A stretch of DNA of 44,639 nucleotides from Bacteroidales bacterium (GTDB lineage Bacteria; Bacteroidota; Bacteroidia; Bacteroidales; UBA932), in contig JAFZUX010000006.1 in assembly GCA_017618115.1 (NCBI GenBank), positions 1-44,639 on the forward strand. The letters run 5' to 3'. A model generated the notes under the pieces. The model had not been told where the DNA came from and made no database searches. It saw only the letters and a program-made list of their open reading frames with translations. A program made the translations under genes and the position numbers. Positions 1-44,639 of the stretch are shown here, in pieces. Within the stretch, counting starts at the first letter, position 1. Each line of letters begins with the position of its first letter.

Positions 1-288
1 GGTGATGGTCTGCAGGCAGCGGACGTCGGTGATGGGCTCCTCGGGCAGCTGCTTGTTCTTGGCCGAGGTCTTCTTGAGGTCCTGGTAGGCCTGCTCGATG
101 CGTTTCATCTCCTGGTCGCGGAGCTTGAGGGGCTGCATGAGCGACTTCACGATGGGACGGGTGAAGCTCTTGCCGCTGGCGGCTTCGGCCACCACCAGCA
201 CCTGCAGCAGCAGGGCGTGGGGATCCAGGTCGTAGGTGTACTTGAAGCGCAGGCGAGTGGCCAGGGCGCACAGAGGTGCTAGGCAAGC
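1..288 (-). pseudogene. Fragment of a DUF3987-like (YfjI/primase-helicase type) protein
   Basis: The reverse strand is open from an in-frame stop at 289-291 to the left edge. It encodes a stretch with ALATRLRFKYTYD, then AEAASGKSF (a Walker A-like loop), then a Lys/Glu-rich helix. This resembles the DUF3987 proteins common on Bacteroidetes mobile elements, which are thought to act in DNA replication or conflict. The amino end is missing because the open frame begins after a stop with no start codon. The rest runs off the window. The segment is strikingly GC-rich beside the AT-rich DNA that starts at about 290, so it is a foreign or truncated piece, or an assembly junction. Family call is from memory of the motif. 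Confidence 0.55.
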
Positions 289-307
289 CTAATAAGCTGG
301 CTAGTTT

Positions 308-367
308 ATGGTTAAAGGGAGAGAGAAGAGAGTGGATGGGGAAACTATCGCGGAGGCAGAGAAATAA
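308..367 (+). repeat. Copy A of an interspersed repeat with a coding-like reading frame
   Basis: From an ATG at 308 the frame reads M-V-K-G-R, then EKRVDGETIAEAEK, then TAA. The same peptide recurs in copies B (2437-2496), C (4501 onward) and D (6275-6355), and in degraded form in E (12379-12426). Differences between copies are mostly silent or conservative (D/E, I/V, E/K), which suggests descent from a coding segment, not a purely structural repeat. No product is known to me. Confidence 0.6.
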
Positions 368-445
368 TGAATTATTATTCAATAATTGTGAAATATTGAA
401 GGAATATTCAATAATCTTGGGTTGTTCTTTATTTTCTATTTAGTA

Positions 446-586
446 ATGGTCAAAGTTGTTATAGGAGAACATATTAACGGGGATTATGAATGGGACGCTG
501 AGAGGAGGATTGTGCGGGAGGTTGATGGTAAGAGGGTTTGTATAGGGAAGATAAAGGGGGATGTGAAAGTTGGTGATTTGACGTGA
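446..586 (+). CDS. Small hypothetical protein, 46 aa
   Basis: An ATG at 446 opens a 46-codon frame ending at TGA 584-586. The product is charged, starts MVKVVIGEHINGDYEWD and has an internal REVDGKRV. It has no signal peptide or membrane segment. It is followed 17 bases later by a strong rho-independent terminator (603-640), which supports a real short transcription unit. I do not recognise the family. It sits between repeat copy A and the next gene, so it may also be the tail of a decayed gene. Confidence 0.45.
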   Translation: MVKVVIGEHINGDYEWDAERRIVREVDGKRVCIGKIKGDVKVGDLT

Positions 587-602
587 GAGATGAAATAAAA
601 GT

Positions 603-640
603 AGCCGGCTGCTGGGTGTCCAGTAGCCGGCTTTTGTTTT
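603..640 (+). terminator. Rho-independent terminator after the 46-aa gene
   Basis: A 13-bp stem (603-615 with 620-632, one G-U pair) closes a GTGT loop and is followed by TTTGTTTT. A closely similar hairpin is found at 6445-6473, so this terminator is itself repeated within the island. Confidence 0.85.
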
Positions 641-704
641 GTGGTGGGATTTTGATACTTATTTGTTTTATCAAGTCAGTTTTTATATTTTGGCCTCATA
701 AATA

Positions 705-998
705 ATGAAAATTATGAAAGAAAAAATTGACATATTGTTTACTGCACACAAAGATATGAGTACCGGAATTACTTGGACTCAAGTGGCAAACCATACTGTT
801 CGGTCTGCGGTTGATATTGTGAAGACATATCAGTATGGTTATCAGCTGGGATTGGCAAAATCAATGGGACCTGAATATGCAACGGCTGAGCAGATTAGAG
901 AACTACAAGAGAAGCGTATGAAGTACGCAATTATGGGGATAGGCGGTGCGTTGTTGCTATTATTTGCTTCCGTAAGTACCCTGAAAAACGGAATATAG
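705..998 (+). CDS. Small hypothetical protein with a C-terminal membrane segment, 97 aa
   Basis: The frame starts at ATG 705, with a second possible start at 714. The first 75 residues are soluble and mixed charge. Residues about 74-92 (YAIMGIGGALLLLFASV) form one hydrophobic helix close to the C-terminus, as in a tail-anchored or single-pass inner-membrane protein. It lies 51 bases upstream of the 296-aa unknown gene in the same direction and may form a unit with it. Family not recognised. Confidence 0.6.
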   Translation: MKIMKEKIDILFTAHKDMSTGITWTQVANHTVRSAVDIVKTYQYGYQLGLAKSMGPEYATAEQIRELQEKRMKYAIMGIGGALLLLFASVSTLKNGI

Positions 999-1049
999 TT
1001 TTAACCCATTGTTGCTTTTCCATAAATCAAAACCTAAACGACTAATAAT

Positions 1050-1940
1050 ATGGACTACAAAGAAAATTACCAGGCTTTTGCATCAGTCTGTAAAAGAAAT
1101 GGAATCAAGAAAGTTCCACAGTTATTGGATGTTTTTGATTGTTTTTGTTCGTATTCATTCTTTAAGGATTTACCTTTTGTTGAAAATAAAAAGACAAACA
1201 AAGACGATGATGTTGTGTTAGAACTAGTTGATTTTATTAGAATCCTTTTGAAGGGGCGGAATTTAGTAATAACAAGTAGCGATGGAGGTAGTTCAAAAAT
1301 TTATGATGAAGTGCTAAAAAAACGGTTATTAAGATGTGCCTCAAAATATCTTTTGGAGATTAGTCCCTTTGCTTATCTATTTGAGCTATTTGAAACAAAT
1401 CCAAAACTAATTAAAGATAGTGGTTCAGGGGTCTTAGAAAAGTATATTAAACCATTTGATGGAATCCTCTCAGAAACACAGTTAAATCGTTATGAGAAAG
1501 AACAAAAGGAGTACATGAGAAGGAATAAAATATATCAAGGACGAAAAGGTGATAGAACTCCCCAACTTGGCGGTTGTGTTCATGATTTTAAAAAGGCCGT
1601 CTTGAGTTTAGAACCAGATTATAATCAAACTACAATTCTAGTATTTATAGGAGATCTAATGTTTGAAAGCGGTGTGTTAAAGCGATTTAGGACTTCTTTT
1701 TGGATAGATAATGTTTGGAAATCAATGGATAGAAACGAAATACAGAAGACAATTTCCGATTGGCATAATTCTTATTTAAATGCTAGAAAGAGAGAATGCA
1801 AAGTAAGGGGAGATGGAATTAGTTTGGATAATTTTAACGTAAAATATTATCTAATGACTCGTGATGACAAGACATATTCTAGACATATTTTTACAAATGA
1901 TAAAGAGGATCTCAGTTTCTTCAAGTCAAGTGATTGGTGA
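1050..1940 (+). CDS. Hypothetical protein, 296 aa
   Basis: Long AT-rich frame from ATG 1050 to TGA 1938-1940. The protein is soluble, Lys-rich and has no signal peptide or membrane helix. Visible features are a charged middle (residues about 145-170, Glu/Lys/Arg-rich, probably helical) and a C-terminal half with scattered aromatic residues. I do not recognise a catalytic motif. Its position with a small membrane-protein gene upstream, and between repeat copies A and B, suggests one accessory cassette. A defence or toxin role is possible but only by neighbourhood. Confidence 0.7.
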   Translation: MDYKENYQAFASVCKRNGIKKVPQLLDVFDCFCSYSFFKDLPFVENKKTNKDDDVVLELVDFIRILLKGRNLVITSSDGGSSKIYDEVLKKRLLRCASKYLLEISPFAYLFELFETNPKLIKDSGSGVLEKYIKPFDGILSETQLNRYEKEQKEYMRRNKIYQGRKGDRTPQLGGCVHDFKKAVLSLEPDYNQTTILVFIGDLMFESGVLKRFRTSFWIDNVWKSMDRNEIQKTISDWHNSYLNARKRECKVRGDGISLDNFNVKYYLMTRDDKTYSRHIFTNDKEDLSFFKSSDW

Positions 1941-1985
1941 CTTCTTGACGGTAAATGATTGATTATAAGCTAGGGAGAAAAACTA

Positions 1986-2018
1986 AGGGAGAGAATATTA
2001 TTCTCCCTACTTTAATTA
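1986..2018 (+). terminator. Probable terminator after the 296-aa gene
   Basis: AGGGAGA (1986-1992) pairs with TCTCCCT (2002-2008) over a 9-base loop. The tail is T-rich but interrupted. It lies 46 bases after the upstream stop codon. Confidence 0.5.
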
Positions 2019-2121
2019 TTGATGTTGTTTTTTAAAGGGAAGATATTTTTGTGCCATATTAATAACGGGGGCTTGAAATAGTCCCCACAAGATCCCCGTA
2101 AAGGACGGGTAGGATTGTCTC

Positions 2122-2262
2122 ATGGCAAAAAAAGTCACATCAGCGAATGTAGCTAGAAAGGCTTCTAAAGCTCTTAAAGATGGTCGGTCTAGTGCTAGAA
2201 CTAAGAGCATAGCCGGAAGCGCACTTTCTCAGAGAGAAAAGTCTTCATCTAAGAAGAAGTAG
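2122..2262 (+). CDS. Small, very basic Ser/Ala-rich protein, 46 aa
   Basis: ATG 2122 to TAG 2260-2262 encodes MAKKVTSANVARKASKAL, then a DGRSS segment, IAGSALSQ and a Lys-rich C-terminus. The pattern (VTS..VA.KASK.L, DGRSS, KSIAGSALSQ) matches my memory of a widespread family of tiny unannotated basic proteins in bacteria and mobile elements. The function is unknown to me. A strong terminator follows 9 bases after the stop, so this is a separate transcript. Confidence 0.75.
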   Translation: MAKKVTSANVARKASKALKDGRSSARTKSIAGSALSQREKSSSKKK

Positions 2263-2271
2263 TGTTTTGAT

Positions 2272-2306
2272 AAGCCCAGGAGAGTTATCTCTTGGGCTTG
2301 TTTTTC
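2272..2306 (+). terminator. Rho-independent terminator of the small basic gene
   Basis: AAGCCCA plus GAGA pairs with TCTC plus TGGGCTT across a GTTA loop (2272-2299), followed by GTTTTTC. Confidence 0.85.
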
Positions 2307-2363
2307 ATTGCTGTTGTTAAAAGTGATTAGAAGAGTTGAGAGTGATAGGGGATTGAAGAGTTT

Positions 2364-2496
2364 TTATTAGCTCGCTATGGGCTATGCCCGTAGCGAAACA
2401 GATTGAGTCGGAGGGCGTAAGTGCTAATGCGGCGGTTTGAGAGTGATTGGGAGACAGAAGAGAGTAGAGGAGAAAACCATCGAGGATAATAAATAA
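2364..2496 (+). repeat. Copy B of the interspersed repeat, with a stem-loop
   Basis: This copy shares its first 44 bases (2364-2407) almost exactly with copy D (from 6200), including the hairpin CGCTATGGGC, TAT, GCCCGTAGCG. The frame gives FISSLWAMPVAKQIE, then GVS and a TGA. A second frame begins at TTG 2437, overlapping that stop as TTGA, and reads to QKRVEEKTIEDNK and TAA. Upstream of 2364 the copy is degraded relative to copy D by a frameshift. The gene-free stretch 2263-2681 otherwise holds only terminators and the promoter of the next gene. Confidence 0.65.
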
Positions 2497-2560
2497 GGAG
2501 TTGTTGGGATGACTGTTGACTAAGAGGGGTGTAAAGGATTACTATGAAGGAATGGTTAGA

Positions 2561-2599
2561 AGCTGGAAACCGATGATGGTTGCCAGCTTTTGTTTTTTT
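2561..2599 (+). terminator. Terminator-like hairpin upstream of the ATPase gene
   Basis: AGCTGG (2561-2566) and AACC pair with GGTT and CCAGCT (2583-2588), followed by TTTTGTTTTTTT. No obvious gene precedes it, so it may end the decayed unit represented by repeat copy B. Confidence 0.7.
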
Positions 2600-2623
2600 G
2601 TGCGAAAAAATACTTTTAAATGC

Positions 2624-2653
2624 TTGAAAATTTAAATTTATTCCTTATATTTG
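2624..2653 (+). promoter_or_regulatory. Promoter for the RloA/RloB pair
   Basis: TTG at 2624-2626, a 19-base spacer, then TATATTTG (2646-2653), which fits the Bacteroidetes TAnnTTTG element. The start codon is at 2682. Confidence 0.6.
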
Positions 2654-2681
2654 CAGAAAATCTACAAATTCAGACATTAAA

Positions 2682-3923
2682 ATGGTTTTAGAGATTCGTT
2701 TAAGTAACTTTTTCTCCATTAACGAGGAGGTGGTTTTGGATATGCAAGCTGCAAACCTCCAAACCAAGCAATCTAAAGTGTTGGAGGGAAATACATTTGT
2801 CTGCAACGGCGAACGGTTATTGAAAACTGTTGCTATTTATGGAGCAAATGCATCTGGTAAAAGCAATATTATCAAGGCGATTAGAGCTTGTGTACAGATG
2901 ATATTTGAGTCATATAACTATAATGAAAATACACAGTTTGCTTTTATTCCGTTCAAGTTTGGTGGGGCCGATAAGCCTAGTAAGTTTTTTATCCGTTTTT
3001 TGATAGACGGAGTGGAGTATGAGTATAGTTTCTCTATGACTAATACTGAGATAATTACTGAGGTGTTGTATTATTATCCTAATGGTCGTAGAAAATTGGT
3101 GTTTGCCAGGGATGAAAGGAAGGGACCGGACAAGAAAGATATCTATGAGTTCAGGAATGCAATACGTCGTCCTATGGATGTGGCATCAAATACCTCGAAA
3201 AAGACTCTGTTTGTGTCTAGAGCCAGTTCAATGGACAGAGAGGTTGCTAAAGATGTTTTCCGCTATTTTAACGAGCATTTTATCTTAAACTATTTTGGGT
3301 ATAACAGCTTTTCTATAGAGTATCTTTTGAACTCGAATAAGGAATCTATTTTGAAGTTATTAGCTATAGCTGATAGTGACATTGTGGATTATCAAAGTCA
3401 AAGAGAACTCAAGACCCTGACAACTGCAGTATTTGATTCTCAGAGTAATAAAGTGATATCCAGCGACGATATTCAAAAGCCTCTTTTAAAGATTACAACA
3501 TTTCATAAGAATAATCCGAGTATACCTTTTGACTTCCACTCAGAAGAATCAGATGGAACTCAGGAGTTTTTCCACATGATGTTGACAATCATGAACATAA
3601 TAAGGGGTAATAAGGTTCTCCTGATAGATGAGATATCAACAGGACTTCACGTTAAGTTAGTTGAATACATTATCCAACTGTTTAATCAGAGTGAATCCGC
3701 TCAGTTGATTTTTACAACGCATAATACGAATCTTCTTGATATGAAGAAGATTAGGAAAGACCAGGTTTATTTTGTGAATAAAAGGAGTGATGGTTCTTCC
3801 GATCTTTATTCTTTGTTTGATTACAAAGATTTCCGGGAGAATATGGATGCAGAAAAAGCTTACTTGCAAGGACGTTTTGATGCGATTCCGTATATTGATG
3901 ACTCTTCAGACGAACTAGATTAA
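2682..3923 (+). CDS. AAA/ABC-type ATPase, RloA-like (AbiLi type)
   Basis: A 413-aa P-loop ATPase of the AAA_15/AAA_21 (SMC-like) class. The Walker A is GANASGKS at residues 54-61, the Walker B region VLLIDEIST is near 313-321 and a switch histidine is in TTHNTNLLD near 345. The amino end (LEIRLSNFFSINEEVVLDM) is typical of these overcoming-lysogenization-like ATPases. It is followed 10 bases later by a RloB gene. In Lactococcus the related AbiL pair aborts phage infection. Other such pairs occur in restriction loci. The role as a defence ATPase is inferred from this pairing; the ATPase assignment is direct. Confidence 0.9.
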   Translation: MVLEIRLSNFFSINEEVVLDMQAANLQTKQSKVLEGNTFVCNGERLLKTVAIYGANASGKSNIIKAIRACVQMIFESYNYNENTQFAFIPFKFGGADKPSKFFIRFLIDGVEYEYSFSMTNTEIITEVLYYYPNGRRKLVFARDERKGPDKKDIYEFRNAIRRPMDVASNTSKKTLFVSRASSMDREVAKDVFRYFNEHFILNYFGYNSFSIEYLLNSNKESILKLLAIADSDIVDYQSQRELKTLTTAVFDSQSNKVISSDDIQKPLLKITTFHKNNPSIPFDFHSEESDGTQEFFHMMLTIMNIIRGNKVLLIDEISTGLHVKLVEYIIQLFNQSESAQLIFTTHNTNLLDMKKIRKDQVYFVNKRSDGSSDLYSLFDYKDFRENMDAEKAYLQGRFDAIPYIDDSSDELD

Positions 3924-3933
3924 TTAGTATACT

Positions 3934-4479
3934 ATGGGCAGGAAGAACCGTGTGTCAAAAGGAAAACAAATGAAGCCAAATTTCTTTGTTTTCTGTGAAG
4001 GGGAGACAGAAATAACGTATGTTAAATTTCTGCGTTCTTTGTATCGTGTTCCTATTCAGGTTATTCCGAGGAAGGGGAAATCAAATATCACACAAAGCGA
4101 TATAGAGAATACAAAGAAAGATTATGTATTGACAAGTCAAGATAAAGTGTTTCTAATGTTTGATTTGGACGTAGAAGGTATGTTGGAGAATTTGAAGAAG
4201 ATACCAGATGCTGAGTTGCTGGTTTCTAACCCTTGTGTTGAGTTATGGTTTCTACTTCATTTTAGGGAACAAACAACATCAATTACATCTAAGCAAAGCA
4301 CTATGAAACTACAAGCATGTTCAAATGGTTACAAAAAGGGCTCATTGTCTGAAGAAGAGAAAATGGTTCTTTCATCTAATAAGGAACTTGCTATTCAAAG
4401 AGCAAAGAGCCTAACAGAGTACAATAATCCTTCAACTACTGTGTATAAGCTTTTAGAGATGTTGAAGGACAAAGTATAA
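3934..4479 (+). CDS. rloB: RloB-like protein (putative TOPRIM-like nuclease partner)
   Basis: 181 aa. The amino end shows the RloB signature FFVFCEGETEITYVKFL (residues about 17-33), followed by an acidic VFLMFDLDVEG strand-loop near 70-80 and the conserved NPCVELWFLLHF segment near 98-109. The acidic E and D-x-D positions are the ones thought to bind metal in this TOPRIM-related family. It is co-transcribed with the ATPase (10-base gap). The known family context is AbiLii in abortive infection and RloB in restriction islands. The target nucleic acid cannot be inferred. Confidence 0.85.
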   Translation: MGRKNRVSKGKQMKPNFFVFCEGETEITYVKFLRSLYRVPIQVIPRKGKSNITQSDIENTKKDYVLTSQDKVFLMFDLDVEGMLENLKKIPDAELLVSNPCVELWFLLHFREQTTSITSKQSTMKLQACSNGYKKGSLSEEEKMVLSSNKELAIQRAKSLTEYNNPSTTVYKLLEMLKDKV

Positions 4480-4500
4480 CGCTTGCGGTTGGGGAGAGTG

Positions 4501-4644
4501 ATGAGGGGAGAGAAGAGAGTGGATGGGGAAACTGTCGCGGAGGAAAAAAGTGAAGCGTTTGTGGTGCTTCTAGGTATAGTCCGCTCTTCTACATACAATG
4601 ATGATGGTTCTGTTATAGAGAGTGCCATTTTAAATCCTGAGTAA
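4501..4644 (+). CDS. Copy C of the repeat, continuing as a 47-aa frame
   Basis: Immediately after the rloB stop (4479) the repeat core recurs. From ATG 4501 the frame reads MRGEKRVDGETVAEEKSEA, then a hydrophobic VVLLGIV and an acidic end, stopping at TAA 4642-4644. In the other copies the frame stops just after the shared peptide; here it continues for 30 more residues, which suggests it is closer to an intact ancestor. It could equally be a remnant fused by chance. Function unknown. Confidence 0.35.
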   Translation: MRGEKRVDGETVAEEKSEAFVVLLGIVRSSTYNDDGSVIESAILNPE

Positions 4645-4698
4645 GGATTGTATGGGGTAGATATACCTAAAGGTGTGTGGCATAAGGTTATTATATTG

Positions 4699-5985
4699 AT
4701 GAAAAAGATTGTTTTCATTTGCTTGTGTGTGATTGTTGCTATTAATTGTTTAGCACAAGAGTCCGTTTCTGATTACTATTTTCCTCAGAACCGAGTCATA
4801 ACACTGGATAAGGTTTCCCAAAATTCATCTTTAGGCCCGACTTATAAATTGTATTTGTATGAAAAGGGAGTTCTTCATACCGTTCTGGATTGTCCTTTAA
4901 TTAAGACTGTATATGAGCCAGGGAACCGCTATCCGACAAGGATTGTCTATAGAGGAGAGGCTCTCAGAACTCGTAGTTTTGTGTTGATTAATGGTGATAC
5001 CATTTCTACTCTGTCTACATCAAATATTAAACAAATAGTATTAGTGTTGCCGACGGAATCTAAGAAGGCCGTGTGGACGGACTCTTTTATCAACACTAAG
5101 TATAAAAAAGAGGCGGAGTTTAAATATGTTAATACCTCACATACGGGTACAATTAAAAGAGTAATAAAGGTTTCTTGTTATTCGACTGTTGATACTCTTG
5201 TATCTTATTGGGCTGAGGGGGAAGGTTTAATTTGTGAGGGCAGATTGTCTAAGGGTAAACAACTAAATATATTATCAATAGCTAAGAATATTAATCAGAG
5301 AGATTATTGTGAACTATCGGAAAGACAAATTCAGTTAATAAGAGAAAAAGAGAGGCAGGAACAGTTACGTCAGGCAAGATTGGATTCTTTAAACAATCAT
5401 CCGGATACATTAAAGTCTTTATCAGAAAAGGTTTTCAATGTTGTAGATACTGTTATAATCCGTGGAATAGCTCCGCATATTCTTAAAACAATGAAGGATA
5501 GCAAGAATGCTAAATCTCTCTTTCATGTAGATCTTTCTATCCCTATGCCAGGTGCGGTGCTAATTGCTACAACTACAGTTCTTCTTTCATGGTCAGATTT
5601 ACACGAATTACAAAAGAACATCAAATCTGAGTTGTTAAATCAAGACTTCATTAACAGAACAATATACGATTCAATAATTGGGCAATCTCTTACTGTTGGA
5701 GTTGTCCAGAGATATGACCTTTCAGCTGGAATGTTGACAGAAAAAGAGATTGTTGTTAAAAACAAAAAGGGGAATTGGGTTCCGAATAAGAAGGGTGATG
5801 ATTTGCCAGACTCTTGGCTCGCTTCTATCCCAATTGCAGTGAGTCATTTAAAGGAATTAAATGGAGAATCAAAGAGTTACACGCTAAAACTTGTTTGTCT
5901 GCCAATTAATGGAATAGATTGTCTTTTTGTTGAAATGCCTAAGGTACAGGCAAATAATCGGTTTAAGTTGCTTGGGTTGTTTTAA
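4699..5985 (+). CDS. Secreted protein of unknown function, 428 aa
   Basis: I place the start at ATG 4699 because MKKIVFICLCVIVAINCLA is a clean signal peptide, with cleavage likely before QES. An earlier in-frame ATG at 4648 would bury it. The mature protein has a charged, probably coiled segment near residues 210-235 (LIREKERQEQLRQARL) separating two beta-rich parts. I see no lipobox and no catalytic motif I recognise. It sits between repeat copies C and D with no partner gene, and its stop overlaps a frame that carries a nuclease-like remnant. Confidence 0.7.
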   Translation: MKKIVFICLCVIVAINCLAQESVSDYYFPQNRVITLDKVSQNSSLGPTYKLYLYEKGVLHTVLDCPLIKTVYEPGNRYPTRIVYRGEALRTRSFVLINGDTISTLSTSNIKQIVLVLPTESKKAVWTDSFINTKYKKEAEFKYVNTSHTGTIKRVIKVSCYSTVDTLVSYWAEGEGLICEGRLSKGKQLNILSIAKNINQRDYCELSERQIQLIREKERQEQLRQARLDSLNNHPDTLKSLSEKVFNVVDTVIIRGIAPHILKTMKDSKNAKSLFHVDLSIPMPGAVLIATTTVLLSWSDLHELQKNIKSELLNQDFINRTIYDSIIGQSLTVGVVQRYDLSAGMLTEKEIVVKNKKGNWVPNKKGDDLPDSWLASIPIAVSHLKELNGESKSYTLKLVCLPINGIDCLFVEMPKVQANNRFKLLGLF

Positions 5986-6163
5986 AATAGATCTTACTAG
6001 CAATACTGGCAAGACAACTCTTATTCAAGTGAAAACAGGGTCAACGAAGAACATCCAATGTGGTTTACTGTCTACTCCTTCTGGTGAGATTGAAAATTTA
6101 GAAAAGATAATAGTCTGCCCTTGGGTCTTTGTTTATGTAACTCATAAAGAGAGAGGATATTGA
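5984..6163 (+). pseudogene. C-terminal remnant of a PD-(D/E)XK-like nuclease
   Basis: In a frame different from the upstream gene, 60 codons read KIDLTSNTGKTTLIQVKTG, then a tail ending FVYVTHKERGY and TGA (6161-6163). D followed by LIQVKT matches the D...(D/E/Q)xK strand-turn-strand core of the PD-(D/E)XK fold, with Gln in place of the usual acidic residue. No start codon or amino half is present, so this is a gene tail left by a deletion or replacement. The assignment rests on a short motif. Confidence 0.4.
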
Positions 6164-6179
6164 GCGGTTTGAGATTGTG

Positions 6180-6355
6180 ATGGCGGTGGAAGAAGAGTAT
6201 TTTATTAGCTCGCTATGGGCTATGCCCGTAGCGAAACAGATTGAGCTGAATGGCGTTAGTGGTGGAGCGGTGGTGTGAGAGTGAAAGGTGGAGAGAAGGG
6301 AGTGGATGGGGAAACTATAGCGGAGGCAGAGAAAAATGAAATGACAACCGAATGA
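6180..6355 (+). repeat. Copy D of the interspersed repeat, the most complete
   Basis: Two overlapping short frames are visible. The first runs from ATG 6180 (MAVEEEYFISSLWAMPV, then AKQIELNGVSGGAVV) to TGA 6276-6278, and its open frame extends further upstream to about 6141. The second starts at GTG 6275, overlapping as GTGA, and reads VRVKGGEKGVDGETIAEAEK, then NEMTTE and TGA 6353-6355. The stem-loop at about 6209-6233 lies inside the first frame and is shared with copy B. The rest of 5986-6590 holds a remnant, a short tandem repeat, a terminator and the fic promoter. Confidence 0.6.
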
Positions 6356-6383
6356 ATTGTGGCTCTTTACAAAGTGGGGGCGT

Positions 6384-6425
6384 TTGAAAATCTTGGGAAT
6401 TTTTGATTGAAAATCTTGGGAATTT
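6384..6425 (+). repeat. Tandem duplication, 19-bp unit, two copies
   Basis: TTGAAAATCTTGGGAATTT occurs at 6384-6402 and again, identical, at 6407-6425 (period 23). Confidence 0.8.
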
Positions 6426-6444
6426 ATATAGGAGGTAACCATCG

Positions 6445-6480
6445 AGCCGGTTGCTGGATTTCAGCAGCCGGCTGTTTTTT
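6445..6480 (+). terminator. Rho-independent terminator upstream of fic
   Basis: A 12-bp stem (6445-6456 with 6462-6473, one G-U) closes a GATTT loop and is followed by GTTTTTT. It is nearly the same hairpin as 603-640. It would isolate fic from upstream transcription. Confidence 0.85.
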
Positions 6481-6536
6481 AAAAAAAACTAGAGAATTGT
6501 ATTAGTATAAATCTTATTTTAGAAAATGGCATTTTT

Positions 6537-6567
6537 TTTGATTAGTAAAATTTTTATTTTACATTTG
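6537..6567 (+). promoter_or_regulatory. Promoter of fic
   Basis: TTTG at 6537-6540, a 19-base spacer and TACATTTG at 6560-6567, matching the Bacteroidetes consensus. The fic start codon lies 23 bases further on. Confidence 0.7.
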
Positions 6568-6590
6568 CGCAGATTTTTAAAATAACGGCT

Positions 6591-7715
6591 ATGAACTTGT
6601 TCAAATCAGGGGTATTCGTTAACCAAGGGTCATTTAAGAGTTTTGTTCCGTCCTTAATCAATAGGGCATGGACAATAAACGATATGAATGTTTTGTCATT
6701 ATTGAGTAAGGCAGATAGAATGTTAGGTAGGTTGGATATGTTCTCGGAGTATATCCCAAACATAGATTTGTTCATTTCAATGCATATTGCTAAAGAGGCA
6801 ACTTTATCTAGCAAAATAGAGGGCACTCAGACTAATATTCAACAAGCAGTTATGCCAGAGGAATCTGTTCCGCTGGATAAAAGGGATGACTGGGCTGAGA
6901 TTCAGAATTACATTTCTGCCATAAACCAAGCAATTCCGAGATTGGAGTCTTTGCCATTGTCCTCAAGGTTGATTAGAGAAGTACATTCAGAGTTGATGAA
7001 AGGTGTAAGGGGGAAGAATAAGCAGCCAGGAGAGTTTAGATTATCTCAGAACTGGATTGGCGGAGCAAATATTAACGATGCCATTTTTATTCCACCGCCA
7101 GCCAATATGATTTATGATTTAATGTCCGATATTGAGAAGTTTATTCATAATTCAGAGACGCAGTTGCCGGATTTATTGAAGATAGCCATTATTCATTATC
7201 AATTTGAGACAATCCATCCGTTTAATGATGGGAACGGACGTACAGGAAGATTGCTGATAACATTATATCTAGTAAGTAAGGGACTTTTGAAGCGTCCTGT
7301 TTTGTATATGTCTGATTACCTTGAAAAACACAGGAATTCTTATTATTCCTCCATAATGAAGGTAAGAACTGATAATGATCTTTCTCAATGGCTCAGTTTC
7401 TTTTTACAAGGTATCATAGAAACTGCTGAAAAAGGAGTTAATACGTTTAATAAAATTCTTTCTCTTGAAAAAGATCAGGAGGCTATTGTTCGGCAGATGG
7501 GTAGCCGCTCTGCAAATGCAATGACTGTAATTAAGGAGTTGTATATGAGACCTGTAGTGGATGCTAAAAAAGTTGCGAAGGTGTGCGATATTTCTGTTGC
7601 CTCAGCATACAATCTTATTTCCGAACTTGAGAAGAGGGGTATTCTGACTGAAATTACAGGAGGTAAAAGGAATTGCTTTTATGCTATGCAATCATATTTG
7701 GATTTGTTTAGGTAA
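6591..7715 (+). CDS. Class II Fic protein (AMPylation-type) with C-terminal winged helix
   Basis: 374 aa. The Fic catalytic loop HPFNDGNGRTGR is complete at residues 209-220, with the catalytic His at 209. Upstream, S73-x-x-x-E77-G78 is the (S/T)xxxE(G/N) inhibitory helix, placed before the Fic core, which defines class II self-inhibited enzymes. The C-terminal third (from about 300) looks like a winged helix (VAKVCDISVASAYNLISEL). Such proteins usually transfer AMP to a protein hydroxyl and occur without a separate antitoxin. The target is unknown. It has its own promoter and is AT-rich; base composition changes sharply at the next gene. Confidence 0.92.
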   Translation: MNLFKSGVFVNQGSFKSFVPSLINRAWTINDMNVLSLLSKADRMLGRLDMFSEYIPNIDLFISMHIAKEATLSSKIEGTQTNIQQAVMPEESVPLDKRDDWAEIQNYISAINQAIPRLESLPLSSRLIREVHSELMKGVRGKNKQPGEFRLSQNWIGGANINDAIFIPPPANMIYDLMSDIEKFIHNSETQLPDLLKIAIIHYQFETIHPFNDGNGRTGRLLITLYLVSKGLLKRPVLYMSDYLEKHRNSYYSSIMKVRTDNDLSQWLSFFLQGIIETAEKGVNTFNKILSLEKDQEAIVRQMGSRSANAMTVIKELYMRPVVDAKKVAKVCDISVASAYNLISELEKRGILTEITGGKRNCFYAMQSYLDLFR

Positions 7716-7717
7716 TA

Positions 7718-8941
7718 ATGTTAGTAGTTTGCCCCATGAACCCAACCAAAGATTACCGGAAGACTAAGCGGGCGTGCTACCTGGGCTTTGTGACCCAGGC
7801 CATTGTGGCCAACTTCACGCCGCTGCTCTTTTTGGCGTTTCACCGTGAGTACAAGGTCTCTATAGCCAGCCTGGCACTGATTCCGGCCGTTTTCTATGTG
7901 GTTCAGCTGGTTACAGACTTGCTCTGCGCCAAATTCAAGAACTTGAACTACCGCAAAAGCATAATAATCTCAGAAGTGACATCTGCCCTGGGTCTTGCCG
8001 GAATGGCCTTTTTGCCGCAGCTTTTTTCCACTCCCATGGTGGGAATTCTCATCTGTGTGAGCGTTTATGCTGTGGGCAGCGGGCTTATTGAGGTGCTTTG
8101 CAGTCCCATTATTGAAGCCTGTCCTTTTCCCGATAAAGAGGCCTCTATGAGCCTGTTACACTCCTTTTACTGCTGGGGTGCCGTGGGCGTAATTTTGGGA
8201 TCCACGCTCTTTTTTGCGCTGTTCGGGCTGGAAAACTGGCGGCTTCTGGCATGCCTTTGGGCCCTGATTCCGCTATATAACATCGCGAATTTTGCCACTT
8301 GCCCAATTGAGCCTATAGTGCAGGGAAGTGAGGGGATGAGCATGACTCAACTGCTTGGAAACAAGAGGTTTTGGGTCTTTCTAATCTTGATGGTAGCAGC
8401 GGGCGCATCTGAGAGTTCAATGGCTCAGTGGACATCTGCTTTTGCCGAGGCCTCTCTGGGCGTAGACAAGGCCGTGGGAGATCTGGCCGGGCCTTGCGGC
8501 TTTGCATTTTGCATGGGTCTTGGGCGGCTATGGTACGGCAAGAAGGGGCAGAAGCTGGAGCTCTCATCTTACATGCTATGGGCTGGTATTCTGTGCTTTG
8601 CGGCATATCTGACTGCCTCTCTTTCTTCCATCCCGATAGTTGCCTTTACCGGTTGTATGGCTAGCGGCCTGGCTGTTGCAATAATGTGGCCCGGCGCAAT
8701 CAGCCTGACCTCTGCCAGAATTCCCGGCGGAGGAACTGCTCTTTTTGCACTGCTTGCTCTTGCCGGAGATGCGGGTGGCACTTTGGGCCCGTCACTTGTT
8801 GGATTGTGTACAAAATCAGCGGAAAACAGCATCCAGACGGGTCTGCTTGGAGCATCCATCTTCCCCGCAATCATAATTATCAGCCTTATATTCATCCGCA
8901 GAAGGAGAGTCAAAAATAATTTTTGTATCTTTATCCATTAA
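7718..8941 (+). CDS. Major facilitator superfamily transporter
   Basis: 407 aa with about 12 hydrophobic segments, an N-terminal RKTKRACYLGF entry and a Gly/Ser-rich second half (GGGTALFALLALAGDAGGTLGPS) typical of sugar-type MFS carriers. The substrate cannot be named. ATG 7718 begins 2 bases after the fic stop, but an in-frame ATG at 7736 gives a more usual N-terminus. The gene is clearly more GC-rich than fic, so 7716 marks the edge of the accessory island. The next gene starts one base after its stop, suggesting an operon. Confidence 0.85.
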   Translation: MLVVCPMNPTKDYRKTKRACYLGFVTQAIVANFTPLLFLAFHREYKVSIASLALIPAVFYVVQLVTDLLCAKFKNLNYRKSIIISEVTSALGLAGMAFLPQLFSTPMVGILICVSVYAVGSGLIEVLCSPIIEACPFPDKEASMSLLHSFYCWGAVGVILGSTLFFALFGLENWRLLACLWALIPLYNIANFATCPIEPIVQGSEGMSMTQLLGNKRFWVFLILMVAAGASESSMAQWTSAFAEASLGVDKAVGDLAGPCGFAFCMGLGRLWYGKKGQKLELSSYMLWAGILCFAAYLTASLSSIPIVAFTGCMASGLAVAIMWPGAISLTSARIPGGGTALFALLALAGDAGGTLGPSLVGLCTKSAENSIQTGLLGASIFPAIIIISLIFIRRRRVKNNFCIFIH

Positions 8942-8942
8942 T

Positions 8943-10469
8943 ATGGAAAACGCTGATAATAAGACAAATCAACTAAGGAAAATCACGGGGGCTGTGTTGG
9001 GGCCGCTGTGTGCGGTTGTGCTGTGGATGATGCCCATTGCGGGAATATCTGAGCAGGCACATCACTTGCTTGCGGTAATGTCTCTGGTGGCTATTTGGTG
9101 GATTACTGAGCCGGTAGCTATCCCTGTGACTTCATTGCTGGGGCCAACTTTGTGCGTGGTGCTTGGAATAGCGCCGCTGAAAGATGCGTTTGATCAGTTT
9201 GCCAATCCTATGATATTCCTGTTTATGGGAGGTTTTCTTCTGGCTAAGGGGATGATGGTGAACGGGTTGGATAAACGCATAGCATACGGCATCATGTCTA
9301 TGAAGTGGGTGGGAGATTCGCCAAAACGAATCTTTCTGGCCATTGGATTGACCTGTATTCTCTGTTCCGGATGGGTAAGCAATACCGCCACGGCAGCCAT
9401 GATGTTTCCTATTGCTCTTGGGCTTTTGGGGGCTATTCGCGATATGATGGAGCGTAACGGCAAGACAATAGACCTAAAGAACTATAAATATGCCACCGGA
9501 TTGATGCTGATGACAGCATACGCCTGCAGCATTGGCGGTGTGATGACTCCTATTGGCACCCCTCCCAACATTATCATGATAGGTTTTGTGGATCAGCTGG
9601 CTCCCGATGCGCCTAAGATATCCTTCTTCCAATGGATGATATGGGGAACGGTTGCAATGGTCTGCTTCTTTATACTTGCATACGCGGTACTATGGAAGTT
9701 CTTTCCGTCTGATGTTAAGCACATTGAAGGAGCTCGCGATTATATCCGCCAAACAGTCAGCTCGTTGGGCGGGTGGACACGAGCTCAGAAGAACACCGTC
9801 ATTGCTTTTTCCATAGCCGTGGTGCTTTGGGTGGCGCCTAGTATTCTGAGCGTAGTTTATGGTACGGACTCCGCCGTGATGAAGTTCTATGACGGTCATT
9901 TTCCGGAGGCTATAGCGGCAATGGTGGGAGGATTGTTGCTGTTCTTCCTGCCTGTGAACGTGAAGAAGGGTGAGATGACGCTGAGCTGGAAGGATGGAGT
10001 TGAGGGTATTGAATGGGGAACGTTGCTGCTCTTTGGAGGTGGATTGGCAATGGGCGCAATGATGTATACGACGGGTCTCTCCGGCTGGATAGGAAACGGT
10101 ATAAAGGAGGCCTTGGGAGGAAATCCTTCCGAATGGATTTTTGTGGGAGTCTTCTGCGTGGTAGCCCTTGTAATGTCTGAACTTACGTCTCATACGGCCT
10201 CCACGAATCTTATTGGTCCTATAGCTATTGGAGCGGCTATTTCTCTGGGCTTCAGTCCTATACCTGTTGCAGTAGGAATTGCCCTGGCGTCATCTCTCGG
10301 ATTTATGTTGCCGGTATCTACACCGCCTAATGCAATTGTCTATTCATCCGGCTATATTCCAATAACAAAGATGATTAAGTCCGGAGCCATCATAGACTTT
10401 GTGGGGATTTTGCTGGTTACCATCCCTGTAGTGATGTTGGTAGTTAAATTTGTTATGAGTTGTAACTAG
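8943..10469 (+). CDS. SLC13/DASS-family sodium-coupled anion (dicarboxylate) symporter
   Basis: 508 aa, highly hydrophobic. It carries the two repeated DASS signatures: SNTAT (WVSNTATAAMMFPI) paired with a TPPN loop (PIGTPPNIIMIG), and SHTAST with a second TPPN (STPPNAIVYSSGYI). These helical hairpin ends bind sodium and the carboxylate. It probably imports C4-dicarboxylates or a similar anion and may be co-transcribed with the MFS gene. Its 3' end overlaps the oppositely oriented MATE gene by 17 bases. Confidence 0.9.
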   Translation: MENADNKTNQLRKITGAVLGPLCAVVLWMMPIAGISEQAHHLLAVMSLVAIWWITEPVAIPVTSLLGPTLCVVLGIAPLKDAFDQFANPMIFLFMGGFLLAKGMMVNGLDKRIAYGIMSMKWVGDSPKRIFLAIGLTCILCSGWVSNTATAAMMFPIALGLLGAIRDMMERNGKTIDLKNYKYATGLMLMTAYACSIGGVMTPIGTPPNIIMIGFVDQLAPDAPKISFFQWMIWGTVAMVCFFILAYAVLWKFFPSDVKHIEGARDYIRQTVSSLGGWTRAQKNTVIAFSIAVVLWVAPSILSVVYGTDSAVMKFYDGHFPEAIAAMVGGLLLFFLPVNVKKGEMTLSWKDGVEGIEWGTLLLFGGGLAMGAMMYTTGLSGWIGNGIKEALGGNPSEWIFVGVFCVVALVMSELTSHTASTNLIGPIAIGAAISLGFSPIPVAVGIALASSLGFMLPVSTPPNAIVYSSGYIPITKMIKSGAIIDFVGILLVTIPVVMLVVKFVMSCN

Positions 10470-12234
10470 AAGAGAAAGTCATATAGACCATGTTCTGGTC
10501 ATACATGTACTTGTAGGTTAGGCTTTTGCAGGCGCTGTTAATAAGGCGCAGGCCGAGGTGCTCAATACCGCCGGGCGTTTCTTTCAAAATAGGGTTGAAA
10601 GGGCGCCCGTCGTCTTTTATAAGAACGGTGAGAAGGGAGTCTGTGCAGCGGATGTGCACGTCTATGAAATGACGTTCCGGATGCCTCTTAACTGCGTAAC
10701 GTACAATGTTATACAGCAGTTCTTCAGAGCAAAGGCGGACATTGTATGAGGTCTGTTTTGGGATGCTGCACTCCTGCAGGAAAGTGTCTATGTGGGTGAG
10801 GGCGCTTTCCACATCGCTTTCTGTAAGGCGCACGGAGAAATTGAGCGCTTTTGCCTCTTCCACCTGCGGGATGAGCGTGACCGGCGCAATTTCCGGCCGC
10901 CTGAAATGCATGATTATTGTTATAGTTATCGCGATGGTTATCAGCAAAATAGCTGATGCCGGGAAGCCCCACCAAAGCAGGCCCGTGCCGATGTGGGAGA
11001 AGAGCCACACGCACAGCACCATCACTGCCAGTTGGCCGATGCTGATAATGACGCTGGCTCTGCGATAGCCCAGCAGCTGATAGAGGGCGTTGAGTATGGA
11101 GAGTAGGGCGTATGGCAGCAATATGAGGGAGAAGATGCGCAGGGCTTTGTGGAGTGTATTACTGATGCCGCTGCCACTTCCGCCAAAGAGGTCACCGAAG
11201 GCTTGCGGCCACACTTCAACAATTACCGTTAGGCTTATCAGTGTGATGCTGATGTAGGTGAATACCCTGCGGATGAGGATGTTAAGACCTATCATGTCTT
11301 TCTCTCCAATGAGCATTCCTCCAACGGAATAGATGGTGCTGCCCACTCCGCCGAGCATCAGTTGGACGAGCATAAGTAGCTGAAGACAAACGGCCCACAC
11401 GTACATTCCGTCCTCTCCCAGTGCATTCATCACAATACTGTTGAAAGCAAAAACGCACACTCCCATCAGCAACGTGTTGATACTCATAGGGAAACCTTCT
11501 CTCATTAAAGTTAGGGTTGAAGCGCTGTGAGTTGAGCGGTTTGGTTTGAAAACAGACCAATCCAGATGGAAGGAACTGTGGGAACTGTGGCGCAAAAAAT
11601 GGATGAGGCAGATGCTCATGGAGAAGATGAAACAGATTATGGTGCCCCAGGCGGAACCTGCTATGCCCATGTGTAAGTACTTAATAAACACAAAGTCCAG
11701 AACCAGGTTGAGGGCCGTGCTGCTCATCACCGTTACCATTACCAGACGCGGGTTGCCGTCCGTTTTTACAAAACTCTGCAGTGTGAAGCCCATAACCGTA
11801 GGGACTGCACTGAGTGCCATGATATGCATGAAGCTGACTGCCAGATGATAGAAGCGGCTGCTCTGAGGACAGAAGAGGGCTACAATCTCAGGTGTGAGAG
11901 TGAAGAGTATGACCGTGAGTATTATGCTGCTGACTAGAGATGCCAGCAATGCCAGGGTGAAGACGCGGTTTGCCTCTTCTGCATCTCTTCTGCCTAAAGC
12001 CTTGGCTGCTAGTATGGAACCGCCTATTCCAAACAGGATGCTTATGGTTGGAAACAGTGTGATGATTGGCGTTACCACATTGATTGCTGATATGCCGTCC
12101 GGCCCTATGAGGTTGCTGACCACAATAGCGTCTGTCATTGTGGCCAGACGCTGGGCCAGCGATGCCAGAACGGACGCTAACATAAAGGTTTTCAGCGCCC
12201 TGGATACCAGATAACTATTTCTCGTCTCCGCCAT
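10453..12234 (-). CDS. MATE-family transporter fused to a RsbW-like ATPase domain
   Basis: 593 aa from ATG 12234, chosen because a TAnnTTTG promoter lies at 12257-12264, inside any longer frame. Residues about 1-440 form the 12-helix MATE body (MTDAIVVSNLIGPDGISAIN; GFPMSINTLLMGVCVFAFN). Residues about 463-593 form a HATPase_c_2 domain of the anti-sigma kinase class: N-box EELLYN, G1 DDGRPFN, G2 HLGLRLI. MATE proteins extrude drugs or metabolites using ion gradients. The cytoplasmic ATP-binding tail suggests regulation of, or signalling by, transport. The tail motifs look intact, so ATP binding is likely. Confidence 0.88.
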   Translation of the reverse strand: MAETRNSYLVSRALKTFMLASVLASLAQRLATMTDAIVVSNLIGPDGISAINVVTPIITLFPTISILFGIGGSILAAKALGRRDAEEANRVFTLALLASLVSSIILTVILFTLTPEIVALFCPQSSRFYHLAVSFMHIMALSAVPTVMGFTLQSFVKTDGNPRLVMVTVMSSTALNLVLDFVFIKYLHMGIAGSAWGTIICFIFSMSICLIHFLRHSSHSSFHLDWSVFKPNRSTHSASTLTLMREGFPMSINTLLMGVCVFAFNSIVMNALGEDGMYVWAVCLQLLMLVQLMLGGVGSTIYSVGGMLIGEKDMIGLNILIRRVFTYISITLISLTVIVEVWPQAFGDLFGGSGSGISNTLHKALRIFSLILLPYALLSILNALYQLLGYRRASVIISIGQLAVMVLCVWLFSHIGTGLLWWGFPASAILLITIAITITIIMHFRRPEIAPVTLIPQVEEAKALNFSVRLTESDVESALTHIDTFLQECSIPKQTSYNVRLCSEELLYNIVRYAVKRHPERHFIDVHIRCTDSLLTVLIKDDGRPFNPILKETPGGIEHLGLRLINSACKSLTYKYMYDQNMVYMTFSSSYNS

Positions 12235-12256
12235 GAGGGGTTGTTGGGCTTTCACA

Positions 12257-12264
12257 CAAAAATA
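12257..12264 (-). promoter_or_regulatory. -7 element of the MATE-fusion gene
   Basis: On the reverse strand the sequence reads TATTTTTG, a TAnnTTTG match, 23 bases upstream of the chosen start codon. Confidence 0.6.
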
Positions 12265-12269
12265 GCAAA

Positions 12270-12426
12270 TTTGTTCTACCGTCGACTTGGTCACTAAAGA
12301 TGACCTTGTTCCATGGCTCCCTTTGGATGAGCAAATTCCTCATATCCAACGCTACTTTGTGGAGTTGCAGTGGAGGGAGTGAAGAGAGTAGAGGGAAACT
12401 ATCGCGGAGGAAAAGCATTTTGCTGA
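12270..12426 (+). pseudogene. Coding remnant plus repeat copy E
   Basis: The forward strand holds an open frame without a start, ending with WLPLDEQIPHIQRYF, then VELQWRE and TGA 12380-12382. A GTG at 12379 overlaps this stop as GTGA and opens the repeat frame (VKRVEGNYRGGKAFC, stop at 12426), which differs from the other copies by a one-base deletion. The arrangement of an upstream gene tail followed by an overlapping repeat frame is the same as in copies B and D. The rest of 12295-12513 has only hairpins. Confidence 0.45.
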
Positions 12427-12438
12427 CGTTAGCAAAAT
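12417..12438. repeat. Perfect inverted repeat, 8-bp arms
   Basis: ATTTTGCT (12417-12424) and AGCAAAAT (12431-12438) with a 6-base loop. There is a second hairpin at 12493-12509 (TCCTCG with CGAGGA). Either could end transcription between the two reverse-strand genes. Confidence 0.6.
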
Positions 12439-12513
12439 AGTAGACGGGGCGGTTATCTCCCGTCTTGGCTGTGGGGAGATATTTAGGGGCTCTCCTCGCC
12501 AGCCGAGGATAAC

Positions 12514-12861
12514 CTATTTTTCAGATTTATTAGAGATTTCAACCAAATAGTCATAGAAGGCATCAATGTCACTAACGTTGTATTCCTTTTTATCTATCCA
12601 ATATTTTGCCTCTCCTTTAGGTGCTTCTTCCATCCACCATTCTAGTTCATCATCGATTCCTAGTTCATTGAATTTTAGGTTGAACAAGAGGCAGAAAGCA
12701 TATCTTACTACTTTCCGCCAAGGGGATATATAGAACGGTGTGTGCTGCCCTTGTTCATCATCCCAGATGAGCTCAAAAGCATCATTGACTTTGTCTTCTT
12801 TTGCCTGAGCACTCTTTACGAATTCAATAAATTCTTTGAATTGTTCGCGGGTAGGTATCAT
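12514..12861 (-). CDS. Small acidic hypothetical protein, 115 aa, downstream of the RNA ligase
   Basis: ATG 12861 to TAA 12514. The protein is soluble, acidic and aromatic (ELEWWMEEAPKGEAKYWID), with no signal peptide. It begins 12 bases after the RNA ligase stop on the same strand, so it should be on the same operator-controlled transcript. Not recognised. Possible roles are a ligase partner or an immunity-type protein; neither is shown by sequence. Confidence 0.7.
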   Translation of the reverse strand: MIPTREQFKEFIEFVKSAQAKEDKVNDAFELIWDDEQGQHTPFYISPWRKVVRYAFCLLFNLKFNELGIDDELEWWMEEAPKGEAKYWIDKKEYNVSDIDAFYDYLVEISNKSEK

Positions 12862-12873
12862 AGGCTCAATGGT

Positions 12874-13887
12874 TTATGGCATTCCAATCAGGGTCTTGAT
12901 GAAACTGATGGCACGTTTGTTTAGTTGTCCGTTTAGGGTCTTTTGATCCTGCTTAGAAAGGTTGTTATAGTCGTCTGCATGTTCTTTGAGGAAGTCCTCC
13001 AGAACATCTTTGGCAAGGAGGCCGCTGACGCGTCCAAGATCCTTAGGGAAAGAGACTTGGCCAATATGGCTCTTGACGTTATCTAGGCGCTGAGGAGTAA
13101 AATAGTCTTCTGTCAGTTGTAGGAGGTTGGTTACGTCATCTGCAATCTGTAAAGGCTTTCGCGGCTCGTGTTTAATGCTTTTCTTCTCTGCAAAGCGAGC
13201 ATTTTTACTCTTTATTATGATACGTGAGCCGTTTGGTATGTAGAGCGGATCCTTTGGCCGGATGACTATGCCTTCACAGATATTGTCCTCTATTTCAGGC
13301 AGATTGAAGTGCTTGTAGATTGTGCTTGTGAAAGCGTTAGGGTATGCGAGACACTCTTCCAGAGTTCCTTCAAACAGTGTTTGGGCAAATAGAAAACCGG
13401 CGTCTGCAAAGATCTGATTAGCAGTGTCTACATTCAGATAGAAAGCTTCATCTGGCATGTAGACATAAATGTCAAAGCCGTAGAAGTCATGTCCTGGACA
13501 GTAGTAAACGCCTTTCTGAATGGCAGACATGGCACCGATTTTCTTAACATCCTTGTGTGGATAACCACCGCCGAACATCTCACCATAAATAATGATGGAT
13601 TGGAGGTCTGATAGATTGGCTTTAAGCATTGTAAATACCTTGAATACACGCTCTTTGTAGCGTTCGGTAAGTTCTTGCCATTGGTAGAATTCTTCATCTT
13701 CGGCAACAACTGCACTGCGCTTTGCGAATTGGATTAGTTCACCATCGCAGAGAAAACTGCAGTTGGAGCCATGAACTTTTTCCTGTACAACAAAGCGGCT
13801 CCCGATGGGGGTGTGATTGCGGACTTTTTCCATGAAGGCGCCGTCAAATGAGTTCTCAATAGAACTGTATTTTTTGAATGTTAACAT
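12874..13887 (-). CDS. T4 Rnl2-like RNA ligase
   Basis: 337 aa, almost the length of phage T4 RNA ligase 2. The start at 13887 (MLTFKKYSSIENSF) matches the Rnl2 amino end. The nucleotidyl lysine is K37 in motif I (EKVHGSN), followed by motif III-like FYGFDIYVY, motif IV EGIVIRP and motif V IIIKSKNARFAEK. The C-terminal helical domain (SFPKDLGRVSGLLAKDVLEDF) also resembles Rnl2. Such enzymes seal 3'-OH/5'-phosphate nicks in duplex RNA through an AMP-enzyme intermediate. It is expressed leftward from an operator-containing divergent promoter shared with a phosphoesterase gene, which suggests RNA repair. A longer upstream frame lacks similarity and covers the operators. Confidence 0.93.
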   Translation of the reverse strand: MLTFKKYSSIENSFDGAFMEKVRNHTPIGSRFVVQEKVHGSNCSFLCDGELIQFAKRSAVVAEDEEFYQWQELTERYKERVFKVFTMLKANLSDLQSIIIYGEMFGGGYPHKDVKKIGAMSAIQKGVYYCPGHDFYGFDIYVYMPDEAFYLNVDTANQIFADAGFLFAQTLFEGTLEECLAYPNAFTSTIYKHFNLPEIEDNICEGIVIRPKDPLYIPNGSRIIIKSKNARFAEKKSIKHEPRKPLQIADDVTNLLQLTEDYFTPQRLDNVKSHIGQVSFPKDLGRVSGLLAKDVLEDFLKEHADDYNNLSKQDQKTLNGQLNKRAISFIKTLIGMP

Positions 13888-13932
13888 ATAGATTTGTTTT
13901 GTGGCAAAGATATGAGCCCGTAGTGTTTTATT

Positions 13933-13961
13933 CAAATCATTGCAAACCTTGCAACGATTTT
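13933..13961. promoter_or_regulatory. Operator 1 (29-bp palindrome)
   Basis: CAAATCATTGCAA, then ACC, then TTGCAACGATTTT. Centre at 13947. It covers the -33 box of the ligase promoter. Confidence 0.85.
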
Positions 13962-14004
13962 GAAATGAGGAAGATATATGTATTAGAAAAAGATGGGAGA
14001 AATG

Positions 14005-14033
14005 CAAATTGTTGCAAATCTTGCAATGATTTG
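14005..14033. promoter_or_regulatory. Operator 2 (29-bp palindrome)
   Basis: CAAATTGTTGCAA, then ATC, then TTGCAATGATTTG. Centre at 14019, exactly 72 bp from operator 1. It covers the -33 box of the phosphoesterase promoter. Confidence 0.85.
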
Positions 14034-14081
14034 CAAGAGGTTTGAAGGGGCCATAACTTTGCAGCAAAAAGGAATAGTATT

Positions 14082-14849
14082 ATGAAGATTCAATATGCAT
14101 CGGATCTGCATTTGGAGTTTGAAGAGAATGTGAAATTCATTGATAGAGGGAAAATTACGCCTGTGGGGGATGTGCTGGTGCTTGCGGGAGATGTGTCATA
14201 TCTGGGGGATAGGAAGATGGTGAAGAGTCGTTTTTTTGACTGGTGCTCAGAGCATTTCAAGGAGACTTTGATTGTGCCGGGGAATCACGAGTTCTATGGT
14301 GGGTATGATATTGAAAAGACGATGGTGGGGTATGAGTTTAACTATCGGGAGAATGTGAGGTATTTGAATAATAAAAGTTTTGTGATTGGTGATACGGAGC
14401 TGTTTTTTACTACACTGTGGACTAAGATTAGCCCTCTTTATTTATTTGAGATTCAGCAGGGTATGAATGATTTTAGATATGGGCGTTTGAAAGGTGGGAA
14501 GTTCTTTGCAAACGATGTGGATGGGTTGCACAGGAGGTGTATGGAGTGGTTGGACACGGCTTTGAAGGTTTCTGTGGCGGAGCATAAGATTGTTGTTACG
14601 CACCATTGTCCGACTCTTCGTCCTGAGTTTGATGACCATTCCGGAGGGGTTTTGAATTCGGCGTTTCATGTTGACTTGGATTCTTTCATAGAACGCTGTA
14701 GTGCAGATTATTGGATCTATGGTCACACTCATTTTGCGGGTGGCTCCGGTAGCAAAATAGGGAAGACTACATTACTATGTAACCAAATGGGGTACGTGTT
14801 CTGCAATGAACATCAGGCTTTTAACGGAATGGCCTGTTTTGAGGTGTAA
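14082..14849 (+). CDS. Calcineurin-like metallophosphoesterase
   Basis: 255 aa. The two-metal active site is complete: D8-x-H10 (SDLHLEF), G-D37 (LAGDVS), G-N68-H69-E70, H174-H175 (VTHHCP) and G-H215-T-H217. No signal peptide, so it is cytoplasmic. It is divergent from the RNA ligase and shares its two-operator promoter. In that setting a role in trimming RNA ends (removing a terminal or cyclic phosphate before ligation) is reasonable but inferred; family members also act on DNA, nucleotides and proteins. Confidence 0.88.
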   Translation: MKIQYASDLHLEFEENVKFIDRGKITPVGDVLVLAGDVSYLGDRKMVKSRFFDWCSEHFKETLIVPGNHEFYGGYDIEKTMVGYEFNYRENVRYLNNKSFVIGDTELFFTTLWTKISPLYLFEIQQGMNDFRYGRLKGGKFFANDVDGLHRRCMEWLDTALKVSVAEHKIVVTHHCPTLRPEFDDHSGGVLNSAFHVDLDSFIERCSADYWIYGHTHFAGGSGSKIGKTTLLCNQMGYVFCNEHQAFNGMACFEV

Positions 14850-14851
14850 TC

Positions 14852-14950
14852 CTATAGTTCTTTTCTGGCAGCTTTTGCGGCGGCTATCTGTGCTTCAATT
14901 TTGTTTTTGACGTGAATTATCTTGAACGTGCTCTTGTAATAAACTCGTAT
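14852..14950 (-). pseudogene. Possible C-terminal gene remnant
   Basis: The reverse strand has an uninterrupted 32-codon frame between two stops, ending KIEAQIAAAKAARKEL and TAG (14852-14854). It reads like the helical C-terminus of a basic protein but lacks a start. It lies in a different frame from the gene at 14974. Could be chance. Confidence 0.25.
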
Positions 14951-14973
14951 CTACAGGAACTGAATGGGCTAAT

Positions 14974-15672
14974 TCACTTTACATTTCTGAAACTTGTTTT
15001 CTTGTCAAATCCAGCTGACTCCAGCTTCTGTACGTCTGTTCGGGTGTCAATGATGGGTTTATCTTTTAGGGATGATAGGTAATCATATAGAGCTTGCCAT
15101 ATTTCCTCGGGAGCAATAAATTTGGGAATAATGGTTCCAATTAGGATAGGATTTTTAATTCGTTGAATTAACTGGTTACTAGTTTCTTGCCATAATTCCT
15201 TATATTCATGAAGAAGAAAATAAGTGCGACAAGGGATGATGCATATTGGCGCATCCGAATATCGTTTCTTGATTTCTTTTATGGTGTCTAACAGTGTGTA
15301 TTCTACGTGGACACAATTTGCTTTTTTCTCATCAATCCATCTTTCCACTTCAAAGCGATAATGGGTGAAACCCACCTCCAAAATAAAGTGATAGATATCG
15401 CCTTCAGTCCAAACTTTAAACCCTGATTTTTTTTCGGGCTGGTACTGTCTTCGTTTGGCAATACTGTTACGGCTTCCTCTCCATCTTTTATTGATGATGC
15501 GTTTATCAAGAGGCAAGACTGTTTTACTGAAGTAGTAATCCATTCCCATCAGAAATGCTTTTTCCGAACTCAATATAACAGATTCTCTTCGGTCATAAAC
15601 AATTTGGTCATCAATTCCATAGATGCCGGATAGATAGTCATAATAGTCTTTCTTGTTGTCAATGATTTTCAT
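14974..15672 (-). CDS. Hypothetical protein of the operator-controlled locus, 232 aa
   Basis: The start at 15672 (MKIIDNKKDYYDYLSGIYG) is chosen because the operators lie just upstream and would be inside a longer frame. The protein is soluble and mixed charge, with a basic middle (RWRGSRNSIAKRRQYQ, residues about 64-79) that could bind nucleic acid, then an alpha/beta part with HFILEVGFTHYRFEVER and APICIIPCRTYF. No motif I can name. Its promoter has the same architecture as the RNA ligase promoter, so it is very probably part of the same response. It diverges from the 268-aa unknown gene. Confidence 0.8.
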   Translation of the reverse strand: MKIIDNKKDYYDYLSGIYGIDDQIVYDRRESVILSSEKAFLMGMDYYFSKTVLPLDKRIINKRWRGSRNSIAKRRQYQPEKKSGFKVWTEGDIYHFILEVGFTHYRFEVERWIDEKKANCVHVEYTLLDTIKEIKKRYSDAPICIIPCRTYFLLHEYKELWQETSNQLIQRIKNPILIGTIIPKFIAPEEIWQALYDYLSSLKDKPIIDTRTDVQKLESAGFDKKTSFRNVK

Positions 15673-15712
15673 TTTTTTTGTTTGCAAAAATGGTTGTAGA
15701 TAATTATGTCTG

Positions 15713-15741
15713 CAAATCATTGCAAACCTTGCAATGATTTG
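15713..15741. promoter_or_regulatory. Operator 3 (perfect 29-bp palindrome)
   Basis: CAAATCATTGCAA, then ACC, then TTGCAATGATTTG. The arms are perfectly complementary. Centre at 15727. Confidence 0.87.
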
Positions 15742-15784
15742 TTTCTTTGATAGATTTTTCCAATTGGCTTTTTCTTTTGATTTC

Positions 15785-15813
15785 CAAATTGTTGCAAACC
15801 TTGCAACGATTTG
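15785..15813. promoter_or_regulatory. Operator 4 (29-bp palindrome)
   Basis: CAAATTGTTGCAA, then ACC, then TTGCAACGATTTG. Centre at 15799, 72 bp from operator 3. Confidence 0.86.
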
Positions 15814-15874
15814 CATTGATGGTATAGTAGCCATAATTTTGTTTTCAGAAAAAACGAAACAAAACACAAATGAT

Positions 15875-16681
15875 ATGGCACAGGAAAAAATGAACGTAAC
15901 GCTGGCAAAAGCCGAGCACGAGAGAGCGATTTATATTGAATCGCTGAGAAAACAAGGAGAATTTTTTAAAAGAAATTCTGCTTCATTCAGAGGAGAGAAA
16001 AAGACCTTCCATGCTGCGGAAGGGCAACTTGAAGACCCCACAAAAGTAGGCCACACTGTGGTGGCTTGCACGGTATCGGAGGAGATTAATAGGCTGATGG
16101 AAAAAGCTTTATCTCCTTATTTGAAGGATCAGTTTTCTATTGAGGCAACAAATGCTGCAGGGGCGGCCAGAGTGCCGTTTGTTGTGGAGGGACTCAATTT
16201 GGGAAGTCTGTCTGCAACAGAATTATTACGTCTCAAAAACATTCTTACTGATGAAAATCTGAAGAATTTGGTTTCTAACATTCCTGTTAGGTCTGATTCG
16301 GAAATATGGAAAACCAGTGATAATGAGGACTATCAAGGTAGGCTAGATATTTTTGAGACTCCGCGTCTGGAAGGTGATAGTTTTACTACCATTACGGATA
16401 CAGAAATTCTATTGGACCCTAATATAGATAAGGAGCACCTCCCATCCAGCTATCGGCCTATCACGAAAGAAGTGAAAACAACAATAAAACGAGGATCATA
16501 TACATCCCAGAAGTTCTCGGGAGAGTGGACATTGAGGCAGAAACAACTGGTTCAGGAGCGAATAAGTAAATTGATAAATGCTGTCATTGAGGCAACAAAG
16601 ACCGTCAATGATACTCCGACTATGGAACCGAATCTTGCGGCGGATAAGCTTCTTGGGTATATCTTCTACGGGAACGAATGA
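15875..16681 (+). CDS. Hypothetical protein of the operator-controlled locus, 268 aa
   Basis: The start at 15875 (MAQEKMNVTLAKAEHERAIY) follows the promoter at 15834-15841; upstream codons in the same frame run through the operators and are not translated. The protein is soluble, with an N-terminal charged helix, a central Ala/Gly-rich part (ATNAAGAARVPF) and a C-terminal basic helix (RQKQLVQERISKLINAVIEATK). I do not recognise it. The stop at 16679-16681 lies only 9 bases before the first tRNA-like structure, so its transcript probably runs into that array. This makes it a candidate partner of those RNAs. Confidence 0.82.
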   Translation: MAQEKMNVTLAKAEHERAIYIESLRKQGEFFKRNSASFRGEKKTFHAAEGQLEDPTKVGHTVVACTVSEEINRLMEKALSPYLKDQFSIEATNAAGAARVPFVVEGLNLGSLSATELLRLKNILTDENLKNLVSNIPVRSDSEIWKTSDNEDYQGRLDIFETPRLEGDSFTTITDTEILLDPNIDKEHLPSSYRPITKEVKTTIKRGSYTSQKFSGEWTLRQKQLVQERISKLINAVIEATKTVNDTPTMEPNLAADKLLGYIFYGNE

Positions 16682-16690
16682 TTCCCGATT

Positions 16691-16778
16691 GGCAGATTAG
16701 CGTAAGCATTATGTGTCAGCTTTATTAGCGTCCCGGAGGGATGCACTTCAGCTTCAGCATCGTGCCAAAGCATCTGCT
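16691..16778 (+). ncRNA. tRNA-like structure 1 (degenerate or non-canonical)
   Basis: GGCAGAT (16691-16697) pairs with ATCTGCT (16772-16778), one G-U, as an acceptor stem. TA follows, as in tRNAs. A 7-bp hairpin GCGTCCC/GGGATGC (16728-16744) takes a variable-arm position. GCTT/AAGC (16751-16771, with an inner GCA/TGC) abuts the 3' acceptor strand as a T arm would, but lacks the TTCNA loop. The D stem is only GC/GC. It is a tRNA-shaped RNA or a decayed tRNA. Confidence 0.45.
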
Positions 16779-16838
16779 TTATGGTTCAAAGTATAGGCTC
16801 TTCGGAGGTTAAGTGTTTCGACAAGAGAGTCCAAGGTT

Positions 16839-16863
16839 GCGGGTTCAAGTCCCGCATCCGCCT
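16839..16863 (+). ncRNA. tRNA 3' half: T arm and acceptor strand
   Basis: GCGGG, TTCAAGT, CCCGC form a perfect T arm (16839-16855), followed by ATCCGCC (16856-16862) and T. I find no good 5' acceptor partner upstream within tRNA distance; TATAGGC at about 16793 pairs only with a shifted strand. The perfect partner GGCGGAT lies downstream at 16883-16889. Confidence 0.55.
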
Positions 16864-16882
16864 CTAAACCAAATTCATACAT

Positions 16883-16954
16883 GGCGGATTAGATCAAATG
16901 GTAGATCATGGGCTATAAAGCATCAGCTTGAAATACTCCGAATCCTATCGGCCA
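16883..16954 (+). ncRNA. tRNA-like structure 3: strong 5' half, weak 3' half
   Basis: GGCGGAT, TA and a perfect D arm (GATC, loop AAATGGTA with the GG pair, GATC) at 16883-16907 are textbook tRNA. The presumed anticodon arm pairs poorly. At tRNA distance ATCGGCC (16947-16953) matches the acceptor in 6 of 7 positions, and a TCCGAAT T-loop-like sequence precedes it without a stem. Downstream, 16949-16990 holds two competing GC-rich hairpins. Read as a degenerate tRNA or a tRNA mimic. Confidence 0.45.
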
Positions 16955-16992
16955 ATCTGGAGGCCGGGAAGAAGGATAAGAATTCCGGCCCA

Positions 16993-17064
16993 GGCCGCGT
17001 ACCTTAGTGGTAAAGGGCAACACTAATAATGTCGATATCGTGGGTTCGAATCCCACCGCGGCCA
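16993..17064 (+). tRNA. tRNA with canonical cloverleaf, apparent anticodon AAU (Ile)
   Basis: Acceptor GGCCGCG/CGCGGCC is perfect. The D arm is CCTT, loop AGTGGTA, AAGG. The T arm is GTGGG, TTCGAAT, CCCAC. The anticodon arm is CAACA, loop CTAATAA, TGTCG with one A-C mismatch and U33 in place, giving anticodon AAU. Bacteria rarely use A34 outside tRNA-Arg, so decoding is doubtful. CCA is not encoded. Length 72 including the discriminator A. Confidence 0.7.
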
Positions 17065-17078
17065 CAATTTATTGTGTT

Positions 17079-17300
17079 ATGAATACTTGGAATGATTTTC
17101 TTTTGTCACAGATGATGATGTATGTGGCTGTTTTATTGCTGATGATGCTTTGGTCATTATTTTGGGCCTGGCCTGTAAAACTTCTATGGAACTGGCTGAT
17201 TCCGGCAATCTTTGGACTTGGGAAAATCACTTTCTTTCAGGCATTTGGGCTTAAATTGTTATCATGCATAGTATTAGGAACGGTAAAATTTAAAGAATAA
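17079..17300 (+). CDS. Small membrane protein, 73 aa
   Basis: The start is ATG 17079 (MNTWNDFLLSQMMMYVAV), 14 bases after the tRNA; the frame upstream passes through the tRNA and is not coding. One strong hydrophobic helix (residues about 12-35, Met/Leu/Trp-rich) is followed by a second segment (LIPAIFGLGKITFFQAFGLKLLSCIVLG). The FGL-x-ITFFQAFGL-x-LL pattern occurs in small Bacteroidetes membrane proteins of unknown role. It sits between the tRNA-like array and the DUF1016 gene. Confidence 0.65.
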   Translation: MNTWNDFLLSQMMMYVAVLLLMMLWSLFWAWPVKLLWNWLIPAIFGLGKITFFQAFGLKLLSCIVLGTVKFKE

Positions 17301-17313
17301 AAGTGGTTTGATT

Positions 17314-18468
17314 ATGGACGAGAACATGAAAAACAGAATAGTGCCAGCCACTGAGAGGGAACTGAACATCAATGGTGATTACTATCGGTGGATAACTGAT
17401 GTGAAGATGCGATATCGTCAAAGCCGGATAAAGGCTTCATTGTCTATGAACTGCTTTTTGATGGAGTTTTATTGGGGGCTTGGACACGATATCGTAGAGA
17501 TTAGGAAAGCTCATAAGTGGGGTAGTGGAATTATGGATCAGATTAGTTTGGACTTGAAGGCGGAGTTCCCCGGAGAGAAAGGGTTTTCGACACAGAATCT
17601 GTATCGTATGGCCAAATTCTATAGCTTCTATATGGGGGACGGCGTAATTTTCTCACAAGCTGTGAGAAAATTGCAATTGTCGGATAGTGAGGGAAATATG
17701 AATTTCGCACAAGTTGTGCGAAAAATGGAACCCTCGGGGTTTCCGACTATTTTGGGTATGATCCCGTGGGGGCATCACATAGCTATATTCCATAAAGTCG
17801 ACTCTTTAGAGGAGGCGGTTTTCTATATAGCAAAGACAATTCAAAATGGTTGGAGCCGAGATATGCTTGCACACTCTATTGAGGCAGGAACGTATAAAAT
17901 AGAGAGTAGTCCGTTGGATAATTTTGAACTTACTTTGCCAGAACCCCAGAGTGGGCTGGCGAAGGACTTGCACAAAAGTCCACTAAACTTTGGCTTTGTG
18001 TCATTGGAGGAGGGCTATTCTGAACACTCGCTTCGTAAGCAGTTGGTGGGAAACTTGAAACGGTTTTTGTTGGAAATGGGGCCTGATTTCTTTCTGAAGG
18101 GCGAAGAGGTGGAAGTGGTAGCCGGAGGTGAGAGCGGAAGTATTGATCTACTTCTGTATAATATGGCGCTGAAGTGCTACTTTGCAATTGAATTGAAGAC
18201 GGGCGCTTTCACTTCTCAGGATGTTGGTCAACTGAGCTTCTACGTGACGGCAGTAGACAAACTTATCAAGAAAAAGTATGACAACCCTACGGTGGGCATT
18301 ATTATCTGCAAGGAGATAAACAAGGTGAAGGCACAGTGGACATTAGAGGGAATAAGAAAGCCTATTGGTATCTCGACATATACTGACAACTTGATACGAC
18401 GGGTAGAAGAGCACTTAGATGCTTTGACGGAAGTGAAGAAAAAGAAATCGGATCTGGTTGATCCATGA
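17314..18468 (+). CDS. DUF1016/YhcG-family PD-(D/E)XK nuclease-like protein
   Basis: 384 aa from ATG 17314 (MDENMKNRIVPATERELN). The N-terminal DUF1016_N domain (about 20-190) contains SLSMNCFLMEFYWGLGHDIVE. The C-terminal nuclease domain (about 225-375) shows G-SIDLLLYN followed by CYFAIELKTG, i.e. the D...E-x-K catalytic set. The protein is common in Bacteroidetes islands, often near restriction genes; a role in DNA processing or defence is inferred. Between the domains an 18-residue unit is repeated (FSQAVRK, then FAQVVRK), each starting in a DNA palindrome. Confidence 0.88.
   Translation: MDENMKNRIVPATERELNINGDYYRWITDVKMRYRQSRIKASLSMNCFLMEFYWGLGHDIVEIRKAHKWGSGIMDQISLDLKAEFPGEKGFSTQNLYRMAKFYSFYMGDGVIFSQAVRKLQLSDSEGNMNFAQVVRKMEPSGFPTILGMIPWGHHIAIFHKVDSLEEAVFYIAKTIQNGWSRDMLAHSIEAGTYKIESSPLDNFELTLPEPQSGLAKDLHKSPLNFGFVSLEEGYSEHSLRKQLVGNLKRFLLEMGPDFFLKGEEVEVVAGGESGSIDLLLYNMALKCYFAIELKTGAFTSQDVGQLSFYVTAVDKLIKKKYDNPTVGIIICKEINKVKAQWTLEGIRKPIGISTYTDNLIRRVEEHLDALTEVKKKKSDLVDP
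17646..17723. repeat. Two palindromes inside the DUF1016 gene
   Basis: First: AATTTTCTCACA (17646-17657) with TGTGAGAAAATT (17661-17672), perfect 12-bp arms. Second: TTTCGCACAA (17703-17712) with TTGTGCGAAA (17714-17723), perfect 10-bp arms. Centres are 54 bp (18 codons) apart and both are translated in the same frame as F-x-Q-x-V-R-K. Confidence 0.85.
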
Positions 18469-18482
18469 GGATTACGTTTTAA

Positions 18483-19046
18483 TTAGATGAATAGTTGCCG
18501 GTAAGCCTCAGCCTTCTTTTCCAACGGTAGTGGATATGCGCGGGAAGTGGAAGGCATGCGCCAGAAGCGTAGTGATGCTTTGTTGATTTCAATCCATCCG
18601 CCTACTGGCGGGACGATACAGCCAAAGGTCTGAGCTACTATTGTGCTGGCCTTTTCACCGGTGGTAACTAGGGTATAGCATTGAGGTATTTGAGACAGCA
18701 GGGCAGGGATATCCGTGGGTGTGACCACCTCTAGGAAAGCATCTGAAGCATTGTCCTTTAGGCGGCGAATCTCGAAGGCTGTATCGTAAAAGGCAAGGCC
18801 TTCTTTTGCACAAAAACGTCGGATTAAAACCTCGTTGAAAAGCTTCTTAGTTGGTATGCAGAAATGGTCTTTGTCATAGAAAAAAATCAAACCCATTATG
18901 CGCCAGAAATCATTAATCCAGTTAGGATAATAAAATGGCGTGCACCAACGGTGAGGTTGGGGCGGGAAACTACCTAAGAACAGGATGCGAGCGTTCTTGG
19001 GTAGGAAAGGAGGGAATGGATGCTTTTCAATAATCACTTTATACAA
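18483..19046 (-). CDS. Uracil-DNA glycosylase superfamily protein
   Basis: 187 aa. The nucleotide-binding motif is LFLGSFPP (residues 22-29), followed by YYPNWINDFWRIMG (39-52) where UDG families hold the catalytic and base-stacking residues, and the DNA-intercalation motif MPSTSRAY (164-171). The enzyme would excise uracil or a related damaged base. Which UDG subfamily it belongs to is uncertain; the first motif has Ser-Phe where others have the catalytic Asp. It converges on the DUF1016 gene with a 14-base gap. Confidence 0.8.
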   Translation of the reverse strand: MYKVIIEKHPFPPFLPKNARILFLGSFPPQPHRWCTPFYYPNWINDFWRIMGLIFFYDKDHFCIPTKKLFNEVLIRRFCAKEGLAFYDTAFEIRRLKDNASDAFLEVVTPTDIPALLSQIPQCYTLVTTGEKASTIVAQTFGCIVPPVGGWIEINKASLRFWRMPSTSRAYPLPLEKKAEAYRQLFI

Positions 19047-19079
19047 AGATAACCGGAAATATTGGTATCATCAAGTTCT

Positions 19080-19433
19080 TTATAGTACTGTTTTGGGGTA
19101 AAAAAGTCTGGCTTTGGGGATGTTGGAGATTTTGTAAAGGCCTGATTTCTGGTCTCTTCTGATGATTATACTCTTGGAGTTGCGGCTACCGAGTACTTTT
19201 ACAAACTTCTTTTTGATGCGGGAAACGTTGGTATAAAAGACGGTTTTGGACTCTGCGCAGAGGGATTCAATTTTTTCTTCTCTAAGATCTGGGTCATCAT
19301 AGTGGGATTCGTGTGAATAGGTGATACACAGTTCTTTCCAGTGAAGTACCAGATTATCTGAATGGATGCCTTCCGGGTGGGCAAGGAACAGGTTGTATAG
19401 TGTTCGCTCAATTGGGTTGAGGGAGATATTCAT
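19080..19433 (-). CDS. Winged-helix-like protein, paralogue of the divergent neighbour, 117 aa
   Basis: Start chosen at 19433 (MNISLNPIERTLYNLF) because a TAnnTTTG element (TAGTTTTG, reverse strand) lies at about 19454-19461, inside the longer 131-aa frame. The core LYNLFLAHPEGI matches LFILFLKHPEGI in the gene at 19577, and both continue with a helix around an acidic loop and end in a Y-x-I beta hairpin. This suggests a DNA-binding winged helix as in response-regulator effector domains. Basic C-terminal half. Target unknown; self-regulation through the intervening palindromes is plausible. Confidence 0.7.
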   Translation of the reverse strand: MNISLNPIERTLYNLFLAHPEGIHSDNLVLHWKELCITYSHESHYDDPDLREEKIESLCAESKTVFYTNVSRIKKKFVKVLGSRNSKSIIIRRDQKSGLYKISNIPKARLFYPKTVL

Positions 19434-19450
19434 TGCTGTGGCGTTTGATT

Positions 19451-19506
19451 GCAAAACTATGTTTTGCGGATACAAGAAAAAAGCAATTACAAGCTTGTAA
19501 TTGCTT
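19451..19506. promoter_or_regulatory. Two palindromes between the divergent winged-helix paralogues
   Basis: GCAAAAC, TAT, GTTTTGC (19451-19467) overlaps the reverse -7 element. A perfect 26-bp palindrome spans 19481-19506, with half site AAGCAATTACAAG. They may be operators; the second could also act as a bidirectional terminator because A and T runs flank it. Confidence 0.6.
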
Positions 19507-19529
19507 GACTTTTATTATCAAATTTATAT

Positions 19530-19556
19530 TGTATTACCGTATGATCTGTTTAACTT
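19530..19556 (+). promoter_or_regulatory. Promoter of the 197-aa winged-helix-like gene
   Basis: TTG near 19530, a 19-base spacer, then TAACTTTG near 19549-19556, ahead of ATG 19577. Confidence 0.6.
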
Positions 19557-19576
19557 TGTAGAAGATATGTGATGTT

Positions 19577-20170
19577 ATGGAAAATTATGCGGGCATACAG
19601 GCGCAAGTGGCTTGGTTACTGTTGTTTACGGGAACGGGAGAACTTCTGGAAGAGTCCGTTGAATCTGACTATTCAAGGATGTTGGAGGGGATGGAGGCGG
19701 CAGATTTGATTGCATTGATTGAGCTGGCGCAGAAGAGGCTGAATACTATCGCGATAGAGAATAGTCTGAACCTAACAAAACTCTTCATTGACAGAAATTA
19801 TGATGTGCATTTGCAAAATGCTGAGGGAAAGGTGATTCCATTCCGTCCTCTTGTTAAGGCTCTTTTTATTCTGTTCCTTAAGCATCCTGAGGGTATTCTA
19901 CTGAAACAGAGGGACTTGTTCACTGATGAGCTGGAGGGGATTTATGCGGTTATTTCTCCCAACGTTGCGGCTGAAGATAGGCGCAGGCGGGTGCAGAGGG
20001 TGATGAGTTTGGAGAGCAATTCGTATAGCGAGAATGCCTCCACTCTGAATGCCACTTTGGACCGGATTATGCCGCCAGGAACTGCGGAAGAGTATAAAAT
20101 TCAGGGGAATAACGGTTATCCAAGAAAGATTCATCTGAGTCCTTTGTTGGTACAGTGGGAATCACGGTAA
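19577..20170 (+). CDS. Putative winged-helix regulator, 197 aa
   Basis: The N-terminal part (1-85) is a helical, acidic domain of unknown role. From about residue 90 it resembles its divergent neighbour: FRPLVKALFILFLKHPEGI, an acidic EDRRRRVQRVMSLES helix, and a C-terminal YKIQGNNGYPRKIHL hairpin. It is likely a DNA-binding protein of the same family with an added sensor-like domain. The next gene, a secreted peptidase, begins 30 bases after its stop, so it may be in the same transcript. No exact family recognised. Confidence 0.72.
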   Translation: MENYAGIQAQVAWLLLFTGTGELLEESVESDYSRMLEGMEAADLIALIELAQKRLNTIAIENSLNLTKLFIDRNYDVHLQNAEGKVIPFRPLVKALFILFLKHPEGILLKQRDLFTDELEGIYAVISPNVAAEDRRRRVQRVMSLESNSYSENASTLNATLDRIMPPGTAEEYKIQGNNGYPRKIHLSPLLVQWESR

Positions 20171-20200
20171 TTTTTCCTTAACTTTACAAAAATTGACGTT

Positions 20201-21400
20201 ATGAAAAGACTCGCACTTACAATTCTTTTAGTTTTCACGATGGTTTGGCAGAGCGTACAGGCGCAGCATACAGCCGGTCAAAATCCATCCACTAAGTCAT
20301 TTACAATTCTAAAGCAGTTACCAATCACTTCTATCAAGAACCAGTGGCGCAGCGGAACCTGCTGGGATTATGGAACGCTGGGCTTCCTTGAGGCTGAGAT
20401 ACTTAGAAAGACAGGCAAGACGTATGACCTCTGTGAGATGTTTGTGGTGAACAAAGATTATATGGACAATGCAACGCACTATGTGAGAATGCACGGTTAC
20501 AGCCAGATATCTGAGGGTGGCTCATGTGATGATGTGGTGGATGTGATCCGTAATCACGGCATCTGTCCGGAGAATGCGATGCCAGCACCGGGCTCACTTA
20601 CAGGAGATACGCTGGCTAACTTCAGGGTTTTCTTCCCTGAGTTTGAGCGTGAGGTCATTAGTGCGGTATGGAGTAACGGTCCACGCGAACTTAATCGTTT
20701 TACTACGGAAGAGCAGGCGCCTCTGCGCAACAAGGAACCTAAGGCGCACTGGCAAGACAGCGTTCAGTCCGTGATTGAAAAGTACGTTGGCCGCTGCCCG
20801 GAAACCTTTGAGTACGAGGGCCGTACATGGACGCCTATGGAGTTTGCAGCGAGTCTTCAGTTGGATATGGATGACTATGTAAGCCTCACCAGCTACACGC
20901 ATCACCCTTTCAATCAGTGGTTTGTAATTGAAGCGCCTTACAAGTGGCGCCTGAAGCCAAGCTATAATATCCCGATAGATGAACTCATGGCAGCATTGGA
21001 TTATGCTCTGGATAAGGGCTTTACAGTTGCCTGGGGCGGAGATGTTTCCGGCAACTTCAACATTCAACCTGCAGTATCAGACCTACCGGACAGCCTGCTG
21101 AGTATCACCGGCCAATCTGCAGTTGCTGCAGATCCGCAGGCGCAAACCGCTCGTCTTCAGCAACTAAGACAGGAGCAGTGGGATGACTGGACCTTCACAT
21201 ACGATCACGTAATGCTCATCTACGGCAAAGCAGTTGACGAGAACGGCCGCCCGTTTTACCTTGTTAAGAACACCTGGGGCGAGATTGGCCCATACAAAGG
21301 AACCTGGTATATGTCAAGAGATTACATTGCTCTCAACACTACCTACATCTTCCTTAACCGCCACGCCCTCCCCAACAAACTCCAGAAAGCCGTAAAATAA
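20201..21400 (+). CDS. Secreted C1-family cysteine peptidase (PepC/bleomycin hydrolase-like)
   Basis: 399 aa with a signal peptide (MKRLALTILLVFTMVWQSVQA). The papain-fold triad is visible: C54 in RSGTCWDYGTLGF, H336 in YDHVMLIYG and N357 in VKNTWGE. It is shorter than cytosolic PepC, and the export signal places it in the periplasm or outside. It probably trims peptides. A second, better-conserved member is at 36128-37540. Confidence 0.88.
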   Translation: MKRLALTILLVFTMVWQSVQAQHTAGQNPSTKSFTILKQLPITSIKNQWRSGTCWDYGTLGFLEAEILRKTGKTYDLCEMFVVNKDYMDNATHYVRMHGYSQISEGGSCDDVVDVIRNHGICPENAMPAPGSLTGDTLANFRVFFPEFEREVISAVWSNGPRELNRFTTEEQAPLRNKEPKAHWQDSVQSVIEKYVGRCPETFEYEGRTWTPMEFAASLQLDMDDYVSLTSYTHHPFNQWFVIEAPYKWRLKPSYNIPIDELMAALDYALDKGFTVAWGGDVSGNFNIQPAVSDLPDSLLSITGQSAVAADPQAQTARLQQLRQEQWDDWTFTYDHVMLIYGKAVDENGRPFYLVKNTWGEIGPYKGTWYMSRDYIALNTTYIFLNRHALPNKLQKAVK

Positions 21401-21422
21401 TTAACAATAAACATAACTGCTT

Positions 21423-21578
21423 ATGAAAACGCACGCTCCGCACCATTCAAAAGAGTGCAATAAGTCTCTAGGGGAGTACTCTCCTCCTATCGCAGAGATT
21501 TTATCGATTCAAACAGAGAGTGTTATAGCAACATCAAACGGTTCCGGCGATATTCCGGGCATGCCTTGGGCAGGTTAA
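21423..21578 (+). CDS. Small peptide with a Ser/Gly-Asp-IPGMPW C-terminus, 51 aa
   Basis: ATG 21423 to TAA 21576-21578. It starts MKTHAPHHSKECNKSLGEY and ends SVIATSNGSGDIPGMPWAG. Tiny genes ending in this kind of serine-rich, DIPGMPW-like tail recur in Bacteroidales next to surface lipoprotein genes, as far as I recall. Here the lipoprotein gene starts 14 bases after the stop, behind an unusual strong Shine-Dalgarno. No signal peptide. Function unknown. Confidence 0.7.
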   Translation: MKTHAPHHSKECNKSLGEYSPPIAEILSIQTESVIATSNGSGDIPGMPWAG

Positions 21579-21579
21579 A

Positions 21580-21588
21580 AAAGGAGGT
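21580..21588 (+). promoter_or_regulatory. Strong Shine-Dalgarno (AAAGGAGGT) before the lipoprotein gene
   Basis: A full AGGAGG lies 7-8 bases upstream of ATG 21593. It decides the start of the lipoprotein and is unusual here, since nearly every other gene in the window lacks such a site. Confidence 0.75.
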
Positions 21589-21592
21589 CATT

Positions 21593-23410
21593 ATGAAAAA
21601 AATAACAAGATTGCTCATAGCATCATCATTGGTTGTCTTCCTCTTTTCATGTACAAAGCAGTCCTCACAAGGACTTGAGCCAGACGTGATTACACCGGAT
21701 ATTGGGGACAAAACTGCAAAAGTCACTATGGTTGCCCCGCCAGTCTCTTTTGCAGGAGAATCTAAATCCGCGATGGTTGTAAATGAATCTACCGGCCTCT
21801 CCTTTGTTTGGAGCGCTGGAGATAAGACCGGAGTTTATGCCGCTTCAACCGGTTTTGCCTGTTTCATCCTAACCGCAGGAACCGGAACCAGCAGTGCCAC
21901 CTTTGACGGCGGGGGCTTTTCACTGACAGACGGACTCACATACTATTCCTTCTTCCCGTACGCAATGTCTGCAACTGAGAAGACCGCTATACCAGTGACT
22001 TACGCCTCTCAGAGCTTTACAGCAGACAACGATATGGTCTCCCCGATGACTAAAGACTATATGTACGCTTCTGCCGTAGCAACTGCAGCCGGAGCACATT
22101 TCAGCTACAATCACCTTGGCTCTTTTGTGAGGATGAAGTTGGGACTTCCGGCTTCTACACCTATCAACACTGTGGATATTGTGCCAATGTACAGCGAGAT
22201 TACTCAGACTGCAACAGTGGATGCAACTGCCGCCGTAAACCCTATGACTCAGGCCACTACAACCCCTTGTATGACCCTGAGCGCTACTCTTGGTGATGGA
22301 ATCCCGGTTCCTTCCGGAGGAATCTTAACTCTCTGGGCAGCAATGGCTCCACAAAACTTCTCCACAGATTCCTGGGCCATTGTAGCTCATAATGGTTCGA
22401 ATATTTACTCTGCTCGTGTGGATGGCAAGAACCTCTTAGCAGGCAAGGCGTACAAGATTGAGGCAACGGCGCTTAGTGAGAATTCGGCTCCGGCACATGG
22501 AATTACTGTAACTGGTGGTGCTGCGAATAATTTTGGTATGGGTCTAGGTCAATTCTCTGCTATCACTTGGCTCGGCGGAAATGACTATGCCGTTGTTCAC
22601 GATAAGGAAAAGGGTGGCGGCATTGTTAAATTTAGCTTTTTAATTAATGATGACGGAACAATAAGTGATGGTAATTCCGATGGTTATAGCGATGTCACGA
22701 TAGCCGTCCCTGCAGGTACTTCCGGCTCCGGAGTAACGGATATGGACAATGAAGGAATAGCTCTCTTCAATAGCAAACTCTATGTAACAGCAGAGGCAGA
22801 TCAGTCTATTAGAGAGTACGATAAGACAGGTGCGGCAACTGGTAACTCATTTACGGTTCCTGCAGATATGGCTGTTGGAAAAATAACTGCAAATGCTGGA
22901 TTTGAGGCTTTTACATACAGTGCTGCAACTCACCGCTTTTGGACCACTACAGAAGCTCCGTTGCTGAAGGACAACTCCATTCCAAGGTTACATAGACTTC
23001 AGAGTTTCAACGAGTCCTTTGCACCGGCAGAAAGATATCTCTATCAGATGGATACCCCCGCATACTCCAGTGCCGGAGCTTATCAGTATGTTTATGGAAT
23101 CTCTGCTATGGCTGCCTTGGATGACGGCCGCCTAATCATCTTGGAGAGAGAGGTGAAAGTTGTTGCTTATCCCCCAACTGCCAATGGCGTTGCAAAACTC
23201 TATGTTGTTGATCCAGTACATGATACGGCTGGAATATTACGTAAAAAGTTGCTTGCAACTATTCTTACTGAAGGAGAAAATCTTGCAAACTATGAGGGAA
23301 TGTGCTTGGGGCCTACATTGAGTGACGGTAGCCGTTGCTTGATATTAATCTCGGATACCCAGGGAAGTTCATTGATTAAGGAAATCCTCCAGGTAGTGAA
23401 AATCAAATAA
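21593..23410 (+). CDS. Lipoprotein: fimbrillin-like N-terminus plus phytase-like beta-propeller
   Basis: 605 aa. Signal and lipobox end at C20 (LFSC-TKQ). Residues about 35-290 resemble fimbrillin-like (Mfa/FimA) domains, with VWSAGDKTGVYAA and YYSFFPYA. From about 310 to the end is an esterase-like-activity-of-phytase propeller: YAVVHDKEKGGG, DNEGIALFNSKLYVTAEADQSIREY, AALDDGRLIILEREV and the closing NYEGMCLGPTLSDGS. A surface-anchored enzyme or binding protein for phosphorylated or sugar-type ligands is likely. The next gene shares the propeller. Confidence 0.83.
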   Translation: MKKITRLLIASSLVVFLFSCTKQSSQGLEPDVITPDIGDKTAKVTMVAPPVSFAGESKSAMVVNESTGLSFVWSAGDKTGVYAASTGFACFILTAGTGTSSATFDGGGFSLTDGLTYYSFFPYAMSATEKTAIPVTYASQSFTADNDMVSPMTKDYMYASAVATAAGAHFSYNHLGSFVRMKLGLPASTPINTVDIVPMYSEITQTATVDATAAVNPMTQATTTPCMTLSATLGDGIPVPSGGILTLWAAMAPQNFSTDSWAIVAHNGSNIYSARVDGKNLLAGKAYKIEATALSENSAPAHGITVTGGAANNFGMGLGQFSAITWLGGNDYAVVHDKEKGGGIVKFSFLINDDGTISDGNSDGYSDVTIAVPAGTSGSGVTDMDNEGIALFNSKLYVTAEADQSIREYDKTGAATGNSFTVPADMAVGKITANAGFEAFTYSAATHRFWTTTEAPLLKDNSIPRLHRLQSFNESFAPAERYLYQMDTPAYSSAGAYQYVYGISAMAALDDGRLIILEREVKVVAYPPTANGVAKLYVVDPVHDTAGILRKKLLATILTEGENLANYEGMCLGPTLSDGSRCLILISDTQGSSLIKEILQVVKIK

Positions 23411-23436
23411 AGAGAGACCCTATAATATTTGAAACA

Positions 23437-23467
23437 AGCCGGCAGCTGCATCCCAGTTGCCGGTTTA
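23437..23467 (+). terminator. Terminator-like hairpin between the two propeller genes
   Basis: CCGGCA near 23439 pairs with TGCCGG near 23458, followed by TTTATTTG. It directly precedes the -7 element TACATTTG (23473-23480) of the next gene, so the two genes are probably transcribed separately. Confidence 0.65.
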
Positions 23468-23512
23468 TTTGCTACATTTGCACAAGCCTGATTGTAGGGA
23501 ATCAAACCGTGG

Positions 23513-25042
23513 ATGGATAAATTTAAGAGAATGAAAAGTAAGTTATTGGTTTTGGGGTTGTGCTTGATGCTTGCGGCAGGGGCATATAGTGAGCCGGTTG
23601 CAAGGGGTGTCGGTGTGAGTGGTGCCGGTTTGCGCTATGCTCAGACGGATAGTTTGGAGACGGGGGCGTTTGTGTTACTGAAAGTGGAGGTACCTACAGG
23701 CAAGAGAATTGTTGGAGTTTTGTTGACGTCAACGATGGGAGAGATACGTTACTATGATGAGAGTGATAATGGGGAGGATATAATAGTAGGAGAACGTTAT
23801 TGGGCGATTAACGAAAAAGAGTGGGCTGTGGGTAGGGTTGTTAAAGATAATACTCAAGAAAACACGTATCAACCAACGGTGATTATGAGCACAGATGGGG
23901 AGCCGTTGGAGGCAGTATTGATGTTACCTGAGCAAGATCTTACAGGTAGCGATGTTGTAGTTATTCTGATTACTGCGGAAAACATTGAGGATAAGTATGG
24001 TAATATAGTAGAGGGTCCAGTATATTACAGTTCAAAGATTGCAGGAGAGAAGTTGGAGCCCGGTGGTGTTTACATTTGGGAGACTCAGCCTGTACGTATG
24101 GAAGACTTAGATAATAATCTGAATATAACCCCGTTATACCAAACCAATATCACTTCACAGGTTGGAAGCGGGGAGTATTCCGGCATCACTTATATCTCAG
24201 GAAATCAGTATGCAGTAGTTCACGATAAACTCAACGGCGGCGGCCTAACTCTCTTTGATATACCGCTTTATCCCGATGGCTCTGTTGGCCGCATAAGCAA
24301 GAGCGTGCCTGCAGGAACCTCAGAATCAGCGGTTTCCTCTAGAGATAATGAGGGAGTAGCATACGTGAACGGCAAGCTCTTTATCTCTGCGGAGGCAGAC
24401 CAGTCCATAAGGGAGTACACCCTTCAGGGCAAGGAAACGGGCAGAGCTCTGGATGTTCCGTCAGACCTTAAAAGTGACAAGATTCAGGGCAATGCCGGCT
24501 TTGAGGCCCTAACGTACAACGCTAAAACTGAGTGCTTTTGGACGGTGACAGAGAAACCGCTGCTGGCAGATGAAGAGACTTTTTTAGGTCTGCTCCGTTT
24601 GCAGAGTTTTGGAAAGAACCTTAAACCGGCTGGTAGGGCCTTATATTTGATGGACAACCCAAATAAGTCTGAAGATGAGGTCCGTTTGGCATACGCATAC
24701 GTTCACGGAGTTCCGGCTTTGGCTGCGTTGGATGACGGCCGTCTGATTGTTCTTGAGCGTGAAGTCTATGTGCCCAATGGGAATGTTCTAATTAAAGCCT
24801 TAGGAGCTCGGACTTGGACAAAGCTCTATCTGGTTGATCCCGTGAATGATAAGTCCGGCATCTTACGTAAAAGCCTCCTTACATCCTTCATAACCAGCTC
24901 TTTGAACTTGGCAAACTTTGAGGGAATGTGCCTTGGACCAACACTGGAAGACGGCAGCCAGGTTCTGATTCTGATAGCAGACTCCCAAAACGGCTCCGGC
25001 GGCCTTACTAAAGAGTACATTAAAATTCTGCTAATCAAATAG
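23513..25042 (+). CDS. Secreted phytase-like beta-propeller protein
   Basis: 509 aa, with a signal peptide (from MKSKLLVLGLCLMLAAGAYS; an in-frame ATG at 23531 may be the true start). Residues about 25-215 are a beta domain different from that of the upstream paralogue. From about 220 the propeller aligns with the upstream protein through shared YAVVHDK, DNEG, SAEADQSIREY, NAGFEA, ALDDGRL-x-LEREV and NFEGMCLGPTL. There is no lipobox. Tandem duplication with domain replacement at the amino end is the simplest history. Confidence 0.82.
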   Translation: MDKFKRMKSKLLVLGLCLMLAAGAYSEPVARGVGVSGAGLRYAQTDSLETGAFVLLKVEVPTGKRIVGVLLTSTMGEIRYYDESDNGEDIIVGERYWAINEKEWAVGRVVKDNTQENTYQPTVIMSTDGEPLEAVLMLPEQDLTGSDVVVILITAENIEDKYGNIVEGPVYYSSKIAGEKLEPGGVYIWETQPVRMEDLDNNLNITPLYQTNITSQVGSGEYSGITYISGNQYAVVHDKLNGGGLTLFDIPLYPDGSVGRISKSVPAGTSESAVSSRDNEGVAYVNGKLFISAEADQSIREYTLQGKETGRALDVPSDLKSDKIQGNAGFEALTYNAKTECFWTVTEKPLLADEETFLGLLRLQSFGKNLKPAGRALYLMDNPNKSEDEVRLAYAYVHGVPALAALDDGRLIVLEREVYVPNGNVLIKALGARTWTKLYLVDPVNDKSGILRKSLLTSFITSSLNLANFEGMCLGPTLEDGSQVLILIADSQNGSGGLTKEYIKILLIK

Positions 25043-25068
25043 GGCTTTTCATTTTGGAGCATATTTGT

Positions 25069-25076
25069 TAAATTTG
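25069..25076 (+). promoter_or_regulatory. -7 element of manC
   Basis: TAAATTTG, a TAnnTTTG match, 25 bases before ATG 25102. A TTG start at 25081 is possible but lies too close to this element. Confidence 0.55.
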
Positions 25077-25101
25077 TTGGTTGAGTGTAAAATTTGACAA
25101 T

Positions 25102-26448
25102 ATGCAGTTAATACTTTTATCAGGCGGATCGGGAAAGAGGCTTTGGCCCCTCTCCAACAATGCCCGCAGCAAGCAGTTTTTGCCGGTTCTTGCTTCTCCC
25201 AACGGGGGAAAGGAATCTATGATTCAGAGGCTTGTAAGGCAGATTTACTCATCCGGCCTGAATGCAGATATAACCATTGCAACCAACACCGGTCAGAGGG
25301 ACAGCATCATATCCCAACTTGGAGAGAAGGTGAAGATTGTGCTGGAACCTGAGCGCAGAGACACTTTTCCTGCAATTGCACTCTCTACCATCTTTCTCGC
25401 GATGGAGAAGAAGTGCCCTGAGGATGAGGTTGTTGTTGTAATGCCGTGCGATGCCTATACAGAGGAGGGTTACTTTGAGGTGATTGGCCGCATGGCTGAG
25501 GCGGTTAACCAAAATGCTGCAGATCTGGTACTTATGGGAATTGCTCCAACCGCTCCGAGTGAAAAGTATGGTTACATTGTTCCTGAGACTTCCGTTCCCG
25601 GTAATGGCCAATGGATTGCAGTTAAGCGCTTTGCAGAGAAGCCGAGTGCAGAGAAGGCGGCGGAACTCATAAAGGAACACGCTATGTGGAACGGCGGAGT
25701 TTTTGCCTTCCGCTTGGGATACATGGAGGAGGTTGTTGGCAAGTACATAAACGCTTCATCATTTGATGAAGTGGTTAACCGTTACAGCGAACTCCCTGCC
25801 ATAAGCTTTGATTATGAGGTTGTTGAGAAGGCAAAATCTGTGGCCGTTGTTTGCTATGACGGCCTGTGGAAAGACCTCGGAACCTGGAATACTCTCTGTG
25901 AAGAACTTCCTGAGTCTTACTTTGGAAAGGTTGTGGCCGGAGAAGGCAATGTTAACGTTCATGCAATTAACGAGTTGAACATCCCGATGTTTGTATCCGG
26001 ACTCAAAGATACCGTTGTTGCAGCATCTCCGGACGGCATTATGGTAAGCGGAAAGGCTGAGAGCGAGAAGATAAAAGACTACGCAGACCAGCTGATTACC
26101 AGGCCAATGTACGAAGAGCGCCGCTGGGGAACCTACAAAGTTCTGGACGCCGTTACATACAAAGACGGACGCGAATCTCTGACCAAGACTATCACCCTAA
26201 ATCCCGGAAAACACATCAGTTACCAGGTTCATCATCACAGAAAAGAGGTGTGGACTGTTGTTGAAGGAGAGGGCGAATTTGTACTGGACGGAGAGCGCAG
26301 AACCGTCCATCCGGATGACGTTTTGGTAATTCCGGTAGGACATTTCCATGCTATTAAGGCTGGCGCTAAACCGCTTACATTCATAGAGGTACAGATTGGT
26401 TCACCTCTTATAGAAGAAGATATTGACAGATTTGACTACCAGTGGTAA
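25102..26448 (+). CDS. manC: Mannose-1-phosphate guanylyltransferase, with C-terminal cupin
   Basis: 448 aa. The nucleotidyltransferase motif LLSGGSGKRLWPLSN begins at residue 5, followed by the KQFLPVL sugar-nucleotide signature, EPERRDTFPAIAL and the FAEKPS segment. The C-terminal 110 residues form a mannose-6-phosphate isomerase type cupin (SYQVHHHRKEVWTVVEGEGEF). It makes GDP-mannose for surface polysaccharides, and may be bifunctional. It is followed by a polysaccharide copolymerase-like gene. Confidence 0.93.
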   Translation: MQLILLSGGSGKRLWPLSNNARSKQFLPVLASPNGGKESMIQRLVRQIYSSGLNADITIATNTGQRDSIISQLGEKVKIVLEPERRDTFPAIALSTIFLAMEKKCPEDEVVVVMPCDAYTEEGYFEVIGRMAEAVNQNAADLVLMGIAPTAPSEKYGYIVPETSVPGNGQWIAVKRFAEKPSAEKAAELIKEHAMWNGGVFAFRLGYMEEVVGKYINASSFDEVVNRYSELPAISFDYEVVEKAKSVAVVCYDGLWKDLGTWNTLCEELPESYFGKVVAGEGNVNVHAINELNIPMFVSGLKDTVVAASPDGIMVSGKAESEKIKDYADQLITRPMYEERRWGTYKVLDAVTYKDGRESLTKTITLNPGKHISYQVHHHRKEVWTVVEGEGEFVLDGERRTVHPDDVLVIPVGHFHAIKAGAKPLTFIEVQIGSPLIEEDIDRFDYQW

Positions 26449-26466
26449 TAGAGAAACAGTAGCAAA

Positions 26467-28257
26467 GTGAGTTACAGGAAGAAGGCATCCAAGGTTTTTT
26501 ATAAGCAGGCGGGAACAGTTTTTCTTGCCCTCTTCATCCTTGGTGGTATTGCTTTATGCTTCTCTGTAAAAGAATATACCGCCAACGCCTACCTTTCCTT
26601 CTACCCTGAAACTCCTAAAGCTCAGGTGGTGGATTCCTGTATGGCGGATGCGGTTAAATTCTTGAGGCAGAGGCATATAATTAAGGGTGCGGCAATCAGT
26701 GCAATGAAGGGAGACTTTGACAGTCTGCTGCTGGAGTCAATCTCAAACCCTGCTTCTCCTGTGCACAAACGTCTTAGGGGCTGGCATCACTCACAGAGTA
26801 CCCGTGCAATGATTAAGTTGCTGGTAATGAAGCGTGAAGACGGTCTTAGACTCAACTACTTCACCTACGATTCTCTCTCCACTGTTTCTACGGTCAACTA
26901 TCTTGTCAGCATGCTCAAGGAGAAAAGCCGTGAGTATGAGTCTGTTGGCGTAAAAATGAAACTCACCGCCACAAAGTACAAGGCTACAGTTCCTTGGAGA
27001 TTGCTGATTGCCTATAGAGTATTGCTCTTCCTTCTGCTATTCTTAACCTTTTTGCTGGCAAAGATTGTCTTCAGTTTTATCTATAAACAGAGAGGATTCG
27101 TTAGTAGAAAGAAAGCAGAGAAAACGTTGGGTTTCAAGATCTTTGGTACAATAGGGGAACCGTCTACCTTCAAAGATAAGTATCTGAATGCAGAGCGCTG
27201 GGCAGCCCAGAATGAATTCATTGCAGAGAAGATTGCAGCTGCTCTGGATGGGAGCAAGAAATTCATAAATGTGTTCAGCTTGTATGAGGGAACGTTGGAG
27301 AAACTGATGGAGAGCGGGTTCCTGAGGGAACTACGCAAGCGGTTTAAGTTCAGCGTTCTGGGAGGATTGGGTTCTGAAGGTTTGAACCCTGAGTCTCCGT
27401 CTTACAAGTTCCCGGATGCGGAGCGTTTGATTAAAGAGAGCGGAGATTGGCCTGTGGTTGTCATTCATCCGGCGCTCTCGTCAAGCAGTTTGCCGGCTCC
27501 GTTCTTAGAGAACGCTGCATTTAATCTTATGGTCACTGATGCCAAGGATGGATGGGATGAGTCCGCCTCTGCAATCCACTCATACGTACCTGGTTGCAAC
27601 GTTGTGATGACCGGCCTTCCAATGAGCGAATGCCTTCCTGTGCAGCGCTCCAAGAGGAAATCTCTGAAGAGTTACCCTAAGGCAACGGAACGTTACTCTT
27701 TCCTTGTTCTGCTCACGGAGTGCTACACTAAGTTGCTTACAGAGAGAACGGTACGCTCTCTATATGAATCCTCTTCTCAGCAAGATACTTCAGAGGTTAC
27801 AATGGAGGAACTGATGAATGTGGAATTAGATGGCTTCAGTTATAGGGTGCAACCTTTCCGTCAGCGTACGGAGAATGTGCTTGGGCATTTGAAAATCCGT
27901 GATGCATCGGAAGTAGCAGGAAACCTTTCAACAAAATTTGGTGGGGCGGACTTCCTGGTTGTGATGAAGGCGGGGTGCAAAGTCTCTGCAGGGTTCTTTG
28001 AAGATCTGGCTGCCGCAGCCGCATCGGGAGTAAAATGTATGCAATGCCACTTGGTGCAGGGAGAATCAAAGAAAGGCAGGCACCCAAAGGGCTATAAGAG
28101 GGTAAGAATGAGCGGACTAAGAGCACGCTACGGACTATCTGCAGAGCTGCAGCCAAGCGGTTTTGCCGTTGCAACAAAGTTGGCTCCTCAGATTCCTCTG
28201 CCAAAAGAGAACTTTTTCATAGACTACCTAAACAATACATACGTTTTCTTTTTGTAA
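26467..28257 (+). CDS. Wzz/Wzc-like membrane protein with degenerate cytoplasmic domains
   Basis: 596 aa from GTG 26467, the only sensible start before the first membrane helix. Two helices (about 14-36 and 178-203) flank a periplasmic segment, the topology of polysaccharide copolymerases. The cytoplasmic part begins like a BY-kinase (KKAEKTLGFKIFGTIGEPS; AAQNEFIAEKIAAAL) but I see no P-loop. The last 110 residues (ADFLVVMKAGCKVSAGFFEDL; LQPSGFAVATKL) resemble a family 2 glycosyltransferase with its acidic D-x-D replaced. Inference: a non-catalytic scaffold for polysaccharide export, behind manC. Confidence 0.6.
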   Translation: MSYRKKASKVFYKQAGTVFLALFILGGIALCFSVKEYTANAYLSFYPETPKAQVVDSCMADAVKFLRQRHIIKGAAISAMKGDFDSLLLESISNPASPVHKRLRGWHHSQSTRAMIKLLVMKREDGLRLNYFTYDSLSTVSTVNYLVSMLKEKSREYESVGVKMKLTATKYKATVPWRLLIAYRVLLFLLLFLTFLLAKIVFSFIYKQRGFVSRKKAEKTLGFKIFGTIGEPSTFKDKYLNAERWAAQNEFIAEKIAAALDGSKKFINVFSLYEGTLEKLMESGFLRELRKRFKFSVLGGLGSEGLNPESPSYKFPDAERLIKESGDWPVVVIHPALSSSSLPAPFLENAAFNLMVTDAKDGWDESASAIHSYVPGCNVVMTGLPMSECLPVQRSKRKSLKSYPKATERYSFLVLLTECYTKLLTERTVRSLYESSSQQDTSEVTMEELMNVELDGFSYRVQPFRQRTENVLGHLKIRDASEVAGNLSTKFGGADFLVVMKAGCKVSAGFFEDLAAAAASGVKCMQCHLVQGESKKGRHPKGYKRVRMSGLRARYGLSAELQPSGFAVATKLAPQIPLPKENFFIDYLNNTYVFFL

Positions 28258-28269
28258 ATTCGCAAGGTT

Positions 28270-28962
28270 ATGGAGAAGAAAGATTACAATACTACGAGAG
28301 AAAAACTCATTATGCCTGAGTACGGTAGGCATGTTCAGGATATGATTGACTATGTGTGCAATATTCCTGATAAAGAGAAGCGTAACGAGCAGATTCAGGC
28401 GGTGGTGGCCGTTATGGGAACTTTGAATCCGCAGCTGAGAGATGTTGTGGATTTTAGACATAAACTGTGGGATCATATTCAGATAATCTCTGATTTTAAG
28501 ATAGATATAGACTCCCCGTATCCGCTGCCTACGCGTGAGAGCACTAAGGTTAAGCCGGAGCCTATTCCGCTGGAGACTGAGCCTATAAGGGCCTCTTGCT
28601 ACGGACGTAATATTCAGAATATGATTGACTTGATTGCAGACCGTCCGGACGATGAGGTTAAGAAGCACATGATTAAGGTGATTGGTTCCTATATGAAGCA
28701 GCAGTACCTTATCTGGAACAAGGATTCCGTTGCGGAAGAGACTATCTTTGAGGATATTAAGCGTCTTAGCGGCGGCCGTCTGGTAGTGCCTGAGGATGTG
28801 CATATTGGAGGCGGCGTGGCAGATGCTACAACACGTAAGCCGCACATGATGCAGGTTCAGCCAAGCGGCACAACCGGTGTGAATCAGCAGCGTAATCAGC
28901 AGTTTAACAACAAGAAGAAGCAGAACCACAAGAACTGGAAGAACAATAACAAGCAGCAGTAA
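28270..28962 (+). CDS. DUF4290-family protein
   Basis: 230 aa, a Bacteroidetes-specific family usually next to ftsK, murA or similar core genes. The sequence contains an internal duplication: YGRHVQDMIDYV (from residue 18) and YGRNIQNMIDLI (from residue 111), each followed by an acidic-basic helix ending near Met. The last 30 residues are almost all Asn, Gln and Lys (disordered). Its stop overlaps the ftsK start by one base, so the two are translationally linked. Function unknown. Confidence 0.85.
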   Translation: MEKKDYNTTREKLIMPEYGRHVQDMIDYVCNIPDKEKRNEQIQAVVAVMGTLNPQLRDVVDFRHKLWDHIQIISDFKIDIDSPYPLPTRESTKVKPEPIPLETEPIRASCYGRNIQNMIDLIADRPDDEVKKHMIKVIGSYMKQQYLIWNKDSVAEETIFEDIKRLSGGRLVVPEDVHIGGGVADATTRKPHMMQVQPSGTTGVNQQRNQQFNNKKKQNHKNWKNNNKQQ

Positions 28963-31439
28963 TGGCTAAGAGTAAGAAGAAACAAAAGGAAGAAGATAAG
29001 ATAATTGCAGAGCAGGAGATGGCTGCCCCGGAGAAGCGTGAGGGGCTTTACCTTATCTGCGGACTGGTGGCGCTGGCCATTGCGGTCTACACCTTAATTG
29101 CATTAATCTCCTATGTCTTCACCTGGGCTCATGATCAGAGCAGCTTTGCCGGCAACGAGATTTTCAACTCCATCACAACCGTGGAGAACGGCGGTGGAAA
29201 GATTGGTCTCTGGTGGGCAAACCTCCTCATTTCCAAACTCTTTGGTCTGGGTGCCTTTATCATCCCGTTCTTTTTCTTTGGCGTGGCTTTGGTATGCCTT
29301 AAGATTAAAAAGGTGCGCCTGCTGCGTCTTTTCTTCATCACCATATTCGGTTGCATACTCATTTCCGTATTCTTCTCATTTATATTCTCTTTCACCCGTT
29401 TTGACCGTTGGTTCGGAAGCGGCGCGGGCGGCTCTTACGGCTACTATGTGAACCAGTTCTTGAAGACAATGATTGGTTCCGCCGGCACGGGGGCCATTCT
29501 TATCATCGCGATAATTGGCTGGTGCATAATCATTAACAAGAGCCTTATCCGCAAAATAAGCGGCGGTATCACTGCTGTGGGCAACAAGGTTATGGAGGTT
29601 GGCAAGGGGAACGAACTTGCGGGAGACCTTGAGGGTGAGGAAGTTGACGGTGACGAGGATGAGAACGGAGACCTTGATGATGACGAAGAGCCGGAAGAGT
29701 TGAACTTTGATGACGAGCCTAACCAGAAGTTGGATCCGGTTATATCAGTAGTGGAAGAACTTGCCCCAGAGGTTACTGCAGCGGGTGCAGATGTGGCTCT
29801 GGAGGTTAAGGAAGTTGAGGGAGAGGGGAACGAACTCCTTGGCGAGTATACTGAGGAGGAACTTCAGAAGACCTTTGATCCTCGCCTGGAACTCTCTCAT
29901 TACGAAGCTCCTACGCTGGATCTATTGGAATCATATAAAGACAAGTGGTACGAGGTTTCCAGAGATGAGATGGAGCGTAATAAGAACAAAATTGTTCATA
30001 CGCTTGGCAACTATAAAATTGGCGTAACCAAGGTGTCTGCTGTAAAAGGCCCAACAGTAACACTTTACGAGGTTGTGCCAGCTCCGGGAATTCGCGTCTC
30101 TCAGATTAAACGTCTGGAGGAGGACATTCAGCTTTCACTGGCTGCAAAGGGTGTGAGAGTGGTTACGCTACCGGGCACCAATTCCGTTGGTATTGAGGTG
30201 GCTAACGACCGTCCGAGCGTTGTCTCAATGCAGTCTTGCCTTGAGTACCTGCAGACAAAGATGAAAGAACCGGGCTCAAAGGAGAGTGGCTATGCACTTC
30301 CTATCGCGATAGGAAAAACCATATCAAACGAGGTATTCACTTTTGACCTTGCAAAGACTCCGCACCTTCTGATTGCAGGTGCTACCGGTCAGGGTAAGTC
30401 TGTGGGACTGAACGCTTTAGTCTCCTCTATCCTTTACACTAAGCATCCGTCTGAGGTGAAGTTTGTGCTGGTAGATCCTAAGAGGGTTGAGCTGAGTCTT
30501 TACTCCCGTCTGAGCAAGCATTTCCTTGCCTGTCTGCCGGATACGGAAGACAAGGAGCAGCCGGTTATTACAGATACGGCCAAGGTTGTACGTACTCTCA
30601 AGTCTCTCTGCGTGGAGATGGATAACCGTTACAAACTCCTTGAGAGTGCGCGTGTTAGAAATATTAAGGAGTACAATGAGAAGTTTCTGGAGCGTAAGTT
30701 GAATCCGGGCAAGGGTCACCGCTTCCTGCCTTATATTGTTCTGATTATTGACGAGTATGCAGACCTTATGATTACCGCGGGCAAGGATGCTGAGATTCCA
30801 ATCACACGTCTTGCTCAACTTGCCAGAGCCATTGGTATTCACCTGGTTATAGCAACCCAGAGACCTACAACCACGGTCATCACCGGTAACATCAAGGCCA
30901 ACTTCCCTGCAAGAATTGCCTTCTACGTCCGTTCAAGCATTGACTCCCGCACCATACTTGATGAAAGCGGTGCAAATCAGCTGATTGGACGCGGAGATAT
31001 GCTCTACGCCACCGGAAGCGAGGTGACCAGAGTTCAGTGTGCACTCATAGAAACCAAAGAGATAGATAGAATTGTTGAGTTCATTTCAAGTCAGGTAGGT
31101 TACTCTACGGCACTATATTTGCCGGAACCACCTGAGGAGGATGAAGGCTCGGCGGACGTACCTTTCAAGGTAGCCATCGGGGAGACAAATCTCACCAGAA
31201 GAGATGAGTACTTTGACGATGCAGCCCGCCTGATTGTTGCAGCCGGTAGCGGTTCTGCTTCCTTCATACAGAGGAAGATGAACCTGGGTTACAACAGGGC
31301 CTCCAAACTCATAGACCAGTTGGAGAAGGCCGGAATTGTTGGGCCGGCAGATGGTGCAAAACCGCGCCAAGCCCTTATCCCGGACCTCCTTTCTCTGGAC
31401 GATAAACTTGAAGAGATTAAACAACAATACGGTAAATGA
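28962..31439 (+). CDS. ftsK: DNA translocase FtsK/SpoIIIE
   Basis: 825 aa. Four or five membrane helices occupy residues 25-195, then an acidic linker (about 215-290, Glu/Asp-rich). The motor domain has Walker A GATGQGKS near 473-480 and Walker B IVLIIDEYADLM near 590-600. The C-terminal gamma winged helix (DEYFDDAARLIVAAGSGSASF) reads KOPS-type sites. It pumps chromosome ends through the division septum. It is compact compared with E. coli FtsK because the linker is short. It overlaps lolA by 4 bases. Confidence 0.96.
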   Translation: MAKSKKKQKEEDKIIAEQEMAAPEKREGLYLICGLVALAIAVYTLIALISYVFTWAHDQSSFAGNEIFNSITTVENGGGKIGLWWANLLISKLFGLGAFIIPFFFFGVALVCLKIKKVRLLRLFFITIFGCILISVFFSFIFSFTRFDRWFGSGAGGSYGYYVNQFLKTMIGSAGTGAILIIAIIGWCIIINKSLIRKISGGITAVGNKVMEVGKGNELAGDLEGEEVDGDEDENGDLDDDEEPEELNFDDEPNQKLDPVISVVEELAPEVTAAGADVALEVKEVEGEGNELLGEYTEEELQKTFDPRLELSHYEAPTLDLLESYKDKWYEVSRDEMERNKNKIVHTLGNYKIGVTKVSAVKGPTVTLYEVVPAPGIRVSQIKRLEEDIQLSLAAKGVRVVTLPGTNSVGIEVANDRPSVVSMQSCLEYLQTKMKEPGSKESGYALPIAIGKTISNEVFTFDLAKTPHLLIAGATGQGKSVGLNALVSSILYTKHPSEVKFVLVDPKRVELSLYSRLSKHFLACLPDTEDKEQPVITDTAKVVRTLKSLCVEMDNRYKLLESARVRNIKEYNEKFLERKLNPGKGHRFLPYIVLIIDEYADLMITAGKDAEIPITRLAQLARAIGIHLVIATQRPTTTVITGNIKANFPARIAFYVRSSIDSRTILDESGANQLIGRGDMLYATGSEVTRVQCALIETKEIDRIVEFISSQVGYSTALYLPEPPEEDEGSADVPFKVAIGETNLTRRDEYFDDAARLIVAAGSGSASFIQRKMNLGYNRASKLIDQLEKAGIVGPADGAKPRQALIPDLLSLDDKLEEIKQQYGK

Positions 31440-32068
31440 GACGTCTTTGGCTTTTTGCACTGACCCTGTTTTTTTCATTTTGCTCCGCGATGGGGCAAGG
31501 AGAGCAGCTTTTTCAGCAGGCCTCTGATTATATCTTTTCCGCCCGCAAAATCTCTTTTGTTATGACCACAACCGTTAAGGGCAAGGAGTATCAAAGCAGG
31601 GGATTTATTGTGGCGTTGCCGGAGCGGGGATACCTTAAGATTGAGGGAGTTTCAGAGTTTCAGTACACACCTTCTCTCATCTCCTATTATGATCAGAAGA
31701 ACAATGAGATAGTGATTCAGCCACGCAAGAGCACATCCGCTTCTCTCTCTGAGAATCCTTTCTCAATTCTCTCACGTTCAGCAAAAGGGGTGAACGTTAC
31801 TGCTCCCGTGGTGAAGAAGGTAGAGGGCAAGGCCTGCGGCGTTATTACCGTAACGCCCAAAGGGAAAGCCTATTACAAGAGCGCAGATGTTTATGTTGAT
31901 GCGGTCTCTGCTGCCGTGAAGGTTGAACGTATTGATGTAACTCTCAAGAACGGGGACTCTTACACAATAAGCATTACTGCTGCCTCTGCACCGGATGCCT
32001 CAAAGGTATCAGATTACCAGTTGCTTCCATCCAACTATCCAGGAGCTCAGATTACAGATCTCCGCTAA
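31436..32068 (+). CDS. lolA: Outer-membrane lipoprotein carrier LolA-like
   Basis: 210 aa with signal peptide (MRRLWLFALTLFFSFCSAMG). The half-barrel pattern is visible: FVMTTTVKGKEYQSRGFIVALPERGYLKIEG, then FSILS and KAYYKSADVYVDAVSAAVKVERIDV. It should carry lipoproteins across the periplasm. It starts within the ftsK stop (ATGA), a coupling common in Bacteroidales. Confidence 0.85.
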   Translation: MRRLWLFALTLFFSFCSAMGQGEQLFQQASDYIFSARKISFVMTTTVKGKEYQSRGFIVALPERGYLKIEGVSEFQYTPSLISYYDQKNNEIVIQPRKSTSASLSENPFSILSRSAKGVNVTAPVVKKVEGKACGVITVTPKGKAYYKSADVYVDAVSAAVKVERIDVTLKNGDSYTISITAASAPDASKVSDYQLLPSNYPGAQITDLR

Positions 32069-32079
32069 CCCGTGCAACG

Positions 32080-32700
32080 TTAGAGCAACTGGGATTTTTT
32101 TGCAAAGACCTCCAGGATGGAGCCGTAGGTGTTGGCCAATCTGTAGTCCAGATCCTCCGGGGTAACCCACTCGCACTTCTCTATTCCCTCCTCGGTCTGC
32201 GGAGTGGCCTCAGGCCTTCCCTCTACTTTCATAAGATACCAGGAGGTGCTCTTTACAAACGGCTCACCTTCCAGACGGTACGTGTGATGAGTGGTGCAGA
32301 TGAACTCCAGCGGCTCGGCATCTATGCCTACCTCCTCCAAGACCTCTCTGTGTGCTGTTACCATGATATCCTCTCCTGGCTCCTGCTTTCCTTTTGGAAG
32401 GTCCCAAATGCCGTTGCGGTAAATCATGAGGCTGTCTCCTAAGTTGTTGGTTATAAGCCCTCCGCCGGCGTTAATCTGATGCACCTTTGCAAAAATCTGG
32501 TTGAAGAGTTCCTGCTCCGGTGTGTTTTCCGCCACAATCACAAGATTCCGGATTGAAGGGTTCTTTTCCATCATAAATGGAATCTCTGAAAGTTCATATC
32601 CTTCAGAGGGATGCAGCAGCATCACGTCTTGTGGAAGAGTGTTCAGTTCCTCTTCCGTGCATATAGTGAGAGTCCTGTTTTTAAAGTAAATTCTCTGCAT
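32080..32700 (-). CDS. Nudix hydrolase
   Basis: 206 aa from ATG 32700 (MQRIYFKNRTLTI). The Nudix box runs from G104 to G125, with GKQEPGE, then REVLEEVG; all key Glu residues are present. The N-terminal 90 residues are a separate domain found in this Bacteroidetes group. The substrate (nucleoside diphosphate derivative) is not evident. It converges on lolA with 11 bases between stops and diverges from pyrE. Confidence 0.88.
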   Translation of the reverse strand: MQRIYFKNRTLTICTEEELNTLPQDVMLLHPSEGYELSEIPFMMEKNPSIRNLVIVAENTPEQELFNQIFAKVHQINAGGGLITNNLGDSLMIYRNGIWDLPKGKQEPGEDIMVTAHREVLEEVGIDAEPLEFICTTHHTYRLEGEPFVKSTSWYLMKVEGRPEATPQTEEGIEKCEWVTPEDLDYRLANTYGSILEVFAKKSQLL

Positions 32701-32776
32701 TGTAAAAAAGGTTCTGTGAGTGAACCTATCGCGGAGCAAAAATAGTTAAAAAGAGAAGAATGTTCAATCTATTTCT

Positions 32777-32784
32777 TATCTTTG
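32777..32784 (+). promoter_or_regulatory. Candidate -7 element of pyrE, very close to the start codon
   Basis: TATCTTTG ends 4 bases before ATG 32789, so the transcript could start at or near the start codon. No convincing -33 box. Confidence 0.4.
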
Positions 32785-32788
32785 AATT

Positions 32789-33430
32789 ATGGAAAACGTA
32801 GAAAAGATTATAGCACAGCAGCTGCTAAGTGTAAAAGCTGTTAAACTGGATGCTGAGAATCCTTTTACATGGGCATCCGGATGGAAATCTCCAATATATT
32901 GCGACAACCGCAAACTGCTCACATATCCTGCTGAGCGTAAGCGTGTTACAGAGGCTTTTGTGGAGGTTATAAAGAATAATTTTAAGGATGTTGATATGAT
33001 TGCCGGCGTTGCTACCGGTGCTATTGCATGGGGAGTTATGGTGGCTGAGGCTTTGGGTAAACCGTTCGTTTACGTAAGACCAAAACCAAAAGATCACGGA
33101 ACTCAGTCTCAGGTTGAGGGTACAATTGAGCGTAATACTCGCGTTGTGGTTGTGGAGGATCTGATCTCCACCGGCGCAAGTTCACTCTCCTGCTGCAGCG
33201 CTCTGCGTAAGGCAGATGCCGTTATCTTGGGAATGGTTGCAATCTTCTCATACAACTTCCCGCTCTCCAGAAGGGAGTTTGAGTATGCAAACATAGAGCT
33301 CCACACTCTCTGCCAGTATGATAGTTTGCTGGAAGAGGCTGTAAATGAGAACTATATTGATAAGAAATATTTAGAGGTCCTTAAGGAGTGGAGGATGAAT
33401 CCTTCTACCTGGAAGGGCGTAGGAGTGTAA
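32789..33430 (+). CDS. pyrE: Orotate phosphoribosyltransferase
   Basis: 213 aa. The PRPP-binding motif VVVVEDLISTGASS lies near residues 112-125 and the catalytic loop KPKDHGTQSQVEG near 94-106. It converts orotate and PRPP to OMP in pyrimidine synthesis. It is followed after one base by a SRPBCC-like gene. Confidence 0.95.
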   Translation: MENVEKIIAQQLLSVKAVKLDAENPFTWASGWKSPIYCDNRKLLTYPAERKRVTEAFVEVIKNNFKDVDMIAGVATGAIAWGVMVAEALGKPFVYVRPKPKDHGTQSQVEGTIERNTRVVVVEDLISTGASSLSCCSALRKADAVILGMVAIFSYNFPLSRREFEYANIELHTLCQYDSLLEEAVNENYIDKKYLEVLKEWRMNPSTWKGVGV

Positions 33431-33431
33431 T

Positions 33432-33830
33432 ATGTTAGAGAAATTTGAAGGCAAAGAGGTTGATTTTCAGGCGCCCTCATACGCGCTCTTCAACAACTTC
33501 TCTGATCTGACTCTTTTTAAGGAGAGAATCCCTGCGGAGTATAGAGACAAAGTTGTTCTTACAAAGGATAGCGTCTCTGGTGAGTACAACGGTATGAACC
33601 TGACTCTTAAGGTAGTGGAGCGCATCCCTTACTCCAGGGTGGTGATGAAGCCGGAGGGTTTCCCTATGGATTTCTCTCTTGTTTTCAACCTTGCAGACAA
33701 CGGAGTTAATGCAAGCAAGATGAAGATTGCTGTTGAGGCTGAAATGAACTTCTTTACTAAACAGTTGATGGGGCGTAAGATACAGGAATTGGTAGATAAG
33801 ATTTCTGATAATCTGGGGTCCTATGTATAA
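33432..33830 (+). CDS. SRPBCC/START-like domain protein
   Basis: 132 aa. It starts with FQAPSYALFNNFSDLTLF, typical of polyketide-cyclase-like ligand-binding folds, continues with a beta sheet and ends with a long C-terminal helix (MGRKIQELVDKISDNL). Ligand unknown. It is in an operon with pyrE and overlaps the AraC gene by 8 bases. Confidence 0.75.
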   Translation: MLEKFEGKEVDFQAPSYALFNNFSDLTLFKERIPAEYRDKVVLTKDSVSGEYNGMNLTLKVVERIPYSRVVMKPEGFPMDFSLVFNLADNGVNASKMKIAVEAEMNFFTKQLMGRKIQELVDKISDNLGSYV

Positions 33831-34698
33831 AAATCAGATTCCAAGACTTGAGCTTAAAGACGTATCCGGCTCTGAGGGTATCTCCTTTGTAGAGAAGGAC
33901 TTTGCCATAGGCAATGAGATTACCATTCTCAAAACCGAACACGGAAAACCGTTCCACTGCGGAGCGGGCGTGGTGGTTGTCTGTCTTAGCGGCGTCTTGG
34001 AAATCTCCATAGATTTAACCCCTTACAAGATCTCCCGTAACCAGGTTCTTGTGATAATGCCGGACCAGATTTTCACCGTCCACAACGTGAGTGAAGATTA
34101 CAGGGCCCTCTACATCTTGGCCTCCAAAGGCTTTGCAAATGAGATGCTTCCGCAGATAAGCCATCTTACTTTCATACTCTATCTCAAGGGCAACCCGGTG
34201 CTCAACCTTACGGAGAGCAACATAACCGTTCTGCAGGAGTACATAGATATTTTGAGCCGCAAGGCGGAGATGAAGGACACCCCTTACCGCAGGGAAATAA
34301 TTCGCCATATCGCGATGGCTGTTGTGTATGAGGCTTACAGAATGCTGGAAGAGAACCACATACCTGATGTGGCCCTTAGCGGCAAGGAGCGCATCTTTAG
34401 GGATTTTCTTGCATTGGTCAAAGATAACTACAAGAAAGATAAGACTATAGCGCCTTACGCCAAACGTCTTTGTATCTCCACAAAATACCTCTCTCTGCTT
34501 ACCAAGGAACTGAGCGGCAAGACGGCTTCCTACTGGATTGACCAGTACGTTATGCTGGAGGCTCGTTCTCTACTCTCTTCTACTAACCTTACAATCAAGC
34601 AGATAGCCTTTGAATTGGGCTTTTCCAGCCAATCTTTCTTTGGTAAATACTTCAGCCGTATGGAGGGTGTCTCTCCTAAAAAATTCCGCAGCAGATGA
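33823..34698 (+). CDS. AraC-family transcription regulator
   Basis: 291 aa. An N-terminal cupin-like sensor (GKPFHCGAGVVVVCLSGVLEISI) is followed by two helix-turn-helix motifs in the last 100 residues (YAKRLCISTKYLSLLTKEL and IKQIAFELGFSSQSFFGKYF). It likely responds to a small molecule; its targets are not evident. It overlaps the next gene by 4 bases. Confidence 0.92.
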   Translation: MYKNQIPRLELKDVSGSEGISFVEKDFAIGNEITILKTEHGKPFHCGAGVVVVCLSGVLEISIDLTPYKISRNQVLVIMPDQIFTVHNVSEDYRALYILASKGFANEMLPQISHLTFILYLKGNPVLNLTESNITVLQEYIDILSRKAEMKDTPYRREIIRHIAMAVVYEAYRMLEENHIPDVALSGKERIFRDFLALVKDNYKKDKTIAPYAKRLCISTKYLSLLTKELSGKTASYWIDQYVMLEARSLLSSTNLTIKQIAFELGFSSQSFFGKYFSRMEGVSPKKFRSR

Positions 34699-36131
34699 AT
34701 GCGGATTTCTGCAATCTTGTAAGAGAGTCTCTGCCTGAAGATGCAGCAGAGCGATTGCTTTGTGCGTTGCAGGGGCAGTCAGGAGAGCCCGCACCCACAA
34801 TAAGAATTAATCCGTTTAAAAAGGTTTTTGATGAGAAATGCTCTTTGGAAGTGTTGGAGGGAGCTGAGAAGTTGTGGTGTGACGGAGCATTCAAACTTGC
34901 TGAGCGTCCGGACTTTACGCTGGATCCTTCTTTCCATGCGGGAGCGTACTATGTGCAGGATTCTTCAAGTATGTTTCCGTACCTTATTGCAGATGAGATA
35001 GATTCCGCATTGGGAGAGAGCGGCGTGCTGTTGGATTTATGTGCAGCACCGGGAGGAAAGAGCACTCATCTCTTATCTCTCTTTGCAAAAGAAGGGCGCA
35101 TAATTCTCTCAAACGAGGCAGTCCCTAAACGTATTCCGGCTCTTACGGATAACCTTGCAAAATGGGGCGTTTCCCGCCTAATTGCTACAAACAGAGATCC
35201 TAAGAATCTCGGCCGTTTGGAGGGACTCTTTGACGTTATACTTGCAGATGTTCCCTGCTCCGGAGAGGGTATGTTTATGCGCAGCTCAGATGCCTTGAAT
35301 GACTGGAGTTTACGTACGGTTGAGGAGTGCGCCGTAAGGCAGCGTTCAATAATCTCAGATATATGGCCTTCACTCAAAGAGGGCGGCCTGCTTGTTTACT
35401 CCACCTGCACATACAACCACAAGGAAAACTCAGATAACGTCCGTTACATCATAGAAGAACTAGGGGCAGAGTATGTTCCTGTAGATAAAGTCCTTGCAGC
35501 CGTTCCGGGATTGCTGAAACTGGATTATGGTTACCAGTTCGCCCTGGGTAGCGTTATGGGTGAGGGGCAGTTCTTTGCAGTGCTAAAGAAACGCTCCGGC
35601 GGTTCATCAAATAAAGCTTTCAAAAGTAAAATATCCCTTAAAGAACTGAATGCAAAGATAATTGATAATCAGAAGGATGCTGGGCAGTTGTTCTTCTTTG
35701 ATAAGGCAGATGAGACTATTTATATGATGCCTTCAGATGTGGCGGAGAGGATGATATCTATCGGGGAAGCTATTGAAGGTGGGGAAGGTATTGGGCGCTA
35801 TGTGAAAATGATAGGGTGCAAAGTTGGAACGGTAAAGGCGGGCAAGGTTATACCTGATGCAGATTTTGCACTCAGTGCAGAGCTTCAAAAAGGTCATACA
35901 GAGATAAAGTTTGAAGAGTTGAGGGCTTCTTTGCAGTTCTCTGCTGCTGAGGTAGATAGGGCAGTGGCACTGCGGTTTTTGGCAAGAGAAAACATAACCC
36001 CGCATCCTAGTTGGAAGCAGGGTTACGTTCTACTTTGTTACAAGGGTCTTGGACTTGGGTTTGTCAATAACCTGGGTAACCGTTGCAACAATCTTTATCC
36101 GCAAGAGCGCAGAATCAGAAAACGCCTTTAG
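34695..36131 (+). CDS. rsmF: rRNA (cytosine-C5) methyltransferase, RsmF/NOP2 type
   Basis: 478 aa. SAM motif LLDLCAAPGGKSTH near 113-126, the two catalytic-cysteine motifs DVPCSGEGMF and YSTCTYNHKEN, and a C-terminal PUA-like and RlmI-like tail ending with FVNNLGNRCNNLYP. It would methylate a cytosine in 16S rRNA. The exact position cannot be assigned. It converges on a peptidase gene with a 4-base overlap. Confidence 0.87.
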   Translation: MNADFCNLVRESLPEDAAERLLCALQGQSGEPAPTIRINPFKKVFDEKCSLEVLEGAEKLWCDGAFKLAERPDFTLDPSFHAGAYYVQDSSSMFPYLIADEIDSALGESGVLLDLCAAPGGKSTHLLSLFAKEGRIILSNEAVPKRIPALTDNLAKWGVSRLIATNRDPKNLGRLEGLFDVILADVPCSGEGMFMRSSDALNDWSLRTVEECAVRQRSIISDIWPSLKEGGLLVYSTCTYNHKENSDNVRYIIEELGAEYVPVDKVLAAVPGLLKLDYGYQFALGSVMGEGQFFAVLKKRSGGSSNKAFKSKISLKELNAKIIDNQKDAGQLFFFDKADETIYMMPSDVAERMISIGEAIEGGEGIGRYVKMIGCKVGTVKAGKVIPDADFALSAELQKGHTEIKFEELRASLQFSAAEVDRAVALRFLARENITPHPSWKQGYVLLCYKGLGLGFVNNLGNRCNNLYPQERRIRKRL

Positions 36132-37540
36132 AACATGTAGTCCCAGGCAGGGAGCATTACAGGTTTCTGACCGAGGGCTTTGATTGCCTTCTTTCCCAGG
36201 TACTTGCGGTTGATGACCATACGGAACATGTACTCGTCAAACCACTTGTCTGTAAAGATGAGATAACCGCCCTTGCCGGCATTCGGTCCCCAGCTGTTCT
36301 CAAACTTCCACTTGGTTGGAACATCGTTATCATCTGTATCACAGGCAACTATAAGCATTGCGTGAGATGAGCCGCTCTGGCGGGTGAGGATTCTGGCCTT
36401 CTTGTCCATTGTGAGATCTACTCCAAAGAGTTGTCCAAGATTGTACATTCCAGGGTCCAGGTATCCAACGCCGGATGCTGTATTTGACTGTTTTCCAACA
36501 TCGCAGGAAGCATACATAGGCTCGCCGTTCTTAATGGAAGCGAGTGCTGCCTCTTTTATGTCCTCGTTAGGAAGGTTGAGGTATTTCCAGTTAACGCCCT
36601 CGTAAGTGTTGCGGTACAGATCAATCTCATAGATTTTGTAGTACTCGCGGGTAGGGTCGTTCATTATCATCACATAATCATCTGCATTGTAATCTGCAGG
36701 AACTATGCCTTTGTAAAATTCTATAGGCGTGGTCTTTACGCTCTGTACCTTTCCGTCTGCATCTCTGAACTTCCAGGTGAACTCTGTAGGTGGTTCTCCA
36801 AGGCAGATTGCAAGAACTCTGTAAACGTCCTTAAGAGTTCTCATCTTAATCTTCTGAGCTCTCTGATAGAAGTCTCCCATCTCTCCGCTGTAATTCTCAT
36901 ACCTCATTTTCTCATAGAGTTCACGTACCTCATAGCCGCCTTTTCTGAGTATCTCCTTAAGGAGAGCGTTCATCTGGCTTGTGTTGTTGGAGTGCTCTGT
37001 CTCAGGCATAATCTCTGCCGGAACAACGCCGTATTTATCTCCAATGTTTAGGAAGAGGTTCCACACTCCGCCGTCTCCGATAGGGTTCTGGAAGAGGTTG
37101 TCTACTGCTCTCTCTCCGAACGGTTTAGATGCGGTGTTGATTACTGCCTCAAGGAAGAGATTGCTCTTTTCCAGCATATCCCAGAAGAAGCTGTAGTTGT
37201 GTGAGAAATCAAAACTCTTAACGTTGTATTTCTTCATAACTGCAGGACGGAGGAAGTTCATTGAGGTGAACATCCAGCAACGGCCGGAGCTCTTCTGGTC
37301 TGTAATTCCCTTAACGTCAGTGTTGTACTTGAAGAAGTCATCTGCATTCTGAGCTACTGAAGCGTCGTATGCCAAGCCTTTGAGGCCTTTGTTTGCTACT
37401 ACAATGTTGTGGATTGTTTTAGCGTAGCCGTCATTTACAAAGCTGTCTTTTAGCTCTTTAAGTTGCTTCTCTCCAAGAGTCTGAGCCATAAGTGCAGAAA
37501 CTGAGAGGATTGCCATTGAAAAAAGGATTAATCTTTTCAT
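36128..37540 (-). CDS. pepC: Aminopeptidase C / bleomycin hydrolase homologue, exported
   Basis: 470 aa with a signal peptide (MKRLILFSMAILSVSALMA). The catalytic Cys is C88 in KSSGRCWMFTSMNFL; the His is in GSSHAMLIVACD and the Asn in KFENSWGPNAG. It has the full C1B length, so it likely forms the self-compartmentalised hexamer, but with an export signal. It lies 17 bases downstream of the glutamine synthetase gene on the same strand. Confidence 0.92.
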   Translation of the reverse strand: MKRLILFSMAILSVSALMAQTLGEKQLKELKDSFVNDGYAKTIHNIVVANKGLKGLAYDASVAQNADDFFKYNTDVKGITDQKSSGRCWMFTSMNFLRPAVMKKYNVKSFDFSHNYSFFWDMLEKSNLFLEAVINTASKPFGERAVDNLFQNPIGDGGVWNLFLNIGDKYGVVPAEIMPETEHSNNTSQMNALLKEILRKGGYEVRELYEKMRYENYSGEMGDFYQRAQKIKMRTLKDVYRVLAICLGEPPTEFTWKFRDADGKVQSVKTTPIEFYKGIVPADYNADDYVMIMNDPTREYYKIYEIDLYRNTYEGVNWKYLNLPNEDIKEAALASIKNGEPMYASCDVGKQSNTASGVGYLDPGMYNLGQLFGVDLTMDKKARILTRQSGSSHAMLIVACDTDDNDVPTKWKFENSWGPNAGKGGYLIFTDKWFDEYMFRMVINRKYLGKKAIKALGQKPVMLPAWDYMF

Positions 37541-37557
37541 ATTATAGTTGTTGTTTG

Positions 37558-39063
37558 TTATCCGCAGTGGAAGTAACGTTTAACCATCTGAAGCATCTCC
37601 TGAGGGCGGTTTTCAATCTCTCTGCGGAGTGAGCCGTCTCTGTAAGATTTTAACTGTGAGATGATTCCGTCAATCATATTTGGAGAGAAGACTCCTTCTC
37701 TCTCGTAATACTCTCTCTGTTTTGCAAGGCAGTCTGCACTGGCCTGGCAGCTATCAGGAAGTTGCTCAAGGTGAGCCACTTTGTCTGCGTGTTCCGCATC
37801 GTGAATATTGACGTTCACGTACTTATCCTCTGCAATCTTAAGTGCCTCGTCTCCCATCTCTATTCCAATTCTGCAGGCTACGCAAAGTGCTGCTATTAAC
37901 TGATATACGTCTGCGCTGCCGTCCGGTGAACGCATCTCAACGGTCTGCTTCTGTGTGGTGTCAATACCGGATGGTTTCTCCAGCGGGTTGGCAATGCAGG
38001 ACATATCTCCGCCTGCAGTCCATCCCAGCGGAACTCTTACCAGTACGGAACGGTTGCGGTCTCCCCAGCAAACGTTTGTAGGTGCCTCCTGGTGAGGAAC
38101 TAAGCGGAAGTATGATGTTGGAACTTTGTTTCCGAATGCGGTAATGGAAGGAGCAAGAACCATCATTCCTGCAATGGCTTTGCGGGCGGTAGGGCTGAGC
38201 ACTCCGTTTTCTATCATCTGGCTCTTGCCGTCCTTGCTTATCTTCATGTGGATATGCAATCCGCTGCCTGCTTTGCCGGAGGTAATCTTTGGTGCAAAGG
38301 TTACGTCATAACCCAACTTGTGGCCCAGGTTACGGATAATCCACTTTGCCAGAGTAAGCTGATCTGCAGCATCTTCTGCGTTTGTTGGGAGGAACTCAAT
38401 CTCGTTCTGCTCGTAGATTTTTCCGTTGAGCGTGAAGTTGCCAACCTCTGAGTGGCCGTACTTAATCTGGCCGCCGGCCTGTGCAATGTAGTGCATGCAC
38501 TGGGTGCGGAACTGGTTGAACTTTGCAAACGGGCCGCTCTCATGGTAACCTCTCTGGTCTGTTGCGGGGAAAAGTTTCTCATCCTCTGCAATTACGTAGT
38601 ACTCAAGCTCTCCCATTGCCATAAACTCGCAGCCTGTCTTCTCTTTGAAGCTCTTGCAGGCTTTGCGGAGCGTCTGGTCCGGTGCAGATTCCAGCGGCTC
38701 GCCGTCCTTGTTGAAGAAGGAGCAGAGCATGGTAACGGTAGGAATCTCTGCAAATGGATCTATGAATGCTGTGCTGAATCTTGGTATTACGTAAAGGTCT
38801 GAACTTGAAGCCTCTATGAACTTAAACAGTGAGGATCCGTCCACTCTTTCTCCGCAGGAGAGAATGGTGTTGAGATACTCCTCATCACTTATTACAAAGT
38901 TCAGGGTCTTTAGTCTGCCGTCTCCGGCAGGGTACATGAAGTTCACCATCTGAATCCTCTCAGTCTTAATGAACTCTATGATATCTTTTTTTGTGAAATC
39001 GGACGGCCTCTTCTGAAGGAAGGAGACAATCCTATTCGGGTTCATGCTTATGACGTTATTCAT
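37558..39063 (-). CDS. glnA: Glutamine synthetase, type I-like
   Basis: 501 aa from ATG 39063 (MNNVISMNPNRIVSFLQ). The ATP-binding signature ITSGKAGSGLHIHMKIS, NVCWGDRNRSVLVRVPLGW and the VEMRSPDGSADVYQLIAAL block are present. It joins glutamate and ammonia. A -7 element (TATCTTTG) on the reverse strand at 39141-39148 gives an untranslated leader of about 70 bases. No adenylylation tyrosine region was assessed. Confidence 0.9.
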   Translation of the reverse strand: MNNVISMNPNRIVSFLQKRPSDFTKKDIIEFIKTERIQMVNFMYPAGDGRLKTLNFVISDEEYLNTILSCGERVDGSSLFKFIEASSSDLYVIPRFSTAFIDPFAEIPTVTMLCSFFNKDGEPLESAPDQTLRKACKSFKEKTGCEFMAMGELEYYVIAEDEKLFPATDQRGYHESGPFAKFNQFRTQCMHYIAQAGGQIKYGHSEVGNFTLNGKIYEQNEIEFLPTNAEDAADQLTLAKWIIRNLGHKLGYDVTFAPKITSGKAGSGLHIHMKISKDGKSQMIENGVLSPTARKAIAGMMVLAPSITAFGNKVPTSYFRLVPHQEAPTNVCWGDRNRSVLVRVPLGWTAGGDMSCIANPLEKPSGIDTTQKQTVEMRSPDGSADVYQLIAALCVACRIGIEMGDEALKIAEDKYVNVNIHDAEHADKVAHLEQLPDSCQASADCLAKQREYYEREGVFSPNMIDGIISQLKSYRDGSLRREIENRPQEMLQMVKRYFHCG

Positions 39064-39140
39064 AATAAAATATCTTAAATGATTAAAGTAAAAGGCTGCT
39101 TGCCGTTTCAATCTTTAACAAGATTTTGCAAACAACCTTT

Positions 39141-39148
39141 CAAAGATA
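39141..39148 (-). promoter_or_regulatory. -7 element of the glutamine synthetase gene
   Basis: TATCTTTG on the reverse strand, 78 bases upstream of the start codon; the intervening leader is AT-rich without a clear riboswitch. Confidence 0.55.
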
Positions 39149-39183
39149 ATTGAAAATTTATCAAAATCAAATAACTGTAACTC

Positions 39184-39921
39184 TTATTTGGTGATGAACT
39201 TTTTATCTAAATAGGATTTAAACTGTTCCTTATAGTTGTACCCAATGGGTATCTGTTCATCTTCTCTTACCTTTTCTCCTAAAGAAAGAGGAGCGTTCAT
39301 CAGAATTTTGCCGCGGGCTACTTCCTTAATTTTTTGGAGGTTAACAATATATGACTTATGAACTCTCATAAAAGCCTCTTTAGGAAGCCTCTCTTCTAAT
39401 TTCTTCATACTCATCAGAACAACCAAAGGTCTTGCTTCTTTCTCCGTATGAATTTTTAGATACTCGCTCATACCTTCTACATATCTTATCTCTTTAATAT
39501 TGAGGCGTACTACTTTGTAATCCATCTTAAGATAGAGCAAATCTTCTGTATTTGCTTTTTGCAAAAGTTCATACTGAGTTTTTACTTTTTGTGCGGCTCT
39601 TTGGAAATCCTCCAATCCGAACGGTTTCAGAAGATAATCTATGGCATCTACTTTATATCCCTCAATGGCATATTCCGAGTATGCAGTTGTGAAGACAACA
39701 AGAAGAGGCTTTGATAGTTGGCGTACAAAGTCTAAACCGTTAAGATCAGGCATGTTAATGTCTACAAAGATTGCATCTATGCTCTGCCTGTCAATTATAT
39801 CTTTGGCATCCAATGCACTGTTGCAGGCAGATACCAGTTCCAGATAGGGAGTCTTCTCTATGTAAGAGACCAGCTGCCTTAAAGCCAGAGGTTCATCATC
39901 TATTGCAAGACACTTAATCAT
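39184..39921 (-). CDS. LytTR-family response regulator
   Basis: 245 aa. The receiver domain has the acidic pair DD8-9 and phospho-acceptor D54 (FVDINMPDL), with the switch residues in VVFTTAYSEYAIEGYKVDAIDYLLKPF. The LytTR DNA-binding domain spans about 140-240 (VRLNIKEIRYVEGMSEYLKI; FMRVHKSYIVNLQKI). It is the partner of the histidine kinase 42 bases upstream. Confidence 0.95.
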   Translation of the reverse strand: MIKCLAIDDEPLALRQLVSYIEKTPYLELVSACNSALDAKDIIDRQSIDAIFVDINMPDLNGLDFVRQLSKPLLVVFTTAYSEYAIEGYKVDAIDYLLKPFGLEDFQRAAQKVKTQYELLQKANTEDLLYLKMDYKVVRLNIKEIRYVEGMSEYLKIHTEKEARPLVVLMSMKKLEERLPKEAFMRVHKSYIVNLQKIKEVARGKILMNAPLSLGEKVREDEQIPIGYNYKEQFKSYLDKKFITK

Positions 39922-39963
39922 AAGTGTTTCAAAGTTACATTTAAAAGAGAATTATTCAAAATG

Positions 39964-41172
39964 TTAAAAGATACTTGAGGAGACAATCTCTTTGGTACTT
40001 GGCATTTGTGAAGGAATAGCGAGCTTGAATTCGTATGTGGTCTCATCCTCGTTAATCTCTATAGTACACTCCTCTCCGTAAAGAATGTTGAGTCTTTTTG
40101 TTGCGTTTTCAAGACCTATTCCGCCGTATCTTTCACTGTTGTTATTTCTCTTAGTGTTAAAACAACGGAATAAAATCTTATTATCTTCTACCTTTATAGA
40201 GGTCTCAATTATAGACTCTTGCTTGTATGATATCCCGTGCTTGAATGCATTCTCCAAGAAGGTTATAAAGAGCATAGGAGGAACTGTTGCTCCGCTATTG
40301 TCCTCTGTAAAATCCTCCACAACCTTTACGGTATCTTGGTAACGTATCTTCATTATATTCAGATAATCTCTGAGGAATTCAATCTCTTTATTCAAAAGGA
40401 CGCCTTCATTCGGAGAATCGTAAAGAACGTGTCTCATAATTTTGGAAAGTTCTATGATTGTGCTCTTTGCCTTCTCCGGTTCTATATCTACCAGTGCGTG
40501 AATATTGTTGAGGGTGTTCATAAAGAAGTGCGGATTAATCTGGTGCTTCAGATATAGAAGCTGACTCTGCAGATTCTCGTTCTTGAGTTCCGCCATCTTT
40601 TCTGTATAACTGCGTGTTTTATAGAACCATTTGATAACAAGGTTAATGGCAATAAGCAGCAACGCAAGCGTTATCTTTCCAAAGGCCACATTATCTAATA
40701 ACATAGGAGGTTTTGGAGGAGGAATCATTCCCTTGGCTTTTGGGGGTTGTCCTGCTCTGAACTCAGGCGGAGGTCCCATTGGAGGTTGCTCTCTATGTTG
40801 CTTTTGAGGGTGAGGCGGCGGAGTTTCCTGCAATTGATGCTGAGGCGGAGCGTCCAAGACCGACCCCTTCTTCAGTATGATATCGGTCCCTGGGTAAATA
40901 ACCAGCACTATGACCAGTAGGCTAAAGTACAACCAGCGCTTGCCTTTTTTAAGAAAATACCTTGCAATCAGAAAGTTATGTACAAGAAAAAGAGCAAAAA
41001 ACGGAAGCGTCATTTTCCAAACAGAAAACACTTTCTTCCACTCAAACACTTCGTTTGAATTGTCTGAGCGTATCATCATACTAATAGCCGGTGCTGCGAA
41101 CACCACTGTCCACAGCACCAGATATATTAGGTTTTCTGAAAGCTTATTTCTTTTATCAGAACTCATATTCAA
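39964..41172 (-). CDS. LytS-type sensor histidine kinase with a Pro-rich periplasmic loop
   Basis: 402 aa, four membrane helices (about 14-32, 53-72, 82-98, 166-182). The His_kinase domain has the phospho-acceptor H215 in LKHQINPHFFMNTLNN and a HATPase with GGIGLENATKRLNILYG. The loop between helices 3 and 4 (residues about 108-157) should face the periplasm. It is extremely Pro/Gln-rich, e.g. PPMGPPPEFRAGQPP. The gene starts 6 bases after the end of a lipoprotein gene with a Gly-rich tail, making a three-gene operon with the response regulator. Confidence 0.92.
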   Translation of the reverse strand: MNMSSDKRNKLSENLIYLVLWTVVFAAPAISMMIRSDNSNEVFEWKKVFSVWKMTLPFFALFLVHNFLIARYFLKKGKRWLYFSLLVIVLVIYPGTDIILKKGSVLDAPPQHQLQETPPPHPQKQHREQPPMGPPPEFRAGQPPKAKGMIPPPKPPMLLDNVAFGKITLALLLIAINLVIKWFYKTRSYTEKMAELKNENLQSQLLYLKHQINPHFFMNTLNNIHALVDIEPEKAKSTIIELSKIMRHVLYDSPNEGVLLNKEIEFLRDYLNIMKIRYQDTVKVVEDFTEDNSGATVPPMLFITFLENAFKHGISYKQESIIETSIKVEDNKILFRCFNTKRNNNSERYGGIGLENATKRLNILYGEECTIEINEDETTYEFKLAIPSQMPSTKEIVSSSIF

Positions 41173-41178
41173 TTTGTT

Positions 41179-43059
41179 TTACGGACGTCCGCCACCGCCG
41201 CCAGGAACTCCGCCGCCGCCAGGACCGCCGCCGTTGTAGTTAATAGTTGTAACCTGGCTGGAAAGAGAGATGGAAGAGACTGTGCTGCCGCCACTTACAG
41301 TTCCCTCAGAGTTGAGTCCCATAAAGTCCGTTCCGCCGGTTACGGTTACCGCAGACTTGAGTGTGTAGGTGCTGCCTTTGGTCATACCCGGAGCGGAGAT
41401 AAGCATACAAGCTCCTGAGTATGTGCGAGGTACCCTGAATGACAATACATTGTTACCGCTTGCATTAACCAAAGAAATATAGGTGTTTGCGGTGAGGTTT
41501 GCATTGCCGTAGATAAGTGATGCCTGGTTGCTGCTTGTTGCCGGGGTAGATGTTCCGCCGCCCAATCCTACAAGAACTCCGCCGCTTATAGTGAAGGTGT
41601 TCTGATCGCAGTCAAATCCGTCTTCCGGAGCAGTTGTACCGGATGCAATAACGTTGCCTCCTGTAATTGTGAGAGTTCCGTTGGAGTCTATGCCGTCATT
41701 ATTGGTTGCATAAGCATAAACGTTTCCGCCTGAAATCACAAGTTCTTTCTTTGCATTAAGAGCATCATCGTAGGTGTAAACCAGTACATTTCCGCCTGAG
41801 ATGGTCATTATAGCTTTGCTCTCAATACCCTCGCTTCCTTCTCCTCCGGTTGCTCTCACCATTACTGTTCCTCCGCTTATGGTAAGGTTTCCGTCTGCCT
41901 TAATTCCCTTTGGAGAGGAGTCATAACTGCTATACTGATACTTCTTTCCGGTGGTTATAATCTTTATTGTTCCGCCGGAAATTGTAGCATCCAAATCTGT
42001 ACTGATACCTTTTCCGCCAACTCCGGTACTCTTAATAAGGAGTTCGCCTTTGGTCATTTTAAAGATATCATCCGCCTTAATTCCTGCAGCTGCGGTAACG
42101 TCATTCTCACTGGAATCCCACTCTCCTCCGCCGCTGGTAAGAATAGTTGTGCGTCCGCCGTTAATCACTACAAGTGAGTCAGATGAGATACCCTTCTTTG
42201 CTGTTCCGCTTACACTTACGTTAAGCACTCCGCCCTCAACATAAACTCCGTCATTGGCCTTAAGTCCGTTGCCCTTGGCAGTTGTAACGTTTATTACATT
42301 GCCCGGACGGAATCTGAGGTAATCATCTGAACAGATGCCGTGCTTGTAATTACTTGTTACATTGAGCGTTCCGCTTCCGCTGAAGATTAACTGACCCTCG
42401 CTGAAGAGGCAAGCCTTCTGGTCTTCTCCATCTGGAGTAGTATATGAAGAGCCGTCTGTAAGAGTGTTGGTTCCGGATAGAACAACAAAGACACGCTTGC
42501 CGCTTTGAATGTTAATAGGTGCTCCGTCTGTATTGTTTAAAGTCAGTGAGTTAAGTGTGAGCTTGAACTTCTTCTCACTGTAAATTTTAAACTGTCCGTC
42601 TGTGGATGTGCCACTTAGAACGTATGCTACTTTTTTGGCAGTAGAGTTGACTGTAACTTTTGCTCCGTTTTGAGTGATCTCAACTCCCGATGCTGAGCCC
42701 GTTACTGTTGCACTGTTGCCGGAAAAGGCAATCTCTATAGTGCTTGAGAATTCAGAATTTTCAACATAGTCCTCATCGTCCGCAGGAACGGTTTCGCTCT
42801 CGGAGAGAGCTGATGTGTTGAGAGATACATCAAAAGAAGTGAGTGCGTTAGAAGCAAAGAGCGTGGTTGTAGGAGTGGAAGAGCCACCGCTGGTAAAGCC
42901 ACTTCCGGAACTGCCACTTCCGGAACCTGAGCCGGAGCCTGGTACTGTTCCGGATACGGGATCGTCTGTTCCTGCATTGGACAGACTTCCGCTGTCGCCG
43001 GAACAGGAAACTGCCAGTGAAAGAATCACTGCAACCCAAATAAATTTAAAAGATTTCAT
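41179..43059 (-). CDS. Lipoprotein with Cthe_2159-like beta-helix (carbohydrate-binding)
   Basis: 626 aa. Lipobox SLAVSC at C19, then a Ser/Gly linker. From about residue 100 the protein is a right-handed beta-helix, with recurring G-I-x-x-D/K and ISGG turns (GIKADG-x-LTISGGT; GIDSNG-x-LTITGGN). This matches the Cthe_2159 family (DUF4353), which binds pectate-like polysaccharides. The last 17 residues are a glycine tail, GGGPGGGGVPGGGGGRP. First gene of an operon with a histidine kinase and LytTR regulator, so it may present a ligand or sense one at the surface. Confidence 0.85.
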   Translation of the reverse strand: MKSFKFIWVAVILSLAVSCSGDSGSLSNAGTDDPVSGTVPGSGSGSGSGSSGSGFTSGGSSTPTTTLFASNALTSFDVSLNTSALSESETVPADDEDYVENSEFSSTIEIAFSGNSATVTGSASGVEITQNGAKVTVNSTAKKVAYVLSGTSTDGQFKIYSEKKFKLTLNSLTLNNTDGAPINIQSGKRVFVVLSGTNTLTDGSSYTTPDGEDQKACLFSEGQLIFSGSGTLNVTSNYKHGICSDDYLRFRPGNVINVTTAKGNGLKANDGVYVEGGVLNVSVSGTAKKGISSDSLVVINGGRTTILTSGGGEWDSSENDVTAAAGIKADDIFKMTKGELLIKSTGVGGKGISTDLDATISGGTIKIITTGKKYQYSSYDSSPKGIKADGNLTISGGTVMVRATGGEGSEGIESKAIMTISGGNVLVYTYDDALNAKKELVISGGNVYAYATNNDGIDSNGTLTITGGNVIASGTTAPEDGFDCDQNTFTISGGVLVGLGGGTSTPATSSNQASLIYGNANLTANTYISLVNASGNNVLSFRVPRTYSGACMLISAPGMTKGSTYTLKSAVTVTGGTDFMGLNSEGTVSGGSTVSSISLSSQVTTINYNGGGPGGGGVPGGGGGRP

Positions 43060-43117
43060 AACACTTCTTTTTTAAAGGTAAAGGTTTTGTTTACTCTAGA
43101 GTCTACCTTTTGCTTTT

Positions 43118-43125
43118 CAAAAATA
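43118..43125 (-). promoter_or_regulatory. -7 element of the lipoprotein / two-component operon
   Basis: TATTTTTG on the reverse strand, about 58 bases upstream of the start codon. The leader contains the 10-bp palindrome ACTCTAGAGT. Confidence 0.5.
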
Positions 43126-43203
43126 CAGCCACTTTTTATCGCGATTGAAAATATTCAACAAACGCCTAATTTTTCTCAACAAAAAAGAGGAGGCCCTGAC
43201 ATG

Positions 43204-43237
43204 AACCCCGAAAGTTAGACAAAAAACTTTCGGGGTT
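43204..43237. terminator. Hairpin at the IS left end
   Basis: AACCCCGAAAGTT (43204-43216) pairs perfectly with AACTTTCGGGGTT (43225-43237). It overlaps the left inverted repeat and ends 5 bases before orfA, so transcripts entering from outside would fold it and hide the orfA start. Confidence 0.7.
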
Positions 43238-43242
43238 ATGTT

Positions 43243-43773
43243 ATGCGAAAAAAGCATTCTTACGAAGATCGCCTCAAGTATATGAAGATGCTTGAGGCGG
43301 GGTATAGTGTACACTATATCCATGAGCACTATGGAATTGGTGATGGCCTGCTTAAATCTCTCTGGATTAAGTATCAGCAGGAAGGGTTATCGGCATTGGT
43401 TAAAAAGACAAACATCCGAGCCGATGGCTCCCTCAAAGAAAGAATCATACGTGATATAAAAGAAAACTTCATAACTTTGCATGAGGCGTCTGTAAAATAT
43501 GATGTTAGTGTTACACGACTATCTATTTGGTTGCGAATAGTTCGAGAGGGAGGATACGCTGCACTATATGAGTATAATAAGTCCGGTCGCCCGCCAAAAG
43601 ATATGGGAAGGCCCAGGAAAAAGAAACCAGAAGAGATGACGGAACTGGAGCGGCTCAGATATGAGAATGAATGCCTCAGGACCGAGAATGCTCTGTTAAA
43701 AAAAGTGAGGGCCTTAGTCGAGGAAAGGGAAGCCCGTCTTCGCGAGATCGGGCGAAAGCCATCGAAGAACTAA
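43243..43773 (+). CDS. IS3-family OrfA (DNA-binding subunit)
   Basis: 176 aa. Two helix-turn-helix motifs (AGYSVHYIHEHYGIGDGLLKS near 24-44, and a second near 85-105), then a leucine-zipper-like helix ending in ENALLKKVRALVEE. It binds the inverted repeats. The slippery heptamer A-AAA-AAA lies at 43698-43704 near its 3' end. Confidence 0.92.
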   Translation: MRKKHSYEDRLKYMKMLEAGYSVHYIHEHYGIGDGLLKSLWIKYQQEGLSALVKKTNIRADGSLKERIIRDIKENFITLHEASVKYDVSVTRLSIWLRIVREGGYAALYEYNKSGRPPKDMGRPRKKKPEEMTELERLRYENECLRTENALLKKVRALVEEREARLREIGRKPSKN

Positions 43774-44603
43774 GGCCAGAATGCAATCTCGAACTCCTTC
43801 TAAAGTTCGGGAAGATGGCTCGTTCTACTTTTTACTATCACACCAAACGTATTGGGCAGCCGGATGGGTATGAAGCCATCCGGGGACGTATCCGTGCAAT
43901 ATATGATAAGCATCATGGCCGATATGGATACCGGCGCATCACGATACAGCTGCACAATGAGGGTATCGACATCAATCATAAAACAGTGCAGAAGTTGATG
44001 GCCCAGATGTCTCTTAAGGCCAAGCGAAAGAAGCAGCGTTATCGTTCATATAAAGGCGAACTGGGAAAGATTGCACCCAACATCATCGGCCGAGACTTTG
44101 CTGCAACAGCTCCCAACCAGAAATGGACCACTGATGTCACTCAGGTAAAGATAAAAGACAACTGGGTATATCTGTCACCAATCCTTGATATGTTCAACGG
44201 AGAGATTGTCTCCTATGCGATCTCAAATAGTCCAGACTTGAAAATGGTAATGACCATGCTGGACAATGCCTTCAAGAAAAGAGATATACAAGGGAATCTC
44301 ATCTTTCACTCAGATCAGGGATGGCATTATCAGCATAAAAGATATCAGAAGGCTCTGGAAGACAGGCATATAACCCAAAGTATGTCCCGTAAGGGAAACT
44401 GTTTAGATAATGCGATGATGGAGAACTTCTTTGGACTAATGAAAAATGAATTGCTATATTTGCAGGAGTGGGACTCTATCGAGCAGTTCAAAACAGCCCT
44501 CCGAGAATACATCCGGTACTACAACAACGATAGAATCAAACTGAGGCTAAAAGGAAAGAGCCCGGTGCAATACCGAGCTCTGTTCCAATCTAAGGCCTCG
44601 TAA
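43671..44603 (+). CDS. IS3-family OrfB (DDE transposase), made by -1 frameshift
   Basis: The frame is -1 relative to orfA and overlaps it by about 100 bases; the A7 run at 43698-43704 in frame (TTA-AAA-AAA-GTG) is a standard slip site, so the product is an OrfAB fusion and 43671 only marks the open frame. The integrase core has DDE residues in WTTDVTQ, FHSDQGWHYQ and DNAMMENFFGLMKNE, with the HTH_21 region (HGRYGYRRI) before it. Intact. Confidence 0.92.
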   Translation: MPQDRECSVKKSEGLSRGKGSPSSRDRAKAIEELRPECNLELLLKFGKMARSTFYYHTKRIGQPDGYEAIRGRIRAIYDKHHGRYGYRRITIQLHNEGIDINHKTVQKLMAQMSLKAKRKKQRYRSYKGELGKIAPNIIGRDFAATAPNQKWTTDVTQVKIKDNWVYLSPILDMFNGEIVSYAISNSPDLKMVMTMLDNAFKKRDIQGNLIFHSDQGWHYQHKRYQKALEDRHITQSMSRKGNCLDNAMMENFFGLMKNELLYLQEWDSIEQFKTALREYIRYYNNDRIKLRLKGKSPVQYRALFQSKAS

Positions 44604-44639
44604 TAATGTTAAACCGTCCAACTTTTGGGGGTCACATCA

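Follow-up and report, generated by a model that had tools for sequence, protein, structure and literature searches.

The locus raises the question of what kind of control acts through a palindrome that recurs at two divergent promoter pairs, and which genes it governs. The window, the whole 44,639-base stretch of Bacteroidales DNA analyzed here, contains four such palindromes of 29 bp each, centered at 13947, 14019, 15727 and 15799 (Table 1). Their spans, and the distance of 72 bp from center to center within both pair A (Operators 1 and 2) and pair B (Operators 3 and 4), agree with the preliminary description of this DNA. The motif TTGCAANNNTTGCAA has four perfect matches in the window and no more; at 2 mismatches there are nine matches compared with 4.16 expected, a count reached in 1 of 100 shuffles. 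Across the source genome (G000), five full-length sites were found at no more than 1 mismatch and none with the reversed pattern. Four are those of the window, and the fifth, G000:C18:4116, lies upstream of a gene encoding a KilA-N protein. The bare core occurs without mismatch ten times genome-wide and five of these copies are the operators. The other five differ from the full motif by 4 to 7 mismatches, fall within open frames of 208-762 codons, and show at best 4 of the 6 -7 box letters at a distance of 19-21 bp. A chance origin of the sites is excluded by the genome-wide and reversed-pattern controls.

Table 1. Coordinates of genes, RNAs and operators in the window.
Feature	Position	Strand	Remarks
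115-aa protein	12514..12861	-	Downstream of ligase; no family matched
Rnl2-type RNA ligase, 337 aa	12874..13887	-	PF09414 1.2e-24, PF18043 3.9e-18; T4 RNA ligase 2 chain match 5.4e-31
Operator 1	13933..13961	-	AAAATCGTTGCAAGGTTTGCAATGATTTG on minus strand; outer TTTG 13933-13936 is the -33 of the RNA ligase gene; -7 TATCTTTG 13905-13912
Operator 2	14005..14033	+	TTTG 14030-14033 is the -33 of PE1; -7 TAACTTTG 14054-14061
PE1, calcineurin-like metallophosphoesterase, 255 aa	14082..14849	+	PF00149 1.5e-14; PHROG 1649 7.8e-43
232-aa protein, function not assigned	14974..15672	-	PHROG 4243 match 6.2e-11, best stretch residues 1-34
Operator 3	15713..15741	-	TTTG 15713-15716 is the -33 of the 232-aa gene; -7 CATTTTTG (5/6) 15685-15692
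Operator 4	15785..15813	+	TTTG 15810-15813 is the -33 of the DUF7873 gene; -7 TAATTTTG 15834-15841
DUF7873 protein, 268 aa	15875..16681	+	PF25283 1.8e-25
Structured RNA	16783..16957	+	Downstream of DUF7873; long irregular basal stem closes YrlA-like domain
YrlA-like (circularly permuted tRNA) domain	16831-16911	+	T arm, closed acceptor-like arm, D arm
Hairpin	16960..16991	+	Between YrlA-like domain and tRNA; two pairs changed on both sides, two broken in one sequence
tRNA	16993..17065	+	Anticodon AAT in G000
Small island-edge protein 1	19083-19475	-	Candidate regulator
Small island-edge protein 2	19577-20167	+	Candidate regulator

Each palindrome is built into a promoter. As had been proposed, the outer GATTTG supplies the -33 TTTG at all four promoters, with a -7 box (TAnnTTTG) 20 bp further on. 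All six consensus letters of the -7 box are present at the ligase, PE1 and DUF7873 genes and five of six at the 232-aa gene; shuffled flanks gave a 5/6 match at the same spacing in 24 of 4000 trials. The primary-sigma promoter of Bacteroidales is described in PMC7366714 as TTTG near -33 and TAnnTTTG near -7, and by their sequence the promoters tabulated here are of this type. The table comprised 20 operator-promoters from eight genomes, namely the four of the window, one elsewhere in the source genome, and 15 in seven other genomes. The spacer is 20 bp in 19 of them and 21 bp in one (G704). This geometry, together with the recurrence of the site in relatives, bears out the palindrome as a putative promoter-embedded operator.

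The near-constant distance to the -7 box also fits an activator site, at which a protein over the -33 region would aid RNA polymerase and switch the genes on; class II activators likewise keep a near-constant distance to this box. However, all 20 promoters keep an intact -33 TTTG, and their -7 boxes match fully in 15 cases and at 5/6 letters in the remaining five, which suggests that these promoters could function unaided. Repressor sites, moreover, are usually laid out in this way, as a palindrome across the promoter's own -33 box. With the palindrome lying on the -33 box and the promoter otherwise intact, a repressor is the most likely ligand and we consider activation unlikely.

The 72-bp spacing had also suggested a protein bridging the two sites of a pair. 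The 43-bp spacer of pair A is identical to the reverse complement of pair B of G030 at 26 of 43 positions, which 2 of 20,000 shuffles reach, and when the G030 copy of pair A was compared in the same way no shuffle of 20,000 was as good. Against pair B of G000 the identity is 22/43 as reverse complement and 14/43 in direct orientation. The two pairs look like one inverted duplication, and such shared ancestry would mean that the two 72-bp spacings are not independent. Of 10 loci searched for a second site, a set that did not include the G030 and G011 pairs, eight gave nothing better than 9 mismatches (chance range 7 to 13). With single operators common and the two pairs apparently of common ancestry, bridging is not supported.

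Promoter pair B is the same at 96 of 101 bp in G000 and G030, with different flanking genes; the flanking genes differ in G011 too. This constancy while both neighbors change (G000 versus G030/G011), the apparent inverted relationship of pairs A and B, and the position of the loci in variable, defence-rich regions would all suit mobile bidirectional promoter cassettes that moved with genes, the palindrome serving recombination and not regulation. We regard this as very unlikely, given that single operators with the same -33/-7 geometry are also found on unrelated promoters (KilA-N; DUF7873 in G781 and G704). The ligase locus of G640 likewise argues for regulation: there, with no PE1 within the 13 kb examined, the operator on the ligase side is intact while its divergent partner at -72 has degenerated to 10 mismatches.

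The operator is rare. Sites at no more than 1 mismatch were found in G000 (five), G030 (five) and G011 (three), and in none of the remaining 58 of 61 genomes; a family sample at no more than 2 mismatches had a site in 6 of 246 genomes, and the reversed control gave none. The carriers are for the most part incomplete MAGs, with completeness of 83-97% where a value is given. A 1-mismatch half-motif in G042 (in an open frame, 5 mismatches to the full motif) and a 2-mismatch site in G209 (inside a 529-codon frame), both with no -7 box, were treated as chance.

The site recurs on homologous and on non-homologous genes of an RNA-repair and defence theme. Among homologues of the window genes, the motif precedes the closest ligases (G030, G640), PE1 (G030) and DUF7873 (G781, G704), but not ligases at 48-54% identity. 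The ligase as the constant member is therefore not supported, and we rejected the site as an old ligase property, as all five genomes with these distant ligases lack an operator in the stretches examined. The proposed regulon holds for ligase and phosphoesterase genes, but its member list was too narrow: the KilA-N protein, a 287-aa protein and another phosphoesterase also belong to the targets, as do RlaP-RtcB and a structured RNA. The targets without an RNA link by sequence are the KilA-N, 232-aa and 287-aa proteins, a small gene in G011 and an ORF in G222. Homology between DUF7873 and the 287-aa protein was not supported, with BLASTP giving just a 9-residue match (E 6.2). The window ligase has both the ligase domain (PF09414) and the Rnl2 C-terminal domain (PF18043) above cut-off and falls below that of the NCBIfam equivalog TIGR02307 (174.6 bits versus 197.15). 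The 115-aa protein has no copy in the compared loci of other genomes.

A variant palindrome, CTGCAA...TTGCAG, in G705 and G222 could be the site of a related but different regulator. In G705 it sits between two promoters, and the leftward genes encode RlaP (7.5e-71) and RtcB (4.3e-29, a partial protein). The region right of the site gave a weak alignment between the two genomes as a candidate common RNA, with z of +0.30 and -3.45 and no Rfam match. In G011, a structured RNA lies 3' of the 287-aa gene (z -5.6; no Rfam match better than E 2.3). For SatD/DUF3307 genes, which adjoin the G640 ligase and are near the locus in G030 and G781 also, no operator link was shown.

The preliminary description saw no regulator gene inside the locus, and this holds when target products are scanned against Pfam: the one recognized DNA-binding domain among them is that of the KilA-N protein (G000:C18, 273 aa), encoded elsewhere in the genome. 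This protein, with its DNA-binding domain (PF04383, 1.7e-16), a PHROG transcriptional regulator match (6.3e-54), and a promoter that in G000 and G030 itself carries the operator, might repress both itself and the island. As a conserved regulator, however, it is weakened by G011, which has three operators and no KilA-N match at E 0.001 (genome 88% complete), and by its relatives. The 28 checked outside G000 and G030, including one 80% identical in G127, lack the operator, none having fewer than 2 mismatches of 12 in the core upstream. PADLOC, moreover, lists the protein as defence candidate PDC-S22. We think it quite unlikely to be the regulator. G640 has a KilA-N relative at 50% identity.

The same low probability attaches to a pair of small proteins encoded at the edge of the island and related to one another by profile comparison (E 2.3e-12). 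Both adjoin the island in G000, G030, G011, G654 and G704, with a distant one in G705. On the other hand, they have no DNA-binding match in Pfam, NCBIfam or solved structures, the operator was not found at their genes, and at E 1e-4 neither turned up in the stretches examined for G640, G781 and G222. An impression of winged-helix likeness was unsupported by any tool. A WYL protein in the G705 island is a lead only, with no copy in other examined loci at E 1e-4.

In three genera, represented by G000, G781 and G704, the operator occurs as a unit with DUF7873 and an RNA of roughly 280 nt; DUF7873 of G781 and G704 is 92% identical to that of the window. The RNA is structured and conserved: its folding z-score is -4.02, with 0 of 100 shuffles as good, and five pairs are altered on both sides in four sequences. 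In these four sequences the tRNA-like domain has one compensatory pair in its T arm and another in its acceptor-like stem; in the predicted basal stem (columns 99-135 with 246-273), both bases of one pair have changed in two sequences. With cmscan the RNA matches YrlA (RF02553) over model positions 23-85 at 32.6 bits (E 2.4e-5), short of the gathering score of 69. A scan of 297 relatives, with stricter filters under which the window's own RNA was not reported, gave hits in 80, and 29 of the 30 hit loci examined hold tRNA genes at the hit, where neighboring tRNA genes give rise to scores of 30.6 to 41.8 bits. Because tandem tRNA genes reach the same range, the score alone was not taken as proof; judged on sequence and predicted fold, the RNA mimics a circularly permuted tRNA in the manner of YrlA. 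The six of 26 short blastn hits of the RNA that were checked all fell on tRNA-Lys genes.

The body of the tRNA that follows is nearly invariant across four genomes, yet no two of them share its anticodon: at the position of AAT, G781 has AGT, G704 has GCA and G654 has an 8-nt loop (TGCA). Across genera the RNA is 92-93% identical in DNA, which suggests recent transfer and means that the carrier genomes are not fully independent witnesses. A Ro60/TROVE gene was found in none of four carrier genomes (G000, G011, G030 and G640, 88-89% complete or of unstated completeness) at E 0.1, with Deinobacterium chartae positive as control. The unit resembles an inducible response to tRNA damage, perhaps one that includes an anticodon decoy.

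Taken together, these observations make it probable that a single dedicated factor, most likely a repressor, uses the palindrome as its operator and would keep accessory RNA-repair and defence genes quiet until they are released, probably by RNA or tRNA damage during phage attack. Ends would then be joined by the Rnl2-type ligase, or in G705 by RtcB with the RlaP nucleotidyltransferase; the phosphoesterases may clean RNA ends; and DUF7873 with its tRNA-mimicking RNA, of which it may be the protein partner, and the KilA-N protein, would be released as further targets. A more elaborate scheme is conceivable but rather improbable. Here DUF7873, bound to the tRNA mimic and the tRNA linked to it, would form a composite RNP in which the tRNA, with a swappable anticodon, acts as bait or stand-in for anticodon nucleases fired in phage infection. 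Each strain would have its anticodon altered to suit the nuclease that it encounters, ligase and phosphoesterases would mend cut tRNAs, and one repressor that senses tRNA damage would release all parts together.

The same switch before other RNA-repair genes in some relatives, and before a gene that a tRNA-like RNA follows, points to one regulator of RNA-damage defence. If the operator reading is true, Rnl2-ligase, RtcB-RlaP, phosphoesterase and tRNA-mimic genes of Bacteroidales would share a common switch. The 29-bp operator would offer a direct handle on the regulator, and a search for the motif a way to further members. A tRNA whose body hardly varies while its anticodon changes also opens the decoy idea to a direct test.

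Control of RNA repair has been described for the sigma-54 RtcR system, where PMC7790460 presents RtcR as a sigma-54 activator with a CARF sensor and rsr-yrlBA-rtcBA of Salmonella as its set. As in the rtcBA and rsr-yrlBA-rtcBA sets of that account, an inducible group here would link an RNA ligase to a YrlA-type tRNA-mimicking RNA, and in G705 RtcB itself lies downstream of the variant operator. Unlike the sigma-54 operon, the genes here have promoters that by sequence are of the ordinary -33/-7 Bacteroidales type with the palindrome over the -33 box, the window ligase is Rnl2-type, and no Ro60/TROVE gene was found in the four carrier genomes searched. YrlA Y RNA is described in PMC8394870 as a basal stem and a domain with T arm, closed acceptor-like arm and D arm, all of which the window RNA shares; however, the latter is longer, with an irregular stem inserted and then a hairpin and tRNA, and its neighbor is DUF7873 rather than Rsr.

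The RNA repair sets of phages and jumbo phages, given in PMC7824862 as Rnl2, RlaP, RtcB and phosphoesterases, likewise share Rnl2-type ligase, RlaP and RtcB with the present loci. The window ligase and phosphoesterases match PHROG families, and DUF7873 occurs at 45.6-47.1% identity in 15 Lak megaphage records; ARAGORN called no tRNA beside it on three Lak stretches. The operator and a 28-base piece of the window RNA had no exact match in viral contigs, the RNA had no blastn match in phage or plasmid collections, and DUF7873 had none in plasmids. A phage origin of the operator was not supported; the 11 phage records with short blastn hits to the 42-bp pair B spacer were judged chance. Unlike the phage sets, the genes here belong to bacterial genomes and lie under a shared operator. 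Phage tRNAs that resist anticodon nucleases (PARIS/T5, as described in PMC11455837) resemble the present tRNA in being varied in the anticodon loop and in its setting near defence genes. Unlike them, it is encoded by a bacterium and adjoins a YrlA-like RNA, and genomes differ in its very anticodon.

The four 29-bp palindromes of the preliminary description lie where it placed them, and TTGCAANNNTTGCAA matches perfectly at four places in the window, all of them these sites. The promoter geometry that it described for them also holds: the outer GATTTG of each site contains the TTTG of the -33 box, with the -7 element beginning 20 bp further on. The Bacteroides promoter consensus is given as a -7 TAnnTTTG with a -33 TTTG (PMC7366714). 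We tabulated 20 such operator-promoters, five in the genome of the window (G000) and 15 in seven other genomes (relatives are designated by G-numbers). The spacer to the -7 element is 20 bp in 19 of them and 21 bp in one (from G704), the -7 box is a full match in 15 and matches at 5/6 letters in five, and operator positions 2-5, 9-13, 17-21, and 25-29 are identical in 20/20. Because a single palindrome serves two divergent promoters in both G705 and G222, 18 distinct palindromes lie behind the 20 promoters. Judged by its sequence, the site is a true operator embedded in promoters; an RNA-repair theme recurs among its predicted targets, one of which is accompanied by an unexpected RNA.

Genomes were scanned with the full pattern CAAATNNTTGCAANNNTTGCAANNATTTG, allowing up to 3 mismatches in 61 relatives and up to 2 in 246 sampled family genomes, two sets that overlap. 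Matches occurred in 9/61 relatives: sites with 0 or 1 mismatch numbered five in G000, five in G030, and three in G011, and the other six genomes had 3-mismatch sites only, seven in total, compared with 3 for the reversed control pattern across these relatives. The 246-genome scan returned six genomes with a match and none with the control pattern; G000 and G030 had five sites each and G704, G705, G222, and G209 one each. G011 and G781 are not listed in this second scan, and their operators come from other searches. The 2-mismatch site in G209 was treated as a chance match because it lies within a frame of 529 codons and lacks a -7 box at 19-21 bp. The bare core, the central part of the palindrome, occurs 10 times without mismatch in G000; the five of these that do not belong to operators differ from the full motif at 4 to 7 positions, are located within open frames of 208 to 762 codons, and lack a -7 box (best, 4/6 letters). 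A shorter half-motif with up to 1 mismatch matched 4/100 relatives (G000, G011, G030, and G042), and the match in G042 differs from the full motif at 5 positions.

The operator targets in G000 are the Rnl2-type ligase with its 115-aa gene, the metallophosphoesterase gene PE1, the 232-aa gene, and DUF7873, together with a KilA-N gene on a separate contig. Those of G030 are the ligase, PE1, a second phosphoesterase (PE2), a 287-aa protein, and KilA-N, and those of G011 are PE2, the 287-aa protein, and a small gene without assigned function. The target is the ligase (80% identity) in G640, the MAG RGIG3425 from goat reticulum, and DUF7873 in G781 and G704, which belong to other genera. A variant operator in G705, CAAATCTCTGCAAGCCTTGCAGGGATTTG, sits between RlaP, with RtcB, on the left and a rightward promoter serving an 84-aa ORF; a similar variant in G222 has a 316-aa ORF to its left and possibly an RNA to its right. 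Homologues of the Rnl2-type ligase were found in 7/148 genomes, and in the five besides G000 and G030 (48-54% identity) the stretches examined hold no core palindrome at up to 1 mismatch; two more distant ligase loci (L049 and L050) hold no perfect core. KilA-N relatives occur in 67/247 genomes, and upstream of the 30 loci checked the operator was found in G000 and G030 only.

The 72-bp spacing first described is true for both pair A, between the ligase and PE1, and pair B, between the 232-aa gene and DUF7873. Within G000, spacer A and the reversed spacer B are alike at 22/43 positions, compared with 14/43 in direct orientation; against the reversed G030 copy of B, spacer A and its G030 copy each reach 26/43, a value attained by 2 and 0 of 20,000 shuffles. 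Since the two spacers are alike when inverted, duplication is the best explanation for the equal spacing. Between G000 and G030 the spacers show no length change and are 40/43 and 38/43 identical, which is compatible with constraint and also with recent divergence. At 8 of the 10 loci examined (KilA-N in two genomes, G011 C25, G640, G781, G704, G705, and G222), no second site was better than 9 mismatches, the chance range being 7 to 13. A remnant 72 bp upstream of the G640 ligase operator has 10 mismatches, yet aligns with the cassette; PE1 was not found in the 13 kb examined around this locus. The preliminary description had suggested a protein that may bridge the two sites of a pair. Given single operators at 8/10 loci and a spacing best explained by duplication, such bridging may occur at the pairs, but the motif does not require it.

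Cassette B is identical at 96/101 bp between G000 and G030, and is flanked by the 232-aa gene and DUF7873 in the former and by PE2 and the 287-aa gene in the latter. Both genomes share the flanking chromosome around it; by reading of translations, one side carries DASS and MFS transporters with a Fic-like gene, and the opposite side a cysteine-peptidase-like gene. This variable island contains defence candidates: the AbiLi/AbiLii-like pair and the DUF1016/PDC-S02 protein in the window, and AAA proteins resembling IetA in G704 and G705. The AbiLi/AbiLii-like pair is ~8 kb away from the ligase, and its AbiLi member also matches AriA of PARIS (1e-36). AriB of PARIS is described as cleaving tRNA-Lys (PMC11455837).

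As in the preliminary description, a regulator was not found in the locus, and there are leads only. The candidate regulators are KilA-N, the WYL protein of the G705 island, and a pair of related small proteins at the island edge, which flank the island in G000, G030, G011, G654, and G704. WYL and CARF proteins have been proposed as regulators of defence systems (PMC4012209).

Coordinates of the features discussed, in the window unless a relative's locus is named
Feature	Position	Remarks
AbiLi/AbiLii-like pair	2682-4479	PADLOC 7e-82 and 1.5e-24
Operator pair A (centres)	13947, 14019	
Operator pair B (centres)	15727, 15799	
Folded region	16680-16992	
YrlA-like segment	16831-16911	
tRNA	16993-17065 (+)	
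DUF1016/PDC-S02 protein	17308-18465	
Small protein	19083-19475	without known family
Small protein	19577-20167	without known family
RNA-repair island, G705	L189 1848-7498	WYL protein, HIRAN protein, ADP-ribosylglycohydrolase, RtcB, RlaP
Folding RNA, G011	L053 9250-9569 (minus)	z -5.6

DUF7873 is rare, being matched in 1/198 and 1/395 genomes, G000 each time, with the control genome Deinobacterium chartae matched. Beyond G000, copies came to light only in G781 and G704 (by way of the RNA search), in Lak megaphages, and in viral contigs. The homologue is unannotated in 15 Lak megaphage records (MK250015-MK250029; 45.6-47.1% identical to the window protein) and occurs in 4 viral contigs (44-47%); exact matching did not find the operator in viral contigs. 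A literature search found no paper on DUF7873, and the titles and abstract openings among the matches listed hold no description of this operator or RNA.

The region downstream of DUF7873 folds better than 100/100 shuffles (z -4.02). Part of it scores 32.6 bits (E 2.4e-5) against Rfam YrlA, below the gathering score of 69, with its T arm, closed acceptor-like stem, and D arm arranged as in a circularly permuted tRNA, an arm order that adjacent tRNA genes can mimic. The YrlA model matches 80/297 relatives and 8/14 control genomes, none above the cut-off; 29 of the 30 loci examined hold tRNA genes at the match and the remaining one, in G654, is a genuine relative of the window RNA. In the YrlA-like segment ARAGORN detects no tRNA, its sole call being the separate tRNA that follows. 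By blastn, 30 of 299 family genomes match the window RNA. Four matches are near full length (G000 itself, plus G781, G704, and G654 at 92-93%); the remaining 26 are confined to the tRNA part, over 48 to 70 nt, and the six checked all fall on tRNA-Lys genes. In G781 and G704 DUF7873 lies directly upstream of the RNA with the operator ahead of it, and the G654 contig begins within the RNA. Downstream are two phosphoesterases in G704, including a PE1 homologue (71% identity), one in G654, and, by reading of the sequence, a decayed phosphoesterase-like stretch in G781. The phage collection gave no blastn match to the RNA, and ARAGORN called no tRNA in the three Lak stretches examined. From adjacency in three genera only, we infer that DUF7873 is the protein partner of the RNA. 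TROVE (Ro60) was not found at E 0.1 in G000, G011, G030, or G640, and the control genome matched; its absence is likely but not certain, as all four genomes are incomplete or of unstated completeness. A strongly folding RNA in G011 lies downstream of the 287-aa gene, the position of the YrlA-like RNA in the window, and has no Rfam match better than E 2.3.

The four-sequence alignment of the RNA contains 90 pairs, with 98.6% of cells paired. Five pairs are changed on both sides, compared with a shuffle mean of 2.3 (5/500 shuffles reach five) and with 0 or 1 when partners were slid; further pair types number 12, with no excess over shuffles (370/500 reach it). The T arm, the closed acceptor stem, and the long basal stem hold one changed pair each; the other two fall in the hairpin that precedes the tRNA, in which pairing is broken at three further cells. 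With only four sequences, all closely related, the covariation supports the structure but does not prove it.

The body of the tRNA is nearly invariant, with 9/73 alignment columns varying across the four genomes, and five of these nine are the anticodon triplet and adjoining columns 346-347. ARAGORN assigns the anticodons AAT in G000, AGT in G781, and GCA in G704, and an 8-nt loop with TGCA in G654. A near-constant body with a different anticodon in each genome is unlike a normal decoding tRNA. Phage tRNAs altered in the anticodon stem loop are described as escaping an anticodon nuclease (PMC11455837), and by analogy the tRNA beside DUF7873 may serve as a decoy.
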